Assembly (NCBI GenBank): GCA_015490195.1
Contig: WFYG01000028.1
Location: forward strand, 1-62,314
Reading direction: 5' to 3'
Length of the DNA stretch: 62,314 nucleotides
Source: Thermovibrio sp.
Lineage (GTDB): Bacteria; Aquificota; Aquificia; Desulfurobacteriales; Desulfurobacteriaceae
The translations under genes and the position numbers were made by a program. Under the pieces are notes generated by a model that was given only the letters and a program-made list of their open reading frames with translations, did not search any database and was not told where the DNA came from. Positions 1 to 62,314 of the stretch are shown here, piece after piece; within the stretch, counting starts at the first letter, position 1; each line of letters begins with the position of its first letter.

Positions 1-23
1 GAACATGCCCCCGCAACCAATGA

Positions 24-100
24 GCGGGCGTAGCTCAGCTGGCTAGAGCATCAGCCTTCCAAGCTGAGGGTCGCGGGTTCGAATCCCGTCGCCCGCTCCA
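24..100 (+). tRNA. tRNA-Gly (anticodon TCC)
   Basis: A full cloverleaf can be folded. The seven-base acceptor GCGGGCG pairs with CGCCCGC, and the anticodon loop CTTCCAA gives TCC, which reads GGA glycine codons. The T loop begins TTCGAAT, and the CCA end is encoded (98-100). A T-rich stretch follows directly. Its promoter would lie outside the window. Confidence 0.95.
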
Positions 101-152
101 TTTTATTTTCCCGCCTTAAATTCCCTCCCAAAAATCCCAACTTTCATATCCC

Positions 153-181
153 TTGAACAGCCCTCCTTAACGATTTACAAT
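153..181 (+). promoter_or_regulatory. Predicted sigma-70 type promoter for leuD
   Basis: TTGAAC (153-158) and TACAAT (176-181) are separated by 17 bases. They lie about 35 bases upstream of the leuD start and downstream of tRNA-Gly. The match to the consensus is good, but it is prediction only. Confidence 0.5.
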
Positions 182-215
182 TCCAGCAAACAAGTTCTTT
201 TATTAAGGAGGAAAA

Positions 216-725
216 ATGGCAGAAGTGTTTAAAGGAAGGGCTTTCAAGTTTGGAGACGACATAAACACTGATGAGATAATTCCTGCAAGGTATCTAAACA
301 CATCAGACCCTAAAGAGCTTGCAAAACACGTTATGGAGGATGCAGACCCTGAATTTCCCAAAAAGGTAAAGCCGGGAGACATAATAGTTGCAGGTAAGAA
401 CTTTGGCTGCGGTTCTTCAAGGGAGCACGCTCCAATTGCAATAAAGGCTGCTGGGGTTTCTGCAGTAATAGCAAAGTCTTTCGCAAGAATTTTCTACAGG
501 AACGCAATAAACATCGGTCTTCCAATATTTGAGTCTCCCGAAGCCGTTGAGGGAATTGAAGAGGGAGACATTGTTGAGGTAAACCCGGAAACTGGAGTCA
601 TTAAAAACGTAACGAAGGGAACGGAGTTTAAGGCCAACCCGATTCCAGAGGATATAAGGCAGATAATGGAAGCCGGCGGGCTTATGGAGTATGCAAAGAA
701 GAAGTTAGGACTGAAGGAGGAGTAA
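216..725 (+). CDS. leuD: 3-isopropylmalate dehydratase, small subunit
   Basis: LeuD is the swivel domain of isopropylmalate isomerase, which converts 2-isopropylmalate to 3-isopropylmalate in leucine synthesis together with the iron-sulfur subunit LeuC (not in this window). At 169 residues it is the short form common in archaea and thermophiles. Family motifs are visible: [11 protein letters not shown] near the start, then [14 protein letters not shown], which contributes to substrate binding. The ATG is preceded by an AAGGAGG ribosome site at about 204-210. leuB follows with one intervening base and its ribosome site lies inside the leuD end, so the two are probably translated together. Confidence 0.95.
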
Positions 726-726
726 G

Positions 727-1806
727 TTGAAAGAGTTTACGATAGCGGTTCTTCCAGGTGATGGAATCGGCCCAGAGATAGTTAAGCAGGCAGTTAAGGT
801 TTTAGACGCAGTTTCAGAGAAGTTCAACGTTAAGCTCAACTACAAATACGGCCTTATCGGTGGAGCTGCAATTGATGAAACAGGCGTTCCTTTCCCAGAT
901 GAGACAAAGGAGATAATCCTCTCCTCTGATGCCGTTCTCCTTGGGGCAGTTGGAGGGCCCAAGTGGGACAACCTTCCCTTTGAGATAAGGCCTGAGAGAG
1001 CTCTCCTCGGAATGAGGAAACTCCTGAACGCCTTTGCAAACTTAAGACCTGCAAAGCTTTACAACGAGCTGATAGACGCCTCAACACTTAAGCCGGAGGT
1101 TGTTAAGGGCGTTGACATTATGGTTGTTAGGGAACTCACCAGCGGAATCTACTTTGGAATTCCAAGGGGAATCTTCGTTGACGGCGATGAAAGGGTTGGA
1201 ATAAACACGCTCCGCTACTACGAGCACGAAGTTGAGAGAATAGCAAGAGTGGCATTTGAGGTTGCAAGGAAGAGGAACAAAAAGGTAACAAGCGTTGATA
1301 AGGCAAACGTCCTTGAGGCAACAGTTCTCTGGAGAGAAGTTGTTGAGAGGGTTCACAAAGAGTATGAAGACGTTGAGCTCAACCATATGTATGTGGATAA
1401 CGCCGCAATGCAGATAATCAGGTGGCCGAAGCAGTTTGACGTTATCGTTACAACAAACATCTTCGGAGACATTCTCTCTGACGCCTGCGCAATGCTGACA
1501 GGTTCTTTAGGAATGCTTCCCTCTGCGTCAATCGGCGGAGAGATTGGCCTTTACGAACCCATCCACGGTTCAGCTCCGGATATAGCAGGCCAGAACATCG
1601 CAAACCCAATAGCAACAATTAACTCTGCAGCAATGATGTTTACCTACTCTTTCAACATGCCAGAAGTTGAAGAGGCAATAGATAGGGCAGTTAGAAACGT
1701 TCTTGCAAAGGGCTACAGGACAAAGGACATATACTCTGAAGGATGCAAGCTTGTCTCAACGGAGGAGATGGGAGACCTGATAGCTGAAGAAATCAAGTCT
1801 ATGTGA
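727..1806 (+). CDS. leuB: 3-isopropylmalate dehydrogenase
   Basis: LeuB oxidises and decarboxylates 3-isopropylmalate with NAD in leucine synthesis. The 359 residues match the family length. The protein carries the N-terminal LPGDGIGPE motif, the substrate-binding arginine region (LLGMRK, NLRPAKL), the metal-binding stretch [10 protein letters not shown], and the cofactor loop GSAPDIAGQ. The start is TTG at 727, placed after the GGAGGAG site that overlaps the leuD stop; no better-spaced ATG lies nearby. It forms an operon with leuD upstream and asd downstream. Confidence 0.95.
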
Positions 1807-1814
1807 GGTAGGGA

Positions 1815-2831
1815 ATGAAGGGGTATACAGTTGCCGTTGTTGGTGCAACAGGTGCCGTTGGCCAGGAGATGTTGAAGGTTTTAGAACAGAGGAACTTCCC
1901 CGTTGAGAAACTTGTTCCTCTTGCATCTTCAAGGTCTGCAGGAAAGAAGGTCAAGTTTAAGGGTGAGGAAATAACCGTTGAGGAGCTGAAGCCTGAGAGC
2001 TTTGAAGGGGTTGACATAGCTCTCTTCTCCGTAGGGGGAGAGAGGAGCAAACAGTTTGCCCCTGAAGCCGTTAAGAGGGGAGCTGTAGTTATTGACAACA
2101 GTTCTGCCTTCAGGATGGAGCCGGATATTCCTTTAGTTGTTCCAGAGGTTAACCCTGAAGATGTTGACTGGCATAAGGGAATAATTGCAAATCCCAACTG
2201 CTCAACCATTCAGATGGTTGTCGTTCTTAAACCTCTCCACGATATTGCAAGAATAAAGAGGGTTGTTGTTTCAACATACCAGGCAGTTTCAGGAGCCGGT
2301 GCTCAGGCCATTGAGGAGCTAAAGGAACAGAGCAGGGCAGTCCTTGAAGGGAAGCCAGTTCCAACGCCTAAGAAGATTCCAAAGCAGATTGCCTTTAACT
2401 GCGTTCCACACATAGATAAGTTCTTTGAGAGTGGCTACACAAGAGAAGAGATAAAGATGATTAACGAAACAAAGAAGATAATGCACGATAATTCCATCAA
2501 AGTTTCACCAACGTGTGTGAGAGTTCCCGTTTTTATAGGACACTCCGAGTCTGTAAACCTTGAGTTTGAAAGACCAATAACGGTTGAGGAAGCAAGGAGG
2601 GCTCTGGAGAGAGCTCCCGGCATAACAGTTATGGACGATTTTGAGAATCTAATCTACCCAACGCCAATAGACGTTGCAGGGAAAGACGACGTTTTAGTTG
2701 GAAGGATAAGGAAAGATGATACAATAGAAAACGGCCTTAACCTCTGGATTGTTGGAGATAACCTCAGGAAGGGAGCAGCTCTGAACGCGGTTCAGATAGC
2801 GGAGCTCCTTATTGAAAGGGGACTTATTTAG
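1815..2831 (+). CDS. asd: Aspartate-semialdehyde dehydrogenase
   Basis: Asd makes aspartate semialdehyde from aspartyl phosphate with NADPH, the branch point to lysine/diaminopimelate, threonine and methionine. The N-terminus holds the nucleotide loop VGATGAVGQEM, and the catalytic cysteine sits in NPNCSTIQ at about residue 129. At 338 residues it is full length for the bacterial family. It lies eight bases after leuB and eight bases before the roadblock gene, so the run from leuD is likely one transcript. Confidence 0.95.
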   Translation: MKGYTVAVVGATGAVGQEMLKVLEQRNFPVEKLVPLASSRSAGKKVKFKGEEITVEELKPESFEGVDIALFSVGGERSKQFAPEAVKRGAVVIDNSSAFRMEPDIPLVVPEVNPEDVDWHKGIIANPNCSTIQMVVVLKPLHDIARIKRVVVSTYQAVSGAGAQAIEELKEQSRAVLEGKPVPTPKKIPKQIAFNCVPHIDKFFESGYTREEIKMINETKKIMHDNSIKVSPTCVRVPVFIGHSESVNLEFERPITVEEARRALERAPGITVMDDFENLIYPTPIDVAGKDDVLVGRIRKDDTIENGLNLWIVGDNLRKGAALNAVQIAELLIERGLI

Positions 2832-2839
2832 GGGGATAG

Positions 2840-3202
2840 ATGAGCGAGGAGATACTGAAAACCCTTGTAGATGAAGTTCCGGAAGTTGAATCTGCACTGG
2901 TTATTGACGAAGACGGAATAGTTGTTTACAGGTACGACGGTAAAGAGACCTCTATAGACTCTGAGGAACTCGCCACCCAGCTGGTAAACCCGATTAAGAG
3001 CTGCGACGAGACAATCAACGATCTTACAGGAGAGAACGACCAGCTGGAGGAGGTAATTCTCTTTTCCGGAAAATACGCCATTTTTATCTACAAACTTGTA
3101 AATGAAACGTTCCTGGTCGTCGTTACAAAGAGAACTCCCCTTTACGGTAGAACGAGGTTTAAATTAAGGTCAAAGCTACCCAAACTGATAAAGGCACTTT
3201 AG
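2840..3202 (+). CDS. Roadblock/LC7 domain protein
   Basis: This 120-residue protein looks like a single roadblock/LC7 domain: a short leading helix (EEILKTLVDEVPEVESA), a strand ending in VIDEDGIVVYR, and a later hydrophobic strand pair (EVILFSGKYAIFIY, TFLVVVTK). Bacterial members such as MglB act as dimers that regulate Ras-like GTPases; no MglA-type GTPase is in the window, so the partner is unknown. The gene lies tightly between asd and the metallo-hydrolase gene. The family call is by fold pattern and the function is not known. Confidence 0.7.
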   Translation: MSEEILKTLVDEVPEVESALVIDEDGIVVYRYDGKETSIDSEELATQLVNPIKSCDETINDLTGENDQLEEVILFSGKYAIFIYKLVNETFLVVVTKRTPLYGRTRFKLRSKLPKLIKAL

Positions 3203-3212
3203 GAGGGGAGAG

Positions 3213-3905
3213 ATGGCAAAGCTCTGGTATTTAGGACACTCCACATTTTACGTAGAAGGTGAAGAGATAAAAGCTCTCATTGATCCGTTCCTCAACGGTA
3301 ATCCCTGGAAAGTAGCAAAGCCTGAAGACTTTAAAGACCTGAACTACATATTCGTTACACACGGCCACGGCGACCACCTTGGAGATGCCGTAGAGATAGC
3401 AAAGAGAACAGGGGCTACGGTAATAAGCATCTTTGAGGTTTGCCAGTACTGTAACCTGAAAGGCGTTGAAAACATCCATGCAATGCATATAGGGGGAAGC
3501 TACAACTTCCCGTTCGGAAGAGTAAAACTGGTTCCTGCAGCACATGGGAGCTCCGTCATAGAGAACGACCAGGTCGTAACCCTTGGAACTCCCTGTGGAA
3601 TGCTGATAGAAGTTGAAGGAAAAACGATTTACCACGCAGGAGATACCGGGTTGATAGCCGACATGGAACTCCTCGGCAGGTACGAGGACATCTTCATCGC
3701 TCTTCTCCCGATAGGCGGAAACTTCACAATGGACGTGAGAGACGCAGCAATTGCTGCTGAAATGGTAAAGCCGCAGGTTGCCATTCCGATGCACTTTAAG
3801 ACCTGGCCGATAATTGACGCCGAGCCTGAAGACTTCAAGAAGCTGGCCGAAGCAAGAGGAGTAAACGTTCAGATACTCAACCCCGGAGACGAGATAGAAT
3901 TCTAA
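3213..3905 (+). CDS. UPF0173-family metal-dependent hydrolase (metallo-beta-lactamase fold)
   Basis: This 230-residue protein is a small metallo-beta-lactamase-fold hydrolase of the UPF0173 type. The metal-binding signature THGHGDHLGD is at about residues 49-58, and further ligands are probably in YHAGDTG and IPMHF. The domain fills the whole protein and no signal peptide is seen, so it should be cytoplasmic. The natural substrate of the family is not established. An AGGAGGGG site precedes the ATG, and the stop codon abuts the patatin start. Confidence 0.85.
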   Translation: MAKLWYLGHSTFYVEGEEIKALIDPFLNGNPWKVAKPEDFKDLNYIFVTHGHGDHLGDAVEIAKRTGATVISIFEVCQYCNLKGVENIHAMHIGGSYNFPFGRVKLVPAAHGSSVIENDQVVTLGTPCGMLIEVEGKTIYHAGDTGLIADMELLGRYEDIFIALLPIGGNFTMDVRDAAIAAEMVKPQVAIPMHFKTWPIIDAEPEDFKKLAEARGVNVQILNPGDEIEF

Positions 3906-4649
3906 ATGAAGAGAATCGGCGTTACCCTTTCTGGCGGCTTCGTCAAAGGAGCCGCCCATATTGGATTCCTAAAAGCCCTTGAGTATAAGGGTTTAAGCCC
4001 CTCGTTCATAGCCGGAGCCAGTGCAGGAGCTCTGGTTGGATTTCTGTACGCCTACGGAATATCCTTAGAGAAAATGGAGGAGATAGGAAGGGAACTCTCT
4101 TGGAAAAAAATTGCAACTCCTTCACTTAAAGGTGGCCTGTTTAAGCTTGACGGCCTCCACAAAATCCTGACAGAACTTACAGGAAACCCCGACCTGAGAG
4201 AACTCAAAATTCCCTTTGCAGTAACTGTTGTTAACCTTAAAACATTAAAGGTGGAAGTTAAGAAAGAAGGGCCGGCCGTTGACTCTGTAGTTGCCTCCTG
4301 CTCAGTCCCTCCTCTCTTTTCTCCCTGGAAGGTAGGCAACGAATACTACGTTGACGGAGGAGTTAGAAACTGCCTACCGGCCGAAGTAGCAAAATCTTCA
4401 GGGGTTGAAATTAACATCTGCTCCAATGTAAACACAGTAACAGACAACTTTGATCCCAACTCTTTATTTGAAGTTCTTAAAAGAACTTCTCTTGCCGGAG
4501 TAATAGAGAACCAGAGCTGGAGACAAAATTATTGTGATATCATTATCAACCATCAAATATCATACAGTCCTTTTGACTTCTCCAGAATTAAAAAGCTCGT
4601 AGAAATAGGATTCAGAGAAACAATCAGGGAATTAGAAAAATGGCTGTAA
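3906..4649 (+). CDS. Patatin-like phospholipase
   Basis: The protein has the Ser-Asp dyad of patatin-type lipid acyl hydrolases: a glycine-rich oxyanion loop (LSGGFVKGAAHIGFLKAL), the nucleophile in GASAG (Ser about 39), and the catalytic aspartate in VDGGVR (about 150). The 247 residues are close to bacterial single-domain members such as RssA. The ATG follows the previous stop directly with no spacer, and the 3' end overlaps acylphosphatase by ten bases, so translation is probably coupled. The physiological lipid substrate is not known. Confidence 0.88.
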   Translation: MKRIGVTLSGGFVKGAAHIGFLKALEYKGLSPSFIAGASAGALVGFLYAYGISLEKMEEIGRELSWKKIATPSLKGGLFKLDGLHKILTELTGNPDLRELKIPFAVTVVNLKTLKVEVKKEGPAVDSVVASCSVPPLFSPWKVGNEYYVDGGVRNCLPAEVAKSSGVEINICSNVNTVTDNFDPNSLFEVLKRTSLAGVIENQSWRQNYCDIIINHQISYSPFDFSRIKKLVEIGFRETIRELEKWL

Positions 4650-4918
4650 AGGCGCTTCATGCTTTTGTATCTGGAAGAGTTCAAGGAGTAGGATATAGAG
4701 CTTTCACAAGAGACGTTGCCAGAAAACTTGGACTTAAAGGTTTCGTTAAAAACCTACCAGACGGAAGAGTTGAAGTATACGCAGAGGGGGATGAGGAAAA
4801 ATTAAAAGCACTTCTTGAAAAACTCTATCACGGACCTTTTTTGGCTAAAGTAACTGACATTGAATACTACCTCACAGAACCAAGAGGGAAATATGAGAAT
4901 TTTATTATTGATTATTAG
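4640..4918 (+). CDS. acyP: Acylphosphatase
   Basis: This 92-residue enzyme hydrolyses acyl phosphates. The family signature GRVQGVGYR holds the catalytic arginine (about residue 20), and the catalytic asparagine lies in GFVKNLPDGRVEV (about 38). It overlaps the patatin gene by ten bases at its start and the LysM gene by 26 bases at its end. Its size and motifs are typical, and the role in this operon is unclear. Confidence 0.93.
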   Translation: MAVKALHAFVSGRVQGVGYRAFTRDVARKLGLKGFVKNLPDGRVEVYAEGDEEKLKALLEKLYHGPFLAKVTDIEYYLTEPRGKYENFIIDY

Positions 4919-5942
4919 CCTGCTCATTTTGACCTCGTCTGCAAACGCAACGGTCTACTACAGAGTAAAAAGAGGAGATACTTTAGGAAAAATTGCGAGA
5001 AAATTTAAAGTATCATTAAGAGAACTCAAAAAGATCAACCACCTTAGAAGTAGCACTATCTACGTAGGACAAAGATTAAAAATACCTACAAAAACCAGTA
5101 GGAAACCCCATTACACAAATTTAAAGAAAAATTACGGAATAAAATACATATACTACCGCGTCAGGAGAGGGGATTCTCTATCTAAAATTGCAAAGAGATA
5201 CAAAACCACGGTTACAGCAATCAAAAGAGCCAACAAACTCAAAAGTAACAGAATATACTTAGGACAAAAACTAAAAATCCCCGTTAAAGTAGTTGTAAGA
5301 AAACACTACTCCAGATCCGAGACCCAATACAAGGTTTCACCAAAAACCACGTTTGTTCCTGAAGGTCTAATCAAGGTTCCAATCTACAAATACTATAGAG
5401 TCCGCCCTGGAGATTCAATCATTAAGATTGCAAACAAATTTAGAGTATCCCCCAGAGAAATAATAAGGATAAACCACTTGAAAAGACCGTACATTATAAG
5501 ACCGGGATGGAAACTTAAAATACTAGTAGGTTATAGAGACGTTCTCAAACTGAACAGACCTATTCAGTTCCGATTCCCCCTTGACGGAAGAGTTGATCCT
5601 ACAATAAGAGAAGAGGGTTATCCTGGAATTTTCATAGTTAGTCCGCCGGGAACTCCCGTGAGAGCTGCAGAAACCGGTATCGTAAGGTTTGCTGGAAAAG
5701 ATAACAAACTCTTAAAAGCCTTCGGAAATATGGTAATTATCCAGCATCCAAAAGGTTACAGAACTGTATACGGAAACCTCAAAAAAATATATGTAAAACC
5801 AAACCAACTTGTTAAAAGAGGCGAAATAATAGGGACTGCAGGAACTTCAGGTATATGGGGTAAAAGCGGGTTATACTTTGATATAAGCAGAGTCTTTAAT
5901 GGAAAAACCTACCACATTCAGCCGTTAGAGGTACTTAAGTAA
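4893..5942 (+). CDS. Secreted protein with three LysM domains and a degenerate LytM/M23 domain (NlpD/EnvC-like)
   Basis: The start chosen is the ATG at 4893, which gives a clear signal peptide (MRILLLIISLLILTSSANA) and a GAGGG site; a longer frame opens at 4860 without one. Three peptidoglycan-binding LysM repeats lie at about residues 22-65, 86-129 and 163-207, each with a (K/R)xGD(T/S) core. The C-terminal 120 residues resemble M23 LytM peptidases, but the zinc ligands appear lost: the HxHF position reads LYFDI, the YxHL position reads YGNL, and the first His-Asp pair is absent. Family knowledge suggests such proteins activate amidases rather than cut peptidoglycan themselves. Confidence 0.82.
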   Translation: MRILLLIISLLILTSSANATVYYRVKRGDTLGKIARKFKVSLRELKKINHLRSSTIYVGQRLKIPTKTSRKPHYTNLKKNYGIKYIYYRVRRGDSLSKIAKRYKTTVTAIKRANKLKSNRIYLGQKLKIPVKVVVRKHYSRSETQYKVSPKTTFVPEGLIKVPIYKYYRVRPGDSIIKIANKFRVSPREIIRINHLKRPYIIRPGWKLKILVGYRDVLKLNRPIQFRFPLDGRVDPTIREEGYPGIFIVSPPGTPVRAAETGIVRFAGKDNKLLKAFGNMVIIQHPKGYRTVYGNLKKIYVKPNQLVKRGEIIGTAGTSGIWGKSGLYFDISRVFNGKTYHIQPLEVLK

Positions 5943-5948
5943 ACTTTC

Positions 5949-5987
5949 GGTGGGATTTGCTCTGCTCACCAATTCCCTCCTTTTTTT
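5949..5987 (+). terminator. Possible rho-independent terminator after the LysM gene
   Basis: GGTGGG (5949-5954) can pair with CTCACC (5965-5970), including one wobble pair. A seven-T run lies at 5981-5987, about ten bases after the stem, which is further away than usual. A second weak hairpin, TAAGGAA (6053-6059) with TTCCTTA (6066-6072), is followed by a T-rich stretch. Either could end this operon. Confidence 0.3.
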
Positions 5988-6157
5988 CTACCTCACTTTA
6001 AACGATATTCTATCTTCACTCCATCAGCTAATTTTATAAACCTGACTGGTAATAAGGAAGATTTATTCCTTACCTTATTTTTTACTATTCCTATACATGA
6101 GGAACCGATAGTAGAACTACCCTCTAAATCCTGGAGGGAAACGCATGTTTATAAGCT

Positions 6158-6182
6158 CTTAAAAACGCTATCTGTTTTTAAG
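6158..6182. repeat. Perfect 9-base inverted repeat in the 5943-6224 gap
   Basis: CTTAAAAAC (6158-6166) and GTTTTTAAG (6174-6182) form a perfect inverted repeat around a seven-base loop. It lies between the convergent LysM and ccsA genes. The rest of this 282-base gap shows no coding sequence, only the weak hairpins noted beside it. Confidence 0.6.
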
Positions 6183-6199
6183 AAGAAAAGAAGAAGGAT

Positions 6200-6218
6200 A
6201 AAACCGGCACAAGGCCGG
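6200..6218 (-). terminator. Possible terminator after ccsA
   Basis: On the minus strand CCGGC and GCCGG pair around a five-base loop (6218-6204) and are followed by TTTTATCC. It lies six bases past the ccsA stop. The stem is short but GC-rich and correctly placed. Confidence 0.5.
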
Positions 6219-6224
6219 CAACTT

Positions 6225-7232
6225 TTACTGGGCGTAACTGTGAAGACCAGGAATGATAAGGTTAACACCGTAGTAGGTAAAGATAACACTTAAGAAACCT
6301 ACGATTGTAAAGTAGGCCAGAGGTTTTCCTCTAAGCCCCTTAATATAACGAGCATGGAGGTATGCTGCGTAAACGAGCCAGGTTATAAGAGACCAGGTTT
6401 CTTTGGGATCCCACGACCAGTAACCACCCCAGGCGTACTTTGCCCAGACAGCACCGAGGATAATTCCGATTGTGAGGAAAACAAAGCCAACAGCTACAGA
6501 CTGATACATTATCTGCTCCATGGCGTCAATAGAAGGTAGTATCTTTGCAACTCCTATCTTCCTCATGATGTAGAGGACAACGCAGAAAAGTGCCGCAGCA
6601 ACAGCAGAGATAACAAGATAGAGAAAAACGTTGTCCCTGAAAGCTGAATAGATAATGAAGAAGAAGATAAACCAGGTTGTTACAAAGATGACTACCCAGT
6701 CTTTTGTTGAAGTATCTTCTCTTTTAATAAAGTAAGCGTAAGCAACGCCTGCACTTACAGCAGCAGCAGCGTAACCGACAAAGGTGGTAACAACGTGAAA
6801 GAGAAGCCAGTTACTTTGAAGAGCAGGAACAAGAGGTTGAGCCTGCTCGTTGAAGCCCAGTATCTGAGTTGAGAGCTCACCTATAAGAGCAAGAGGAATT
6901 ACGAACATACCGAAAGCTTTGTTTTTGTATTTCCATTCAAAGAGAAGGTAGATAAGCACAGCCATCCAGCCAAAGAGCATAAGGGATTCATACATGTTGG
7001 TGAAGGGAGCGTACTTGTAGAAATCCAACCAGTTAGAAACCATGTTAACTTTAGCCTTCTCCATTCCCCTTACAACAAAGCCTGCTCCCTGAATAATTAC
7101 TCCCAACCAGGCAAATCCGGTAGCAAGCTTGGAAGACCAGCTACTCTTTGAGAAGGCGTAAATAGTGTAGAAGAGAAATGCAAGGAAGTAAGCAACCATC
7201 CCTGCGTTAAAAAGCGTTACAGAGTGGATCAT
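6225..7232 (-). CDS. ccsA: Cytochrome c biogenesis protein CcsA (ResC type)
   Basis: CcsA is the membrane haem handling subunit of system II cytochrome c maturation. The 335 residues are mostly hydrophobic, with about eight membrane spans, and contain the tryptophan-rich haem-binding WWD motif near the C-terminus (WGGYWSWDPKETWSL). Its ATG overlaps the resB stop by four bases (ATGA), so the pair is translationally coupled. The system attaches haem to CxxCH motifs outside the cytoplasm; one such protein is encoded at 52422-53156. Confidence 0.93.
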   Translation of the reverse strand: MIHSVTLFNAGMVAYFLAFLFYTIYAFSKSSWSSKLATGFAWLGVIIQGAGFVVRGMEKAKVNMVSNWLDFYKYAPFTNMYESLMLFGWMAVLIYLLFEWKYKNKAFGMFVIPLALIGELSTQILGFNEQAQPLVPALQSNWLLFHVVTTFVGYAAAAVSAGVAYAYFIKREDTSTKDWVVIFVTTWFIFFFIIYSAFRDNVFLYLVISAVAAALFCVVLYIMRKIGVAKILPSIDAMEQIMYQSVAVGFVFLTIGIILGAVWAKYAWGGYWSWDPKETWSLITWLVYAAYLHARYIKGLRGKPLAYFTIVGFLSVIFTYYGVNLIIPGLHSYAQ

Positions 7233-8557
7233 GACTCTTCCTCCTTAGGGGTATTCTGGCAGTATGAAGACTTAAGCACCCCTAAGACCTCCTCCAGCTC
7301 CCTGGCCAGGCTTTCATTTCCTTTGTTTGCAAGTCCCCCTATTACAAGCCTGGTCTTATCGTCCCCCTTCTTCTCAAGCCTTGACCAGACTCTTCTGTGG
7401 GGAATAAAGAAGGCTACTATAAGACCACCAATGAGAATAATGCTACCCACCCAAACTATCCAGGTACCCGGGTCTTTGGAGACCTGAAGCCCTGTGTAAA
7501 AGACCGGTTTAAAGTCAACCATTGCAAAGGATTTATCTGTTCCCGGAATTTTATAAAGGACAAAAGGTTTTATTACTCCCTCCCGAACCTTTCCGTTCTG
7601 GATAAACTCTATTCCGATAGTCATGGTGTTCCCGTCTATACTGACTATCTTCAAGTAGGTACCCTTACCGAGTTTTACAGGTTGTCCAAAAGCCACACCT
7701 ACTATATCCTCTCCTTTTGGAGAAACTATCCTTAGAAAAGCCTCCCCCTGTCCATAGCTGGCCTGATAGAAATAAATGCCTCTGTACTTTAGTGGATGGT
7801 TAACTTCTATTTTCTTCCTGAAAACTTCTTTTCCATTTTCTATAATAGAAAGGTCAGAAATGTAGGCTTTAGGCATTCCCGAAGGATAGAAGTCTATTTT
7901 AAATTTATTACATCTTACATAAAAGGGAAGTTCAACGATTTTAGGGCCGGAGAAGTAGCTAACAAGGTTACTCTCAGTTCCTTCTGCAAGATTCATATAA
8001 CCTCTAAAACCAAATATTGCAGTAACAAGACCCCCAATAAGTACTACGAGAACACCCAAATGAACTATGTAAACCCCAAATCTGGCATAAACGTTTTTAT
8101 CTGCAAATATATGAACTTCTTTTTCATCCTCTTTGGATACTTCAACCTTGTATTTATGATTTTTTAGTATCTCTATCAGTTTTTCTTTGATGTCTGAGAG
8201 AGCCCCCTGAAGGGTTATAGCATGGGAAACTCGTAAACCTTTCTCGTAACCGGCAGGAAGGGTTTTTCGGGGTTCCAGTGCAACTTTCCATATTTTTGGC
8301 AGTCTCTTTATTGAACAGACTATCAGGTTAAGTGCAAGGAGAGTTAAAAGCGCTATGTACCACCAGGAATGGTAGACATCGGTAAAACCAAGAAATTTAA
8401 GGATTTTGTAGGTGGTTTCACCGTACTCCATCAAGTACTTTTCTGGGTCTTGCTGCTGCTCAATTATGGTTCCAACTATTGATGTAACTGCAAGGGTAAG
8501 GAGGAGAACTATGGCAAGTTTTACAGAGCTGAAAATATCGTAAAGGGCTTTAAACAT
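7229..8557 (-). CDS. resB: Cytochrome c biogenesis protein ResB (Ccs1)
   Basis: ResB is the partner of CcsA in system II haem ligation. The 442-residue protein begins with hydrophobic spans (LAIVLLLTLAVTSIVGTIIEQ), has a further span pair near residues 70-90 and 160-185, then a large soluble domain of about 180 residues and a last membrane segment (WIVWVGSIILIGGLIVAFF) before a short charged tail. This is the usual Ccs1 layout. An AAGGAG site precedes the ATG. It is the first gene of a two-gene operon. Confidence 0.92.
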   Translation of the reverse strand: MFKALYDIFSSVKLAIVLLLTLAVTSIVGTIIEQQQDPEKYLMEYGETTYKILKFLGFTDVYHSWWYIALLTLLALNLIVCSIKRLPKIWKVALEPRKTLPAGYEKGLRVSHAITLQGALSDIKEKLIEILKNHKYKVEVSKEDEKEVHIFADKNVYARFGVYIVHLGVLVVLIGGLVTAIFGFRGYMNLAEGTESNLVSYFSGPKIVELPFYVRCNKFKIDFYPSGMPKAYISDLSIIENGKEVFRKKIEVNHPLKYRGIYFYQASYGQGEAFLRIVSPKGEDIVGVAFGQPVKLGKGTYLKIVSIDGNTMTIGIEFIQNGKVREGVIKPFVLYKIPGTDKSFAMVDFKPVFYTGLQVSKDPGTWIVWVGSIILIGGLIVAFFIPHRRVWSRLEKKGDDKTRLVIGGLANKGNESLARELEEVLGVLKSSYCQNTPKEEES

Positions 8558-8605
8558 TGCGGCTCCTTTGCTGTCTGTGTTTTTTTCGCACTCAGTCTAA
8601 TTAAA

Positions 8606-9736
8606 TCAAAGAGAACTTGTATAGTCAAGAACTTTAAACTCTTTCCCTTGAAGTAGAGCTGCGTAAGGGTCTGCAACAGAAGAGCCTGAATGGAGAAAGG
8701 TAAAGAGGGCTCTCTCTTCGTAGTCTTCAATAGAAAGAGATCTGGCTGCAGAGGTGGTTATGAGAGGAAGGAGCTCCCTGACGCTAACCCTTCCCTCAAG
8801 GCTGTAGTAAACGGTTTTGAGCTCTTCAACAACAGAGAGATTAACGTTTGAGCTGAGGCCGTCTGTTGCAAGTGCTACTTTTTCGTAACCCAGCAGGTGT
8901 TCCACGTTTGGAAATCCAACCTTCAGGTGGACGTTGCTTCTGGGACAGAAAACGACAGAGGCACCTGCCGAGGTCAAAAGGTCAAGTTCCCACTCTGAAA
9001 GATTTGTACAGTGAACCGCTATCAGGTTACTGATAAGAGCTCCCGCCTTCCTCAAATAGTCAACAAGGTTTTCAGTACATACACGTTCGTATCTTTTTCT
9101 TCCTATTACCGGGTAGATTCTTTCCTCAAAAAGGTTCTTCTGGCACCTTACGAACTTCTGCTCTTCTTCTGTCTCTCCAAGGTGGAGTTGGAAACGGTAA
9201 CCCCGTTTAATGCTGTCGTAAGCTATTGACTTAAGCGCTTCAAACGAAACGGAATAGACGGAGTGAGCAGAAACAGGAGGAGGGAACTTTTCAGGGTAGA
9301 ACTCCTTTCCTATAAACTCTCTGAAAGCTATAACTTTCAGTCTTTTAAAGGGAAAGTCTGGAGAGATTCCAAAAGAAGAGATGTCTCCGACGTAGGCAAC
9401 GCCACAGGAGAGGAGCTCCTTTTCTGCTCTCTCAAGAGCTCTCAGCATTTCAGACTCTGTAAAGAGACCCCTCTTCCCTATTATCCAGAGGAGCCAGTCA
9501 AAGAAGGAGCTGAAACGGTCGGGGTTAAAGGAGAGGAGAGAGAGCTCCAGGTGGGTGTGGGAGTTAACGAAAGGGGGGTAGAGATAACCATGAAGGTGCT
9601 CAACTACCTGAAAGTTACCCCCGGGAGGCCGCCTGTAGTAGCCGGAAATTCTCCCATTTTCAACGACTACCCAGCCCTCTTTCAGAACCTCTCCGTCTGA
9701 CTTTACAATCCAGTCACTCTTTATCAGAACTCTCAC
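8606..9736 (-). CDS. Metal-dependent amidohydrolase (cytosine or aminofutalosine deaminase-like)
   Basis: This 376-residue enzyme has the composite fold of amidohydrolases: an N-terminal beta strand segment, the metal motif NSHTHLE, later ligands in QLHLGE and AVHCTNLS, and the catalytic aspartate in ATDGLSSN. It most resembles deaminases of S-adenosylhomocysteine or aminodeoxyfutalosine (menaquinone route), but the sequence alone does not settle the substrate. The start is GTG at 9736, inside the 3' end of the nucleotidyltransferase gene (23-base overlap), so the two are coupled. Confidence 0.75.
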   Translation of the reverse strand: MRVLIKSDWIVKSDGEVLKEGWVVVENGRISGYYRRPPGGNFQVVEHLHGYLYPPFVNSHTHLELSLLSFNPDRFSSFFDWLLWIIGKRGLFTESEMLRALERAEKELLSCGVAYVGDISSFGISPDFPFKRLKVIAFREFIGKEFYPEKFPPPVSAHSVYSVSFEALKSIAYDSIKRGYRFQLHLGETEEEQKFVRCQKNLFEERIYPVIGRKRYERVCTENLVDYLRKAGALISNLIAVHCTNLSEWELDLLTSAGASVVFCPRSNVHLKVGFPNVEHLLGYEKVALATDGLSSNVNLSVVEELKTVYYSLEGRVSVRELLPLITTSAARSLSIEDYEERALFTFLHSGSSVADPYAALLQGKEFKVLDYTSSL

Positions 9737-11159
9737 AGCTGAAACCCTTAACGGCCTTAACGGCCTCCTCTTTTGTCTTAACTTTCCCCAGAGCCTGGAG
9801 CTCCAGCAACTTCTCTTTTATCTTCCCGACGCACTTATTAGGCTTTTCAAACCCCTTTATCTCCATTATCTCTTTCCCGGAAAGGAGAGGCTTTAGCCCC
9901 TCAAGCCTCTCTCTGTAGAAGGAGACAAGCTCCTTAACGAACGCCTCGTAAGAGGGGAGCTCCTTCTTAAAACTCTCTGAAATAGCCCCAAAGTCGGCAA
10001 CAGAGAGGAGGAGAACATGGAAGGCATACTTTCCGGCATCCCTGAAGAAACGGTAGAGAGCCCTTTCTGTAAGCTCCTCTCTCTTCCATAGGTCGTAAAG
10101 GAAGAAAGGTCTGAGGTGGTGTCTTACACAGACGTAAGCCATCTTTGCCGCTTTTCTGCCAAAAGAAAGCCTTAAAAGAGCCTCTTTAGCTATTTTAGCT
10201 CCCACTCTGTCGTGTCCGTAAAAGGTGAGTCTTCCCTCTTTCTCGCCGACTGTAAGGGGTTTAGCAACGTCGTGGTATAGAGCTACAAGTTTTAAACACT
10301 CCCGATCTGTAAAACCGGTAAAGAACTCCTCACTCCCCACCTTATGGCCATACTTCTCTAAAATCTCCCCCTTACGGGGAAGAGCATAAGTTTCAAGGAG
10401 TTCCACACACCTGAAGGTGTGTTCCTTTAAGGGAAACTGATGAACGCCGGAAGGGGGAATTTTCTCTACTCCTTCAAGCTCACTGAAAACGGGGTAGAAA
10501 ACTCCCAATCGGTCAAGTTCCCTGAGAAACTTCCCGAACAGGTTTTGCAGTAGAACTTTCACAATTTCGTCCCGCAGCCTCTCTGATGGAACTTTTTTGA
10601 GGAGAGCCCCGGCATTCGCAACCTGACTCAAGAAGGTTGAATGATAGCTAAAACCGAGCTCCAGCTTAAACCTGACTCCCCTTAGAATCCTGACCGGGTC
10701 GTCTGTAAATGCAGAGTCGTAAACAGGCCTTACTATTCCCCTCTCAAGGTCTTCAAAGCCGCCGGTTGGGTCTATAAGAACGGCATCGTCGTTAAAGGGA
10801 AGAAAGAGCTCCCTTAAGTCAACGGCCATGGCATTGATGGTAAAGTCCCTCTTTTTGAGGTCTTCCTCAATGGAAGAGCCCAGAATCGTTGAGATGTCAA
10901 GGCGAAAACCGTTGTTCACAAAGGAGTAAACAGTTTTCTCCTTTTCAAATGAGAAAGGTTTAAGGGAGAGTTCCCTCTCAACACACCTGACGACAGGTTC
11001 GGCCTTTGGAACGACAAGGTCTATGTCAACGCTCTCTTTCCTGACCCCTAAAAGTCTGTCTCTGATAAAGCCTCCAACTAAATACCCTTCGTTCATACAG
11101 GCCGAAATCCTCTCAAGCTTCGGGTGGTAAAAAGTTAGCTTGTGAACTCTCTTTTCCAT
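9714..11159 (-). CDS. CCA-adding tRNA nucleotidyltransferase family protein with HD domain
   Basis: The N-terminal head matches class II nucleotidyltransferases: GYLVGGFIRDRLLG, then the DxD catalytic pair in VDIDLV, followed by DFTINAMAVDL and RILRGVRF. An HD-type domain follows around residues 240-330 (LVALYHDVAKP, YGHDRVGAKIA). The 481 residues fit this family. Aquifex relatives split the job between a CC-adding and an A-adding enzyme, so this could be either half or a full CCA enzyme. The encoded CCA on the tRNAs here suggests a repair role as well. Confidence 0.85.
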   Translation of the reverse strand: MEKRVHKLTFYHPKLERISACMNEGYLVGGFIRDRLLGVRKESVDIDLVVPKAEPVVRCVERELSLKPFSFEKEKTVYSFVNNGFRLDISTILGSSIEEDLKKRDFTINAMAVDLRELFLPFNDDAVLIDPTGGFEDLERGIVRPVYDSAFTDDPVRILRGVRFKLELGFSYHSTFLSQVANAGALLKKVPSERLRDEIVKVLLQNLFGKFLRELDRLGVFYPVFSELEGVEKIPPSGVHQFPLKEHTFRCVELLETYALPRKGEILEKYGHKVGSEEFFTGFTDRECLKLVALYHDVAKPLTVGEKEGRLTFYGHDRVGAKIAKEALLRLSFGRKAAKMAYVCVRHHLRPFFLYDLWKREELTERALYRFFRDAGKYAFHVLLLSVADFGAISESFKKELPSYEAFVKELVSFYRERLEGLKPLLSGKEIMEIKGFEKPNKCVGKIKEKLLELQALGKVKTKEEAVKAVKGFSCESSDKE

Positions 11160-11187
11160 AATTTTCTCTCTCCAGAGGAGGTGAAAG

Positions 11188-11868
11188 TTGGAGCTCCTGA
11201 AAGCAGAAAACTTAGTGAAAGTTTACAAAACGGAAAGCGACGAGGTTTTAGCCTTAAAAGGGGTAAACATCTCTCTCAGAGAGGGGGAGTTTTCACTTCT
11301 GATGGGAGCTTCAGGTTCCGGAAAGTCAACACTCCTCCACATACTGGGAACCCTTGATAGACCAACTTCGGGGAAAGTCCTCTACAGAGGAGAGGAACTC
11401 TTCAAACTACCGGAGAAGGAGCTTGCCCGGTTTAGAAACAGAAAGGTTGGATTTATTTTCCAGTTTCACTACCTGATAAACGAACTTACCGTCGTTGAAA
11501 ACGTTATGGTTCCATTGCTTGTAAGGGGAGTTAGCGAAAAAGAAGCAAGGAAACGAGCAGAGGAGGTGTTGAACTCTGTAGGTTTGAAGCATAGATTATC
11601 TCACAGACCATTTGAGATTTCAGGAGGAGAGAAGCAGAGAGCGGCCGTAGCAAGAGCTCTCGTAACGGAACCGGAAATCGTTCTGGCAGACGAACCTACC
11701 GGAAACCTTGACTCCAAAACCGCCCATTCAGTCATCTCCACAATGAAGAGACTCAACCGGGAAACGGGTACCACCTTCCTGATAGCAACTCACAACAGCG
11801 AGCTGGAAAGTTTTGCAGATAACGTATACTTTATTAAGGACGGCGTTATTGTCAAACAAACCAAATAG
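11188..11868 (+). CDS. ABC transporter ATPase, LolD/MacB-like
   Basis: This 226-residue ATPase has Walker A GASGSGKST, signature SGGEKQRAAVARAL and Walker B VLADEPTGNLD. The overall sequence follows the LolD/MacB/FtsE subgroup, in which LolD drives lipoprotein release to the outer membrane. No LolC/E permease lies nearby. The start is TTG at 11188 after a strong GAGGAGGTG site; only 28 bases separate it from the divergent nucleotidyltransferase gene. clpC begins eleven bases after its stop. Confidence 0.82.
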   Translation: MELLKAENLVKVYKTESDEVLALKGVNISLREGEFSLLMGASGSGKSTLLHILGTLDRPTSGKVLYRGEELFKLPEKELARFRNRKVGFIFQFHYLINELTVVENVMVPLLVRGVSEKEARKRAEEVLNSVGLKHRLSHRPFEISGGEKQRAAVARALVTEPEIVLADEPTGNLDSKTAHSVISTMKRLNRETGTTFLIATHNSELESFADNVYFIKDGVIVKQTK

Positions 11869-11879
11869 AAGGAGCGTGT

Positions 11880-14345
11880 ATGTTTGAAAGGTTCACTCAA
11901 AAAGCAAGACAGGTGATTATAAAGGCCAAAGAACAGGCCGTTGCTTTAAGGTGTGAAAAGTTAGGAACTGAGCATATACTACTTTCACTCCTTAAAGAGG
12001 ATGAGATTACAAACCAGATTCTGGCAAAGTACAACATTTCCAAGCCGAGAATTCAGGAAATAATCATTTCTCAGGTTCAACCTGCACCTTACGAGGTAGA
12101 TATAAACACAATCACCTTCTCAACAGAAGCAAGAAGAGTTCTTGAACACGCACTTGAAGAGTCAAAGATACTGGGACACGCATACGTAGGCCCCGAGCAT
12201 CTCTTTATAGCTCTCGCAAAAGAAAAACTCGGCCTTGCAGGAAGAATTCTGAGAAGCTACGGCTTAGACCACTACACACTGAGAAGAGAAGTCGCAAACC
12301 TCCTCAAAGGGATAAACAGGGAGAAGAAGTCAACGAAGAAGAGCTCCACCCCCAACCTTGACAAGTTCGGACGCGACCTTACAGAGCTTGCAAGGGAAGG
12401 GAAGCTAGACCCCGTTATAGGGAGAGAGAAAGAGATTGAAAGGGTTACCCACATTCTTGCAAGGCGCAGGAAGAACAACCCCGTTCTGATAGGAGAACCG
12501 GGAGTTGGTAAAACGGCGATTGTAGAGGGACTGGCACTGAGAATAGCAAAGGGAGACGTTCCTGAGAAGCTTAAAGACAAGAGGATCGTTTCACTTGACA
12601 TGGCTTCACTTATTGCAGGAACCAAGTACAGAGGACAGTTTGAGGAAAGGCTCAAGGCAATTGTAAAAGAGCTTGAGAACAACAAGGACGTAATCCTGTT
12701 TATTGACGAGATACACACGCTGGTTGGAGCAGGTGCCGCAGAAGGCTCAATGGACGCCTCAAACATACTTAAGCCTTCACTCTCAAGGGGCGAGATTCAG
12801 GTAATAGGTGCCACAACCATAGACGAGTACAGGAAGTACATTGAGAAAGACGGAGCTTTAGAGAGAAGGTTCCAGCCTGTAATGGTTGAGGAACCTTCTG
12901 TTGAAGATACGATTGAGATACTTAAAGGGCTGAAGAGTAAGTTTGAGGAGTTCCACAACGTTGTTATTACAGACGAAGCTATAGAGAGGGCGGTAAAACT
13001 TGCCGTAAGGTACATAAACGACAGAAAACTCCCCGACAAAGCGATAGACATAATTGACGAGGCCGGAGCCAAAGCCCAGCTTCAGTCTGCAGGGAAAGAC
13101 GAAAAAATCAAGGAGATAGAGGAAGAAATAGAAAAGGTCAAAGCCATGAAAGAAGAGGCTCTGGCCATGGCGGAGTACGAGAAAGCCCACGAGTACAAAC
13201 AGAAAGAGCTGAAACTTTTAACAGAACTTGAAGAACTCCGCCGTCAACAAAAAGTAAAACAGTCTTCAGAGAAGATAGTTATAGATGAAAAGAGGGTAGA
13301 GGAGATTGTAGCCCTCTGGACAGGCATTCCCGTTCAGCAGCTGCAGGAGAAGGAAGCAGAAAAACTTTTAAAGCTTGAGGAGGAGCTCCACAAGAGAGTC
13401 GTAGGACAGGAAGAGGCCGTTAAGGCTGTTGCAAAGGCGATAAAACGCTCAAGACTCGGAATTAGAGCAAACGCCAACAGACCTATAGGTAGTTTCCTCT
13501 TCCTTGGTCCTACAGGTGTAGGTAAAACAGAGCTTGCAAAAGCACTTGCAGAGTACCTTTTCGGCGACGAGAAAGCGATGGTAAGAATAGACATGACCGA
13601 GTACATGGAGAAACACACAGTTTCAAGGCTGATAGGAGCTCCCCCCGGATACGTAGGTTACGAAGAGGGTGGTCAGCTTACAGAGGCCGTCAGGAGGAAA
13701 CCGTACACAGTAATCCTCCTTGACGAAATAGAGAAAGCCCACCCAGACGTTTTAAACATACTCCTCCAGATAATGGAAGACGGAAGGCTTACAGACGGCC
13801 TTGGAAGAACGGTCTCATTCACAAACACAATACTCATAATGACCAGCAACTTAGGTGCAAAACACCTCCTCTCAGCCCAGAGGGGAATGGGATTTGAGAT
13901 AGCAGACGGAAAAGAGGAAGAGAGATCTTTTGAGAGGATGAAATCCCACGTTTTAGACGAGGTAAAGAGGTTCTTCAAGCCTGAATTCCTCAACAGGCTA
14001 GACGGAATAATTGTCTTCCATCCTCTCACAAAAGAGGACGTTAAGGAGATCGTCAGGAAACAGGTTGAAAGGCTTAACAGAGAGCTTGAAGAGAAGAACC
14101 TCAAAGTCCACGTTACAAACAAGTTTGTAGAGTACGTTGTAGAGAAGGAGTTCAGGAAAGAGTACGGAGCAAGGACGATAAGGAGAGCTCTTCAGACGCT
14201 CATAGAAGACAGACTAACAGACGAGATACTGATGGGGCGCTTTACAGAAGGTGGAGAAGTTGTATTTGACATCACACCAAAAGGCAGGATATCAGTTAGA
14301 GAGAAGAAAAAAAGAAAGAAAAAGGAGACAACCGGAGTTAACTAA
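11880..14345 (+). CDS. clpC: ATP-dependent Clp protease ATP-binding subunit ClpC
   Basis: ClpC is a Hsp100 unfoldase that feeds ClpP. The 821 residues show the double Clp N-domain (about 1-145), a first AAA+ module with Walker A GEPGVGKT (about 205), a UVR-like middle coiled coil (YEKAHEYKQKELKLL), and a second module with GPTGVGKT (about 543). The C-terminus is very basic. The clpP gene is at 19838-20440 on the other strand. The short middle domain and UVR motif separate it from ClpB and ClpA. Confidence 0.94.
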   Translation: MFERFTQKARQVIIKAKEQAVALRCEKLGTEHILLSLLKEDEITNQILAKYNISKPRIQEIIISQVQPAPYEVDINTITFSTEARRVLEHALEESKILGHAYVGPEHLFIALAKEKLGLAGRILRSYGLDHYTLRREVANLLKGINREKKSTKKSSTPNLDKFGRDLTELAREGKLDPVIGREKEIERVTHILARRRKNNPVLIGEPGVGKTAIVEGLALRIAKGDVPEKLKDKRIVSLDMASLIAGTKYRGQFEERLKAIVKELENNKDVILFIDEIHTLVGAGAAEGSMDASNILKPSLSRGEIQVIGATTIDEYRKYIEKDGALERRFQPVMVEEPSVEDTIEILKGLKSKFEEFHNVVITDEAIERAVKLAVRYINDRKLPDKAIDIIDEAGAKAQLQSAGKDEKIKEIEEEIEKVKAMKEEALAMAEYEKAHEYKQKELKLLTELEELRRQQKVKQSSEKIVIDEKRVEEIVALWTGIPVQQLQEKEAEKLLKLEEELHKRVVGQEEAVKAVAKAIKRSRLGIRANANRPIGSFLFLGPTGVGKTELAKALAEYLFGDEKAMVRIDMTEYMEKHTVSRLIGAPPGYVGYEEGGQLTEAVRRKPYTVILLDEIEKAHPDVLNILLQIMEDGRLTDGLGRTVSFTNTILIMTSNLGAKHLLSAQRGMGFEIADGKEEERSFERMKSHVLDEVKRFFKPEFLNRLDGIIVFHPLTKEDVKEIVRKQVERLNRELEEKNLKVHVTNKFVEYVVEKEFRKEYGARTIRRALQTLIEDRLTDEILMGRFTEGGEVVFDITPKGRISVREKKKRKKKETTGVN

Positions 14346-15065
14346 ATGAGACGCTTCAAGATAGAAGGGGTAAAAAACGGCGAAGCCTTCCTGAGGGGTC
14401 AGGAGGCTCGCCACGCCCTTAAAGTTCTGAGACTTAAAAAAGGAGATGAGATAATCGTCTTTGACGGAGAGGGAAAAGAGTACTTAGCCGTAATAGACGC
14501 AGCCTCTCCAACATCTGTAAAGATTAAAATCGTTGAAGAGACAAACGTTAATAGAGACAGCCCACTCCACTCCACTCTCTTTATGGGTATAACAAACAAA
14601 CTCCAGAAGTTTGAGTTAGCACTTCAGAAGGCAACAGAACTAGGAGTTACAGAAGTTGTTCCGGTAATCTGCAGTAGGTCTTCAAACGCACAGCTCATAA
14701 GAAACTGGGAAGGAAAGCTGAGACGATGGAAAGAGATAGCAGTTAACGCCGCCAAGCAGTGCGGAAGAAACGTACTTCCAGAGATAAGGGAGCCGATAAA
14801 ACTGAAAGATATAGAGACAGATGCAGACCTATCGTTCGTCCTCTGGGAAAAAGGAGGGAAATCCCTTAAAGATTACCAGAGCTACTCAGCCAGTTCTGTC
14901 TCGTTCCTGGTGGGACCCGAAGGAGGACTAGAAAGGGAAGAGATAGAACTCCTAAAAGAGAAAGGCTTCAAACCTATCTACCTTGGGAAGCGAATACTGA
15001 GAGCTGAAACGGCCGCAATAGCCGGTATGGCACTTATCCAGTTTATATGGGGAGACCTGGGATAA
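14346..15065 (+). CDS. rsmE: 16S rRNA (uracil-1498-N3)-methyltransferase
   Basis: RsmE methylates N3 of U1498 in 16S rRNA. The 239 residues comprise a small N-terminal RNA-binding domain and a SPOUT knot domain with the family motifs KATELGV, VGPEGGL and LGKRILRAETAAIAG, which bind S-adenosylmethionine. It starts immediately after the clpC stop, so the two are co-transcribed and probably coupled. Confidence 0.93.
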   Translation: MRRFKIEGVKNGEAFLRGQEARHALKVLRLKKGDEIIVFDGEGKEYLAVIDAASPTSVKIKIVEETNVNRDSPLHSTLFMGITNKLQKFELALQKATELGVTEVVPVICSRSSNAQLIRNWEGKLRRWKEIAVNAAKQCGRNVLPEIREPIKLKDIETDADLSFVLWEKGGKSLKDYQSYSASSVSFLVGPEGGLEREEIELLKEKGFKPIYLGKRILRAETAAIAGMALIQFIWGDLG

Positions 15066-15070
15066 AAAGA

Positions 15071-15092
15071 CTCCGGGAAACTTCTCCCGGAG
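15071..15092 (+). terminator. Hairpin after rsmE
   Basis: CTCCGGG (15071-15077) pairs with CCCGGAG (15086-15092) around an eight-base loop, six bases past the rsmE stop. There is no T run after it, so termination is uncertain and it may only protect the 3' end. Confidence 0.4.
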
Positions 15093-15115
15093 GTATGGGG
15101 AGGTGCCGACTTAGG

Positions 15116-15130
15116 AATTACTAAGTAATT
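15116..15130. promoter_or_regulatory. 7-1-7 palindrome upstream of the macro-domain gene
   Basis: AATTACT-A-AGTAATT is a perfect palindrome, 35 bases upstream of the macro-domain start. Its 7-1-7 form resembles operators for dimeric repressors. The binding protein is unknown. Confidence 0.35.
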
Positions 15131-15164
15131 TAATAAGTAACCAACTGTCAGTCAAGGAGCAGAG

Positions 15165-15728
15165 GTGGAAGTTCTTACAGAGAAAGAGATAAACGGCAAA
15201 AAGATAAAAGTGGTTCTTGGCGACATAACTCTAGAGAACACAGAAGCGATAGTTAACGCTGCAAACAGCCTACTGAAACACGGAGGAGGAGTAGCAGGAG
15301 CAATTGTAAAGAGAGGCGGAAGAGCAATTCAGGAAGAGAGCGATAGAATCGTAAGAGAAAGAGGTCCCATCCCTGCTGGAAGCGCCGTATACACGTCGGG
15401 GGGAAACCTTAAAGCAAAGTACGTAATCCACGCCGTTGGCCCCGTGTGGGGAGAAGGAGACGAGGAGAGAAAGCTAAGAAGTGCCGTAAGGTCTTCCCTT
15501 GAACTGGCAGACCAACTTGGTGTAAAATCTGTGGCACTGCCTGCAATAAGCACAGGCATTTTTGGGTACCCAAAGGAGGAAGGGACAAGGGTAATAGTTG
15601 AGGAGGTTTTAAAGTTCCTTAGAGAGAAACCGGAAACCTCTTTGAGGGAAGTTCATCTTACAGCGATAGACAGAGAAACGGCGGAACTCTTTAGAAAACA
15701 CTTAGAAAACTTAATAAAAAACAAATAA
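15165..15728 (+). CDS. Macro-domain protein (ADP-ribose related)
   Basis: This 187-residue protein is a stand-alone macro domain. The ADP-ribose binding motifs are visible: [18 protein letters not shown] near residue 30, [11 protein letters not shown] in the middle, and [11 protein letters not shown] near residue 125. Family members remove ADP-ribose from proteins or hydrolyse O-acetyl-ADP-ribose. The start is GTG at 15165 with an AAGGAG site. It is followed nine bases later by the epimerase gene, with which it probably shares a transcript. Confidence 0.88.
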
Positions 15729-15737
15729 GAGGGAAAT

Positions 15738-16685
15738 GTGGTTACGCTTGTAACGGGAGGAGCTGGATTCATAGGTTCACACCTTGTTGAAGAATTGCTG
15801 AAAAAGGGAAGAAAAGTTGTTGTTTTAGACGACCTCTCAACAGGAAAAAGAGAAAATCTCCCTGAAGAAAACGAAAACCTGACGTTCATAAAAGGTTCTA
15901 TAACCGACAGAGAACTCCTTAAAAACCTTTTTGATTCTTACAATTTCCAGACTATATTTCACTTAGCAGCTGTAGCCTCTGTCTTTAAATCAGTTGAAGA
16001 GCCTGTGGAAACCCACAGGGTAAACTTTGATGGAACCCTCTACCTTCTGGAAGAATCCAGGAGAACAAAAGTAGAGAAGTTTGTATTTGCATCATCTGCT
16101 GCTGTTTATGGCGACCACCCGGAGCTCCCCAAAAAAGAAGACATGCCTGTAAAACCACTAACCCCTTACGGAATAGACAAGTACGCCTCAGAAAGGTATG
16201 TAGTAAACAGCTACAAACTCTACAACCTTAACACAACAGCCTTAAGATTTTTCAACGTTTATGGAGAAAGACAGGATCCCTCCTCTCCCTACTCTGGCGT
16301 TATCTCTATATTCATGGAGAGAACATCAAAATACCTTCAAGGAGAAGAAATAACTGTAGACATTTTCGGAGACGGCAAACAAACAAGAGACTTTGTCTAC
16401 GTAAAAGACGTAGTACAGGCCCTTCTACTTGTAGAAAAAGAAAAATCATCAGGAGGGGAAGTCTACAACGTCGGAACAGGAAAGGAAACCTCTCTCCTTG
16501 AGCTATTAAAAACCCTGGAAAAGATTACAGGCAAAATACCTCCCGTAAAGTATCTACCACCAAGAGAAGGAGATATAAAAAGATCAGTAGCAAACATAAC
16601 AAAACTATCACAAATAGGCTATACCCCTACTTTCGTTCTGGAGGAGGGTTTAAAGAAAACTTTTGAATGGTTTATAAAAAAATAA
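15738..16685 (+). CDS. NAD-dependent nucleotide-sugar epimerase/dehydratase (GalE-like)
   Basis: The 315-residue protein is an extended short-chain dehydrogenase of the UDP-sugar epimerase type. It has the Rossmann loop TGGAGFIGSH, the catalytic serine region FASSAAVYGD, the YGIDK catalytic Tyr-Lys pair, and a C-terminal sugar domain with GDGKQTRDFVYVKDV. It most resembles UDP-glucose or UDP-glucuronate 4-epimerases, and the exact substrate is not decided by sequence. The start is GTG at 15738. Its stop overlaps the ATG of a damaged gene. Confidence 0.87.
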   Translation: MVTLVTGGAGFIGSHLVEELLKKGRKVVVLDDLSTGKRENLPEENENLTFIKGSITDRELLKNLFDSYNFQTIFHLAAVASVFKSVEEPVETHRVNFDGTLYLLEESRRTKVEKFVFASSAAVYGDHPELPKKEDMPVKPLTPYGIDKYASERYVVNSYKLYNLNTTALRFFNVYGERQDPSSPYSGVISIFMERTSKYLQGEEITVDIFGDGKQTRDFVYVKDVVQALLLVEKEKSSGGEVYNVGTGKETSLLELLKTLEKITGKIPPVKYLPPREGDIKRSVANITKLSQIGYTPTFVLEEGLKKTFEWFIKK

Positions 16686-17040
16686 TGACTATTAATTACC
16701 AGATTAACAATAACAAACAAAACTCCCGTAATAGTGCCCAAAAGCCAGGAGTGTACAATAAGGTCATAGAAACGTTCTCTTCCCAATATCCCGGGAAAAG
16801 GATTACACAGAGAAAGAGATAGAAAAACTGAAGCAGAAAGCAAAAGAGAAATTTAGCTGTGTAATAGGTAGCGTAAATGAATGGCACTACAAAGAAGTAA
16901 TAGATAAAGAACCTGCAATTAGCATAAAGTACATAGCAAAAAACAACAGTAAAACCTCATTAAGAACAATATCTGGTAGCGACTGGGGACACAAATCTCT
17001 CAAGCTTCTAACTCAAGAACTGTTTAACAAAGCTTTCTAA
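16685..17040 (+). pseudogene. Frameshifted gene of unknown function after the epimerase
   Basis: An ATG at 16685 overlaps the epimerase stop (TAATG) and opens a frame that reads to about 16795 before stopping at a TAG shortly after. A second frame, open from 16762 to the TAA at 17038-17040, continues as a lysine-rich protein (DYTEKEIEKLKQKAKEKF and so on). The switch is best placed near the AAAA at 16796-16799. Joined, they would give about 118 residues. I do not recognise the family. The DNA is visibly more A-rich than the neighbours, which hints at foreign origin or decay. Confidence 0.5.
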
Positions 17041-17091
17041 AAATGAATCTGCTGTGTCCAAAAATTCAGGATTGAGTTAGAATAATCTACC

Positions 17092-17206
17092 ATGAGAAGG
17101 GATTGGGAAAAACATAACAAAGAGCTTGTAAGAAATCCTCATAGACCCAGAAAGCATTGCCGTTACACCAAATAGGCAGAAAAAGAAAGGAAGACCTTAC
17201 AATTAG
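17092..17206 (+). pseudogene. Remnant of an IS5-type transposase N-terminus
   Basis: The ATG at 17092 gives MRRDWEKHNKELV, which resembles the opening of IS5-related transposases (an M-x-x-D-W-x-x-Y/H-N-x-x-L-V pattern). The frame stops at 17173-17175. A second frame just beyond reads NRQKKKGRPYN, resembling the KxGRPYxYP motif found some 30-60 residues further in such proteins, and then stops at 17206. The rest is missing. This looks like an internally deleted and truncated copy; no terminal repeats could be assigned. Confidence 0.45.
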
Positions 17207-17424
17207 CCGGAGCAATTGATAATAAAGAGTGGACCACGTTTTTAAATAAATCCCCTCTAATCGGGATTGGAAGAAGTCTTTTCGGAAGAGAGAGCTTAAG
17301 ATTTGAAGTTCAAAAGTGTTTAAAGGATTTAAGGAAAGAGGAACAAACGGTTTTACCGTTAAGAGCAGTTATAAACTCTGGTTCTGAGAATGGAACTCCA
17401 GTGCCAGCTTTACAGCTTCTTTAA
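17176..17424 (+). other. Unassigned open frame in decayed region
   Basis: In the frame of the transposase start, but after its TAG, 82 codons run open to a TAA at 17422-17424, with no usual start codon near the beginning. The translation includes NKEWTTFLNKSPLIGIGRSL. The last 56 bases overlap the pdxA 3' end on the other strand. I cannot assign it. It is either a broken gene fragment or a chance frame. Confidence 0.25.
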
Positions 17425-18340
17425 AGCTGCCGGTATCTGCAACCCCTTTACCTGCTATATCGTAGGCTGTTCCGTGGTCAACCGAAGTTCTTACAATGGG
17501 AAGGCCTAAAGTGACGTTAACGCTCTTTCCGAATCCAGTTAACTTAACCGGTATGAGCCCCTGGTCGTGATACATGGCAAGGACAACGTCAAATTCCCCA
17601 AAAAGAGCTCTGTTAAAGAGAGTATCTGCCGGAAAAGGCCCAGAGACTTCTATACCTAAACTCTTTGCCTCTTCAACTGCCGGAGATATCTCCTCTATCT
17701 CTTCTCTGCCAAACAGGCCTCCTTCACCTGCGTGTGGGTTGAGGCCGCAAACGGCAATTCTGCTGCCGGGGAGAGCTCTCTCTATAAGAAGGAGCTTCTC
17801 CAAAACAGCTTCTTTCTTTACCTTTTTCGGAACCTCCTTTAAAGGCAGATGGGTTGTGAGGAGAACAACTTTCAGTTTCTCGTTTGCAAGCATCATTGCA
17901 AAGTTCTTAACTTCAAAGGAGTAGGCCAGATACTCTGTATGGCCGGGGAAGTTGAACCCGGCGAGCCTTATTGCCTCTTTGTTTATTGGAAGGGTAACGA
18001 TAGCTTTTAACTCCCTCCTTTTGGCGTCTTCTACGGCACTTTTCAAAAAGGAAAATTGAGCCTTTCCAGACTCTTTAGAGACCTTACCAACTTCAAATTG
18101 AACTTCAGGAACGGCCTCTTTCAGGTAAACACCAGGCTCGTCAGGAACTTCAGAAATAACAGGGATGGAGTAGGAAAGGGAGAGGAGCTCCCCGTAAAAC
18201 CTGAGAACTTCTTTAGAACCGTAAACTACGAAGACCTCGTTAAGAGAACGGAGAAAATCAAGGGATTTCAGGAGAACTTCGGCTCCTATCCCCGCCGGGT
18301 CTCCAAGCGTTATTCCTGTTGCCCTTCGTTCCTCTTTAAT
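17369..18340 (-). CDS. pdxA: 4-hydroxythreonine-4-phosphate dehydrogenase
   Basis: PdxA oxidises 4-phosphohydroxythreonine in the deoxyxylulose-dependent vitamin B6 pathway. The frame carries the N-terminal signature [10 protein letters not shown], the histidine in FPGHTEYLA, YHDQGLIPVK and DHGTAYDIAG, the metal-site motifs. It is continuous back to 18340 without any ATG, GTG or TTG at the N-terminus: the first such codon is a TTG at 18046, which would delete the first third. An ATT at 18338-18340, preceded by GAGGGGG with seven-base spacing, gives 323 residues, the normal length. The start therefore seems to be ATT (or possibly the ATA a few codons on). Confidence 0.85.
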   Translation of the reverse strand: MKEERRATGITLGDPAGIGAEVLLKSLDFLRSLNEVFVVYGSKEVLRFYGELLSLSYSIPVISEVPDEPGVYLKEAVPEVQFEVGKVSKESGKAQFSFLKSAVEDAKRRELKAIVTLPINKEAIRLAGFNFPGHTEYLAYSFEVKNFAMMLANEKLKVVLLTTHLPLKEVPKKVKKEAVLEKLLLIERALPGSRIAVCGLNPHAGEGGLFGREEIEEISPAVEEAKSLGIEVSGPFPADTLFNRALFGEFDVVLAMYHDQGLIPVKLTGFGKSVNVTLGLPIVRTSVDHGTAYDIAGKGVADTGSFKEAVKLALEFHSQNQSL

Positions 18341-18609
18341 TCCTCTACCCCCTCAAGTGCTGCTTCTGCCCTCTTTAAAAACTCAGAAGCAATTCTCTCA
18401 CTGAGATTTTTAAGGTCGTTACTGAGCTGTCTCAGTTTGTACTTTAGCTCTATGTTCTCCTGCTCAAGCTCCTCAATTCTCTGTTCAAGAAGAGAAACTT
18501 TCTCTTCGTACTCTTTAACAGTTTCCTCAAAAAGTGAACTAATTTGAGCTGTCAGGCTTATCAGCCTGTTTTTCAACTCCTGAGGAATTTGAAATTCCCT
18601 GTTTTCCAT
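18310..18609 (-). CDS. Small coiled-coil protein of unknown function
   Basis: This 99-residue protein is almost entirely helical, with a heptad-like coiled coil from about residue 20 to 75 ([20 protein letters not shown] and onward), and no signal or membrane segment. It recalls small division or scaffold coiled-coil proteins such as ZapB, but I cannot assign a family. It overlaps the ribBA 3' end by 71 bases and the pdxA 5' end by 31 bases in different frames. An AGGAGGAAA site precedes its ATG. Confidence 0.65.
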
Positions 18610-19837
18610 TTTCCTCCTCCAGATTAATCAGATGACCAAGTTTATTTCTTTTCGTCTGTAGATAGCCGATATTATACTCGCAAACTCCGGTAACAATTGG
18701 AACTCTCGCTACAATTTCTAAACCGTAACCCTCTAATCCTATAAGTTTTCTCGGGTTATTTGTCATTAAACGCATCTTCCTTACACCTAAGTCTCTCAAT
18801 ATCTGAGCTCCTATTCCAAAGTCTCTCATGTCAGCAGGAAAACCAAGCTTTTCATTGGCCTCAACTGTGTCAAAGCCGTGATCTTGAAGGTGGTAAGCCT
18901 TTATCTTATTAACAAGACCTATTCCTCGCCCCTCCTGTCTCAGGTAAACAATTATCCCCTTACCCTCTTTAGCTATCATCTCCATAGCTTTGTGAAGCTG
19001 GGAACGGCAGTCACACTTTAAGGAGCCGAAAACGTCTCCCGTAAGGCACTCAGAGTGAACCCTTACGAGAACTGGCTCGTCTTCCCTTATGTCACCCATA
19101 ACGAGAGCTACGTGCTCCTTGTTATCAACAAGAGAGGTGTAAGCGTAAATCTTCCAGTTTCCGTAAACTGTTGGCAGATTAGCAACGGCCTCCCGCCTTA
19201 TAAGGCTCTCGCTCTTCATCCTGTACTCAATAAGGTCTGCAATACTGATAACCTTCAGGCCGTGCCTCTTTGCGTAGTCAAGGAGTTTCGGGAGGCGCAT
19301 CATCGTTCCGTCTTCATCCATAATCTCACATATAACGCCGGCAGGGTAGAGCCCTGCCAGGCGGGCAAGGTCAACGGCAGCTTCTGTGTGGCCTGATCTT
19401 TTAAGAACTCCTCCTTTCTTTGCCCTTAAGGGGAACACGTGCCCCGGTTTGACGAAGTCTTCAGGTTTTGCGTCTGGAGAGACTGCCCTCTTTATGGTTA
19501 TAGCTCTGTCGTAGGCTGAGATTCCAGTAGTTGTCCCAAACTTCGGATGGGCGTCAACTGAAACGCAGAAGGCCGTCTCCTTGGGGTCTGTTGGCCGTGG
19601 AGTCATCGGTTCAAAGCCCAGCTGGTCGCACCTTTCCTCAGGAAGTGCAAGACAGATAAGCCCCCTTCCGTACTTTGCCATGAAGTTAATGGCTTCTGGC
19701 GTTACCTTCTCGGCAGCTATTACAAGGTCCCCCTCGTTCTCCCTGTTTGGGTCGTCAACAACAACAACCATTTTCCCCTGTTTTATGTCTTCAATGGCCT
19801 CTTCAACTCTGTTAAGGGGGAACCTGCCCTTTACCAA
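18539..19837 (-). CDS. ribBA: Bifunctional 3,4-dihydroxy-2-butanone-4-phosphate synthase / GTP cyclohydrolase II
   Basis: RibBA supplies both precursors of riboflavin. Residues 1-205 are the DHBP synthase domain ([41 protein letters not shown]); residues about 206-400 are GTP cyclohydrolase II with the zinc site [15 protein letters not shown] and the RQEGRGIG motif. The start is TTG directly after the clpP stop, with AGGAGG inside the clpP end. The last 25 or so residues are a non-conserved tail that overlaps the next gene. Confidence 0.94.
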
Positions 19838-20440
19838 CTATCCGTTCCTCCTTGTAAGAACTTTGTCAATGAGACCGTACTCCTTCGCCTCTTCAGCGCT
19901 CATGAAGAAGTCTCTGTCTGTATCCTTTTCAATCTTCTCTAAGGGCTGGCCTGTGTGTTTTGCCAGTATTTCGTTAAGCATCTGTTTTAGCCTCAGTATC
20001 TCCTTTGCGTGTATCTCTATGTCTGTAGCCTGTCCCTGGAAGCCTCCAAGTGGCTGATGGATCATTATCCTGGCGTGGGGAAGGGCGAAGCGCTTGCCGG
20101 GAGCTCCTGCCGCCAAAAGCACCGCCCCCATACTGGCAGCCTGCCCCATACAGATGGTCACAACGTCCGGCTTTATGTACTGCATAGTGTCGTATATGGC
20201 AAGTCCTGCCGTAACAACTCCTCCGGGGCTGTTTATGTAGAGGTAGATGTCCTTTTCCGGGTCTTCAGCCTCTAAGAAGAGGAGCTGAGCCACTATCAGG
20301 TTTGCCACGTGGTCGTCTATTGGAGTTCCAAGCATCACGATTCTGTCTTTTAAGAGGCGTGAGTAGATGTCGTAGGCTCTCTCTCCCCTTCCAGTCTGCT
20401 CAATAACTATGGGAACGTACTGGTTGAGTATCTCTTCCAT
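19838..20440 (-). CDS. clpP: ATP-dependent Clp protease proteolytic subunit
   Basis: ClpP is the serine protease chamber that works with ClpC or ClpX. The 200 residues show the catalytic serine in GQAASMGAV, the histidine in [10 protein letters not shown] and the aspartate in the [15 protein letters not shown] region, all typical. A GGAGG site precedes the ATG. It is followed without a gap by ribBA and lies 39 bases after the rel gene stop, so this minus-strand run is probably one operon from rel to pdxA. Confidence 0.96.
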
Positions 20441-20479
20441 CTAAACCTCCGTCGCTATTTTGTAACTGAAAAGATATGC

Positions 20480-22633
20480 CTATCCTGCCGGCTGTTTTAC
20501 CCTCTCCCTCTGAATCCTCTTTGCCGCAATCACCCCCTTAACTCCCCTTATAGCCGAAAGGAGATTCTGGAGCTCTTCTCTACTCCTCACCTCAACGATA
20601 AAGTCCAGAACAGCTCTTCCGTGAACTAGCCTAGTGGTTACAGACTTTATGTTTATGTTCTGTTTTGAGATAACGGCAGAAACCTCTGCAAGCATTCCCG
20701 GCCTGTCCTCGGTAGAGACTCTTATCTTGGCCGGGTAAACCTTTCCCGAGGGGATAAAGTTAACCTGAACGAGCTTTCCGGGGGAACTCTCCCTAATTTG
20801 CCTTACAACTATGCAGTTTGCAGCGTGAATCACAACTCCTTTACCCGTATTAATAACGCCTACAACCCTGTCTCCGGGAAGGGGGTGGCAGCAGGTTGCA
20901 ATTGAAACGGCTACGTTGTCTATTCCGTCAACTGTTATTGCTACGTCTCCTCTGTCTGACGTCCCTTTCTTCCTCTTTTTCCTGGTTTCAACGGGAAGCC
21001 CTAAAAGCCTCCTTGCTGCAACGTCGGGGTCAAGCTTTCCAAAGCCCACGTCAATTAAAAGGGAATCAAGCTTTGAGTAACCAAGCCCCTTTATCCTTTC
21101 CAAAACTTCCGGGTTCTCCCCAACAGTTCCCAGAGTAGAGCCGAGTTTCCTTAAAGCTTTATCAACCAGGCTCTCACCGAGCTTTTTAGCCCTCTCGTTC
21201 TCCTCCTTCCTTAAAAAGCTCCTTATTGCCTGACGAGCCTTTGAGGTCTTTACAAAGTTGAGCCAGTCTCTATTTGGCCTTTCTTCACTTCCGGTAATGA
21301 TCTCAACCCTGTCTCCGCTGCTTAAAACGTAGTTCAGCGGAACGAGCTTACCGTTAACCTTTGCAGCCCTGCACCTGTGCCCTACAGAGGTGTGGATGGC
21401 GTACGCAAAGTCAACAGGAGTTGCCCCAACGGGAAGGGTCTTAATGTCTCCCTTTGGAGTGAATACATAGATATCTTCGTTGTAGAGGTCTTTTCTAACG
21501 GAGTCTATAAACTCGTTGGGGTCTTTCTCTTCCTTAACCCACTCAAGGAGATTTCTGAGCCAGAGGAACCTCTCCTTCTCCGCCTCAGAGAGAGCTCCCC
21601 CACCCTCTTTGTACTTCCAGTGGGCGGCAATACCCAGCTCGGCAACCTGGTGCATCTCCCAGGTTCTTATCTGAAACTCAATAAACTGACCTTTAGGCCC
21701 TACAACGGTTGTGTGTAGAGACTGGTACATGTTTGGTTTTGGAACGGCTATGTAGTCCTTTATCCTGCCGGGAACGGGAGTCCAGAGGCTGTGGATAATT
21801 CCCAGAATCTGGTAGCAGTTACCGACAGTGTCAGTAATAACCCTTATCCCGGCAACGTCGTAAACCTCTTCAAAGGGGATTCCCTTCGTAACCATCTTCC
21901 TGTAGATGCCGTAGATGTGCTTTATCCTCCACTGAATGTCACCTTTTATGCCGTTCTTCCGGAGTTCCTTCTTCACAGTTTCAATAACCCCTTCAAGGTA
22001 GGGAAGTATCTTCCTCTTCTTCTCTTTAACCTTCTTCTCTATTGAGTAGTAGGCCTCAGGGTCAAGGTACTTAAGGGACAGATCCTCAAGCTCGTTCTTT
22101 ACCCTGTACATACCGAGCCTGTTAGCAAGGGGTGCGTAAATGGTAAGGGTCTCCTTTGCGTTCCTCAGCTGGCTCTCCCTCTTCATGTGGTGGAGAGTCC
22201 TCATGTTGTGGAGCCTGTCGGCAAGCTTAACTATCAGAACCCTTATGTCCTCTGCAAGTGAGATAAGGAGATTACGGAAGCTCTCAGCCTCCTTTTCTTC
22301 CTTACTCTGAAACGAGTAACCTTCAAGTTTTGTAACCCCTTTAACTATAAAGGCCACCTCACGGCCAAACTCTCTCTCAATCTCCTCTAATGTCGTGTCC
22401 GTATCCTCAACGGTATCGTGGAGAAGGCCTGCAACGATGGTTGGAACGTCCATTCGGAGCTCAGCAAGTATGTAGGCAACCTCAGCCGGATGGATGAAGT
22501 AGGGTTCCCCCGACTTCCTGAACTGCCCTTCGTGCTTCCTCTTTGCAAAATCGTAGGCTTTCTCTATCAGCTTTTCGTCAAAGTTTGTTCTGTACTCCTT
22601 CACTTTGTCTATAATTTCCTGACAGCTCCTCAT
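20480..22633 (-). CDS. rel: Bifunctional (p)ppGpp synthetase/hydrolase (Rel/SpoT)
   Basis: This 717-residue stringent-response enzyme has all the expected parts in order: HD hydrolase domain with intact HDTVEDTDTT, synthetase domain with YQSLHTTV, a TGS domain (VFTPKGDIKTLPVGATPVDF), a zinc-finger-like ATCCHPLPGD segment, and a C-terminal ACT domain (RPGMLAEVSAVISKQNINIK). Both catalytic motifs are present, so it should make and destroy (p)ppGpp. It is divergent from murI across 67 bases. Confidence 0.95.
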   Translation of the reverse strand: MRSCQEIIDKVKEYRTNFDEKLIEKAYDFAKRKHEGQFRKSGEPYFIHPAEVAYILAELRMDVPTIVAGLLHDTVEDTDTTLEEIEREFGREVAFIVKGVTKLEGYSFQSKEEKEAESFRNLLISLAEDIRVLIVKLADRLHNMRTLHHMKRESQLRNAKETLTIYAPLANRLGMYRVKNELEDLSLKYLDPEAYYSIEKKVKEKKRKILPYLEGVIETVKKELRKNGIKGDIQWRIKHIYGIYRKMVTKGIPFEEVYDVAGIRVITDTVGNCYQILGIIHSLWTPVPGRIKDYIAVPKPNMYQSLHTTVVGPKGQFIEFQIRTWEMHQVAELGIAAHWKYKEGGGALSEAEKERFLWLRNLLEWVKEEKDPNEFIDSVRKDLYNEDIYVFTPKGDIKTLPVGATPVDFAYAIHTSVGHRCRAAKVNGKLVPLNYVLSSGDRVEIITGSEERPNRDWLNFVKTSKARQAIRSFLRKEENERAKKLGESLVDKALRKLGSTLGTVGENPEVLERIKGLGYSKLDSLLIDVGFGKLDPDVAARRLLGLPVETRKKRKKGTSDRGDVAITVDGIDNVAVSIATCCHPLPGDRVVGVINTGKGVVIHAANCIVVRQIRESSPGKLVQVNFIPSGKVYPAKIRVSTEDRPGMLAEVSAVISKQNINIKSVTTRLVHGRAVLDFIVEVRSREELQNLLSAIRGVKGVIAAKRIQRERVKQPAG

Positions 22634-22700
22634 AAACCGTCACCTTTAAGAAAGTTTTGCCTAACTCAATTAAATAAAGTTACCAACTTCAGGAGATGCA

Positions 22701-23489
22701 ATGCCAGACAGTCCTATAGGCATCTTTGACTCTGGAGTGGGGGGGCTTACAGTTCTTAAAGCTCTGAGGGAGCTCCTGCCTGCAGAGAACCTCATCTACT
22801 TTGGAGACACGGCAAGAGTTCCCTACGGAACGAAGTCCCACAAAACGATAATAAGGTACAGTCTTCAGAACACCAAACTGCTCCAGAGGTTCAGGGTAAA
22901 GATGGTGGTTGTGGCCTGTAATACCTCTTCAGCTCATGCATTAGAGATATTGAAGGAAGAGTTCCCCTTCCCGATTATAGGGGTTGTAGAACCCGGCGCC
23001 AAAGAGGCAGTAAAGGCAAGCAGGAGCGGGAGGATAGGAGTTATAGGAACAGAAGCAACAGTAAGGAGCGAGGCATACAGGAAGGCCATAGTCTCCTTAG
23101 ACCCGTTCTGTCGGGTCTTCCAGAAGGCCTGTCCTCTCTTTGTTCCACTTATAGAGGAGGGGTGGCTTGAAGACGAGATAACAGAGAAAGTTGCAGAGAG
23201 GTACCTGGGGGAGCTCCTTAAGGAGGAGATAGACACACTCGTTTTAGGATGCACCCACTACCCTCTGATAAAGGGAGTTCTATCAAAAGTGTGTGGAGAC
23301 GTTAAGCTGGTAGATTCTGCGGGTGCAGTTGCAAAGGAAGTTGAGAGGTTACTTCCTGCAAAGAACTCTGGAAAGAGGGGAAGCGTTAGAATACTTGTAA
23401 GCGATAAAACAGAGCGTTTTGAGAGAATTGCAAAGATGATAATGGAAGAAAAGGTGGAGATAGAGGAGGTTGAAATTGACAAGGAGTGA
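22701..23489 (+). CDS. murI: Glutamate racemase
   Basis: MurI makes D-glutamate for peptidoglycan. The 262-residue protein has the family start [14 protein letters not shown], the first catalytic cysteine in [12 protein letters not shown] and the second in [16 protein letters not shown] site precedes the ATG. Its 3' end overlaps the start of rph, so murI-rph-rdgB form an overlapping operon. Confidence 0.95.
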
Positions 23490-24186
23490 CGGGAGAGCTT
23501 CCGACCAGCTGAGAGAGGTAAAGATAACTCTTGACTTCATAAAGCACGCAGAAGGCTCCTGCCTCATTGAGTTTGGAGATACAAAGGTAATCTGCACAGC
23601 CTCCGTAGAGGAGAAAGTACCTCCGTTCCTGAAGGGAACCGGCCAGGGCTGGATAACGGCAGAGTACTCCATGCTTCCAAGGGCAACAGCCCAGAGAACA
23701 ATCAGAGAAGCGGCAAAGGGAAAACTTACCGGAAGAACTCAGGAGATTCAGAGGTTAATAGGAAGGTCTTTAAGGAGCGCCGTTGACCTTACAGCCCTGG
23801 GAGAGATAACAATCTGGATAGACTGTGACGTAATACAGGCCGACGGCGGAACGAGAACTGCGTCAATAACTGGAGCCTTCGTTGCACTCCACAGAGCCCT
23901 GGAAAGAGTAGATAAACTTAATGCAGTTAAAAGCTTTGTTGCTGCTGTAAGCGTGGGAATAGTTGACGGCCAGTTCCTGTTAGACCTCAACTACGAGGAA
24001 GACTCAATGGCAGAAGTTGACATGAACGTAGTAATGAACGACTGGGGACTGTTCGTTGAAGTTCAGGGAACAGCCGAAGGAGAACCCTTCTCAAGGGAAG
24101 CACTCAACAGACTACTTGATTTAGGAGAGAAGGGAATAAAAGAGCTAATAACCATCCAGAAAGAGACTTTGGGAGTGAAGCAGTGA
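23476..24186 (+). CDS. rph: Ribonuclease PH
   Basis: RNase PH trims tRNA 3' ends by phosphorolysis. The sequence has [11 protein letters not shown] at the start, the core [14 protein letters not shown], and [19 protein letters not shown]. The start chosen is TTG at 23476, six bases past the AGGAGG site at 23464-23469; the upstream TTG at 23470 abuts that site and is less likely. The protein is then 236 residues, a usual length. It overlaps murI by 14 bases and shares a GTGA overlap with rdgB. Confidence 0.93.
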
Positions 24187-24779
24187 AGATAGTTTTTGCT
24201 ACAAAAAACAGGGGAAAGGTTAGAGAGGTTCAGGAGAAACTTAAAGAGTTTGGAATTGAAGTTGTCCCCATTGATGAAGTGGCAGAAGTAGAGGCTCCCG
24301 AGGAAACCGGGAAAACTTTCTGTGAAAACGCCTACCAGAAGGCAACCTACTATTCCGAAAAACTGGGAATGCCCGTAATAGCTGAAGACTCAGGCCTTGA
24401 AGTTAAAGCACTGGGAGGAAAGCCCGGCGTGTACTCCTCCCGGTTTGCAGGAGAGAACGCAACAGACGAGGAGAACAACAGAAAACTGATAGAAGAACTC
24501 AGAAAGAGGGGGTTAGAGAACTCCCCAGCCAGGTACGTCTCTTTCATATTCCTGGCCTTTCTAGAAAAGGCTGGCCTGTGGAGTGAAGGTGAGGTGAGAG
24601 GAAGAGTAATAACGGAGCCAAGGGGAACGGGAGGTTTCGGTTACGACCCTCTTTTTATACCGAAAGGTTACGGGAAGACGATGGCGGAGCTCCCCCTGAA
24701 GGAGAAGAACAGAATCAGCCACAGGGGAAAGGCTGTAGAGAAACTTGTAAACATTATTAGATTAGTTAAAAAGCTTTAA
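24183..24779 (+). CDS. rdgB: XTP/dITP pyrophosphatase (RdgB/HAM1)
   Basis: This housekeeping enzyme removes deaminated purine nucleotides from the pool. The 198 residues start with the family motif [12 protein letters not shown], then [20 protein letters not shown] and [11 protein letters not shown], which bind substrate and metal. The start is GTG at 24183, overlapping the rph stop. The frame ends 67 bases before the DivIVA gene, which has its own promoter. Confidence 0.95.
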
Positions 24780-24785
24780 AATTAC

Positions 24786-24815
24786 TTACAACAGAAAACC
24801 CTCCGCTGTTATAAT
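24786..24815 (+). promoter_or_regulatory. Predicted promoter for the DivIVA gene
   Basis: TTACAA (24786-24791) and a perfect TATAAT (24810-24815) are 18 bases apart, about 31 bases upstream of the DivIVA start. It starts a new transcript after rdgB. Confidence 0.5.
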
Positions 24816-24846
24816 CTTAGGACAACAACAATTAGAGGAACAAGGA

Positions 24847-25374
24847 ATGGAGAACCAAAGATTTAAAAAACTTACCCCCCAAGAGATAAAAAACCAGGAG
24901 TTCAGCAAGAAACTCTTCGGCTACGACCCCGACGAAGTTGAACTTTTCCTTTCAAGAGTCGCTCATGCATACGAAGAGCTCCTTAAAGAAGTTGAAAAGC
25001 TTAAAACCAGAACGCCGGAATACAGGGCTGAACAGGTAATGGAGAAAGCCCGTAAGGAAATTGAGAAACTGGTTGAAGCCAAAAAGAAAGAGCTCCGCGA
25101 TATAGAAAAGAAGAAAGAAGAACTTGAGATAGAGATAGAGAAACTCCGCTTCACCCAGAAGAAAATGACAAACCGCCTCAAACTGGCACTTCTTGAAATG
25201 ACGAGAATACTGAAGGAGTTGGAAGAAGATGTTAAGAGTAAGGAAAAGAGAGAACTCTCTGGAGATAGAGGTGAAAGTCCAGCCGAAAGCCTCAAGGAAC
25301 AGGATAGAGAAGGTAGAGGAAGGAAGACTGAAGATAAAAGTGACAGTTCCTCCAGAGGGGGGGAAGGCCAATAG
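24847..25374 (+). CDS. DivIVA-domain protein
   Basis: The first 50 residues match the DivIVA membrane-binding domain: LTPQEIKNQEFSKKLFGYDPDEVELFL. A long lysine/glutamate-rich coiled coil follows to about residue 130, and the last 45 residues are a polar, serine- and glycine-rich tail. DivIVA relatives mark curved membrane and guide division or growth. The tail is encoded in DNA that also encodes the UPF0235 gene in another frame, so it may be poorly conserved. Confidence 0.85.
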   Translation: MENQRFKKLTPQEIKNQEFSKKLFGYDPDEVELFLSRVAHAYEELLKEVEKLKTRTPEYRAEQVMEKARKEIEKLVEAKKKELRDIEKKKEELEIEIEKLRFTQKKMTNRLKLALLEMTRILKELEEDVKSKEKRELSGDRGESPAESLKEQDREGRGRKTEDKSDSSSRGGEGQ

Positions 25375-25534
25375 GGCAGTAGTTGAGCTTCTTTCTAAAA
25401 CCTTGAAAGTTCCAAAGAGCTCCATTGAAATTGTAAGAGGTGAAACCAGTAGGATTAAAACGGTAAGGATAGAAGGGATAGATTTGGCAAAGTTGCAAGA
25501 AAAACTTGGAATAGAAGAGGTAGAAATATCTTGA
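25229..25534 (+). CDS. UPF0235/DUF167 family protein (YggU-like)
   Basis: This 101-residue protein matches the UPF0235 family: EIEVKVQPKASRNRI, VTVPPEGGKANRAVVELL and VRGETSRIKTV. The function of the family is not known. It begins inside the DivIVA gene and overlaps it by 146 bases. The conserved core starts only about eight residues after the ATG, so most of the overlap cannot be removed by choosing a later start. Confidence 0.88.
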   Translation: MLRVRKRENSLEIEVKVQPKASRNRIEKVEEGRLKIKVTVPPEGGKANRAVVELLSKTLKVPKSSIEIVRGETSRIKTVRIEGIDLAKLQEKLGIEEVEIS

Positions 25535-25559
25535 CAACCCTCCTGAATAATAGTATTTT
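25531..25559 (+). promoter_or_regulatory. Predicted promoter for the HU gene
   Basis: A perfect TTGACA (25531-25536) and TATTTT (25554-25559) are 17 bases apart, overlapping the end of the UPF0235 gene and about 57 bases upstream of the HU start. Confidence 0.6.
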
Positions 25560-25616
25560 CATGATAAAGCCTTGAAACACTTAGCTTAACCAAACTTAAT
25601 GAAAGGAGGGAGCGGC

Positions 25617-25916
25617 ATGACAAAGAGTGATCTCGTAGCCGCAATCGCCGAGAAGGCGGGAATAAGGAAGAAGGACGCAGAAGCTGCCCTCAACGCCTTC
25701 ATTGAGGTGGTAACAGAAGCCCTCAAGAAGGGAGACAAGGTAGAGATAAGGGGCTTCGGTACTTTCCTCATGAAGGAGAGGGCTGCAAGAGTTGCAAGGA
25801 ATCCCAAAACTGGCGAAAAGGTGGAAGTTCCTCCAAAACTTGTTCCTGCTTTCAAACCTGGAAAAGACCTCAAAGAAGCTACAGAGAAAGAGCTCAAGAA
25901 AAAGAGGAAGAAGTAA
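25617..25916 (+). CDS. hup: HU family DNA-binding protein
   Basis: This 99-residue histone-like protein bends and compacts DNA as a dimer. It shows MTKSDLVAAIAEKAG at the start, the body motif VEIRGFGTFLMKERAARVARNPKTGEKVEVPPKLVPAFKPGK, split by a short loop, and a lysine-rich end. The start chosen is the ATG at 25617, after an AAGGAGGG site; the frame opens at 25599 but the ribosome site would then be inside the gene. Confidence 0.94.
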   Translation: MTKSDLVAAIAEKAGIRKKDAEAALNAFIEVVTEALKKGDKVEIRGFGTFLMKERAARVARNPKTGEKVEVPPKLVPAFKPGKDLKEATEKELKKKRKK

Positions 25917-25923
25917 ATTTGAC

Positions 25924-25948
25924 GGGGGAGGGCAAGGTTTCCTCCCCC
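25924..25948. terminator. Hairpin between convergent HU and lepB genes
   Basis: GGGGGAGG (25924-25931) pairs with CCTCCCCC (25941-25948) around a nine-base loop, between the HU stop and the lepB stop. The stem is strong but no long T run follows on either strand. It could serve both genes. Confidence 0.55.
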
Positions 25949-25953
25949 TATAG

Positions 25954-26595
25954 TCAGTGAATCAACTTAAAGAACCTGTTAAACCTGGGCATGTGCTTCT
26001 CGGAATCCCAGGAGAAGAAGATAATTCTGGCAATTCCAACAATTTTGCTCCTGTCAACAAAACCCCAGTAACGGCTGTCGTAACTGTTGTTCCTGTTGTC
26101 TCCCATCATAAAGTACTTCCCCTTAGGAACGATGAAAACGGAAGTATTATCTCCCTGTGTACCGGTTTTTAATATGTAGTGCTTCTTTACAGTTCCGTTC
26201 TTCTTAGGAAGGAACTCGTAGTAGAGCTTTCCTGTATGTTTCTGCCCATTTTCATAGTAACTGTAAAGCCCAAGGTACTTGTACTTACAGGGTTTTCCGT
26301 TAACGTAAAGAATGCCGTTTTTAATCTGTATTCTATCTCCCGGAACTCCAACTATTCGTTTAATGTAGTAAACGCTTTCGTTAAGGGGAAAGTGGAAAAC
26401 TACAACATCTCCCCTTTCAGGAGGTCGGAAATGGTAGGTAACCTTATCAACAAGAATGAAATCTCCAATAAGAAGGGTAGGAATCATTGAACCTGAAGGA
26501 ATGTGGAAAGACTGAACTATAAAAGTTCTGATAATCAGAGCCAGAATTAGAGCAACGGCCAAAGATTTAAGGTTTTCAATAAGCTTCTCTCCCAT
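25954..26595 (-). CDS. lepB: Signal peptidase I
   Basis: LepB removes signal peptides from exported proteins. The 213 residues have one N-terminal membrane span (LAVALILALIIRTFIVQSF) followed by the catalytic serine in IPSGSMIPTL (about residue 36), the lysine region YYIKRIVGVPGD, and the conserved FMMGDNRNNSYDSR box. The single-span form is common outside proteobacteria. The divergent outer-membrane gene starts 51 bases upstream. Confidence 0.95.
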   Translation of the reverse strand: MGEKLIENLKSLAVALILALIIRTFIVQSFHIPSGSMIPTLLIGDFILVDKVTYHFRPPERGDVVVFHFPLNESVYYIKRIVGVPGDRIQIKNGILYVNGKPCKYKYLGLYSYYENGQKHTGKLYYEFLPKKNGTVKKHYILKTGTQGDNTSVFIVPKGKYFMMGDNRNNSYDSRYWGFVDRSKIVGIARIIFFSWDSEKHMPRFNRFFKLIH

Positions 26596-26646
26596 TAAAT
26601 TACTCCCGAGTGATTTTTGGCCAAATTATACTCCCGGAGAGGAGAG

Positions 26647-27327
26647 ATGAAATTTTTAATTCTCTTGCTGATGCTTTTACCGGCAACGGCTCTGGCAGGA
26701 AACAGCGTAAACCTCTCCTACAGTCAAACGTCGGGAAACAGCAATACCTCCACTCTTTCTTTCTCCTACACGCTGAAAAAGGAGTGGGAAAAGTCTTCCG
26801 TCTCCTCTCAGGGAAGTTACCTTTACAAGGAAAACTCCGGAAAGGAAAGCGCAAACAGACTTGACGTAAGCAACGCTTACGAGAGGGTGATAAACAGATG
26901 GCTATCGTTAGTCTTAAACAATTTTATTTTCTCAGACAAGTTCTCAGGGTACAACTTAAGGTTTGGAGTAGGCCCCGGTCTAAAAGTCAATATTTCAGAA
27001 AACCTTTCACTAACTACGAACGTAACCTACGTTTACAACAACTACACAGAGAGTCCCAACGAGAGCTACTACCAGGGAGAGGCTAAAGTCAACTATACCC
27101 GGCAGATTACCGATACTGTAACCTTTACACAGCTCCTCTCCTACCAGGTTTCTTTCGAGAACTCTCAGAAATACTTTTTCCACTCACAGAGTCAGGTATC
27201 GGTTCCTATCTCAGAAAAACTCTCTCTAACGGTTACCTACCAGGTTGACTATCAAAACCTTTTACCTGAGGGGGTAAACTACCATACAGACAAACTCTTC
27301 CTCACAGGAATCAGTTATAGTTTCTAA
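26647..27327 (+). CDS. Predicted outer-membrane beta-barrel protein
   Basis: The start chosen is the ATG at 26647, behind a GAGGAGAG site, which gives a clean signal peptide (MKFLILLLMLLPATALAG). The remaining 208 residues alternate polar and aromatic or aliphatic residues, with many Ser, Asn, Tyr and Thr, and the protein ends in phenylalanine (ISYSF), as is typical of outer-membrane barrels. I recognise no specific family. About ten strands seem plausible. Confidence 0.7.
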   Translation: MKFLILLLMLLPATALAGNSVNLSYSQTSGNSNTSTLSFSYTLKKEWEKSSVSSQGSYLYKENSGKESANRLDVSNAYERVINRWLSLVLNNFIFSDKFSGYNLRFGVGPGLKVNISENLSLTTNVTYVYNNYTESPNESYYQGEAKVNYTRQITDTVTFTQLLSYQVSFENSQKYFFHSQSQVSVPISEKLSLTVTYQVDYQNLLPEGVNYHTDKLFLTGISYSF

Positions 27328-27775
27328 GGTTTTAAAAGTTCTTCTTGAGACGGGGAAGAAAAGACAGGTTATACCCTACTCTGAGCTCTGCCGCGAAGTT
27401 AACAGGAGGCTGAAGAGGAAAGTTCTCCCTGAAAGGGGAAGAGCCGTCGGAAGAGCAGTATCCAGACTCCTCCATCCAATCTGCCGGGAGTTTTTCAGCA
27501 GGTTTGGGGTTCTACCCGGCTCTGTCGTAGTTTCAAAGTCGGGCGGCATGCCCTCTGAGGGCTATTTTAGATTTTTAGAGGAGCTTGGATTTAAATCTGA
27601 AACAGGCAACAGGAGAGCCCTGTGGAGGGAGCTCACTGAAAACTTTTATAGATTTTGTGAGGTAGAGTATGGGAGTAATGGGATTTCTGATTCTCTTTCT
27701 GATACTCATCCTCTTCATCTTTCCGCTGATAACGAAGAGGAACAGAGTTTCAAGGGGAACGGCAGTAGAGGTTAA
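27317..27775 (+). CDS. Protein of unknown function with LPxxxVVxxxxGxPxxGf-type core; no standard start codon
   Basis: A long open frame runs to the TGA-free end at 27775 (TAA). Codons from about 27317 look coding (VLKVLLETGKKRQVIPYSEL and on), but the first ATG is only at 27548. The part upstream has the character of a conserved domain: YSELCREVNRRL, GRAVGRAVSRLLHPICREFF, then VLPGSVVVSKSGGMPSEGYF. The latter recalls small proteins with a winged-helix-like fold seen near restriction or nuclease genes, but this is tentative. A plausible start is ATA at 27317, behind CAGGAA; it gives 152 residues and overlaps the barrel gene stop. Confidence 0.55.
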   Translation: MVSKVLKVLLETGKKRQVIPYSELCREVNRRLKRKVLPERGRAVGRAVSRLLHPICREFFSRFGVLPGSVVVSKSGGMPSEGYFRFLEELGFKSETGNRRALWRELTENFYRFCEVEYGSNGISDSLSDTHPLHLSADNEEEQSFKGNGSRG

Positions 27776-28211
27776 AGGGTTAGACGGAACAGTCCTCGTC
27801 TTTTCAGACGAAGGGATTTCTATTTTCCGCCACGGAGAGTTCCGATTCTTCAAGAGGGAAGAGATAAAGGAGCTTACAATAAAGAAAGAAGGAAACAGTT
27901 ACAGAATTGTTTTAAAGGCAGGCAGCGAAACGTTTGAAGTTCTGGTTCCTGAAACAGAGATAAGAAAGCTCTTCTCAGCTGAAGGAAAGAGAGTTAATTT
28001 TACAGTCCCGTGGCTTCCGCTGATTTTAGGAACAACCCTCCCCTTTCTTCTCTTTGAAACTGTAGAACACCTTGAAGACCATAACCGAAACGACACGTCG
28101 GAACACCATCAGGAGGATAACGACCACAGAGACTTTGACCTTGGAGTTCCGGTAAACGACTACGACTACTTTGACACAGGAGACTGGCCAGATGATGACA
28201 TTGAAGTCTAA
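27669..28211 (+). CDS. Hypothetical membrane protein with acidic tail
   Basis: This 180-residue protein begins with a hydrophobic anchor (FLILFLILILFIFPLI), has a soluble region of about 85 residues rich in short strands, a second hydrophobic stretch (WLPLILGTTLPFLLF), and a strongly acidic, histidine-containing tail (residues about 135-180). I recognise no family. The ATG at 27669 has GAGGTAGAG ahead of it, and 27678 is an alternative. It overlaps the preceding gene by 107 bases and the radical SAM gene by 20 bases. Confidence 0.6.
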   Translation: MGVMGFLILFLILILFIFPLITKRNRVSRGTAVEVKGLDGTVLVFSDEGISIFRHGEFRFFKREEIKELTIKKEGNSYRIVLKAGSETFEVLVPETEIRKLFSAEGKRVNFTVPWLPLILGTTLPFLLFETVEHLEDHNRNDTSEHHQEDNDHRDFDLGVPVNDYDYFDTGDWPDDDIEV

Positions 28212-30633
28212 GGTTATTGATAGAGCGTTCTTAAGAGAACTTAACAGGGTAAAAAAACCGGCGTCCTACCTGCCGTTAGAGCTCAACCAGGGAGCTCCCC
28301 GTTTTCACGAAAGGGAAGTTCGCTTTGTCCTCTCCTACCCCGACCTTTACGAGGTAGGGTCTGCCCACATAGGAGGGAAGATACTCTACCACGTGATAAA
28401 CAACCTTACAGACTTTGCCCTTATCCACAGGGCCTACCTGCCAAGACTCGACATGCAGGAGCTCATGAAAGAGAAGGGAATTCCCCTCTACACAATAGAG
28501 GAGCAGAAACCGATAAAGGAGTACGACCTGTGGGGGCTCTCTTTCTCATCTGAGCTTACCTATACAAACGCGCTGAAACTGTTAGAGCTGGCAGGAATGC
28601 CTCTCTACTCCGAGGAGAGGGTAGAGAGGGAGGAGCTCCCCGTTGTTTTTGCAGGAGGCCCCTGCACCTACAACCCGGTTCCGCTCTCTCCCTTTATAGA
28701 CTTCTTCTCCATAGGAGACGGAGAAGAAACCTTAGTTGAAATCGCCAGGCTCTACAGGGAGGTAAAAAGAGAGGGAGGAAAGAAGATAGACCTCCTCTCT
28801 GAAGTGAGAAAGATTGAAGGGGTGTGGGTTCCCCTTTTTGGAAAGTATCCTGTAAAGAGAGCAGTATTTGTAAAAGTTCCAGAAGGCTACTTCCCCACAT
28901 CTCCACCTGTTCCGGTTATAGAAACAGCTCAAGACAGAATAGCCGTTGAAGCCGCCAGAGGCTGTTTAAGAGGGTGTCGGTTCTGCCAGGCAGGCTACAT
29001 CTACAGACCTTACAGGGAAAGGAACGAGGAATTAATAAAGAAGCTGGTTGAAGAGAGTTTCAGAAACACAGGTTACGAAGAGGCCTCCCTCTCTTCTCTT
29101 TCAATATCAGACCACAGTAGCTTCAACAAGCTGGTTCCGGAAATTATGGAAGTATGCCACAGAGAACTGATTTCGCTTTCCCTTCCCTCTATGAGAGTGA
29201 AAGGTTTCAACCCAGACCTTGCCTCTCAGATAATGCAAGTTAAGAAAACAGGATTTACCCTTGCTCCAGAGGTTGGCTCCGATAGGTTAAGGCGGATAAT
29301 AAACAAAGATCTGACAAACGAAGACCTCTTCCTGGCAGTAGAAGGGCTCTTTAAAAGAGGCTGGAACAGGTTAAAGCTCTACTTTATGATAGGGCTTCCC
29401 TTTGAGCTTCCCGAAGACATAGACGCACTTATTGAAATGCTCTGGACAGTTCACAGAATAGGAAAAAAGTACAGGGGAAGAAAGCACCTTGCCGCTGGAA
29501 TCTCTATCTTTGTCCCTAAACCCTTTACGCCATTTCAGTGGGAATCCTTTGCAAAAGAGGAAGAAGTTGTAGAAAAAATTAACTACATAAAGAGAAAATC
29601 CCCAAAGAGCTTTAAGCTCCGGTTCCACGACTACAGACAGTCTCTGATAGAAGCTCTTTTAACAAGGGGAGACGAGAAAGTTTCAGAGGTTCTGGTAGAA
29701 GCGTACCGGGAAGGGTGCCAGCTTGACGGCTGGGACGAGTTTTTCAACTACGAGGGGTGGTTAAAGGCTTTTGAGAAAACGGGAATTGACCTTGAGAGAG
29801 CCCTGGGAAGGAGGGATTTAGAAGAGGAGCTCCCCTGGGACTTCATAAAAGGAGTGGTCAGTAAAAAGTTCCTCTTAAGGGAGCTGAAGAAGGCTGAAAG
29901 CCAGCAGTGGACTCCAGACTGCCGCATCGTAGGGTGCCACGCCTGTGGAGTCTGCACGCCCCAGCAGATAAAGGAGCTAAAAGAGTTTCCCATTCCAGAG
30001 AAGATAGAGTTTCAGGTTCCCCCAAGGCCAAAAAAGGATTTTCCCCTTAAAAGGAAAGTTGCCCTCATCTTCAGGAAAACAGGCTACGCACGGTTCCTGT
30101 CTCTCTTAGACCTGACAAGGGCCTTTACAAGAACCTTCAGGCGGTTCGGCGTTCCCCTAAGGTACTCTCAGGGTTTCAACCCTAATCCCAGAATAAACAT
30201 CGTTTTAGGCCTTCCTGTAGGAGTTGAAGGTCTGGGAGAAGTGGTTGAGGTGGAGCTCTCTAACGAAACCTTCAACTTTGATGTGTTTATAGAGGAATCT
30301 AAAGAGTTCCTCCCTGAAGGGCTTGAGTTTACAAGTTGGCTGGAACTTGGAATTAAAGAGAGAATCGTTGACAGGATAAACTCTGTTACCTACCGTATAA
30401 AGCCGTTTGCGGAGTTCACACTTGAAACCCTTAAAGGAGAAAGTGCAACAGACAGGAAGGGAAGGGAGGTAAATCTGAAAGAGGAGATACTTGACTTAAG
30501 GGAGGAAAAAGGAGAAGTTATACTAACTCTGAAAGTAAAGAATGGAAGAGTTTTAAACGTTAGCGACATACTGAACTGGATGGTTCTTAGCCTTGAAAAG
30601 GCAGAAGTTGTAAGAGAGGAGCTCCTTGGGTAA
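28192..30633 (+). CDS. Radical SAM protein with B12-binding-like N-domain and C-terminal TIGR03936/DUF2344 domain
   Basis: This 813-residue protein is a fused form known in many bacteria. Residues about 1-240 form a B12-binding-like domain (VRFVLSYPDLYEVGSAHIGG). The radical SAM cluster motif RGCLRGCRFCQAGY follows near residue 260. A DUF2344 domain (about 610-813) starts at RKVALIFRKTGYARFLSLLD. A CHACGVC motif lies between. The family is often found beside RNase G/E, as here, which suggests an RNA-related role that is not proven. The start chosen is the ATG at 28192, eight bases past AGGAGA; a frame opens at 28171. Confidence 0.85.
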   Translation: MMTLKSKVIDRAFLRELNRVKKPASYLPLELNQGAPRFHEREVRFVLSYPDLYEVGSAHIGGKILYHVINNLTDFALIHRAYLPRLDMQELMKEKGIPLYTIEEQKPIKEYDLWGLSFSSELTYTNALKLLELAGMPLYSEERVEREELPVVFAGGPCTYNPVPLSPFIDFFSIGDGEETLVEIARLYREVKREGGKKIDLLSEVRKIEGVWVPLFGKYPVKRAVFVKVPEGYFPTSPPVPVIETAQDRIAVEAARGCLRGCRFCQAGYIYRPYRERNEELIKKLVEESFRNTGYEEASLSSLSISDHSSFNKLVPEIMEVCHRELISLSLPSMRVKGFNPDLASQIMQVKKTGFTLAPEVGSDRLRRIINKDLTNEDLFLAVEGLFKRGWNRLKLYFMIGLPFELPEDIDALIEMLWTVHRIGKKYRGRKHLAAGISIFVPKPFTPFQWESFAKEEEVVEKINYIKRKSPKSFKLRFHDYRQSLIEALLTRGDEKVSEVLVEAYREGCQLDGWDEFFNYEGWLKAFEKTGIDLERALGRRDLEEELPWDFIKGVVSKKFLLRELKKAESQQWTPDCRIVGCHACGVCTPQQIKELKEFPIPEKIEFQVPPRPKKDFPLKRKVALIFRKTGYARFLSLLDLTRAFTRTFRRFGVPLRYSQGFNPNPRINIVLGLPVGVEGLGEVVEVELSNETFNFDVFIEESKEFLPEGLEFTSWLELGIKERIVDRINSVTYRIKPFAEFTLETLKGESATDRKGREVNLKEEILDLREEKGEVILTLKVKNGRVLNVSDILNWMVLSLEKAEVVREELLG

Positions 30634-32107
30634 AAAACAGATCCTCATAAACGCCCTTACAAAAGAGGTAAGAATAGCCGTTTTAGAAGAGGGAGAGCTT
30701 GTTGAGTTCTACGTTGAGAGGAAGGAAAATAGAGGAATTGTTGGAAACATATACAAGGGAAGAATCTTAAAAATAGTTCCGGCGGTTCAGGCAGCCTTTG
30801 TTGACATAGGAGAGGAGAGGAAGGCCTTCCTATACGTAAGGGACGCCGTGAACTTAGACTTTGACGAAGACGAGTTCTTAGACGACGAGCTGCCGGAGGT
30901 GGAGCTCCCCCCCATAGAGGAAGTTCTCTCAGAAGGTCAGGAGATTCTGGTTCAGGTGGCAAAGGAACCGATAGGAACAAAAGGACCCCGGGTAACAACC
31001 AACCTTACAATCCCCGGCCACTATTTAGTTCTCCTACCAACAATAAACAAAGTTGGCCTCTCAAGAAGAATTACAGACGAGGAAGAGAGAGAAAGGCTTA
31101 AAGAGATTGCAAAGAGAATAAAGCCTGAAAACTACGGAATAATCGTAAGAACAGCCGCGGAGGGATCAACAGAGGAAGAACTGACAAGAGATTTAGACTA
31201 CCTACTGAAGGTTTGGGAAGGACTATTAGAGAAGGCCGAAAAGAAACCCCCTCCCTCATGTCTCTACAGAGACCTTGAGATAGTTCCCAAAACGCTGAGA
31301 GACCTGTTAACAGACGACGTTTCAGAAGTTTTAATAGACTCACAGAGGGAGTACGAGAGAGCCGTTTCCTTTGCAAAGGCCTTCATTCCAAAACTGGTTC
31401 CAAGAATTAAGCTCTACAGGGGAGAAGTCCCTCTCTTTGAGAAATTTCAGATAGAAAAGGCAATAGAGAGAGCTCTCTCAAGGAAAGTCTACCTTCCCGG
31501 TGGCGGGTACATAGTGATAGACGAAACAGAAGCTCTCGTTTCAATAGACGTAAACAGCGGAAAGTTCAAAAAAGCAAAGAGTTTAGAAGAAACAGCCCTT
31601 GAAATAAACCTGAAAGCCGCCAAAGAAATAGCCCGCCAGTTAAGGCTTAGAGACATAGGAGGGATAATCGTAATTGACTTCATAGACATGAAAGAAGAGG
31701 AAAACAAAAAGAAACTCCTTGAGACTTTAGAAGAAGAGCTGAAAAAAGACAGGGCTAAAACAAAAGTTGTAAGTATGTCTGACCTCGGCCTTGTTGAGAT
31801 GACCAGAAAGAGGGTAAAAATGAGCCTCGGAAAAACCCTCACGACAACCTGCCCCTACTGTGAGGGGAGAGGGAGGGTAAAATCTCCTGAAACTGTTGCC
31901 TTTGAAATAGAAAGGGAGATAATTTCCAACCTTAAAAAGAGAAAAGTTAACACCGTAAGAGTTTACGCAAATCCTTTAGTTGCAAACAAACTGACAAACG
32001 AAGAGAAAGAGGTTATAGACAGAATATCAGAAACCTTCGGAATAGAGATAAAGGTAATTCCCGTTGAGAACTACCACGTTGAAAAGTTCACAGTCTCCCA
32101 CGGCTGA
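30626..32107 (+). CDS. rng: Ribonuclease G/E family endoribonuclease
   Basis: This 493-residue enzyme processes rRNA and mRNA. It has the S1 RNA-binding segment near the N-terminus (GNIYKGRILKIVPAVQAAFVD), the catalytic domain with VSIDVNSGKF and IIVIDFIDMK, and the zinc-link CPYCEGRGR. It lacks the long C-terminal scaffold of E. coli RNase E, so RNase G is the better comparison. The start is TTG at 30626, immediately after a GGAGCTCC octamer that overlaps the end of the radical SAM gene. Confidence 0.92.
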   Translation: MGKKQILINALTKEVRIAVLEEGELVEFYVERKENRGIVGNIYKGRILKIVPAVQAAFVDIGEERKAFLYVRDAVNLDFDEDEFLDDELPEVELPPIEEVLSEGQEILVQVAKEPIGTKGPRVTTNLTIPGHYLVLLPTINKVGLSRRITDEEERERLKEIAKRIKPENYGIIVRTAAEGSTEEELTRDLDYLLKVWEGLLEKAEKKPPPSCLYRDLEIVPKTLRDLLTDDVSEVLIDSQREYERAVSFAKAFIPKLVPRIKLYRGEVPLFEKFQIEKAIERALSRKVYLPGGGYIVIDETEALVSIDVNSGKFKKAKSLEETALEINLKAAKEIARQLRLRDIGGIIVIDFIDMKEEENKKKLLETLEEELKKDRAKTKVVSMSDLGLVEMTRKRVKMSLGKTLTTTCPYCEGRGRVKSPETVAFEIEREIISNLKKRKVNTVRVYANPLVANKLTNEEKEVIDRISETFGIEIKVIPVENYHVEKFTVSHG

Positions 32108-32137
32108 TATAATCGGTTCTGTTAACCGGGAGGTAGC

Positions 32138-33091
32138 ATGAAAAAGAGGTTAATTGCAGTTGTTTCTCTAATTCTACTATCTGCTTCCTGCGAGAAGATT
32201 CCCCAAACGGCTCAGGAGCAGTACAGACAGGGAATAGAGGCAGCAGTTAGAGGAGACTGGGGAAGGAGCTCCTTCCTTCTAAACAAGGCTCTTCAGGGGG
32301 AGCTACCTCCAAAAGAACAGGAAATAGCCAAAATCACCCTTGCAGACGCCTACTTCAACCAGGGAGACTTTGAAAATGCCGCCCTCAACTACGAAGAATT
32401 TTTAGAGCTCTACCCGGCCTCACCGAAGGCAAAAGACGCCCTCTTCCGCCTTGGAGTTTGCTACCTGAACCTGGTAAAAGGCCCCCAGTGGGACGTAACC
32501 TTTGCAGAGAGAGCGTATAAAATTTTTAAAAGGTTTGTAAAAGAGTATCCAAATGACCCGAGAGCAGAAAAGGCCAGAGAGTACATGAAGATAGCCCATA
32601 AGATACTGGCAGAACACGAGGTTTACATAGCCGGAACCTACGACATGCTCCGAAAGTTCACAGCCTCAATCCATCGGTACAAAGACGTAAAGAAGAAGTA
32701 CTCAGACGTTGAAGCTCCCGACAGACTCCAGTACCTCTTAGGAAGAGCTTACTACTACACACCCTTACAGTCTGAAGATGAGATAGACAGGCTAAAGAGA
32801 GCTCTCAAAAAGGAAAAGGAAAAGCTAAAATCAAAGAACCCCGACGAGAGAAGGGTTGCAAAAAACAGAATAGCCCTTATAGAGTCAGACATAAATAAGT
32901 GGAAAGAGCTAGCAAAGAAAAACAGAGAAATAGGGAAAAAAATACTTAAAGAGGTTGCTGAAAAATACCCCAACTCTCCATACGGAGAGAAAGCACGGCA
33001 GATACTTAACGGCGTAAAACACCTTGAAGTTGAACCTGTAATCAATCCGATAAAACACTCAATCTGGTGGAAAATCAAAGAAACCCTTTAG
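32138..33091 (+). CDS. bamD: Outer-membrane assembly lipoprotein, BamD-like
   Basis: The protein has a lipoprotein signal (VVSLILLSASC) with the lipidated cysteine at about residue 18, then TPR-type helical repeats (YRQGIEAAVRGDWGRSSFLL, AYFNQGDFENAALNYEEFL). This matches BamD/ComL, which inserts beta-barrels into the outer membrane. At 317 residues it is longer than E. coli BamD (245), with an extra lysine-rich C-terminal stretch. A TATAAT at 32108-32113 just upstream could be part of a promoter, but no well-spaced -35 is seen. Confidence 0.82.
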   Translation: MKKRLIAVVSLILLSASCEKIPQTAQEQYRQGIEAAVRGDWGRSSFLLNKALQGELPPKEQEIAKITLADAYFNQGDFENAALNYEEFLELYPASPKAKDALFRLGVCYLNLVKGPQWDVTFAERAYKIFKRFVKEYPNDPRAEKAREYMKIAHKILAEHEVYIAGTYDMLRKFTASIHRYKDVKKKYSDVEAPDRLQYLLGRAYYYTPLQSEDEIDRLKRALKKEKEKLKSKNPDERRVAKNRIALIESDINKWKELAKKNREIGKKILKEVAEKYPNSPYGEKARQILNGVKHLEVEPVINPIKHSIWWKIKETL

Positions 33092-33101
33092 GAGGATACA
33101 C

Positions 33102-33464
33102 TTGGAGAGCAGCGAGAAGCTGAAACTCATCTTAAAGAGCGCCCTTGACAAAAAGGCTGAAGAGCCTGTTGTATTAGACCTTAGAGGGTTAACCTCCCTT
33201 GCAGACTACTTCGTAATACTAACGGCCTCCTCTGAAACCCACGCAAGAACCATAGCAGACGAGATAAAGAAAAAGCTGAAAGAGAAAGGAGTGGTTCCTG
33301 TAAGCACAGAAGGTTACGATACAGCAAACTGGATACTCCTTGACTACGGAGATGTAATCGTTCACATATTTAAGCCTGAGGTGAGGGAACTTTATAACCT
33401 TGAGTCACTCTGGATGGACGCTCCAAGGCTTGAAGTAGAAGAGATAGTTAAAGAACCGGTTTGA
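33102..33464 (+). CDS. rsfS: Ribosomal silencing factor RsfS (Iojap family)
   Basis: RsfS binds ribosomal protein uL14 and blocks subunit joining in starved cells. The 120 residues match the family: VLDLRGLTSLADYFVI, then GYDTANWILLDYGDVIVHIF and a conserved acidic end (YNLESLWMDAP). The start is TTG at 33102 behind a GGAGG site. It overlaps rlmH by one base, a common gene pair in bacteria. Confidence 0.93.
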   Translation: MESSEKLKLILKSALDKKAEEPVVLDLRGLTSLADYFVILTASSETHARTIADEIKKKLKEKGVVPVSTEGYDTANWILLDYGDVIVHIFKPEVRELYNLESLWMDAPRLEVEEIVKEPV

Positions 33465-33877
33465 TGAAACTGAAACTCGTTACAGTAGGAAAGATACCAC
33501 CCCACTTTAAAGAGGTGCAGGACTACTACTTGAAGAGAATCAGAAACTTAGAACTTGTTGAACTGAAAAAGGGAAGAAATCCTGAAGAGGAAGGGAAAAA
33601 GATTCTCTCAAAGCTTAAAGGATTTACAGTTGTTCTTGACGAAAGGGGGAGGGAGCTCCCTTCCCGTGAGTTTGCCTCTTTAATATCAAAACACCCAAAC
33701 ATAACCTTTGTAATAGGGGGAGCAGACGGTCTCAGCGAAGAAGTAAAGAAAAAAGGGGATTTCCTCCTTTCACTTTCAAAAATGACCCTTCAACACGACG
33801 TTGCAAGAATAGTTCTACTGGAACAGATATTCAGAGCACAGGAAATTTTAAGAGGATCGCCTTACCACAGGGATTAG
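33464..33877 (+). CDS. rlmH: 23S rRNA (pseudouridine-1915-N3)-methyltransferase
   Basis: RlmH methylates pseudouridine 1915 of 23S rRNA. The protein is a small SPOUT knot methyltransferase, with LDERGRELPSREFA, VIGGADGLS and the late HDVARIVLLEQIFRAQEI segment. The ATG at 33464 overlaps the rsfS stop (TGATG); a TTG one codon earlier is possible. At 137 residues it is a little shorter than the E. coli protein. It is convergent with two tRNA genes just downstream. Confidence 0.93.
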   Translation: MKLKLVTVGKIPPHFKEVQDYYLKRIRNLELVELKKGRNPEEEGKKILSKLKGFTVVLDERGRELPSREFASLISKHPNITFVIGGADGLSEEVKKKGDFLLSLSKMTLQHDVARIVLLEQIFRAQEILRGSPYHRD

Positions 33878-33892
33878 TTGAAAGGGATAAAG

Positions 33893-33971
33893 TGGCGGGG
33901 ACGACGGGACTCGAACCCGCGACCTCCGGCGTGACAGGCCGGCGTTCTAACCAGAACTGAACTACGTCCCC
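33893..33971 (-). tRNA. tRNA-Asp (anticodon GTC)
   Basis: On the minus strand the acceptor GGGGACG pairs with CGTCCCC, the anticodon loop CTGTCAC gives GTC for aspartate, the T loop has TTCGAGT, and CCA is encoded (33895-33893). At 79 bases the D loop is slightly large. It is separated by five bases from tRNA-Val and shares its promoter. Confidence 0.94.
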
Positions 33972-33976
33972 GAAAG

Positions 33977-34052
33977 TGGTGGGCGGAACAGGGATCGAAC
34001 CTGTGACCTCCAGCTTGTAAGGCTGGCGCTCTCCCAGCTGAGCTATCCGCCC
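33977..34052 (-). tRNA. tRNA-Val (anticodon TAC)
   Basis: On the minus strand the acceptor GGGCGGA pairs with TCCGCCC, the anticodon loop CTTACAA gives TAC for valine, and the T loop is TTCGATC. The CCA end is encoded. It is the first gene of a two-tRNA transcript. Confidence 0.95.
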
Positions 34053-34067
34053 AACCTGACGCTCCAA

Positions 34068-34096
34068 AATATAGGAATCAGTAAAGAGATTGTCAA
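34068..34096 (-). promoter_or_regulatory. Predicted promoter for tRNA-Val/tRNA-Asp
   Basis: On the minus strand a perfect TTGACA (34096-34091) is followed after 17 bases by TATATT (34073-34068), 15 bases upstream of tRNA-Val. The same architecture occurs in front of tRNA-Asn at the end of the window. Confidence 0.75.
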
Positions 34097-34120
34097 CAGG
34101 AAAGAGAGAAAAAATTCCCC

Positions 34121-34149
34121 TTGACAAACAAAATAGGTGAATGTAAATA
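34121..34149 (+). promoter_or_regulatory. Predicted promoter for the rplY operon
   Basis: A perfect TTGACA (34121-34126) and TAAATA (34144-34149) are separated by 17 bases. They are about 38 bases upstream of the rplY start and divergent from the tRNA promoter. Confidence 0.65.
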
Positions 34150-34187
34150 TTGGCTTGCTTTCCCGCAAAAAACTTCAGGAGGTAAGG

Positions 34188-34790
34188 ATGAAGGTAGTAG
34201 AAGTAGAGGCTACCAGAAGGGAAAAGACTGGTAAGCAGGTAGCCAAAAAACTGCGCAGGGAAGGCCTTCTACCTGCCGTTATCTACGGAGGTGGAAGACC
34301 AGAGGCGACACACATCGCCATTCCTGCAAAAGCGGTAAAGAGGCTCAAACACCACCACGGTCTCATCAAGCTGAAGCTCGGCGACGAAGAGAGGATGTGC
34401 ATCCTCAAAGACATCCAGTACAACTGGCTGGGAGACGTTCCCATCCACGTTGACTTCCACGAGGTAACCTTCGGAGAGACCATTGAGGTTACCGTTGAGC
34501 TTGAGTTTGAAGGAACTCCTGTAGGCGTTACAGAGGAGGGTGGCGTTCTTGAGATTCTCAAGAGGGAAATAACAATTGAAACCCTTCCGAGAGAGATTCC
34601 CGAGAAGATTGTCGTTGACATCTCTAACCTCCACGTTGGAGACGCCCTCCACGTTGGAGACATTCCTCTCCCTGAAGGTGCAAAGCTTGTTGACAGCCCT
34701 GAAGAGACAGTTGTAGTTGTTGCCGAACCTGCTGAAGGAGCAGGAGAGGAAGAAGCAGCTGAAGAAGAGGCAACAGAGGGAGAGGAGTAA
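34188..34790 (+). CDS. rplY: 50S ribosomal protein L25 (CTC form)
   Basis: This is the two-domain CTC form of bL25, which binds 5S rRNA. Residues 1-90 are the L25 domain (TRREKTGKQVAKKLRREGLLPAVIYG); the rest is the beta domain, ending in a very acidic tail (EEEAAEEEATEGEE). The start chosen is the ATG at 34188 behind AGGAGGTAAGG; the frame opens upstream at 34137, inside the promoter. The protein is 200 residues, a usual length. pth follows without a gap, the usual neighbour. Confidence 0.93.
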   Translation: MKVVEVEATRREKTGKQVAKKLRREGLLPAVIYGGGRPEATHIAIPAKAVKRLKHHHGLIKLKLGDEERMCILKDIQYNWLGDVPIHVDFHEVTFGETIEVTVELEFEGTPVGVTEEGGVLEILKREITIETLPREIPEKIVVDISNLHVGDALHVGDIPLPEGAKLVDSPEETVVVVAEPAEGAGEEEAAEEEATEGEE

Positions 34791-35354
34791 TTGATTAAAC
34801 TGGTCGTAGGCCTGGGAAACCCCGGAAAGGAGTACGAGAAAACTCGCCACAACGTTGGCTGGTGGGTTTTAGACGAGTTAGCTCAGAGGCTCGGCTTCTC
34901 GTTTAACAGAGAGAAGTATAAGGGAGCCTACGGGGAAGCAAGGGTCAACGGCCAAAAAGTTATCTTTCTTAAGCCTCTAACCTACATGAACAGGAGCGGA
35001 GAGAGCGTTTCTCAGTTTGTCCGCTTCTTTAAGCTGAAGCCCTCTGAGGTTCTCCTTATCTACGACGATTTAGACCTCCCTTTAGGAAAGGTGAGGTTTA
35101 GGGAAAAGGGGAGCTCCGGCGGCCACCGGGGAGTTCAGTCGGTAATAGACTCCCTCGGAACAAAAGAGATTCCAAGGGTAAAGGTAGGAATCGGCAGGCC
35201 GGCAACGAAAGAGGAGGTTGTTGACTACGTACTCTCTCCTTTCAGTGAAGAGGAGCTCCCAGCAGTTGAAGAAGCTGTTAAGAGGGCAGCAGACTGCGTT
35301 GAAACTCTTCTAAAAGAAGGAGTTTCACAGAAAACCTTAAGTAAATGCAGCTAA
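34791..35354 (+). CDS. pth: Peptidyl-tRNA hydrolase
   Basis: Pth recycles tRNA from dropped-off peptidyl-tRNA. The 187 residues show LVVGLGNPGKEYEKTRHNVGW with the catalytic histidine, PLTYMNRSGESV and the DDLDLPLGK(V/I)R box, followed by GSSGGHRGVQS. The start is TTG directly after the rplY stop. Its 3' end is close to the rpsF ribosome site. Confidence 0.95.
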   Translation: MIKLVVGLGNPGKEYEKTRHNVGWWVLDELAQRLGFSFNREKYKGAYGEARVNGQKVIFLKPLTYMNRSGESVSQFVRFFKLKPSEVLLIYDDLDLPLGKVRFREKGSSGGHRGVQSVIDSLGTKEIPRVKVGIGRPATKEEVVDYVLSPFSEEELPAVEEAVKRAADCVETLLKEGVSQKTLSKCS

Positions 35355-35365
35355 CGGAGGTAGAA

Positions 35366-35743
35366 ATGAGGGAGTACTACTACGAAATGGTTTACATACT
35401 AAGACCTACAATGTCTGACGAGGAGACAAAGGCTGCTATAGACAAGGTCAACTCCTACGTTGAGAGGTACGGCGGAGAGGTTCTCCACATAGATAAATGG
35501 GGAAAGAGGCAGCTTGCCTACCCGATAAACGACTACGACAAAGGCTACTACGTCCTTGAGTACATAAAGACAGACAAGAGAGACTTCGTAAAGAACATGG
35601 AAAACTTCTTCAGGATCAACGAAGACGTTATCAGGTTCCTCCTGTTCAGGCTCAAGCCGACAGAGATTAAAGAGATGAAAGAGAAGATCTCAAAGAAAGA
35701 GGAACCTGTAGCCACTGCTGAAGAGAATAAGGGAGAAGAGTAA
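35366..35743 (+). CDS. rpsF: 30S ribosomal protein S6
   Basis: bS6 binds bS18 on the small subunit platform. The sequence shows YYEMVYILRPTMSDEE, then LHIDKWGKRQLAYPIND and GYYVLEYIK. The start chosen is the ATG at 35366 behind CGGAGG; an earlier in-frame ATG at 35345 lies within the pth end. It is 125 residues and heads the conserved rpsF-ssb-rpsR-rplI block. The stop overlaps the ssb start (TAATG). Confidence 0.94.
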   Translation: MREYYYEMVYILRPTMSDEETKAAIDKVNSYVERYGGEVLHIDKWGKRQLAYPINDYDKGYYVLEYIKTDKRDFVKNMENFFRINEDVIRFLLFRLKPTEIKEMKEKISKKEEPVATAEENKGEE

Positions 35744-36117
35744 TGGCAAACCTTAACAAGGTGTTCCTTATCGGCAGGCTGGTAGCAGACCCTCAGCTAC
35801 AGCATACAAACAGCGGAACGCCTTTTACCCGTTTTAGAATTGCAGTAAATAGACCCTACAGAGACAGGAATGGAAACTGGCAGGAGGATACCCTCTTTAT
35901 TGATGTTGTTGTGTGGGGTGAAGCTGCCGACAGAGCCGTGAGCAGATTCAGTAAGGGAACAAGGGTTCTAGTTGAGGGAAGCCTCAGACAGTCAAGCTGG
36001 GAAACAGACTCTGGCGAGAAGAGAAGCAGAATTGAAGTAAGGGCAGACAGAGTGGCTGCCCTTGACCCGAGAAGGGAGATTGAAGAACCTGAAGAAATAG
36101 ACGACATTGAATTCTAA
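35743..36117 (+). CDS. ssb: Single-stranded DNA-binding protein
   Basis: SSB protects single-stranded DNA in replication and repair. Residues 1-105 form the OB fold (LNKVFLIGRLVADPQLQHT, FRIAVNRPYRDRNG, LFIDVVVWGEAAD). The tail is very short and ends in the acidic partner-binding tip EEIDDIEF. At 124 residues it is shorter than E. coli SSB because the linker is almost absent. It sits between rpsF and rpsR, the standard place. Confidence 0.94.
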   Translation: MANLNKVFLIGRLVADPQLQHTNSGTPFTRFRIAVNRPYRDRNGNWQEDTLFIDVVVWGEAADRAVSRFSKGTRVLVEGSLRQSSWETDSGEKRSRIEVRADRVAALDPRREIEEPEEIDDIEF

Positions 36118-36128
36118 GGAGGTAAGCC

Positions 36129-36371
36129 ATGGCAAACCCACTTCCTCAGAGAAGGTTTGTTAGAAGAAGGAAGTACTGTAAGTTCTGCGCAGAGAAAATA
36201 GAAAGAATTGACTATAAAAATGTTGACCTATTAAAGTCTTTCATCTCTGAAAGGGGAAGGATAATCCCCAGGAGAATTTCCGGCGTCTGCTCAAAACACC
36301 AAAGACAGCTTGCAAGAGCAGTTAAGAGAGCAAGACACCTGGCTCTCTTACCATTTGTTAAGATGGATTAA
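36129..36371 (+). CDS. rpsR: 30S ribosomal protein S18
   Basis: This basic 80-residue protein matches bS18: [20 protein letters not shown] at the start (split by a normal CxxC pair), then [19 protein letters not shown] and [20 protein letters not shown]. An AAGGAGG site precedes the ATG. The next gene starts four bases after its stop. Confidence 0.95.
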
Positions 36372-36375
36372 GGGA

Positions 36376-37179
36376 ATGAGGAGCTTAAAACCTCCTGCGG
36401 CTTTCTTTGCCTTAACTTTAGGTTCGGGAGTGTTAATGGGGAGCTCTGGCCTCACACCACTGGGGCTGGGGCTTTCACTCTTCGTTCCTGCACTCTTTAT
36501 CTACTCTTACAACCACAGTGGAGCTCCCCTAACGCTACTTGCCTCAATCCTTGGTCTAATGGCCGTTTTCTTTGTAAACAGAGAGGCAACGCTAGACATC
36601 GGCTCAGTTCTTATGATGGGGCCAGTCTTCAGGCTACTTAAAAGGTCTGGAGTTTCTACTGCTGTTTTAGGAGGAGCTCTAATACTTACGGCTGTTACCA
36701 TTTTTGAGGAACATCTCTTCAGCCTGCCTAAAGAGATCAAAGAGGAAATACTGGAAATCTACAAGTACAGGTATGCCCTCTACTTTCTCTCTTCAGCTGT
36801 ATTCTCAGCTTTCGCTTACGGAGCCGCAAACTGGCTGGTGAAAGAGCTTCCGCCTCTCACAGAGTTCAGGCTGGGATTTTGGACAGTTGTTCTCTTTACC
36901 GTCTCTGCGCTGGCAACTCTACTTACGGCAGGAACTTTTAAAATCATCTCAGTGAACCTGCTTCTCTTCTCGTTAGGTTTACTGATAGTTCAAGGAATAG
37001 CCGTATTCCTCTGGTTTTTCCAGAAGTCTTCCCCGGCGTGGAAGTTGATTGTCGGTATTCTCATATTTATCTTTCCACCTGGATTTTTTCTGACAGCCCT
37101 CATTCTGGGGCTCCTTGATCAGAAGTTCAACTTCAGAAAACTAAACGGAGGTAAGGAAAATGGAGGTAATCCTTCTTAA
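36376..37179 (+). CDS. DUF2232 (YybS-like) integral membrane protein
   Basis: The protein is hydrophobic, with about seven or eight membrane spans (for example SLFVPALFIYSYN and LFSLGLLIVQGIAVFLWFF), and matches the YybS/DUF2232 family, which commonly sits between rpsR and rplI in Firmicutes and some other phyla. Its function is not established. The start chosen is the ATG at 36376 with AAGGGA ahead; an earlier in-frame ATG at 36310 is inside rpsR. It is 267 residues and overlaps rplI by 20 bases. Confidence 0.75.
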   Translation: MRSLKPPAAFFALTLGSGVLMGSSGLTPLGLGLSLFVPALFIYSYNHSGAPLTLLASILGLMAVFFVNREATLDIGSVLMMGPVFRLLKRSGVSTAVLGGALILTAVTIFEEHLFSLPKEIKEEILEIYKYRYALYFLSSAVFSAFAYGAANWLVKELPPLTEFRLGFWTVVLFTVSALATLLTAGTFKIISVNLLLFSLGLLIVQGIAVFLWFFQKSSPAWKLIVGILIFIFPPGFFLTALILGLLDQKFNFRKLNGGKENGGNPS

Positions 37180-37618
37180 GGATATGGAAAACCTTGGAAA
37201 GGTCGGAGACATCGTAAGGGTAAAAGACGGATACGCAAGGAACTACCTCATACCTGCCGGAATTGCCCTTCCTGCTACAAAAGAAAACATCAGAAGGGTT
37301 CAAAACGAACTACAGTCCCTCAGGAAGAAGGCTGAAAGACAACTTCAGAGGTACAGAGAGCTCGCAGAGAAGCTCAACGCAACAAGGGTAACCATTGAGC
37401 ACGAGGCAGGAGAAGAAGGAAAGCTCTTCGGTTCTGTAACAACATCTCAGATAGAAAAAGCTCTTCATCAGGCAGGTTTTGAAGACGTTGAGAAGAAGCA
37501 GATAGTTCTTGAGAAGCCTATAAGGGAAACAGGAACTTACGAAGTGAAAATTCACCTCTTTAAAGACATAGAAGCATCGGTTACCGTTGACGTTGTTCCT
37601 CTTAAGAAACAGCAGTAA
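37160..37618 (+). CDS. rplI: 50S ribosomal protein L9
   Basis: bL9 spans the large subunit near the L1 stalk. The 152 residues show the N-terminal domain MEVILLKDMENLGKVGDI and the conserved GYARNYLIPAG, a long central helix, and a C-terminal domain with GKLFGSVTTSQI. It begins inside the DUF2232 gene behind a GGAGG site and ends the ribosomal protein block. Confidence 0.95.
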   Translation: MEVILLKDMENLGKVGDIVRVKDGYARNYLIPAGIALPATKENIRRVQNELQSLRKKAERQLQRYRELAEKLNATRVTIEHEAGEEGKLFGSVTTSQIEKALHQAGFEDVEKKQIVLEKPIRETGTYEVKIHLFKDIEASVTVDVVPLKKQQ

Positions 37619-37640
37619 AATGCACTTTTAGGAGGCCGCC

Positions 37641-38168
37641 ATGGAGTTTGTTGGAAGACACATAATGATGGACGCCATTGTCTCTGACGTTACAAGGATA
37701 AATACAATACAGCCTATATACGACTACATGGAGGAGCTCTCCCGCCGTATAGACATGACGCTCGTTTATCCTCCCATAGTTGCCCGTTTTCCGTTTGCCC
37801 AGTCTGAACTTGAACAGTTCGTTAAAAGGCTTTCAGAGGAAAATGTAAAAAGCAGAACCCTTGAGATAATGGAAGAGGTTCTTAAAAGAAGGGCAACAGA
37901 AGACAGCGGAGTTTCTGGAGTCTCTATCTGGCTTGAGAGCCACTGTACCATACACACCTGGCCGGAAGAAGAGTTCTTCAGCTTAGATGCTTATAGCTGT
38001 AAGGACTTTGACCCGATGGTTGCCTTTGAGTTTACAGTTAAGTGGTTCAACGTTAAGTACGCATCGTTCGTTGACGTTGAAAGGTACATAGGCGGCCCCT
38101 GTAAGATAAAAGCCTACGAGTATAAAGACGGAAAACTCACTCCGTGTACGCCGTCACTTGTTAAGTAG
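37641..38168 (+). CDS. speD: S-adenosylmethionine decarboxylase family protein (SpeD/SpeH-like)
   Basis: SpeD makes decarboxylated SAM for spermidine and longer polyamines, important in thermophiles. The self-cleavage motif LESHCTIHTWPE is present with its Glu-Ser pair, followed by the DAYSCKDFDP segment, which holds the conserved cysteine. At 175 residues it is longer than the usual 115-135 of thermophile SpeH, with extra sequence around residues 45-90. The 3' end overlaps the convergent rsmI gene by 15 bases. Confidence 0.85.
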   Translation: MEFVGRHIMMDAIVSDVTRINTIQPIYDYMEELSRRIDMTLVYPPIVARFPFAQSELEQFVKRLSEENVKSRTLEIMEEVLKRRATEDSGVSGVSIWLESHCTIHTWPEEEFFSLDAYSCKDFDPMVAFEFTVKWFNVKYASFVDVERYIGGPCKIKAYEYKDGKLTPCTPSLVK

Positions 38169-38999
38169 CTGGAGAGCTCTCCTGTAGAGCTCCCTCTTCG
38201 GGAGGCCTGTTACCCTGGCGGCCTCCTTTGCAGCTTCCTTCACAGGTAGTCCCTTAGAGAGAAGTTGTCTAAGCAGCTCATCTGGGTTAACCTCTGAAGG
38301 AGTCTCTTTCCCCGGCGGAACAAGAAGTACAATCTCTCCCTTCAGCTTTCCTTCAGAGGAAAGGTAAGTGAGAAGTTCATTAGCTTTCCCTTTTAAAAAC
38401 TCCTCGTTGAGCTTTGTAATCTCCCTGTAAATACCTATCTCTCTACTTGGAAAGAGCTCGGAAATAAGGTTTAGCGTTCTTTCAAGCCTGTGGGGTGACT
38501 CGTAGTAAACAGAGGTGTACGGCCGCGAGAAGGCCTCCTTTAATTCCTCTTTAAGCGCTTTCTCCTTTCTAGGAAGGAACCCTCCGAAGAAGAACCTGTC
38601 TGTAGGAAAACCGGAGGCAGAGAGAGCGGCAACAACCGCTGAAGCTCCCGGTACTGGGAAAACGGGAACTCCCTCCTTTCTGGCAAGGCTTACAAGCCTG
38701 TAGCCGGGGTCGCTGATACAGGGAGTTCCGGCATCGGAAACTAGGGCAACGGAGCTCCCCTCCTTCAAGAGGGAAATTATCCTCTCAGATTGTTCCCTCT
38801 CGTTATGCTCGTGATAGGGAACGAGCCTTTTTCCCTCTATCCCGAGGTGTGAAAGGAGTTTCCTCGTTCTCCTTGTGTCTTCACAGGCGATAAGGTCGGC
38901 CTCTTTCAGAACTTTTACGGCGCGAAGCGTAATGTCTTCAAGGTTGCCTATTGGAGTGGCAACAACGTAAAGGGTGCCTACCCCCTTATCGCTATGCAT
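38154..38999 (-). CDS. rsmI: 16S rRNA (cytidine-1402-2'-O)-methyltransferase
   Basis: RsmI methylates C1402 of 16S rRNA at the decoding site. The 281 residues match the family: GTLYVVATPIGNLEDIT, CEDTRRTRKLL, HEHNE, VSDAGTPCISDPG and PGASAVVAALSASG. The family length is typical. It overlaps the ridA-like gene by 22 bases at its start and speD at its end, so it is tightly enclosed. Confidence 0.95.
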   Translation of the reverse strand: MHSDKGVGTLYVVATPIGNLEDITLRAVKVLKEADLIACEDTRRTRKLLSHLGIEGKRLVPYHEHNEREQSERIISLLKEGSSVALVSDAGTPCISDPGYRLVSLARKEGVPVFPVPGASAVVAALSASGFPTDRFFFGGFLPRKEKALKEELKEAFSRPYTSVYYESPHRLERTLNLISELFPSREIGIYREITKLNEEFLKGKANELLTYLSSEGKLKGEIVLLVPPGKETPSEVNPDELLRQLLSKGLPVKEAAKEAARVTGLPKRELYRRALQLLNK

Positions 39000-39358
39000 T
39001 CAACCTCCACTTCTGCCCCTAAAGGGAGTTCCTTCACCCCTACGGCAGACCTGCAGGGTTTAAAAGGACACTCCTTAAAAAACTGTTCGTAAACAGAGTT
39101 AAACTCACCGAACTTATCTATATCTGACAGGTAAACGGTAACCTTTACTATACTGCATCTACTACCGCCGGCAGCCTCAACAACGGAGATGAGGTTCTTG
39201 AGAGCTCTCTCAGACTGCCTCCTGAAATCTTTTTCAAGTTTACCGGTTTCAGGGTCTATTCCTAGCTGTCCCGAAGTAAATATAAAGTTACCGTACAGAA
39301 TTCCTTGGGAGTAAGGACCTACAGGCTTTGGCGCCCCTTCCGTTTCCACAACTTTCAT
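38978..39358 (-). CDS. ridA: RidA family enamine/imine deaminase
   Basis: RidA proteins hydrolyse reactive enamines made by PLP enzymes. The sequence has GPYSQGILYGNFIFTSGQLGIDPETG (in two parts), the catalytic-site arginine in CRSAVGVKELPLGA, and the usual EVECIAI end. The start chosen is the ATG at 39358 behind AGGAGGTT; an upstream codon at 39385 lacks a ribosome site. The protein is then 126 residues, the normal size. Confidence 0.93.
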   Translation of the reverse strand: MKVVETEGAPKPVGPYSQGILYGNFIFTSGQLGIDPETGKLEKDFRRQSERALKNLISVVEAAGGSRCSIVKVTVYLSDIDKFGEFNSVYEQFFKECPFKPCRSAVGVKELPLGAEVEVECIAIRG

Positions 39359-39446
39359 TAAGAACCTCCTAATTAAATAAATCACTTGAAAGCATAGAGA
39401 AATAATTCTATATTAACTGTCAATAAATTTTAAGGTTCCATTCTAT

Positions 39447-39493
39447 TTGTTTTATATTTTAAATTGTTATAAAATAGAGTTAAAAGATAACTC
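39447..39493 (+). promoter_or_regulatory. Predicted promoter and palindromic operator of the ArsR-family gene
   Basis: TTGTTT (39447-39452) and TAAAAT (39470-39475) are 17 bases apart. Directly downstream, GAGTTA-AAAGA-TAACTC (39477-39493) is a perfect palindrome 19 bases before the ATG, where an autorepressor could block transcription. On the opposite strand a TTGACA (39423-39418) may belong to ridA. Confidence 0.45.
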
Positions 39494-39511
39494 AATTTAG
39501 CAGGAGGAAAG

Positions 39512-39826
39512 ATGGCCGAAAAGAAGGACAACATAATCCTTGACGATGAGAGAATAGAAGAAGGAGCAGAGTGTCTTAAGGCTCTTGCCTCCCCTGTAAG
39601 GCTTAAAATACTCTTTACCCTTAAAGACAAACCCATGTGTGTTACAGATTTAGAGCAGGAGCTCGGTATCTCCCAATCCTCCCTCTCTCAGCACCTTAGA
39701 ACCCTCAGGTACAAGGGAATAGTTGCAAAAAGCAGAAAAGGAAACAAGGTATACTATACAATATCTTCTGAAGCTTTTAGGGAGCTCCTTAACCTGCTTC
39801 CGCAGATTGCCTGCTTTAGAGGTTAG
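39512..39826 (+). CDS. ArsR-family transcriptional regulator
   Basis: This 104-residue winged-helix repressor shows ECLKALASPVRLKILFTL, then the recognition helix QSSLSQHLRTLRYKGIV and the wing RKGNKVYYTI. Cysteines lie at positions 21, 43 and 101. Cys43 falls where arsenic sensors have the first Cys of CVCD, but the second is threonine. A pairing of Cys43 with Cys101 would resemble the two-cysteine persulfide sensors. The inducer is therefore open. A perfect palindrome lies just upstream, and accD follows three bases later. Confidence 0.88.
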   Translation: MAEKKDNIILDDERIEEGAECLKALASPVRLKILFTLKDKPMCVTDLEQELGISQSSLSQHLRTLRYKGIVAKSRKGNKVYYTISSEAFRELLNLLPQIACFRG

Positions 39827-39829
39827 TAG

Positions 39830-40672
39830 ATGTTAGATAGGCTCTTCAAAAAGCGTAAAACTCCAAAGGAGAAAGGGCAGCTTCAGCTTCCAAGTGGGCT
39901 TTGGCTAAAGTGTGAACAGTGTAAAGCCCTTCTTTTTAGAGGGGAGCTTGAGAGCAACAGGTGGGTTTGTCCAAAGTGCGGGTACCATTTCCCCGTCCCG
40001 GCAAAAGAGAGGCTCTTCATGCTCTTTGACAACAGCGAGTTTGAAGAGCTTGACCGGGAACTCACTCCCAGGGATGTACTGGGGTTTGAAGACAGGAAAC
40101 CTTACACGCAGAGGATAGAAGAGGCTCAGAAGAAGACAGGCCTTAAGGACGCCGTAGTTAATGCGCGGGGTAAGATAGAGGGAAAAGAGGTTCTGGTAAG
40201 CTGCTTTGACTTCAGGTTTATGGGCGGAAGTATGGGCTCGGTGGCCGGCGAGAAGGTAACGAGAAACGCAGAAAGGGCTGCCGAAGAGGGTATTCCCTTT
40301 ATCTGTATTACCGCCTCAGGCGGTGCAAGGATGCAAGAGGGGGTTATCTCCCTCATGCAAATGGCTAAAACGTCGGCAGCCCTTGCACGCCTTGAGGAAA
40401 GGGGGGTGCCTTTTATTACGGTTCTAACCCACCCAACAATGGGCGGGGTTTCAGCAAGCTTTGCCTTTCTTGGAGACGTGATTATTGCAGAGCCTAAGGC
40501 TCTGATAGGTTTCGCCGGCCCCCGAGTTATAGAACAGACTATAAGACAGAAACTCCCAAAAGGCTTTCAGCGATCAGAGTTTTTACTGGAGCACGGTCTT
40601 ATAGACATGGTTGTTGAGAGGAAAGAACTTAAAAGCGTCCTCTCAAAGCTCTTATCCCACTTTGGAGGATAG
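39830..40672 (+). CDS. accD: Acetyl-CoA carboxylase carboxyltransferase, beta subunit
   Basis: AccD is half of the carboxyltransferase that makes malonyl-CoA for fatty acids. It has the N-terminal zinc finger (CEQC and CPKC, about residues 27-50) and the crotonase-like carboxyltransferase domain with SGGARMQEGV, HPTMGGVSASFAFLGD and GFAGPRVIEQT. At 280 residues it is full length. accA is not in the window. The gene starts three bases after the ArsR-type gene. Confidence 0.95.
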   Translation: MLDRLFKKRKTPKEKGQLQLPSGLWLKCEQCKALLFRGELESNRWVCPKCGYHFPVPAKERLFMLFDNSEFEELDRELTPRDVLGFEDRKPYTQRIEEAQKKTGLKDAVVNARGKIEGKEVLVSCFDFRFMGGSMGSVAGEKVTRNAERAAEEGIPFICITASGGARMQEGVISLMQMAKTSAALARLEERGVPFITVLTHPTMGGVSASFAFLGDVIIAEPKALIGFAGPRVIEQTIRQKLPKGFQRSEFLLEHGLIDMVVERKELKSVLSKLLSHFGG

Positions 40673-40673
40673 A

Positions 40674-40925
40674 ATGGCAACGCCAGAAGCCAAAATTCAA
40701 AGGTTAGCAAGAACTATAGTTGCTGACTTTTTCCTGTACAATCAGGACAAAATTGACAAAGGCCTCCTTAACGACGATTTTTTTGAGAGACTTGAGGGGG
40801 AAATTGACGACTCTGTGGCCTTTTTCAGAGAACACGCAGGGGGCAATCTGGAAGTATTCTGGGATACGCTGTTTAACCGCCTTATGCAGAGAGAAGCAAA
40901 GCTCCTTGAAATGAAAGAGAGTTAA
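40674..40925 (+). CDS. Hypothetical small protein between accD and mfd
   Basis: This 83-residue protein is mostly helical (AKIQRLARTIVADFFLYNQD) with many acidic residues and no signal or membrane segment. I do not recognise it. The ATG at 40674 follows a GGAGGATAG site; a longer frame opening at 40611 lies inside accD. Its stop overlaps the mfd start (TAATG), so it should be translated with mfd. Confidence 0.65.
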   Translation: MATPEAKIQRLARTIVADFFLYNQDKIDKGLLNDDFFERLEGEIDDSVAFFREHAGGNLEVFWDTLFNRLMQREAKLLEMKES

Positions 40926-43900
40926 TGTTTGAGAGGAACCTAAAACTCGTCTCATCACAGCTCAAAGAGGGAACCGCCAGGGTAAGGGGAGTTCCCGGAG
41001 GAGCAAAAGCTCTACTTCTAAAGGAGCTCCTTAAACTCCTCTGCCCTAGCGTTGTAGTTGTACCAACGGAGCAGTTTGCAGAAAGCCTCTCTGAAGACCT
41101 TAAAAGAGCAGGCCTCAAAGCTCTATACCTTCCCGGTTGGGACGTTCCACCGCTGGACATATCGTCTCCCCTCTCCCTCCTCCAGTACCGCAGGTTAAAA
41201 ACCCTCGTTTCTCTGCTGGAAGAGGAGTTTCACTACCTTGTAACCACTCCTCAGGGACTTCTCCAGAGAGTAATATCACCGGAAACGCTAATAGAGCTCT
41301 CTGTATCACTTAAAAAAGGAGAGGAGGTTGAAAACATCACAGAGAGCTTCACCGAAATGGGGTACAGACGGGTTGAAAGCGAGCCGGAAAGGGGAGAGTT
41401 CTCACTTAAAGGGAGCTACCTTGAGTTGGTAACGCCGGAGGACGAAAGGATTGAGGTAGAACTCTTTGGAGACGAGGTAGAAAGTATAAAGGTTAACGGC
41501 AGGGAAGTAGATGAGTTTACAGTCGTTCCTCTGCTGGAGCTCCCTCCCACAAAAGAGGTGATAAAGAAACTGTCTAAAATTGACGGAGAACTTGCAGAAA
41601 GACACTCTCTCCTTGGAGAGCTGAGCGGTGCAGAGAAGTTCCTCCCCGAAGTTTTAGAGCTTGTTCCTATTACAGAGTATACAGGAAAATTAAAGGCGAT
41701 CTTCGTTGAACCCGACCAGGTTAGAGCAGCGGCAGACTCGTTCCTACGGCAGGTTAAGGAGAACTACGAACTCCTTCAAAAGGAATGTATTGGATCGTCA
41801 AGGCCTGAAAAGTTCGTGGAAGAGAGCCTTCCTGAACCAAAGCTCCTGATATACGAAAAGGCCGTAAAAGAGGCCATAGACTTTGGAATTTCCCCTCTTC
41901 CGTTCCTCTCGGAGGAAAACCTCCCCGAAGTTGTAAAAAGCTTAAAAGGCTACAGAACGAAACTCATCTACGTAAGTGAAACTTTCAGGGAGGAGGCCGA
42001 GAAACTGCTGGAGCTCCACAAAGTAACCTTTGAATCGGAGAAGGGGAGCTCCTCGGGAGGGTTCCGGTTTGACGAAAAGAGGTTAGCCTGGATAGTTGAA
42101 GGAGACGTTGAGATTCCCGTATCAAAGGGAAAAAGCGAAGATATAACGGCACTTGAGCCGGGAAGTCTTGTCGTCCACAGAGATTACGGAATCGGACTGT
42201 TTCAGGGAGTTGTAAGCAGGGAGATAGGAGGAAAAATCTACGACTTCATAGAGATTGAGTACGCCGGAGGGGAAAAGCTCTACGCCCCCTTTACACAGAT
42301 AGACAGGATCTACAGGTACACAGGCTACAGGGGAAAGAACCCGAAACTTGACAGACTCGGAGGAACCTCCTGGAAGAACCTTGAAAGGAGGATAAAAGCC
42401 TCCCTCATCAAGTTTGCAAAGGAGCTGGCAGAACACTACAAGGAGAGGAAACAGGCAAAGAAGGAGAGGCTCACAGGAGACCACCAGCTCATCTCACTCT
42501 TTGAGAGAAAGTTCCCCTACAGACTCACTCCCGACCAGCAGAAAGCGATAAAGGAAGTTTACAGAGACATGGAATCCGACAGGCCGATGGACAGGCTGAT
42601 ATGCGGAGACGTGGGCTTTGGTAAAACGGAAGTTGCAATGAGAGCAGCAATGAAGGCGGTGTCGGCAGGTAAGCAGGTTGCCCTCATCGCCCCGACAACG
42701 GTTCTTGCAGACCAGCACTACAGAACTTTTAAAAAGCGGTTTGCAGGCCTCCCCGTAAAGATAGAGCTCCTTTCACGGTTCAAAACGAAAAAAGAGCAAA
42801 AGGAAATACTTGAAAAACTTAAAAGAGGGGAAATTGACATAGTTATCGGAACCCATAGGCTTACACAGGACGACGTTGAATTTAAAGACCTCGGACTTAT
42901 CATAATAGACGAGGAACACCGCTTCGGCGTAAAGACGAAGGAAAAGCTGACGCAGATGAAGTCAAACGTTGACGTCCTTTACCTCTCAGCAACTCCAATC
43001 CCCAGAACCCTCTACTCGGCACTTTCAGGCTTTAGAGACATTTCACTGATAGAGACCCCACCTTCCGGCAGGAGAGGAACAAAAGTTGTTGTAGGAAAGT
43101 ACACAGACTCCATCCTGAAGGCTGCCGTTGAGAGAGAGCTCTCCCGTGGCGGTCAGGTCTTCATAGTTCACAACGATATAGAGGAGCTCCCTGCAATAAA
43201 AGAGAAAGTTGAAACTTTCTTTCCCAACATCAAAGTAGAGATAGTACACGGGCAGATGAAACCTTCCCAGATAGAAAAGATTATGCACAACTTTTTTGAA
43301 GGAAAGATTCAGGTACTAGTTTCAACATCAATTGTTGAATCGGGGCTTGACGTTCCCAGCGCCAACACGCTGGTAGTTATAGGAGCCGAAAGGTTCGGCC
43401 TCTCTCAGCTTTACCAGTTAAAGGGAAGGGTAGGAAGGGGAGTTGAGAAAGGCTATTGCTACCTTCTGACAACTCCAGGAACAAAACTGACACCAGAGGC
43501 AGCAAAGAGGCTGGAGGCCATGAAAAAGCTCTCTCCTTTAGGAGGAGGCTTCCAGCTGGCTCTGAAAGACCTTGAGATAAGAGGTGCAGGAACGCTACTG
43601 GGTCCCAAGCAGAGCGGTTTTGTGGAGTCTGTAGGCCTTGACCTCTACATGAAACTCTTTGAAGAAGTTGCAAGAGAGAGGGAAGAGAAAGACGTAAAAC
43701 TCAACCTACCGTACGAAGCTTTTATTCCTGAAGACTTTATAGAAGACCCGAAAGAGAAAGTTAAGCTCTACTCACAGATAGCTTCCACCGAGAACCCGCA
43801 GGAGCTAATGGAAAAGCTGAAGGAGATAAGGGGGTACCTCCCCGACCCGATAGTGAACATGTTTAAGGTTATGCAGGTTAAAAAGTTTGCAGGAGAACTT

Positions 43901-44155
43901 GGAATAAAAGAGATTTCAGTATCTCCTTCAGGAAGAGCCGTCATCTCTTTCAGCGAAGAGGTTAAAATCTCTCCGGAAAATCTCGTAGAGTTTGTGAAGA
44001 GGAAAGAGGCAGTATTCACCCCCGACAGAAAACTCTACTTAGAAGCTAAAGACATAGACTCACTTCTACAAATACTTGAAGAGTTAAAGGAGAGTAAAAA
44101 TGAAAAGAGCAGTTCTTCTGGCAGCATCAATAGTCCTGACAACACCGCTAATTAG
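40925..44155 (+). CDS. mfd: Transcription-repair coupling factor
   Basis: Mfd removes stalled RNA polymerase and recruits UvrA. The 1076 residues follow the expected order: UvrB-like N-terminal domain (LPGWDVPPLDISSP), the RNA polymerase-binding domain (PGSLVVHRDYGIGLFQG), and the RecG-like helicase with Walker A GDVGFGKTEVA, DEEHRFG and the GRVGRG motif, then the TRCF C-domain (AFIPEDFIEDPKEKVKLY). It is somewhat shorter than E. coli Mfd (1148). uvrA lies 4.6 kb downstream. The last residues overlap the ankyrin gene. Confidence 0.95.
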   Translation: MFERNLKLVSSQLKEGTARVRGVPGGAKALLLKELLKLLCPSVVVVPTEQFAESLSEDLKRAGLKALYLPGWDVPPLDISSPLSLLQYRRLKTLVSLLEEEFHYLVTTPQGLLQRVISPETLIELSVSLKKGEEVENITESFTEMGYRRVESEPERGEFSLKGSYLELVTPEDERIEVELFGDEVESIKVNGREVDEFTVVPLLELPPTKEVIKKLSKIDGELAERHSLLGELSGAEKFLPEVLELVPITEYTGKLKAIFVEPDQVRAAADSFLRQVKENYELLQKECIGSSRPEKFVEESLPEPKLLIYEKAVKEAIDFGISPLPFLSEENLPEVVKSLKGYRTKLIYVSETFREEAEKLLELHKVTFESEKGSSSGGFRFDEKRLAWIVEGDVEIPVSKGKSEDITALEPGSLVVHRDYGIGLFQGVVSREIGGKIYDFIEIEYAGGEKLYAPFTQIDRIYRYTGYRGKNPKLDRLGGTSWKNLERRIKASLIKFAKELAEHYKERKQAKKERLTGDHQLISLFERKFPYRLTPDQQKAIKEVYRDMESDRPMDRLICGDVGFGKTEVAMRAAMKAVSAGKQVALIAPTTVLADQHYRTFKKRFAGLPVKIELLSRFKTKKEQKEILEKLKRGEIDIVIGTHRLTQDDVEFKDLGLIIIDEEHRFGVKTKEKLTQMKSNVDVLYLSATPIPRTLYSALSGFRDISLIETPPSGRRGTKVVVGKYTDSILKAAVERELSRGGQVFIVHNDIEELPAIKEKVETFFPNIKVEIVHGQMKPSQIEKIMHNFFEGKIQVLVSTSIVESGLDVPSANTLVVIGAERFGLSQLYQLKGRVGRGVEKGYCYLLTTPGTKLTPEAAKRLEAMKKLSPLGGGFQLALKDLEIRGAGTLLGPKQSGFVESVGLDLYMKLFEEVAREREEKDVKLNLPYEAFIPEDFIEDPKEKVKLYSQIASTENPQELMEKLKEIRGYLPDPIVNMFKVMQVKKFAGELGIKEISVSPSGRAVISFSEEVKISPENLVEFVKRKEAVFTPDRKLYLEAKDIDSLLQILEELKESKNEKSSSSGSINSPDNTAN

Positions 44156-44792
44156 CCCGGCAGCCAGTCAGCCTGCTGTAAAGGTGAGCAAGAAGGTTGA
44201 GAGGGAATTCTTTCACGCATTAAGGAATAACGACTTTAAGAAAGTAGAAGAGCTCATAGCCTCAGGGAAGGTCCCTGTTGACTTCAGAAACAAGTTTGAC
44301 CAGACGCCCCTTTACTACGCAGTAGACGCAAACAACGTCCAGTTTGCAGAATTCCTGATAGAACACGGAGCAAAGGTTAATACAAAAGACTACTTCGGAT
44401 TTACCCCTCTCCACGAGGCCGTAGTAAGGGGAAGTTACAAGGTGGCAAAGCTCCTGATAGAGAAGGGAGCTGACGTCAACGCAAAAGATAAGTACGGCTA
44501 CACTCCACTTCACCTTACCGCTATTTACAACAGACCTAAAATAGCACAGCTCCTCATAAAACACGGCGCAGACGTAAACGCTAAAGACAACTACGGAAAC
44601 ACTCCACTCCACTACTGCGGAACAACGCCGGGAACGGTAAAAGTTACAAAAGTCCTTCTTGAAAACGGTGCAGACCCAACAGTTAAGAACATGAGAGGGA
44701 AAACGCCGTTAGACCTTGCAAACGAGACCAAGAACTTTCCCGTTTCAAGGCTTATTGCAAAATACCTCAGTGAGAAGAAAGAGAAGCCGTGA
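44100..44792 (+). CDS. Exported ankyrin-repeat protein
   Basis: A signal peptide (MKRAVLLAASIVLTTPLISPAAS) is followed by about five ankyrin repeats with the usual TPLHxAxxxGxxxxxxxLLxxGADVNAKD pattern, for example GFTPLHEAVVRGSYKVAKLL. The protein is 230 residues and should work in the periplasm by binding another protein. It starts 56 bases inside the mfd 3' end and its stop overlaps the next start (GTGA). Confidence 0.85.
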   Translation: MKRAVLLAASIVLTTPLISPAASQPAVKVSKKVEREFFHALRNNDFKKVEELIASGKVPVDFRNKFDQTPLYYAVDANNVQFAEFLIEHGAKVNTKDYFGFTPLHEAVVRGSYKVAKLLIEKGADVNAKDKYGYTPLHLTAIYNRPKIAQLLIKHGADVNAKDNYGNTPLHYCGTTPGTVKVTKVLLENGADPTVKNMRGKTPLDLANETKNFPVSRLIAKYLSEKKEKP

Positions 44793-45076
44793 TTAAACTC
44801 CTCCTGATGGCCGTCGTCGTCCTCTTCTTCCTGTTCCTATTCTTTTTCCTCCTCGCCCTGTTTTTTTCGGTGTTATTTAGTTTTTTCAACTGTATGGAGG
44901 AGAGACTTGGGGAGACACCCTCAAAACTCCTCCTTTCCCTATCAGGAACCGTCGGGTTTCTCCTCCTGGTTCTCAGCTGGTTTGAGATGAAAGTTCACTT
45001 CGTCCAGATAGGAGCTCTCCTCATAACCGTTTCAACGCTCAACTTCCTCTCTGAGCCCACTAAACTCCCAGCTTAA
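44789..45076 (+). CDS. Small integral membrane protein of unknown function
   Basis: This 95-residue protein has a long hydrophobic N-terminus (LLLMAVVVLFFLFLFFFLLALFF, two parts) and two further hydrophobic stretches, suggesting three spans. The start is GTG at 44789, overlapping the ankyrin stop. I recognise no family. It converges on the DUF1439-like gene with a 17-base overlap. Confidence 0.5.
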   Translation: MIKLLLMAVVVLFFLFLFFFLLALFFSVLFSFFNCMEERLGETPSKLLLSLSGTVGFLLLVLSWFEMKVHFVQIGALLITVSTLNFLSEPTKLPA

Positions 45077-45548
45077 CAACAACCTTACCCTTTTCAACGG
45101 TTATCCCCTTAACAAGGCGCGCCTTTTCACCCTCAAGCCTGTAAACCGGAATTCTCTTAAAAACAGTCCTGAAGAGAGAGGAGATTATCCTTCCTGTCTT
45201 TTCAGAGAGGAATCTTTTACCGTTAATGTCAAGCTCTTTAGTTTCAAGGTCTGTAAGGTAAATGGTTCTACTCTTTGGGTCGTACTGAAATTTTCCAACT
45301 GCATCAACCTTTCCTTTTATCTCAGGTCCTATGGGAGGCTCTACAGAGAGGTCAAGGATAACCTCTCCTTTGTTGTTTCCTAGAAGTTTCAGCTTGGGAT
45401 CCTCAAGTTTAACCTTGCTTAAGTAAACCTCCTTCTCTACGGGAAACACCTTCTGAAGCCTGGCGTTCAGCTCAGACTCCGGAATGGTAAGGTTGTAGGC
45501 ACAGGCAAAGGTAAAGAGAAGAAATGGAAAGAGAAGAAACTTCCGCAC
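45060..45548 (-). CDS. DUF1439-like lipoprotein (YceB type)
   Basis: The start chosen is GTG at 45548, six bases past a GGAGG site; this gives a clean lipoprotein signal (MRKFLLFPFLLFTFAC) with Cys at residue 16. Codons further upstream (ATG 45572) would add a basic, less signal-like stretch. The mature 147 residues are rich in strands (LSKVKLEDPKLKLLG, GEVILDLSVEPPIGPEIKG) and recall the DUF1439/YceB lipid-binding lipoproteins. The function is unknown. It is divergent from the porin gene across a Pho-box-like repeat. Confidence 0.65.
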   Translation of the reverse strand: MRKFLLFPFLLFTFACAYNLTIPESELNARLQKVFPVEKEVYLSKVKLEDPKLKLLGNNKGEVILDLSVEPPIGPEIKGKVDAVGKFQYDPKSRTIYLTDLETKELDINGKRFLSEKTGRIISSLFRTVFKRIPVYRLEGEKARLVKGITVEKGKVVVKLGV

Positions 45549-45577
45549 ACTCCACCTCCGATAATTTTTCATCAAGT

Positions 45578-45594
45578 TTAACAGTTCCTTAACA
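45578..45594. promoter_or_regulatory. Pho-box-like tandem repeat upstream of the porin gene
   Basis: TTAACA (45578-45583), five bases, then TTAACA (45589-45594). This is the Bacillus PhoP-box spacing; on the other strand it reads CTGTTAA-N4-CTGTTAA, the 7+4+7 layout of proteobacterial Pho boxes. A possible -10, TAATAG, lies at 45602-45607. It lies between the DUF1439-like lipoprotein and the porin/PstS genes. Confidence 0.5.
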
Positions 45595-45638
45595 GGTTAG
45601 GTAATAGACTTCTTTTAAGCAAAAAACGGAGGTGAGAA

Positions 45639-46793
45639 ATGGGGATAAGAAAGACTCTCTTAACCGCAGCTTTAACAGTAGCAGGTTTATCCTCTGTAGC
45701 AGAGGCAGACACAATTCTCATCAACGGAACGCCTGTAAGCCACCTCTACGTTGACAGTGAGGGAAGGCTATACCTGACTCCGGGACCCGGAAGGAGACCA
45801 GTTGAGATAAAAATACCTTCACACAGTTCTGAGTTAACTCCTGTAGCTACAAAAGATGAAAAGATAAAGATAGGGGGAACGGCCTACATCCACTACGATG
45901 TAGATATGAGAAACCCTAACCATAACAATGCCTTCAAAATCACAAGGAACTACATAGAGCTCCGCGGCTACTTCAACGGTAAAGACTACTTCAGAACAAC
46001 CTTAGACGTTAAACAGGAAGAAAATTCCGGCGGAAACATGGACGGTTCCTACGTTGCAAGGCTCAAGTACGCCTACGTTTATTTCCACAACGTGCTCCCC
46101 TACACTGGAGTTGAGTTGGGCCTTGCCCATAGACCCTGGATAGATTGGGAAGAGCACCACGGATGGCTACACAGGGACGTTGAAGAGACTCTCATTGAGA
46201 ACCACGAAGGAGCAGGACTTCTAAACTCTGCAGACCTTGGAGTTAATTTTAAAGGAAAATACGGCATAGCTTCATGGTCTTTTGGAATCTTCAACGGAGA
46301 GGGCTACCACGGAACAGAAAACAGCGACCACTTTGGAAAGTCTATAGAGGCAAGGCTTTCTCTTAACCTCTTTGACGGGTTTACGCTCTCTGGCCACACA
46401 GCCCACATGTTTGATCTTAAGAATGAAGACATGGACAGGCACATTTACCAGATCCACGCCGTTTACAACAACCCTTACATCTTAGTTGCAGCCCAGTATA
46501 TCTGGGACAAGGACGACTACTACCACTCCTCCGACATTGACCAGAAAGGTTACTCTGTAAACGCAGACCTTAAACTCAAACCGTTTACAGGTTACGCCTT
46601 AGGCCTCTTTGGAAGGTACGACCACTGGGATCCAAACGACGACCAACCAAACGACGAGAGAGACCACTTCGTTTACGGTGGATGGTGGGACTACAGCAAA
46701 CACGTAAGGTTTACACTGGCTAACGACAGGCTTATAGACGATGCTGGAAAAGATAAAAACACTCTAATGGGAGTAGCTCAGGTTAAGTGGTAG
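45639..46793 (+). CDS. Outer-membrane porin (phosphate-selective porin O/P-like)
   Basis: A signal peptide (TAALTVAGLSSVAEA) leads to a 360-residue region dominated by alternating strands with aromatic girdles (YIELRGYFNGKDYFRTTLDV, YVARLKYAYVYFHN), ending in a terminal tryptophan (VAQVKW). The pattern and the downstream pstS fit the porin O/P group, which carries anions such as phosphate. The substrate is inferred from context only. An ACGGAGG site precedes the ATG. Confidence 0.72.
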   Translation: MGIRKTLLTAALTVAGLSSVAEADTILINGTPVSHLYVDSEGRLYLTPGPGRRPVEIKIPSHSSELTPVATKDEKIKIGGTAYIHYDVDMRNPNHNNAFKITRNYIELRGYFNGKDYFRTTLDVKQEENSGGNMDGSYVARLKYAYVYFHNVLPYTGVELGLAHRPWIDWEEHHGWLHRDVEETLIENHEGAGLLNSADLGVNFKGKYGIASWSFGIFNGEGYHGTENSDHFGKSIEARLSLNLFDGFTLSGHTAHMFDLKNEDMDRHIYQIHAVYNNPYILVAAQYIWDKDDYYHSSDIDQKGYSVNADLKLKPFTGYALGLFGRYDHWDPNDDQPNDERDHFVYGGWWDYSKHVRFTLANDRLIDDAGKDKNTLMGVAQVKW

Positions 46794-46846
46794 GGGGCCT
46801 CCCCTCCCTTTTATATACTACTTAATAAAAATGCAGGAGGAAGAAG

Positions 46847-47914
46847 ATGAGAAAGTTAATGGCCATATCACTCTCTTCAGCCCTACTCCTCTTTGGATGC
46901 TTTGGTGGAGGAGAGAAAAAGGCTCAGCAAGGGGCTGAGAAGGGAGCTCCCAAAAAAGAGAGCAAAATCGTAATCAACGGAGCAGGAGCAACGTTCCCAT
47001 ACCCGGTTTACGTTAACTGGGCAAAAGAGTACGAAAAAGCCACAGGAATTAAGGTCAACTACCAGGGAATCGGTTCCGGCGGTGGAATCAGACAGGTTAC
47101 AGAGAGGGTTGTTGATTTTGGCGGCTCAGACAAGATGCTCTCTCCTCAGGAGCTTGACAAGAGAAGACTCTACCAGTTTCCTGCAATAATCGGTTCAATC
47201 GTTGTTGTCTACAACCTTCCCGGAGTGGGAGATACAGAACTTAAACTCTCTAACAGAGACGTATGCGACATCTTCATGGGCAAGGTTAAATACTGGGACA
47301 ACCCTGAAATCAAAAACGATAATCCAAACGTCAAACTTCCCCACCAAAGAATAACTGTAATCCACAGGGCAGAGGGTTCCGGAACAACCTGGAACTTCAC
47401 ATACTGGCTCAGTCAGGTGTGCCCTGAGTGGAAAAAGAAGGTGGGCTACGGAAAGGTTGTTGAGTGGCCTACAGGAATCGGTGCAAAAGGAAACGCAGGC
47501 GTAACAAACTACGTTAAGCAGACCCCGGGGGCCATCGGCTACGTTGAGTATGCCTACAAGCTCCAGAACAACCTTTCAGCTGCACAGCTTCAGTCTAAAG
47601 ACGGAAACTTCGTTAAGCCAACAGAGGAGTCTTTTAAAGCTGCGGCATCCCACGCAAGTTGGAAACCTGAAAGCCACTTCTACCTTCCCGGGAACCTTCT
47701 CCTCCAGCCAGGTAAAGACAGCTGGCCTCTAACTGCTGCAAGCATGATTCTCCTTCCGAGGGAGAAGAAAGAGAGGAACAAACTGGTTATAGACTTCTTT
47801 GACTGGTCATTTAAAAACGGAGATCAGATAGCTGTAAAACTTGGATACGTTCCGCTTCCAGAATCTACAAAGGAGATGATAAGGAACTACTGGAAGAACG
47901 TTGTTCTGAAATAA
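46847..47914 (+). CDS. pstS: Phosphate ABC transporter substrate-binding protein
   Basis: PstS captures phosphate in the periplasm. It has a lipoprotein-like signal (SSALLLFGC) and the ligand-binding motifs GAGATFPYPVYVNWAKEY, YQGIGSGGGIRQV, FGGSDKML and HRAEGSGTTWNF. The 355 residues are full length. The usual pstC, pstA, pstB and phoU genes are not next to it; a bidirectional terminator follows. An AGGAGG site lies ahead of the ATG, and 53 bases separate it from the porin. Confidence 0.93.
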   Translation: MRKLMAISLSSALLLFGCFGGGEKKAQQGAEKGAPKKESKIVINGAGATFPYPVYVNWAKEYEKATGIKVNYQGIGSGGGIRQVTERVVDFGGSDKMLSPQELDKRRLYQFPAIIGSIVVVYNLPGVGDTELKLSNRDVCDIFMGKVKYWDNPEIKNDNPNVKLPHQRITVIHRAEGSGTTWNFTYWLSQVCPEWKKKVGYGKVVEWPTGIGAKGNAGVTNYVKQTPGAIGYVEYAYKLQNNLSAAQLQSKDGNFVKPTEESFKAAASHASWKPESHFYLPGNLLLQPGKDSWPLTAASMILLPREKKERNKLVIDFFDWSFKNGDQIAVKLGYVPLPESTKEMIRNYWKNVVLK

Positions 47915-47935
47915 GAGTTTTAAGTGGAAGGATAG

Positions 47936-47961
47936 AAAGGGGGCTTAAAGCCCCCTTTTTT
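47936..47961. terminator. Strong bidirectional rho-independent terminator
   Basis: AAAGGGGGC (47936-47944) pairs with GCCCCCTTT (47950-47958) around TTAAA, followed on the plus strand by a six-T run (47956-47961). It ends pstS; on the minus strand it also follows the peroxiredoxin stop, with three T residues only. Confidence 0.85.
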
Positions 47962-47966
47962 ATTTG

Positions 47967-48569
47967 TTAAGAGAGGATGTCTTCTATTGTAACAACAGTT
48001 CCAACTTTTCCTGCGATGTCTGGACCGGGCTTAAGTGTCTTCTTGCCAGGCCTCCAGTTTGCAGGGCAAACCTCGTCTGGATGCTCGTAAACGTACTTCC
48101 AGGCAGCAAGCTGGCGGAGAAGCTCGTTAACGTTCCTACCAACAGGTGGGTTAAGAACTTCCTCAGCTACGATAACGCCGTCGGGGTTGATGATGAACCT
48201 ACCCCTTCTTGCAAGACCGGCTTCCTCAATGTAAACGCCGTAAGCCCTTGCAGTTTCGCCCGTTGGGTCTGCACCAAGAGGGAACTTGAGGTCTTTGAGG
48301 AGAGGTTCAGTTTCGCAGAAGATCTGGTGGCTGAAGTGTGTATCTGTAGATACTGCGAGAACGTCTGCTCCAAGCTCCCTGATCTCGTCAATTTTTGCGT
48401 TTACAGCAGCGATCTCAGTTGGGCAGACAAAAGTAAAGTCTGCAGGATAGAAACAGAGAACTAAGAACTTTCCGGCGTAGTCGGAGAGTTTAACCTCTGT
48501 GTAGGTCTTCTTGACCGGGTCGTAAGCGTTAAGGCAGAAATCTGGGGCTTTCTGTCCGACGAGTGCCAT
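47967..48569 (-). CDS. 2-Cys peroxiredoxin (AhpC/Prx1 type)
   Basis: This enzyme reduces hydrogen and organic peroxides. The peroxidatic cysteine is in FTFVCPTEIAA (residue 49) and the resolving cysteine in EVCPANWRPG near residue 170. The 200-residue length and both motifs fit typical 2-Cys AhpC-like enzymes. An AAGGAGGAGG site precedes the ATG. A Fur/PerR-like box overlaps its predicted promoter. No ahpF reductase is nearby, so the electron donor is unknown. Confidence 0.93.
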   Translation of the reverse strand: MALVGQKAPDFCLNAYDPVKKTYTEVKLSDYAGKFLVLCFYPADFTFVCPTEIAAVNAKIDEIRELGADVLAVSTDTHFSHQIFCETEPLLKDLKFPLGADPTGETARAYGVYIEEAGLARRGRFIINPDGVIVAEEVLNPPVGRNVNELLRQLAAWKYVYEHPDEVCPANWRPGKKTLKPGPDIAGKVGTVVTIEDILS

Positions 48570-48604
48570 CGCCTCCTCCTTTTTCAGTAGTTTGTTCTGT
48601 GTTA

Positions 48605-48633
48605 ATGATAATAATTAGCAATTAAAAATTCAA
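48605..48633 (-). promoter_or_regulatory. Peroxiredoxin promoter with Fur/PerR-like box
   Basis: On the minus strand TTGAAT (48633-48628) and TATCAT (48610-48605) are 17 bases apart. Overlapping the -10, TGATAAT-A-ATTAGCA (48606-48620) matches the 7-1-7 Fur/PerR consensus TGATAATnATTATCA with one mismatch. This suggests metal- or peroxide-dependent repression. Confidence 0.6.
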
Positions 48634-48767
48634 GGCAACAAAATCTATATTACAGGAATATTCTATAGAAAATTTCAATAGATATAATTGGAAATGTTGG
48701 TCTTTTATTTCACACAAACGATTTCCAAGGGCTAATTTTTTAACGAAAACTCTTTTAAAGGAGCTCC

Positions 48768-51581
48768 ATGAAAGACCGCATCGTAATAAGAGGCGCAAGG
48801 CAGCACAACTTAAAGAACGTTGACCTTGAAATACCGAAGAATAAGCTGGTTGTAATAACGGGAGTTTCTGGCTCCGGGAAGTCTTCTTTAGCCTTTGACA
48901 CCCTCTACGCCGAAGGGCAGAGGAGATACGTTGAAAGTTTGTCTGCCTACGCAAGGCAGTTCTTACAGCTCATGGAGAAGCCGGATGTTGACCTGATTGA
49001 AGGACTTTCTCCGGCAATATCAATTGAGCAGAAGACCGTCTCTAAAAACCCCAGGTCAACAGTTGGAACGACAACTGAGATACACGACTACCTGAGGCTC
49101 CTCTTTGCAAGGGCTGGAACTCCTTACTGTCCAACCTGTAACGTTCCGATAGAGCCCCAAACTGTTCAGGAGATTGTTGACAGGATTTTAAAGCTTGAAG
49201 GTAAACGTGTAATTATCATCTCTCCCGTTGTGAGGGAAAGGAAAGGGGAGCACAGGGAGCTCCTTGAGAAACTGATAAAGCAGGGATTCAGACGTTTCAG
49301 GATAGACGGAAAAGAGTATAGAGCAGAGGAGGTTTTAAACCTTAAACTGGAGAAAAAGGTTAAGCACACAGTTGAGGTAATTGTTGACAGGCTGAAAGTC
49401 TCTGAGAAGTCAAAGACGAGGATTGCAGACTCTGTTGAGATAGCCGTTAAACTCTCAGACGGCCTCGTAATCGTTCAGGACTACGAAACGAAAAAAGAGG
49501 AGACCTACTCAACAAAGGGCTCCTGCCCAATTTGCGGCTTCAGCTACAGGGAGATCTCGCCGAGGCTCTTTTCATTTAACAGCCCCCTTGGAGCGTGCCC
49601 AGAGTGCGGAGGGCTTGGATTCAGGTTAGCAGTTGACCCGGAGCTCCTACTAGACTTTGATGCCCCTCTCATTGAATCTGTTGAGCTTGTAAACAGGGCA
49701 AAGTTTGAGTATCTGATTGATTTAATAGAAACGGGGTGCGAGGAGCTGGGGATTTCCCCTTACACCCCCGTTAAAGAGCTGAGCAGAGAGGAGTTTAACT
49801 TCCTCTTCTACTCAGAAAAACAGCCTGTAAGAGTGTATAACACGGTTCCCTACAGCCGGGGGAACTACAGGCCTTACTACTTTGAAGGAATAATCAGACA
49901 CCTTGAGAGGCGATACCACGAGAGCGAGTCTGAATACGTCAAAGAGTTGATAGAGCCTTACTTAAGGGAAGTTGAGTGTAAGGCCTGCGGCGGAAAGAGG
50001 CTGAACAGAGAAGCCCTCTCTGTGAGGGTTGGCGGGAAGAACATAGCTGAGCTTGAGTCTATGACCGTTGAGGAGTGCTACAGGTTTTTTGAGGAGCTGG
50101 AATTCAAGGGACAGAAGGCCGTAATAGCCGAAAGGGTTTTAAAGGAGATAAAGAACAGACTGAAGTTCCTTTTAGACGTAGGCCTTGACTACCTGACCTT
50201 AGACAGGAGAACTTCAACCCTTTCAGGGGGAGAATCTCAGAGGATAAGGCTCGCAACACAAATAGGCTCAAGGCTTTCAGGCGTTCTATACGTTCTAGAT
50301 GAGCCGAGCATAGGGCTCCACCAGAGGGACAACAGAAGGCTGATTGAAACCTTAAAGAGCCTGAGAGACCTTGGGAATACCGTAATCGTTGTTGAGCACG
50401 ACATTGAAACCATAGAGAGCGCCGATTTCGTTGTTGACATGGGCCCTGGAGCGGGGGTTCACGGGGGAGAGGTTGTTGCAACGGGAACTCCTGAAGAGAT
50501 AAAAGAAAATCCAAATTCCCTCACCGGTAAATACCTATCAGGGAAGCTGAAGATAGAGACTCCGAAGGAGAGGAGGAAACCAACGGGTAAGTGGCTGAGA
50601 GTAGTAGGGGCAGCTGAGCACAACCTGAAGAACATAACGGTTGAGTTTCCCTTAGGGCTCTTTGTCTGTGTAACGGGGGTTTCAGGTTCAGGTAAGTCAA
50701 CGCTCGTTAACGAGATACTCTACAAAGCGCTGGCAAAGGAGATTTACGGAAGTAAGGTAATTCCAGGGAAACATGAAAGGATTGAAGGACTTGAGCACAT
50801 AGATAAGGTTGTTCGGGTTGACCAGTCTCCAATCGGGAGGACTCCAAGGTCTAACCCGGCCACCTACGTTGACGTTTTTACTCCCATAAGGGAGCTCTTT
50901 GCAGCAACGCCAGAGGCAAGGGCAAGGGGGTATAAGAAGGGAAGGTTCTCCTTTAACGTTCCAGGCGGAAGGTGTGAGGCCTGCAAGGGAGACGGAGTTG
51001 TGAAGATTGAGATGCACTTTCTACCAGACGTTTACGTAACCTGTGACGTCTGCGGCGGAAAACGATTCAACAGGGAAACTCTGGAAATTACCTACAAAGG
51101 GAAAAACATCTACGACGTTCTTGAAATGACTGTTGAAGAGGCGATGGAGTTCTTCAGGAACCATCCAAAAATCTTTAACAAGTTGAAAACCTTATACGAT
51201 GTAGGGCTGGGCTACATAAAGTTGGGACAGCCTGCAACAACACTCTCAGGTGGAGAGGCACAGAGGGTTAAGCTGGCTAAGGAGCTCTCTAAGAGGGGAA
51301 CGGGAAGGACCGTTTACATATTAGACGAGCCCACAACGGGGCTCCACATCCACGACGTTAAGAAGCTTATTGAGGTTCTCCAGAGGTTAGTTGACAAGGG
51401 AAACACGGTAATCGTGATAGAGCACAATCTTGACTTTATCAAGTGTGCAGACTGGATTGTTGACCTCGGCCCTGAAGGTGGAGAGAGGGGAGGAAGGGTA
51501 GTTGCAGCGGGAACGCCGGAGGATGTTGCAAAGACCGATACCTGGACTGGTAAATTCCTGAGGGAAGTTCTTAAAACATAA
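48768..51581 (+). CDS. uvrA: Excinuclease ABC subunit A
   Basis: UvrA is the damage-recognition ATPase of nucleotide excision repair. The 937 residues carry two ABC modules with Walker [14 protein letters not shown] and [13 protein letters not shown], signature motifs [12 protein letters not shown] and [12 protein letters not shown], and zinc fingers (CPIC/CPEC and CEAC/CDVC). The ATG stands immediately after a GGAGCTCC octamer (48760-48767) that would serve as a very close ribosome site. mfd, its partner in transcription-coupled repair, is 4.6 kb upstream. Confidence 0.96.
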
Positions 51582-51594
51582 GAGGGAGGTTGAA

Positions 51595-51951
51595 ATGAAA
51601 GTTCTTCTCGTCCTCAACAGGCAGCCCTACGACGGAACGGACGTAACCTGGAACGCTTTAAGGCTTGCAGGAAAGCTCCTTGAAAAGGGAGCAGTTGTGA
51701 GGATCTTCCTGATGAACGACGCCGTTGACCTTGCAAGGAACGAAACTGTTAAGCCGGCTTCCTACGACCAAGACCTCGTTGCAATGCTGAAAGATCTGAT
51801 TGCAAGGGGAGCTCCCGTTAAGGTGTGCGGAACCTGTATGGCAAGGTGTGGAATCCACAAGGGGAAACCTTATTACGAAGGGGCTGAGAAGGCCACGATG
51901 AACGACCTTGTTGAGTGGATCCTTGACAGCGATAAAGTTCTAACCTTTTAG
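51595..51951 (+). CDS. DsrE-family protein
   Basis: This 118-residue protein looks like a DsrE/YchN-type sulfur-relay or sulfide-handling protein: KVLLVLNRQPYDGTDVTWNA, VRIFLMNDAVDLARN, and a cysteine-rich VCGTCMARCGI stretch near residue 80-86, where related proteins bind sulfur. A GGGAGG site precedes the ATG. It faces the rhodanese gene across a strong hairpin. Confidence 0.82.
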   Translation: MKVLLVLNRQPYDGTDVTWNALRLAGKLLEKGAVVRIFLMNDAVDLARNETVKPASYDQDLVAMLKDLIARGAPVKVCGTCMARCGIHKGKPYYEGAEKATMNDLVEWILDSDKVLTF

Positions 51952-51955
51952 AAGA

Positions 51956-51981
51956 GGTGAAGGGGAGCTCCCCCCTTCACC
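51956..51981. terminator. Hairpin between convergent DsrE and rhodanese genes
   Basis: GGTGAAGGGG (51956-51965) pairs with CCCCTTCACC (51972-51981), leaving a six-base loop. The octamer GGAGCTCC (51964-51971) lies across it. No T run follows, so it may be a transcript-end stem rather than a classical terminator. Confidence 0.5.
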
Positions 51982-51987
51982 GGCCCA

Positions 51988-52401
51988 CTAAAAGAGCCTG
52001 TTGTAGAGCTCCTTCCCAACAACCCGGGAGAGCTCCACAACTCCACCCCTCAGAACAAAAGTCCTATCAAACCCCAAAAGCCTCAGAGCAACAACAACTG
52101 CCGTTGCTCTTCTGTCTGTGTGGCAGAGAACCAAAACAGTTTTGTTCTTTGGAATTTTCTCTAAGTTCTCCTCCTTAAAGAGCTCGTGCATCGGAATGTA
52201 GAGGGTGTTCTCAAGGCGGGGTGCAAGGAACTCCTGCTCTAATGGTGTCCTGATGTCCAGAATAACGAAATCCTGCTTCTCCTTTATAAGGTCAACAACC
52301 TGCTCCGGCTCAACGGCACAGGGGTTGCTTGCAAGAACTTTCGGCGTAAAGTTTGAAAAGAGGAGCTGAATCCTCTTTAAAATCTCCCCGTTTACATCCA
52401 T
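51988..52401 (-). CDS. Rhodanese-domain sulfurtransferase
   Basis: The C-terminal two thirds of this 137-residue protein is a single rhodanese domain (FVILDIRTPLEQEF, NTLYIPMHEL) with the active cysteine in the loop VLCHTDRRA. The first 45 residues are an extra helical segment. No signal peptide is seen, so it should act in the cytoplasm, moving sulfane sulfur. It lies 20 bases after the cytochrome gene on the same strand, so they probably share a transcript. Confidence 0.85.
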   Translation of the reverse strand: MDVNGEILKRIQLLFSNFTPKVLASNPCAVEPEQVVDLIKEKQDFVILDIRTPLEQEFLAPRLENTLYIPMHELFKEENLEKIPKNKTVLVLCHTDRRATAVVVALRLLGFDRTFVLRGGVVELSRVVGKELYNRLF

Positions 52402-52421
52402 AACAGAACTCCTTTAATCGG

Positions 52422-53156
52422 TTAAGAGAGCTCGTGCATCGTTACTTCGTGACAGAGCCTGCAGTCCATCTTCGTCTTTTGAGCTCCTTTAACTTTGTAG
52501 GGTTTAAAGTTTCCAAAGTGATAGTCGTTCAGCATCTCAACTACTTTTGCCGCAACGGAAGCTGCAAGCCTTGCACACCTTTCAGAACGCTCTTTGCTGT
52601 TGTAGAGAATCGGCCTTCCAAACCTAACAGAGGCCATCTTGCACCACCTCTGAACTGAAACGTGGCAGAGTGGCGAGTGAGAAACACTTTCGGGGAAAGG
52701 TTGCCTACACCAGTTTCCTTTACAGGGAACGTAGGTAGGAAGTGGAGTCTTCTGGTACCAGTCGTAGAGGGTATCTATCATAGCTTTAAAGTCTTTCAGG
52801 TCACATGTAAGATTGAAGATCGCACCTGCAGCGTTAAGGGTTCCACATAATGTTCCCCAGCCTGCGGCACCGCCGCCGCCATACCAGAACATAAGGGTTG
52901 GAATCCCCAAATATGGCCCTCCAACCTTTTCCTGAAGCTCACTTATAACAGCGTTGAAAACTCCGTAGGCACACTCGTGCTGGTAGAAACCGTCGTAGGC
53001 CTTATCTGCCACTCTCTTTGGATCAAGCTTTACGTAAGGAAGCGGGAGCTCAATCTTCTTCTGAGACGCAAAGCTCATTGCAGAACCGACAGTTAAGCCT
53101 GCAACTGCTCCCAATCCTGCTTTTGCAACGTCTTTCAGAAACTTCCTTCTCTCCAC
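52422..53156 (-). CDS. Exported split-Soret-type cytochrome c / C_GCAxxG_C_C family protein
   Basis: The start chosen is GTG at 53156, five bases past AAGGAGG; the frame opens at 53174. The N-terminus has a Tat signal (ERRKFLKDVAKAGLGAVAGL). The body has the cysteine pattern of the C_GCAxxG_C_C family (HECAYGVFNAV, CDLKDF, CKMASVRFG), and there is one haem-binding CRLCH motif near the C-terminus. The length (244) and single late CxxCH resemble split-Soret cytochrome c of Desulfovibrio. The export signal plus the system II genes at 6-8.6 kb support haem attachment. Confidence 0.75.
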   Translation of the reverse strand: MERRKFLKDVAKAGLGAVAGLTVGSAMSFASQKKIELPLPYVKLDPKRVADKAYDGFYQHECAYGVFNAVISELQEKVGGPYLGIPTLMFWYGGGGAAGWGTLCGTLNAAGAIFNLTCDLKDFKAMIDTLYDWYQKTPLPTYVPCKGNWCRQPFPESVSHSPLCHVSVQRWCKMASVRFGRPILYNSKERSERCARLAASVAAKVVEMLNDYHFGNFKPYKVKGAQKTKMDCRLCHEVTMHELS

Positions 53157-53169
53157 GGCACCCTCCTTA

Positions 53170-53205
53170 ACCACTATTTGGTGGTGAAACAGTTTTCATT
53201 ATATC
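53170..53205 (+). promoter_or_regulatory. Promoter and inverted repeat between cytochrome and TrmB genes
   Basis: The inverted repeat ACCAC-TATTTG-GTGGT (53170-53185) overlaps a possible -35 TTGGTG (53178-53183); TATATC (53200-53205) is a possible -10 after 16 bases. The TrmB ATG at 53214 then lies near the expected transcript start. The site could be an operator for the neighbouring regulator. Confidence 0.4.
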
Positions 53206-53213
53206 ATAGGAGT

Positions 53214-53945
53214 ATGGAAGTGAAAGAGGCGGTTAAACTACTTAAGGAATTCGGACTGAACTCTTACGAGGCAAAGGCTTACGTAGCCCTTCTGAAGCTT
53301 GGGAGAGCTCCCGCCACAGAGGTTGCAAAGGAGTCGGGCATCCCTCCCCAAAGGGTTTACGATTCACTTAGAAGCCTTGAAGAAAAAGGTTTTATTTATG
53401 TTCTGAATGGAAAACCTAAACTCTACGTTCCAGCTACAGTTAGAGACGCCCTTTTAGGAAGGATATACCAGCTGAAGACTGAGTTTGAGAAGAGAGAGAG
53501 GTTTTTAAGGGAACTCATCGGAGAAATAGAGGAAATCCTCTCCCGGTTTCAGGGGAAAAAAGAGGAAAATGAGAAAGAAGTCTTTTCACTGGAAGGAGAA
53601 AAAGCCCTCATATCAAAGGCACTTAACACAATTTCACAGGCAAAAGAGACGGTATGGATAGCAGGGGTTAAACCCCTCTTTAAATTCGGATGCCGGGGAA
53701 ACCTTGACAAATACCTGCCGCCGGGGGTTGAGCTTATAGCTGTGGGTAAATTTGATACCCCCTGTAAAGAAGAGATAAAGAAATTGGGCGGGAAGTTCGC
53801 TGAGAAAAAGGTGAATATACCCTACCTCCTGATTGTTGATGGAAAGAAACTCCTTCAGATATACTCACCTGAAAAGGGGCTTTACACGGAAAACCCTTTA
53901 GTTGTCGCTCCCTTTATTTCCTACTTCAAGTCCCTACTTGGTTGA
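53214..53945 (+). CDS. TrmB-family transcriptional regulator
   Basis: The 243-residue protein has an N-terminal helix-turn-helix typical of TrmB (LKEFGLNSYEAKAYVALLKL, SGIPPQRVYDSLRSLEEKGF), a coiled linker (about residues 90-125), and a C-terminal effector region similar to the TrmB sensor (TISQAKETVWIAGVKPLF). Such regulators are mostly archaeal and respond to sugars or metabolites; the ligand here is unknown. It is divergent from the cytochrome gene. Its ATG at 53214 has an AGGAG only one base upstream. Confidence 0.82.
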   Translation: MEVKEAVKLLKEFGLNSYEAKAYVALLKLGRAPATEVAKESGIPPQRVYDSLRSLEEKGFIYVLNGKPKLYVPATVRDALLGRIYQLKTEFEKRERFLRELIGEIEEILSRFQGKKEENEKEVFSLEGEKALISKALNTISQAKETVWIAGVKPLFKFGCRGNLDKYLPPGVELIAVGKFDTPCKEEIKKLGGKFAEKKVNIPYLLIVDGKKLLQIYSPEKGLYTENPLVVAPFISYFKSLLG

Positions 53946-54275
53946 AGGGGCAGGCTGGCTGTCTACCGTGTACCAGCTTTCGTGGACGTGGATAACCTTT
54001 CCATCCTTAGTTTTAACATCGTACTCAGTATCTGCATTAACCGTGTGGGTGCTGGTCTGGTCGCTTCCAAAAACGTATCCTAAGATTCCTCCTGCAACAG
54101 CACCGTAGATGGCGGCGTCTTTGGCTTTAGCCTTGTAGTGCTTATGTGTTGCAGCTCCTACGGCAGCACCGCCAAGAGCTCCTAGCATTGCCGCATCTGT
54201 TTTTGAAAGCTGAGTTGACGCACAGCCAGAAAAAAGTAATCCTAAAACACTAACGCTCAAAAGAGCCTTTCTCAT
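53934..54275 (-). CDS. Glycine-zipper lipoprotein
   Basis: The start chosen is the ATG at 54275, which gives a lipoprotein signal (SVSVLGLLFSGC) with Cys at residue 18. A glycine-zipper pair follows (MLGALGGAAVGAATHKH, AIYGAVAGGILGYVFG), as in outer-membrane 17-kDa-antigen-like proteins. The last 35 residues are polar. The function is unknown. It overlaps the SpoVG gene by 26 bases and the convergent TrmB gene by 12. Confidence 0.75.
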   Translation of the reverse strand: MRKALLSVSVLGLLFSGCASTQLSKTDAAMLGALGGAAVGAATHKHYKAKAKDAAIYGAVAGGILGYVFGSDQTSTHTVNADTEYDVKTKDGKVIHVHESWYTVDSQPAPSTK

Positions 54276-54585
54276 AGTACTTCTCCATAATCCGTTTATA
54301 CTCGTCAAGAACTTTCCTCCTTATGTGGAGGTAGAGTTCTTTACTTAAAGGGTTCACTATCGGCACAAACTCTCCCGTTCTGCTCTTACGGGTAGGCATC
54401 TGTATAAAATAACCCCTATTTGAATATAGTATCTTTATGTCCTTGATTTCCAATACGTCGTTAATCCTTATGGTTGCAACGGCCTTAACATTACCCCCGG
54501 CAGCCGTTGTATCAAAAGGGTATATCTTCACGTCAGTTACCTCAAGGTTCATAACAGGCAGGCGTTCAAGCTCTTTCCTGCTCAT
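54250..54585 (-). CDS. spoVG: SpoVG-family protein
   Basis: This 111-residue protein matches SpoVG: LEVTDVKIYPFD, then KAVATIRINDVLEIKDIKIL, FIQMPTRKSRTGEFVPIVNP and a C-terminal helix. The family binds nucleic acids in Firmicutes and affects division and regulation. About 12 extra residues precede the usual start; an internal ATG at 54552 would give the typical size. The first ATG overlaps the stop of the preceding gene (ATGA). Confidence 0.82.
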   Translation of the reverse strand: MSRKELERLPVMNLEVTDVKIYPFDTTAAGGNVKAVATIRINDVLEIKDIKILYSNRGYFIQMPTRKSRTGEFVPIVNPLSKELYLHIRRKVLDEYKRIMEKYYEKGSFER

Positions 54586-55013
54586 CCTACAGAAACTCCT
54601 CTCTCAATTTCAGAGTAGATTCTGTTCTCCATCTCTCTCCACCTGTTCAGTCGTCTCTTTGATATAACCTGAAGGGGAAGGTATACACCCATCTCCTCGT
54701 AAACCCTAAGAGCCTCCTCCATGGCCGGACGGAGGGACGAGCTCTCGTCGTCAACAAGGACAAAAACTTCAAAACCACCATCTTTCTCAACAACTTTAAC
54801 GTCGTTGTAGGAGACCCTCTTCTTCAGCCTCTCGGCGAAAACCTTCAGAGCTCTCTTCTTATTCTCCTCTAAAGAGAGGGAGTTCCACCAGGCAGGAAGC
54901 TCCCCTCCCTTCTCTTCTTGATAAACGACAATACCTTCTGTTCCCTCAGGGATGGAAAGAGGTTCAAGGGGAACGAAAACACCGTCTCTGAAGACCACTC
55001 TAACACTTTTCAC
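54582..55013 (-). CDS. Unknown protein with DUF104/AF2212-like N-terminus
   Basis: The first 35 residues (VRVVFRDGVFVPLEPLSIPE) match DUF104/AF2212-like antitoxins, which are usually about 70 residues. The remaining 100 residues (FEVFVLVDDESSSLRPAMEE, RMEN- and RIYSEIERGV-like end) recall the C-terminal part of a small nucleotidyltransferase, but I cannot confirm this. The start is GTG at 55013 behind GAGGAAGGG. It is the first gene of a three-gene overlapping set with spoVG and the lipoprotein. Confidence 0.55.
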   Translation of the reverse strand: MKSVRVVFRDGVFVPLEPLSIPEGTEGIVVYQEEKGGELPAWWNSLSLEENKKRALKVFAERLKKRVSYNDVKVVEKDGGFEVFVLVDDESSSLRPAMEEALRVYEEMGVYLPLQVISKRRLNRWREMENRIYSEIERGVSVG

Positions 55014-55068
55014 AAAGCCCTTCCTCTAACATATTTCAATAGAGGGAATTTATTTGAAGGAGGGAGAG

Positions 55069-55725
55069 ATGGCCATATTCAGAGACAGGATCCAAGCAGG
55101 CCTTGAACTGGCAGAGCGGCTGGAGCTCCCGGAAAACAGCGTAGTATTTGCGATACCGAGGGGAGGGGTTCCTATAGGCTTTGCCCTTTCAAAGGCAAAG
55201 CGGTTGCCCATGGACATCGTTGTAGTAAGGAAACTGCCTATCCCCTGGAACCCTGAAGCCGGATTTGGAGCCGTTACACTTGACGGAACCGTGTATATCA
55301 ACCCGGAGTTTGAAGGGTACCTATCACCTAAAACAGTTGAAGAGATTGTAAGAATTGTTCTAAGCGAAGTTGAAAGGAGAAACAGAGTTTACAGAGGAGG
55401 AGCAAACTACAGGGACTTAACCGGAAAAGTTGCGGTTGTGGTAGATGACGGCTTTGCGTCGGGGTACACCGCAGGTGCAGCTGCAAACTTCCTGAAGAAG
55501 CTTAACCCGGAGAAAATATACGCAGTTGCTCCTGTCTGCCCGGTTCACACGAAAGAGCTCCTTGAGAACCACTACGACGGAGTTTACTGTCTGGTGGAGA
55601 GCAGGGAGCTCCCCTTTGCAGTGGCCTCGTTCTACGAAGATTTCCACGACCTTACAGACGAAGAGGTCTTAAACTACGTTGAAGAGCTAAAAAAAGAAAA
55701 CCTTTTCTGGCCGGAGGTGAGATGA
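55069..55725 (+). CDS. Phosphoribosyltransferase-domain protein
   Basis: This 218-residue protein has the type I phosphoribosyltransferase layout, with FAIPRGGVPIGFALSKA and PRPP-loop-like VVVDDGFASGYTAGAA near residue 120-136. It resembles the stand-alone group often annotated as putative phosphoribosyltransferases, for which no substrate is established. The start chosen is the ATG at 55069 behind GAAGGAGGG. It overlaps cdd by four bases, which suggests a link to nucleotide metabolism. Confidence 0.8.
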   Translation: MAIFRDRIQAGLELAERLELPENSVVFAIPRGGVPIGFALSKAKRLPMDIVVVRKLPIPWNPEAGFGAVTLDGTVYINPEFEGYLSPKTVEEIVRIVLSEVERRNRVYRGGANYRDLTGKVAVVVDDGFASGYTAGAAANFLKKLNPEKIYAVAPVCPVHTKELLENHYDGVYCLVESRELPFAVASFYEDFHDLTDEEVLNYVEELKKENLFWPEVR

Positions 55726-56096
55726 AAACTGTAGAGATGCTAAAAGTGGCAAAAGAGGTTCTTCAGAACTCCTACTCTCCCTACTCAAAGGTTAGAGTCG
55801 CAGCCGTTATGGTAGGAGAAGACGGCTCAATAACGGGAGTAAACATAGAGAACGCCTCGTACGGACTGACGGTATGTGCAGAAAGGGTAGCCGTTTTTAA
55901 AGCTGTATCTGAAGGAAAGAAAAATTTTTACAAAATGTTAATATACTCCCCAGACGTGATGCCTTACCCTTGTGGAGCGTGCAGGCAGGTGCTCTCCGAG
56001 TTCTTCCCTGAGGACTTTGAGATTATCGTAACAGACGGAAGGGAAGAGGAGAGCTTCACTCTGGGAGAGCTCCTTCCCTACAACTTCAAACTGTAA
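55722..56096 (+). CDS. cdd: Cytidine deaminase
   Basis: Cdd converts cytidine to uridine for pyrimidine salvage. The zinc site motifs are present: SPYSKVRVAAV, TVCAERVAV with catalytic Glu, and PCGACRQVLSEF with two zinc cysteines. The 124 residues fit the homotetrameric type. Its ATG overlaps the phosphoribosyltransferase stop and the response regulator follows nine bases later. Confidence 0.95.
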   Translation: MKTVEMLKVAKEVLQNSYSPYSKVRVAAVMVGEDGSITGVNIENASYGLTVCAERVAVFKAVSEGKKNFYKMLIYSPDVMPYPCGACRQVLSEFFPEDFEIIVTDGREEESFTLGELLPYNFKL

Positions 56097-56105
56097 GGAG
56101 GTTTC

Positions 56106-56783
56106 ATGGTAGAGGTTCTCCTCATAGAAGACGACGAGAACCTTGGAGAGCTTACAAAGGAAAGGCTTGAAGACCACGGATTCTCAGTAGAGTGGATACT
56201 TGACGGAGAGGAAGCCTTTAAAAGGCTGAAAGAGAAGAAATTTGACATTATACTCTTAGACCTCATGCTTCCAGGAATGAGCGGACTTGAGCTGTGTGAA
56301 AGGATAAGAAAAGAGACCGTAAATAGAGACACCCCCATAATCATCCTTACAGCTCTGGGAGATGAGGAAACAAAGGTAAAAGGTCTTACGTTAGGAGCAG
56401 ACGACTACGTTACAAAACCCTTCAGCATAAAGGAGCTGATAGCGAGAATAGAGGCCGTTCTTAGAAGAGCAGGCTACGGGAAGAAAGAAATTCTGGAATT
56501 TGAGGGAATCGTTGAGAACAAAAAGTCAAAGTCTGTAACGGTTGACGGGAAACCTATCCATCTTACAAAGACAGAACTTCAGCTTCTTGAGTTCTTTCTT
56601 GAACACCCTGAGGAGCTCTTCTCAAGGGAGGAGCTCCTTGAGAAAATCTGGGGTAGCGACCACAACGAAACAACAAGAACAGTAGACGTTTACATAAGCA
56701 GATTGAGAAAGAAACTGGGAGAAAAGGGAAAATTCCTAAAAACCCTTCCCAGACTAGGCTACAAACTTACAAAGGAGATATAA
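56106..56783 (+). CDS. OmpR/PhoB-type response regulator
   Basis: The receiver domain (about 1-120) shows the acidic pair EDDEN, the phosphorylated aspartate in ILLDLMLPGMSGLE (residue 52), ILTALG and a lysine in DDYVTKPF. The C-terminal winged helix (about 130-225) has LTKTELQLLEFFLEHPEELFSR, split by a normal loop, and TVDVYISRLRKKLG. No histidine kinase lies next to it, so the signal is unknown. It could be the regulator that reads the Pho-box-like repeat at 45.6 kb, but this is untested. Confidence 0.92.
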   Translation: MVEVLLIEDDENLGELTKERLEDHGFSVEWILDGEEAFKRLKEKKFDIILLDLMLPGMSGLELCERIRKETVNRDTPIIILTALGDEETKVKGLTLGADDYVTKPFSIKELIARIEAVLRRAGYGKKEILEFEGIVENKKSKSVTVDGKPIHLTKTELQLLEFFLEHPEELFSREELLEKIWGSDHNETTRTVDVYISRLRKKLGEKGKFLKTLPRLGYKLTKEI

Positions 56784-56784
56784 A

Positions 56785-57198
56785 CTAATGCCGGCCTGCA
56801 AAAGCCTCTCTTTCAAGAGCCGACACTAACCTGCTTCTACTGGTTTCAGCAACAAGGCCGGCCTCTCTACATGCGTGTAAAACGGTTTCGTCTCTTGAAA
56901 TAGCAGCGATTGGCTTAAATTTTTTGTCTGTAATGAGAAAGTCAATTCTCTTTGACGCTACCTTTCCAAGAGCTCTAAAATCGTTTCTCTTCTCAGGAAC
57001 TACAGCATCAAGAACTCTTACCTTTGGGAAAACAAGGTAATCTGAAAGTGCTTCTGAGAGAGCAGAGTACTCTTTTTCCTCTCTCTCATCAAGGAATCGG
57101 CGCTTTACCCTGAACCCTTTAACATCTTCACTTTTTTTGAGAAGAAGAATCAAAACGAAAAGAGCACTAACTACAAAAAGTAAAAGGAAAAACTTCAC
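56785..57198 (-). CDS. DUF2726-domain membrane-anchored protein
   Basis: The start chosen is GTG at 57198, six bases past GGGAGGGG, giving an N-terminal anchor (FLLLFVVSALFVLILLL). The soluble part resembles DUF2726: RFLDEREEKEYSALSEALSD, FPKVRVLDAVVP, RIDFLITDKKFKPIAAI. The family has a nuclease-like fold and often sits in DNA-related proteins; in the part seen here the usual acidic residue after PIAAI is serine. It converges with the response regulator with one base between. Confidence 0.7.
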   Translation of the reverse strand: MKFFLLLFVVSALFVLILLLKKSEDVKGFRVKRRFLDEREEKEYSALSEALSDYLVFPKVRVLDAVVPEKRNDFRALGKVASKRIDFLITDKKFKPIAAISRDETVLHACREAGLVAETSRSRLVSALEREAFAGRH

Positions 57199-57239
57199 CT
57201 TTTTCCCCTCCCTGTAAACGAAGCTTTTCAAAGCAGATT

Positions 57240-57628
57240 TTATCTGAGAACTTTTAGCTTATAAACAAGAACTTCCTGTTCTGCCGGTGCAAGGTAGGGA
57301 ATTGTCCAGACCAGAACTCTACCAGAACTTTTTAGACAGGAGAGTTTCTTTTCAGGAAAGTATTTCTTTTCCTCCGGAATTTTTACATTCAACTTCACAT
57401 CCCTTAGAACAAAGAAGTAGTATTTTTAACACTTAAACGGCAGACTAGAACTCTATCTTTAAGAGAGGAAATATTTTCTACTATAATGTTATTATAGAAA
57501 CAGATATTACTAACCTGAACCTCAGAAGCGAGAGTTTTCTCTGCATAAATCAAGAAAGCTAGAAACAGGCCGATAATTATCCCTACTGTTACTTCTAACA
57601 GAGTTCTTAAATGGTACTTTAACTCCAT
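57240..57628 (-). pseudogene. Frameshifted gene for a membrane-anchored protein
   Basis: A frame from the ATG at 57628 gives an N-terminal anchor (TVGIIIGLFLAFLIYA) and a strand-rich extension, then stops at 57404. A second frame takes over in the AAAAA run at about 57426-57430 and runs to TAA at 57240-57242: KYYFFVLRDVKLNVKI, then VLVWTIPYLAPAEQEVLVYKLKVLR (two parts). Joined by a one-base shift, it would be 129 residues. It is either a mutated gene, a sequencing error, or translated by slippage. I recognise no family. Confidence 0.6.
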
Positions 57629-57646
57629 GATGTACCTCCTATTCTT

Positions 57647-57666
57647 ATTTCTACGGGGGTAGAAAT
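57647..57666. promoter_or_regulatory. Perfect 8-base inverted repeat
   Basis: ATTTCTAC (57647-57654) and GTAGAAAT (57659-57666) surround GGGG. It lies just upstream of the frameshifted gene and downstream of tgt. No T run follows, so an operator is more likely than a terminator. Confidence 0.45.
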
Positions 57667-57720
57667 ATATTTAGCAGGAATAGAGAAGCCTTAAACAGAA
57701 TTTAACTCAGCAGGAAAATG

Positions 57721-59851
<2,131 letters not shown>

Positions 59852-59852
<1 letters not shown>

Positions 59853-61288
59853 TACAGGATGTACCTCGTCAGGTCTTCATCTTTTATTATTCCTTCAAGC
59901 CTTTCCCTTACGTACTCTCTGTCAATAACAACTTTCTGCCCTTTCATCTCAGGAGCGTTGAAGGAAAGGTCTTCAAGAAGCCTCTCAAGAACTGTGTGAA
60001 GCCGCCTTGCTCCTATGTTTTCAGCTTTTGAATTCGCCTCTTCGGCTATTCTAGCTATCTCTTCAATGCCGTCGGGAGTGAATTCTATGTCAACTCCTTC
60101 AGCGGCAAGAAGGGCTTTGTACTGTTTCGTAAGGGCGTTCTTGGGCTCTGTCAGAATTCTTACGAAGTCCTCTTTTGTAAGGGGTTTCAGCTCAACCCTT
60201 ATGGGGAACCTTCCCTGGAGCTCCGGAAGCAAGTCTGAAGGCTTTGCAATGTGGAAAGCTCCGGCGGCTATAAAGAGCATGTGGTCTGTCCTTACAAGGC
60301 CGTAGCGGGTAGAGACTTTACACCCTTCAACTATGGGAAGAAGGTCTCTCTGAACGCCCTCCCTTGAAACGTCGGGGCCTCTTGCCCCGCTCCTTGCAGC
60401 CACTTTGTCTATCTCATCTATGAAAATAATTCCCTGATTCTCCGCCCTGTCTATCGCTTCCCTTATCACCTCGTCCATGTCTATAAGCTTCTGGGCCTCC
60501 TCCTGAGTAAGGTAACGGAGAGCCTCTTTTACCTTCATCTTCCTGAGTTTCTTGGGCTTTGGAAGGAGAGAGGAGAGCATGTCCTGAAGGTTCTGCATAT
60601 CTCCGCCGAGGCCTATAACGTTAACCTTTGGCCCTTCAACCGTTACAGGTATTTCAACAGTCTCATCGTCAAGCTTTCCCTCTTTTAAGAGTTTCTTTAC
60701 CCTGTTCCTTTCGTCTTTAAGGCGGGAGCTCTCCCTCTCAACGTCTGTCTGGGGTTTCTGTGGAAGGAAAACGTCAAAGAGGCTCTGAACGGACTGAGTC
60801 TGCTGGGGTTCGGGAACCATTATCTCTGCAAGTCTATCGTAGGCAAGCTCCCGTGCTCTCTCTTCAACTTCAGCAATTTTCTCCTCCTTAACCATATTAA
60901 CGGCAATTTCAACCAGATCCCTTATTATTGACTCAACGTCCCTTCCAACGTATCCAACTTCAGTAAACTTTGTGGCTTCAACCTTTATGAAGGGAGCTCT
61001 CACAAGCTTTGCAAGTCTCCTTGCAATTTCAGTCTTTCCAACTCCAGTAGGGCCAATCATTATTATGTTTTTGGGAACAACCTCTTCCCTCATATCCTCA
61101 GGAAGCCTCTGGCGGCGCCACCTGTTCCTGAGGGCTATGGCAACGGCCTTCTTGGCCTCTTTCTGCCCTACAACGTATTTGTCAAGCTCCTCAACTATCT
61201 GCTTTGGCGTAAGGAAATCGTCGTTCCTGCCACTATCCCTTTTCCCGGTGTTTTCTGAATCGGAGCTCCCAAAGAGTTTTTTAAACAT
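59852..61288 (-). CDS. hslU: ATP-dependent protease ATPase subunit HslU
   Basis: HslU unfolds substrates for HslV. The 478 residues have Walker [18 protein letters not shown], Walker [10 protein letters not shown], the sensor region [20 protein letters not shown], the insertion domain, and the ending TRYIL, needed to activate HslV. A short charged extension precedes the usual start ([16 protein letters not shown] at about residue 27). It follows hslV by nine bases. Confidence 0.96.
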
Positions 61289-61297
61289 TCAACCTCC

Positions 61298-61831
61298 TTA
61301 AGGCAGTTCTTCAACAACTATGTTTGTATTGGTGTAAATACAGATGTTCCCCGCAATTTCCAGAGACTTGTAGGCAATATCTCTGGCCGAAAGGTCTGTA
61401 TTCTGGTAGAGAGCAGTTGCAGCAGCCTGAGCGTAAGGGCCTCCGGAACCTATAGCCATAACGGGAATGTCTGGCTCTATTACATCTCCGTTACCTGAAA
61501 TCAGTAAAATCCTGCTTGTATCAGCAACTAAGAGCATCGCCTCAAGGCGCCTTAAAACCCTGTCGGTTCTCCAGTCTTTTGCAAGTTCCACAGCAGACTT
61601 TAAAAGATTTCCTCCGAAAGTCTGAAGTTTGTCTTCAAACCGCTCTAAAAGGGCAAAGGCATCGGCAACAGAGCCGGCAAAACCGGTAAGAACTTTGCCG
61701 CCGTAAATCTTCCTGACCTTTCTTGCACCGTTTTTAAAAACCGTATTTCCAAGTGTAACTTGACCGTCTCCGGCCATTGCAACTTTTCCGTCTCTCAAAA
61801 CGGCACAGATAGTTGTTCCTCTAAACTCCAT
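61298..61831 (-). CDS. hslV: ATP-dependent protease subunit HslV
   Basis: HslV is the peptidase ring of the HslUV protease. The start chosen is the ATG at 61831, which gives [11 protein letters not shown], like other thermophile HslV; after processing the catalytic threonine is at the new N-terminus. The body has [19 protein letters not shown] and [14 protein letters not shown]. The long upstream frame (to 61999) is inside the next gene. The protein is 177 residues, the normal length. Confidence 0.95.
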
Positions 61832-62106
61832 TACTCCTCCAGGTCTAAAGTGGCAAACTGCTTTCTCCTTAAACGGGCCCCAACAAACTGTCCTAAAACG
61901 GCAATGGCTATGAGAAGGGGAGCAAACTTCCAGGAAACTCCAAGGCCTATTCTTAAAGCAATTATGAAAGGTATCGGCAGGTGAACATAGAGAAACCATA
62001 AGGGAGAAAACTTCCTAACGCCTTCTCTGAGCCAGCCAAAAGGCAAGTTGAGGAAAAAAGTAATGAGAACTACAAACATTAACGTTTCCAAAGCTCCAAC
62101 CTCCAT
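61831..62106 (-). CDS. Small integral membrane protein upstream of hslV
   Basis: The ATG at 62106 gives 91 residues with two or three membrane spans ([52 protein letters not shown]) and a basic end. A TTG at 62145 would add 13 residues that are less convincing. The family is not known to me. The stop overlaps the hslV start by one base (TAATG), so they should be translated together. Confidence 0.65.
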
Positions 62107-62172
62107 AGGGGTTTTAACGGTTAAGTAATTTAGTGTCTTTAACAAAAAGTGGCAAAATCTGTGTTCTCCCCC

Positions 62173-62201
62173 TTGACACCTTCCGATTCTTTTCCTATAT
62201 T
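62173..62201 (+). promoter_or_regulatory. Predicted promoter for tRNA-Asn
   Basis: A perfect TTGACA (62173-62178) and TATATT (62196-62201) are 17 bases apart, 15 bases upstream of tRNA-Asn. This is the same design as the tRNA-Val promoter at 34.1 kb. Confidence 0.78.
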
Positions 62202-62216
62202 ATTCGACAGCAAAGC

Positions 62217-62292
62217 TCCCCGGTAGCTCAGCTGGTAGAGCGGGTGGCTGTTAACCACCAGGTCGCTGGTTCGAGCCCGGCCCGGGGAGCCA
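62217..62292 (+). tRNA. tRNA-Asn (anticodon GTT)
   Basis: The acceptor TCCCCGG pairs with CCGGGGA, the anticodon loop CTGTTAA gives GTT for asparagine, the T loop is TTCGAGC and CCA is encoded (62290-62292). A T-rich stretch follows near the window end. Confidence 0.95.
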
Positions 62293-62314
62293 TTTTATTT
62301 TTAAGCAGAAAAAA

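Follow-up and report, generated by a model that had tools for sequence, protein, structure and literature searches.

In the accounts drawn on here, so far as these extend, the PhoP box of Bacillus subtilis is TT(A/T/C)ACA-N4-6-TT(A/T/C)ACA, its reverse complement precedes pstS in Staphylococcus aureus (PMC12404567), and TTAACA-N5-TTTACA precedes pstS in S. epidermidis (PMC5405149). Strand use of the box in Firmicutes is not uniform. The cyanobacterial SphR box is made up of CTTAACCT repeats with 3-base linkers, at least three repeats being described (PMC1906773). Escherichia coli PhoB binds 11-base repeats head to tail (PMC4415409), and the Pho box there lies 10 bases before the -10 (PMC1906773). 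In Firmicutes the sites of another regulator, WalR/YycF, have the form TGTTAA-N5-TGTTAA, and one of these is predicted before pstS of S. epidermidis (PMC5405149). For the Desulfurobacteriaceae and their relatives no Pho site is described in the open-access literature searched, and the main text of PMC13170248, so far as it was available, does not contain the term 'Pho box'.

How does a repeat in a Thermovibrio genome compare with these? In the window, by which is meant the whole 62,314-nucleotide stretch analysed, direct reading gives TTAACA-GTTCC-TTAACA at 45578-45594 (TTAACAGTTCCTTAACA on the plus strand; CTGTTAA-GGAA-CTGTTAA on the other). It is flanked on one side by the minus-strand gene of a DUF1439 lipoprotein (45060-45548) and on the other by a plus-strand porin-like gene (45639-46793) that is followed by pstS (46847-47914, plus strand). 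The upstream half-site occupies 45578-45583 and the downstream one, at 45589-45594, comes 11 bases after it. A -10-like hexamer, TAGACT (45605-45610), begins 10 bases beyond the box; direct reading shows no TTGACA-like -35 hexamer 16-18 bases upstream of it, and the Shine-Dalgarno sequence of the porin gene, GGAGG, is at 45628-45632. Judged from the letters, the porin unit appears to have the layout of a Pho box, which stands where a -35 would be and about 10 bases ahead of a -10. For the lipoprotein, GTG 45548, with a GGAGG sequence of its own in front of it, is a more probable start than TTG 45575, and with that start the intergenic stretch comprises 90 bases. Our reading is that the repeat is very probably the operator, before porin-pstS, of a phosphate-starvation regulator of the PhoB/PhoP kind.

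The preliminary description had noted the spacing of the Bacillus PhoP box, and this stands: the two half-sites and their N5 spacer agree exactly with the published consensus, and a variant with N4 and one mismatch occurs in the family genome G008. Bacillus PhoP sites often have four half-sites, whereas two are conserved here, in a Gram-negative host and with a porin as target. The likeness to the SphR box lies in the TTAAC core and the 11-base period, the family consensus cTTAACAnTTT being close to it, and the difference in its having at least three repeats and other bases at the end of the unit. The CTGTCAT box of E. coli lies on the gene's strand, as CTGTnAn units of the proteobacterial layout do on that of the gene they regulate. 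With that PhoB box (CTGTCAT, in 7+4 layout) the locus shares the 11-base period, the 10 bases to the -10, the absence of a visible -35 and a pst target, but the CTGTTAA units run on the opposite strand to pstS, and their leading C is not conserved. A proteobacterial 7+4 reading, also offered at the outset, is not supported: the columns of the leading C have an information content of 0.54 bits (-5) and 0.24 bits (+6), and the reading would point at the lipoprotein.

The repeat at 45578-45594 is the sole exact match to the box in the window. At up to two mismatches the window has nine matches against 6.6 expected, and the exact one alone stands out. Among the 59 window ORFs of at least 150 aa (listed mechanically, with 150 bases upstream searched on the sense strand for sites with an N5 spacer), only the porin gene has a site with fewer than three mismatches. 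The 1.68 Mb genome contains three exact matches and, when one mismatch is allowed, 15 matches against four for a reversed control pattern. Across 21 genomes there are 47 exact matches to the box against four to the reversed control; G013, G015, G016 and G018 have one exact match to the box each.

Is the repeat kept where its surroundings are not? On the gene's strand it precedes the pstS unit in 13/13 family genomes searched, which is what would be expected of the initially proposed Pho-box-type operator of a porin-pstS unit. Twelve of the boxes are exact, all 12 on the strand of the gene, and that of G008 is TTAACA-ATTT-CTAACA before the porin (N4, one mismatch). Eight named porin-pstS loci, L016-L023, are in part from the same organisms as the family genomes, and the two sets are not summed; six of the eight are exact, and the period is 10 bases in L020 and L022. 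When these eight and the window are aligned unanchored, the repeats stay in register and the remainder diverges. An alignment anchored on the box (13 rows) has 1.87 bits per column in the core, 1.05 in the spacer, 1.21 in the -10 hexamer and 0.48-0.63 in the flanks; as 12 of its rows were picked by exact match, its informative part is the contrast with the divergent flanks. At the -10 spot of this alignment either TAAACT or TAGACT is found in 9/13 family genomes. The box is kept with the pstS unit while the upstream neighbour varies, being the lipoprotein in 6/6 genomes of the window's genus and likewise in L020 and L022. In G006 and G010 that place is taken by an ankyrin-repeat gene, in G009 by an ATPase-like gene and in G007, G011 and G012 by a kinase. 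G011 has pstS behind the box, without the porin.

The identities first given for pstS (TIGR00975, 360 bits) and for the DUF1439 lipoprotein (PF07273, 4e-12) were confirmed, and the closest named relatives of the PstS belong to Desulfurobacteriaceae and Thermovibrio MAGs, 97% identical. The porin calls for more caution. The window protein matches no Pfam family, and Porin_4 is matched by one of nine members of the porin family, at 5e-4. The structure predicted for the window porin is of low confidence (mean pLDDT 58) but shows 16 long strands, and the top PDB matches of the model are porins (E 2e-4, TM about 0.4); because the model is weak only a general porin fold is claimed. Identity as a phosphate-selective porin was considered and not adopted, the porin-family profile having no PDB sequence match and the window porin no Pfam match. 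A phage search with the porin gave no match. Two features of the neighbourhood may be recorded here. A tandem duplicate of pstS lies behind the porin at L022 4966-7056, L023 1579-3685 and G007 C1:981719-983833. At 44100-44792 the window encodes an ankyrin-repeat protein whose start suggests export, and such a protein is near the porin unit in 8/12 exact-box family loci, including those of G006 and G010, which lack the lipoprotein.

Within the lineage the box precedes pst, pho-regulator and phoU genes. Enrichment near phosphate genes, whose absence had been named beforehand as refuting the Pho reading, was found: the 13 family genomes searched have 36 exact matches between them, of which 12 are at the pstS unit, three at pstC and two next to the PhoB-like gene, that of G007 in sense and that of G011 antisense. 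G002, G003 and G009 carry an exact box at pstC, and in G004, G007 and G012 the one there has two mismatches, which makes 6/13 family genomes with a box at up to two mismatches (shuffle means 0.04 at up to one mismatch and 0.5 at up to two). For the PhoB-like gene the corresponding counts are 2/13 at one mismatch and 7/13 at up to two (shuffle means 0.025 and 0.5), with G011 counted through the reverse of its antisense exact match. Nothing beyond base composition is preserved in the shuffles, and the genomes are relatives of one another; these shuffle figures serve as a guide. In G007 the exact sense box stands before a small gene that precedes the PhoB-like one; this 183-aa ORF (L091 1584-2135) has no Pfam match. 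In G000, G007 and G011 an inositol-monophosphatase-family gene with an 84-aa ORF (L118 420-1437, L091 410-1433, L092 1530-2562) is transcribed divergently from the PhoB-like gene.

Further afield, phoU is preceded by an exact box in the class relatives G017 and G019, and TTAACG-N5-TTAACA precedes pstS in G017, G019 and G020, the PstS proteins of G017 and G019 being below the family cut-off. G016 has four TTAA-type units in a run before the ORF that precedes pstS and pstC. At five named pstS loci from Desulfurellales MAGs three boxes are exact and the other two have one and two mismatches respectively, and the pstS of the Desulfurobacterium locus L024 has a one-mismatch box. G018 has a single two-mismatch N4 match, before the gene upstream of pstS; the sole match of G015 falls within pstS, on a contig that breaks off in the gene upstream. 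No sense box at up to two mismatches was found at pstS of G013 and G014, nor any box at five of six Sulfurospirillum/Arcobacter loci; at the sixth, L032, a one-mismatch match at -208 was left uncounted. In G019 there are also exact sense boxes before a GT4 glycosyltransferase gene (L165 1205-1221), an MgtE-like transporter gene (L167 1260-1276) and a 169-aa ORF with no Pfam match (L085 1501-1517), each with, by eye, a -10-like hexamer about 9 bases on. These three are possible further Pho targets, and the glycosyltransferase is perhaps related to membrane lipids. Nearer home, a search for the repeat around phoU and pstCAB had been suggested, and the repeat is found at pstC and phoU of the relatives named above rather than in the window's own genome. 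There pstCAB has no box (the best match at pstC has four mismatches), and the one-mismatch site at phoU, antisense and inside the preceding coding region, was left uncounted; the PhoB-like gene of that genome has a box with two mismatches.

Might the box also serve the gene on its other side? The preliminary description had suggested that the lipoprotein too may be under its control, and of this the conserved adjacency survives, in the 6/6 genomes of the genus and in L020 and L022. The end of the box is 29 bases from the proposed GTG of the lipoprotein, and a bound regulator could act both ways. However, 7/13 family genomes retain the box with no lipoprotein gene beside it, at the distant lipoprotein homologues of G011 and G015 neither an exact nor a one-mismatch box is present (G015 shows a match with two mismatches), and no -10 at a fixed distance is evident by eye on the lipoprotein's strand. 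Control of the lipoprotein as well as of the porin is therefore rather unlikely. The box tracks the pstS unit, and the lipoprotein, probably outside the Pho unit, was not adopted as a Pho gene; it is kept as a rival in view of L020 and L022.

Which regulator would read the box? A PhoB-like gene is present in 13/13 family genomes, and in all 12 unbroken loci the next gene encodes a kinase. The window's own genome has a PhoB-like regulator at the end of contig C9, and the rest of what is apparently the same gene begins C21 together with a kinase. For the regulator of the genus relative G003 the top profiles are those of PhoB, at 161.5 bits (cut-off 270) and 159.9 bits (cut-off 296), and for its kinase those of PnpS, at 148 bits (cut-off 400), and PhoR, at 119 (cut-off 334), so that both proteins fall far short of the curated thresholds. 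In G007, G011 and G012 the regulator/kinase pair is just before the box and pstS unit. The regulator is likely this PhoB/PhoR-like pair, split in the window's own genome over two contig ends. There is another candidate in the window, a PhoB-type response regulator at 56106-56783 (plus strand), which is the genome's best match to TIGR02154, at 237 bits (under the cut-off of 296) against 125 for the contig-truncated regulator. A second regulator match in 12/13 family genomes is probably the same gene. The window gene has no kinase ORF beside it, the ORF just before it encoding what we take to be a cytidine-deaminase-like protein, and the best site upstream of it has three mismatches, whereas the other regulator, besides its kinase, has a box of its own at up to two mismatches in seven of the 13 family genomes and adjoins the pstS unit in three. 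That the kinase-less protein acts at the box is unlikely, and would be a variant of the best explanation rather than exclusive of it. The PhoB/PhoR-like pair is tentatively favoured because of the kinase, the synteny and the box of its own.

The likeness to WalR/YycF sites is of another order, as it concerns the Pho assignment itself. Could the box be the operator of some other OmpR-family regulator with the same half-site? Read on its other strand the box is TGTTAA-N5-TGTTAA, the WalR/YycF form. The predicted YycF sites of S. epidermidis have the same hexamer and spacing, one of them before pstS (PMC5405149), and sequence alone cannot separate a WalR/YycF site from a Pho one; the Pho assignment therefore rests on the linked genes and not on the motif by itself. 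Those genes speak against the other regulator, which is very improbable here: the ones recurrently linked in sense are pst, PhoB-like and phoU (cell-wall genes, the targets expected of a WalR/YycF regulon, were outside the systematic search), and the linked kinase is nearer to PnpS and PhoR (148 and 119 bits) than to WalK (100), in difference from the Staphylococcus YycF/WalR case.

There remain the exact matches that are not tied to Pho, which are 19 of the 36 in the family: seven at mdh, all antisense, five rows at a nuoA-like gene and seven elsewhere. The nuoA-like rows come from four genomes and four are antisense, a palindrome in G010 counting once per strand. Before mdh (L182-L194), TGTTAAAAT, an extended -10, is present in 12/13 family genomes, and the second half of the repeat in seven; together, TGTTAAAAT and a second TGTTAA upstream of mdh give the antisense TTAACA repeats in 7/13. 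Because one half of the repeat is an extended -10, mdh and the nuoA-like gene were rejected as Pho targets, their matches being antisense save for one row of the G010 palindrome. Nor was the sense match at speD in G003 counted as Pho, where TATAAT follows 16 bases on and TTAACA can be a -35, nor that in G007 at a gene that is presumably purL-like, with no -10 at 10 bases. TTAACACCTCCTTAACA in G017 and G019, whose complementary strand carries a Shine-Dalgarno sequence, was left uncounted as well. That the repeat before pstS is itself a chance or promoter-element match, with TGTTAAAAT on the other strand as an extended -10, can be dismissed as exceedingly improbable, since although such an element gives rise to TTAACA repeats at the promoters of housekeeping genes and accounts for most of the non-Pho exact matches (those at mdh and the nuoA-like gene), at the pstS unit the motif reads in the direction of the gene, a separate -10 lies beyond it, and every family genome searched retains it despite diverged flanks.

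With the repeat taken as a Pho operator, the following course of events is proposed. When phosphate is scarce, the PhoR-like kinase would phosphorylate the regulator, two molecules of which would bind the TTAACA half-sites head to tail, one turn of the DNA apart. Bound beside a -10 that has no -35 partner, the regulator would recruit RNA polymerase and activate transcription. The porin and pstS would be transcribed together, so that an outer-membrane channel, through which phosphate would presumably pass, and the periplasmic phosphate-binding protein would be supplied in one step. This kind of switch is already known; its steady pairing with this porin seems to be undescribed, and in the open-access literature searched neither the lineage nor the porin partner appears to have been described for it.

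The constancy of the box at the pstS unit in 13/13 family genomes (in G011 at pstS alone) may be set against its presence at pstC in 6/13, the window's own genome not among them. It is a tentative proposal, which we put at somewhat less than even, that the fixed Pho output of the lineage is the outer portion of the uptake path, a lineage-specific porin plus PstS, with control of the inner-membrane permease pstCAB coming and going, that the porin represents a new class of phosphate-starvation porin, and that the box, in a thermophilic Gram-negative lineage related to vent bacteria, has a cyanobacteria-like polarity, with TTAAC on the gene's strand. For the Desulfurobacteriaceae and their relatives there is now a defined and testable predicted Pho operator, and with it the strand orientation in which the box is used in that lineage. 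The box would also tie a porin without known substrate to phosphate starvation.
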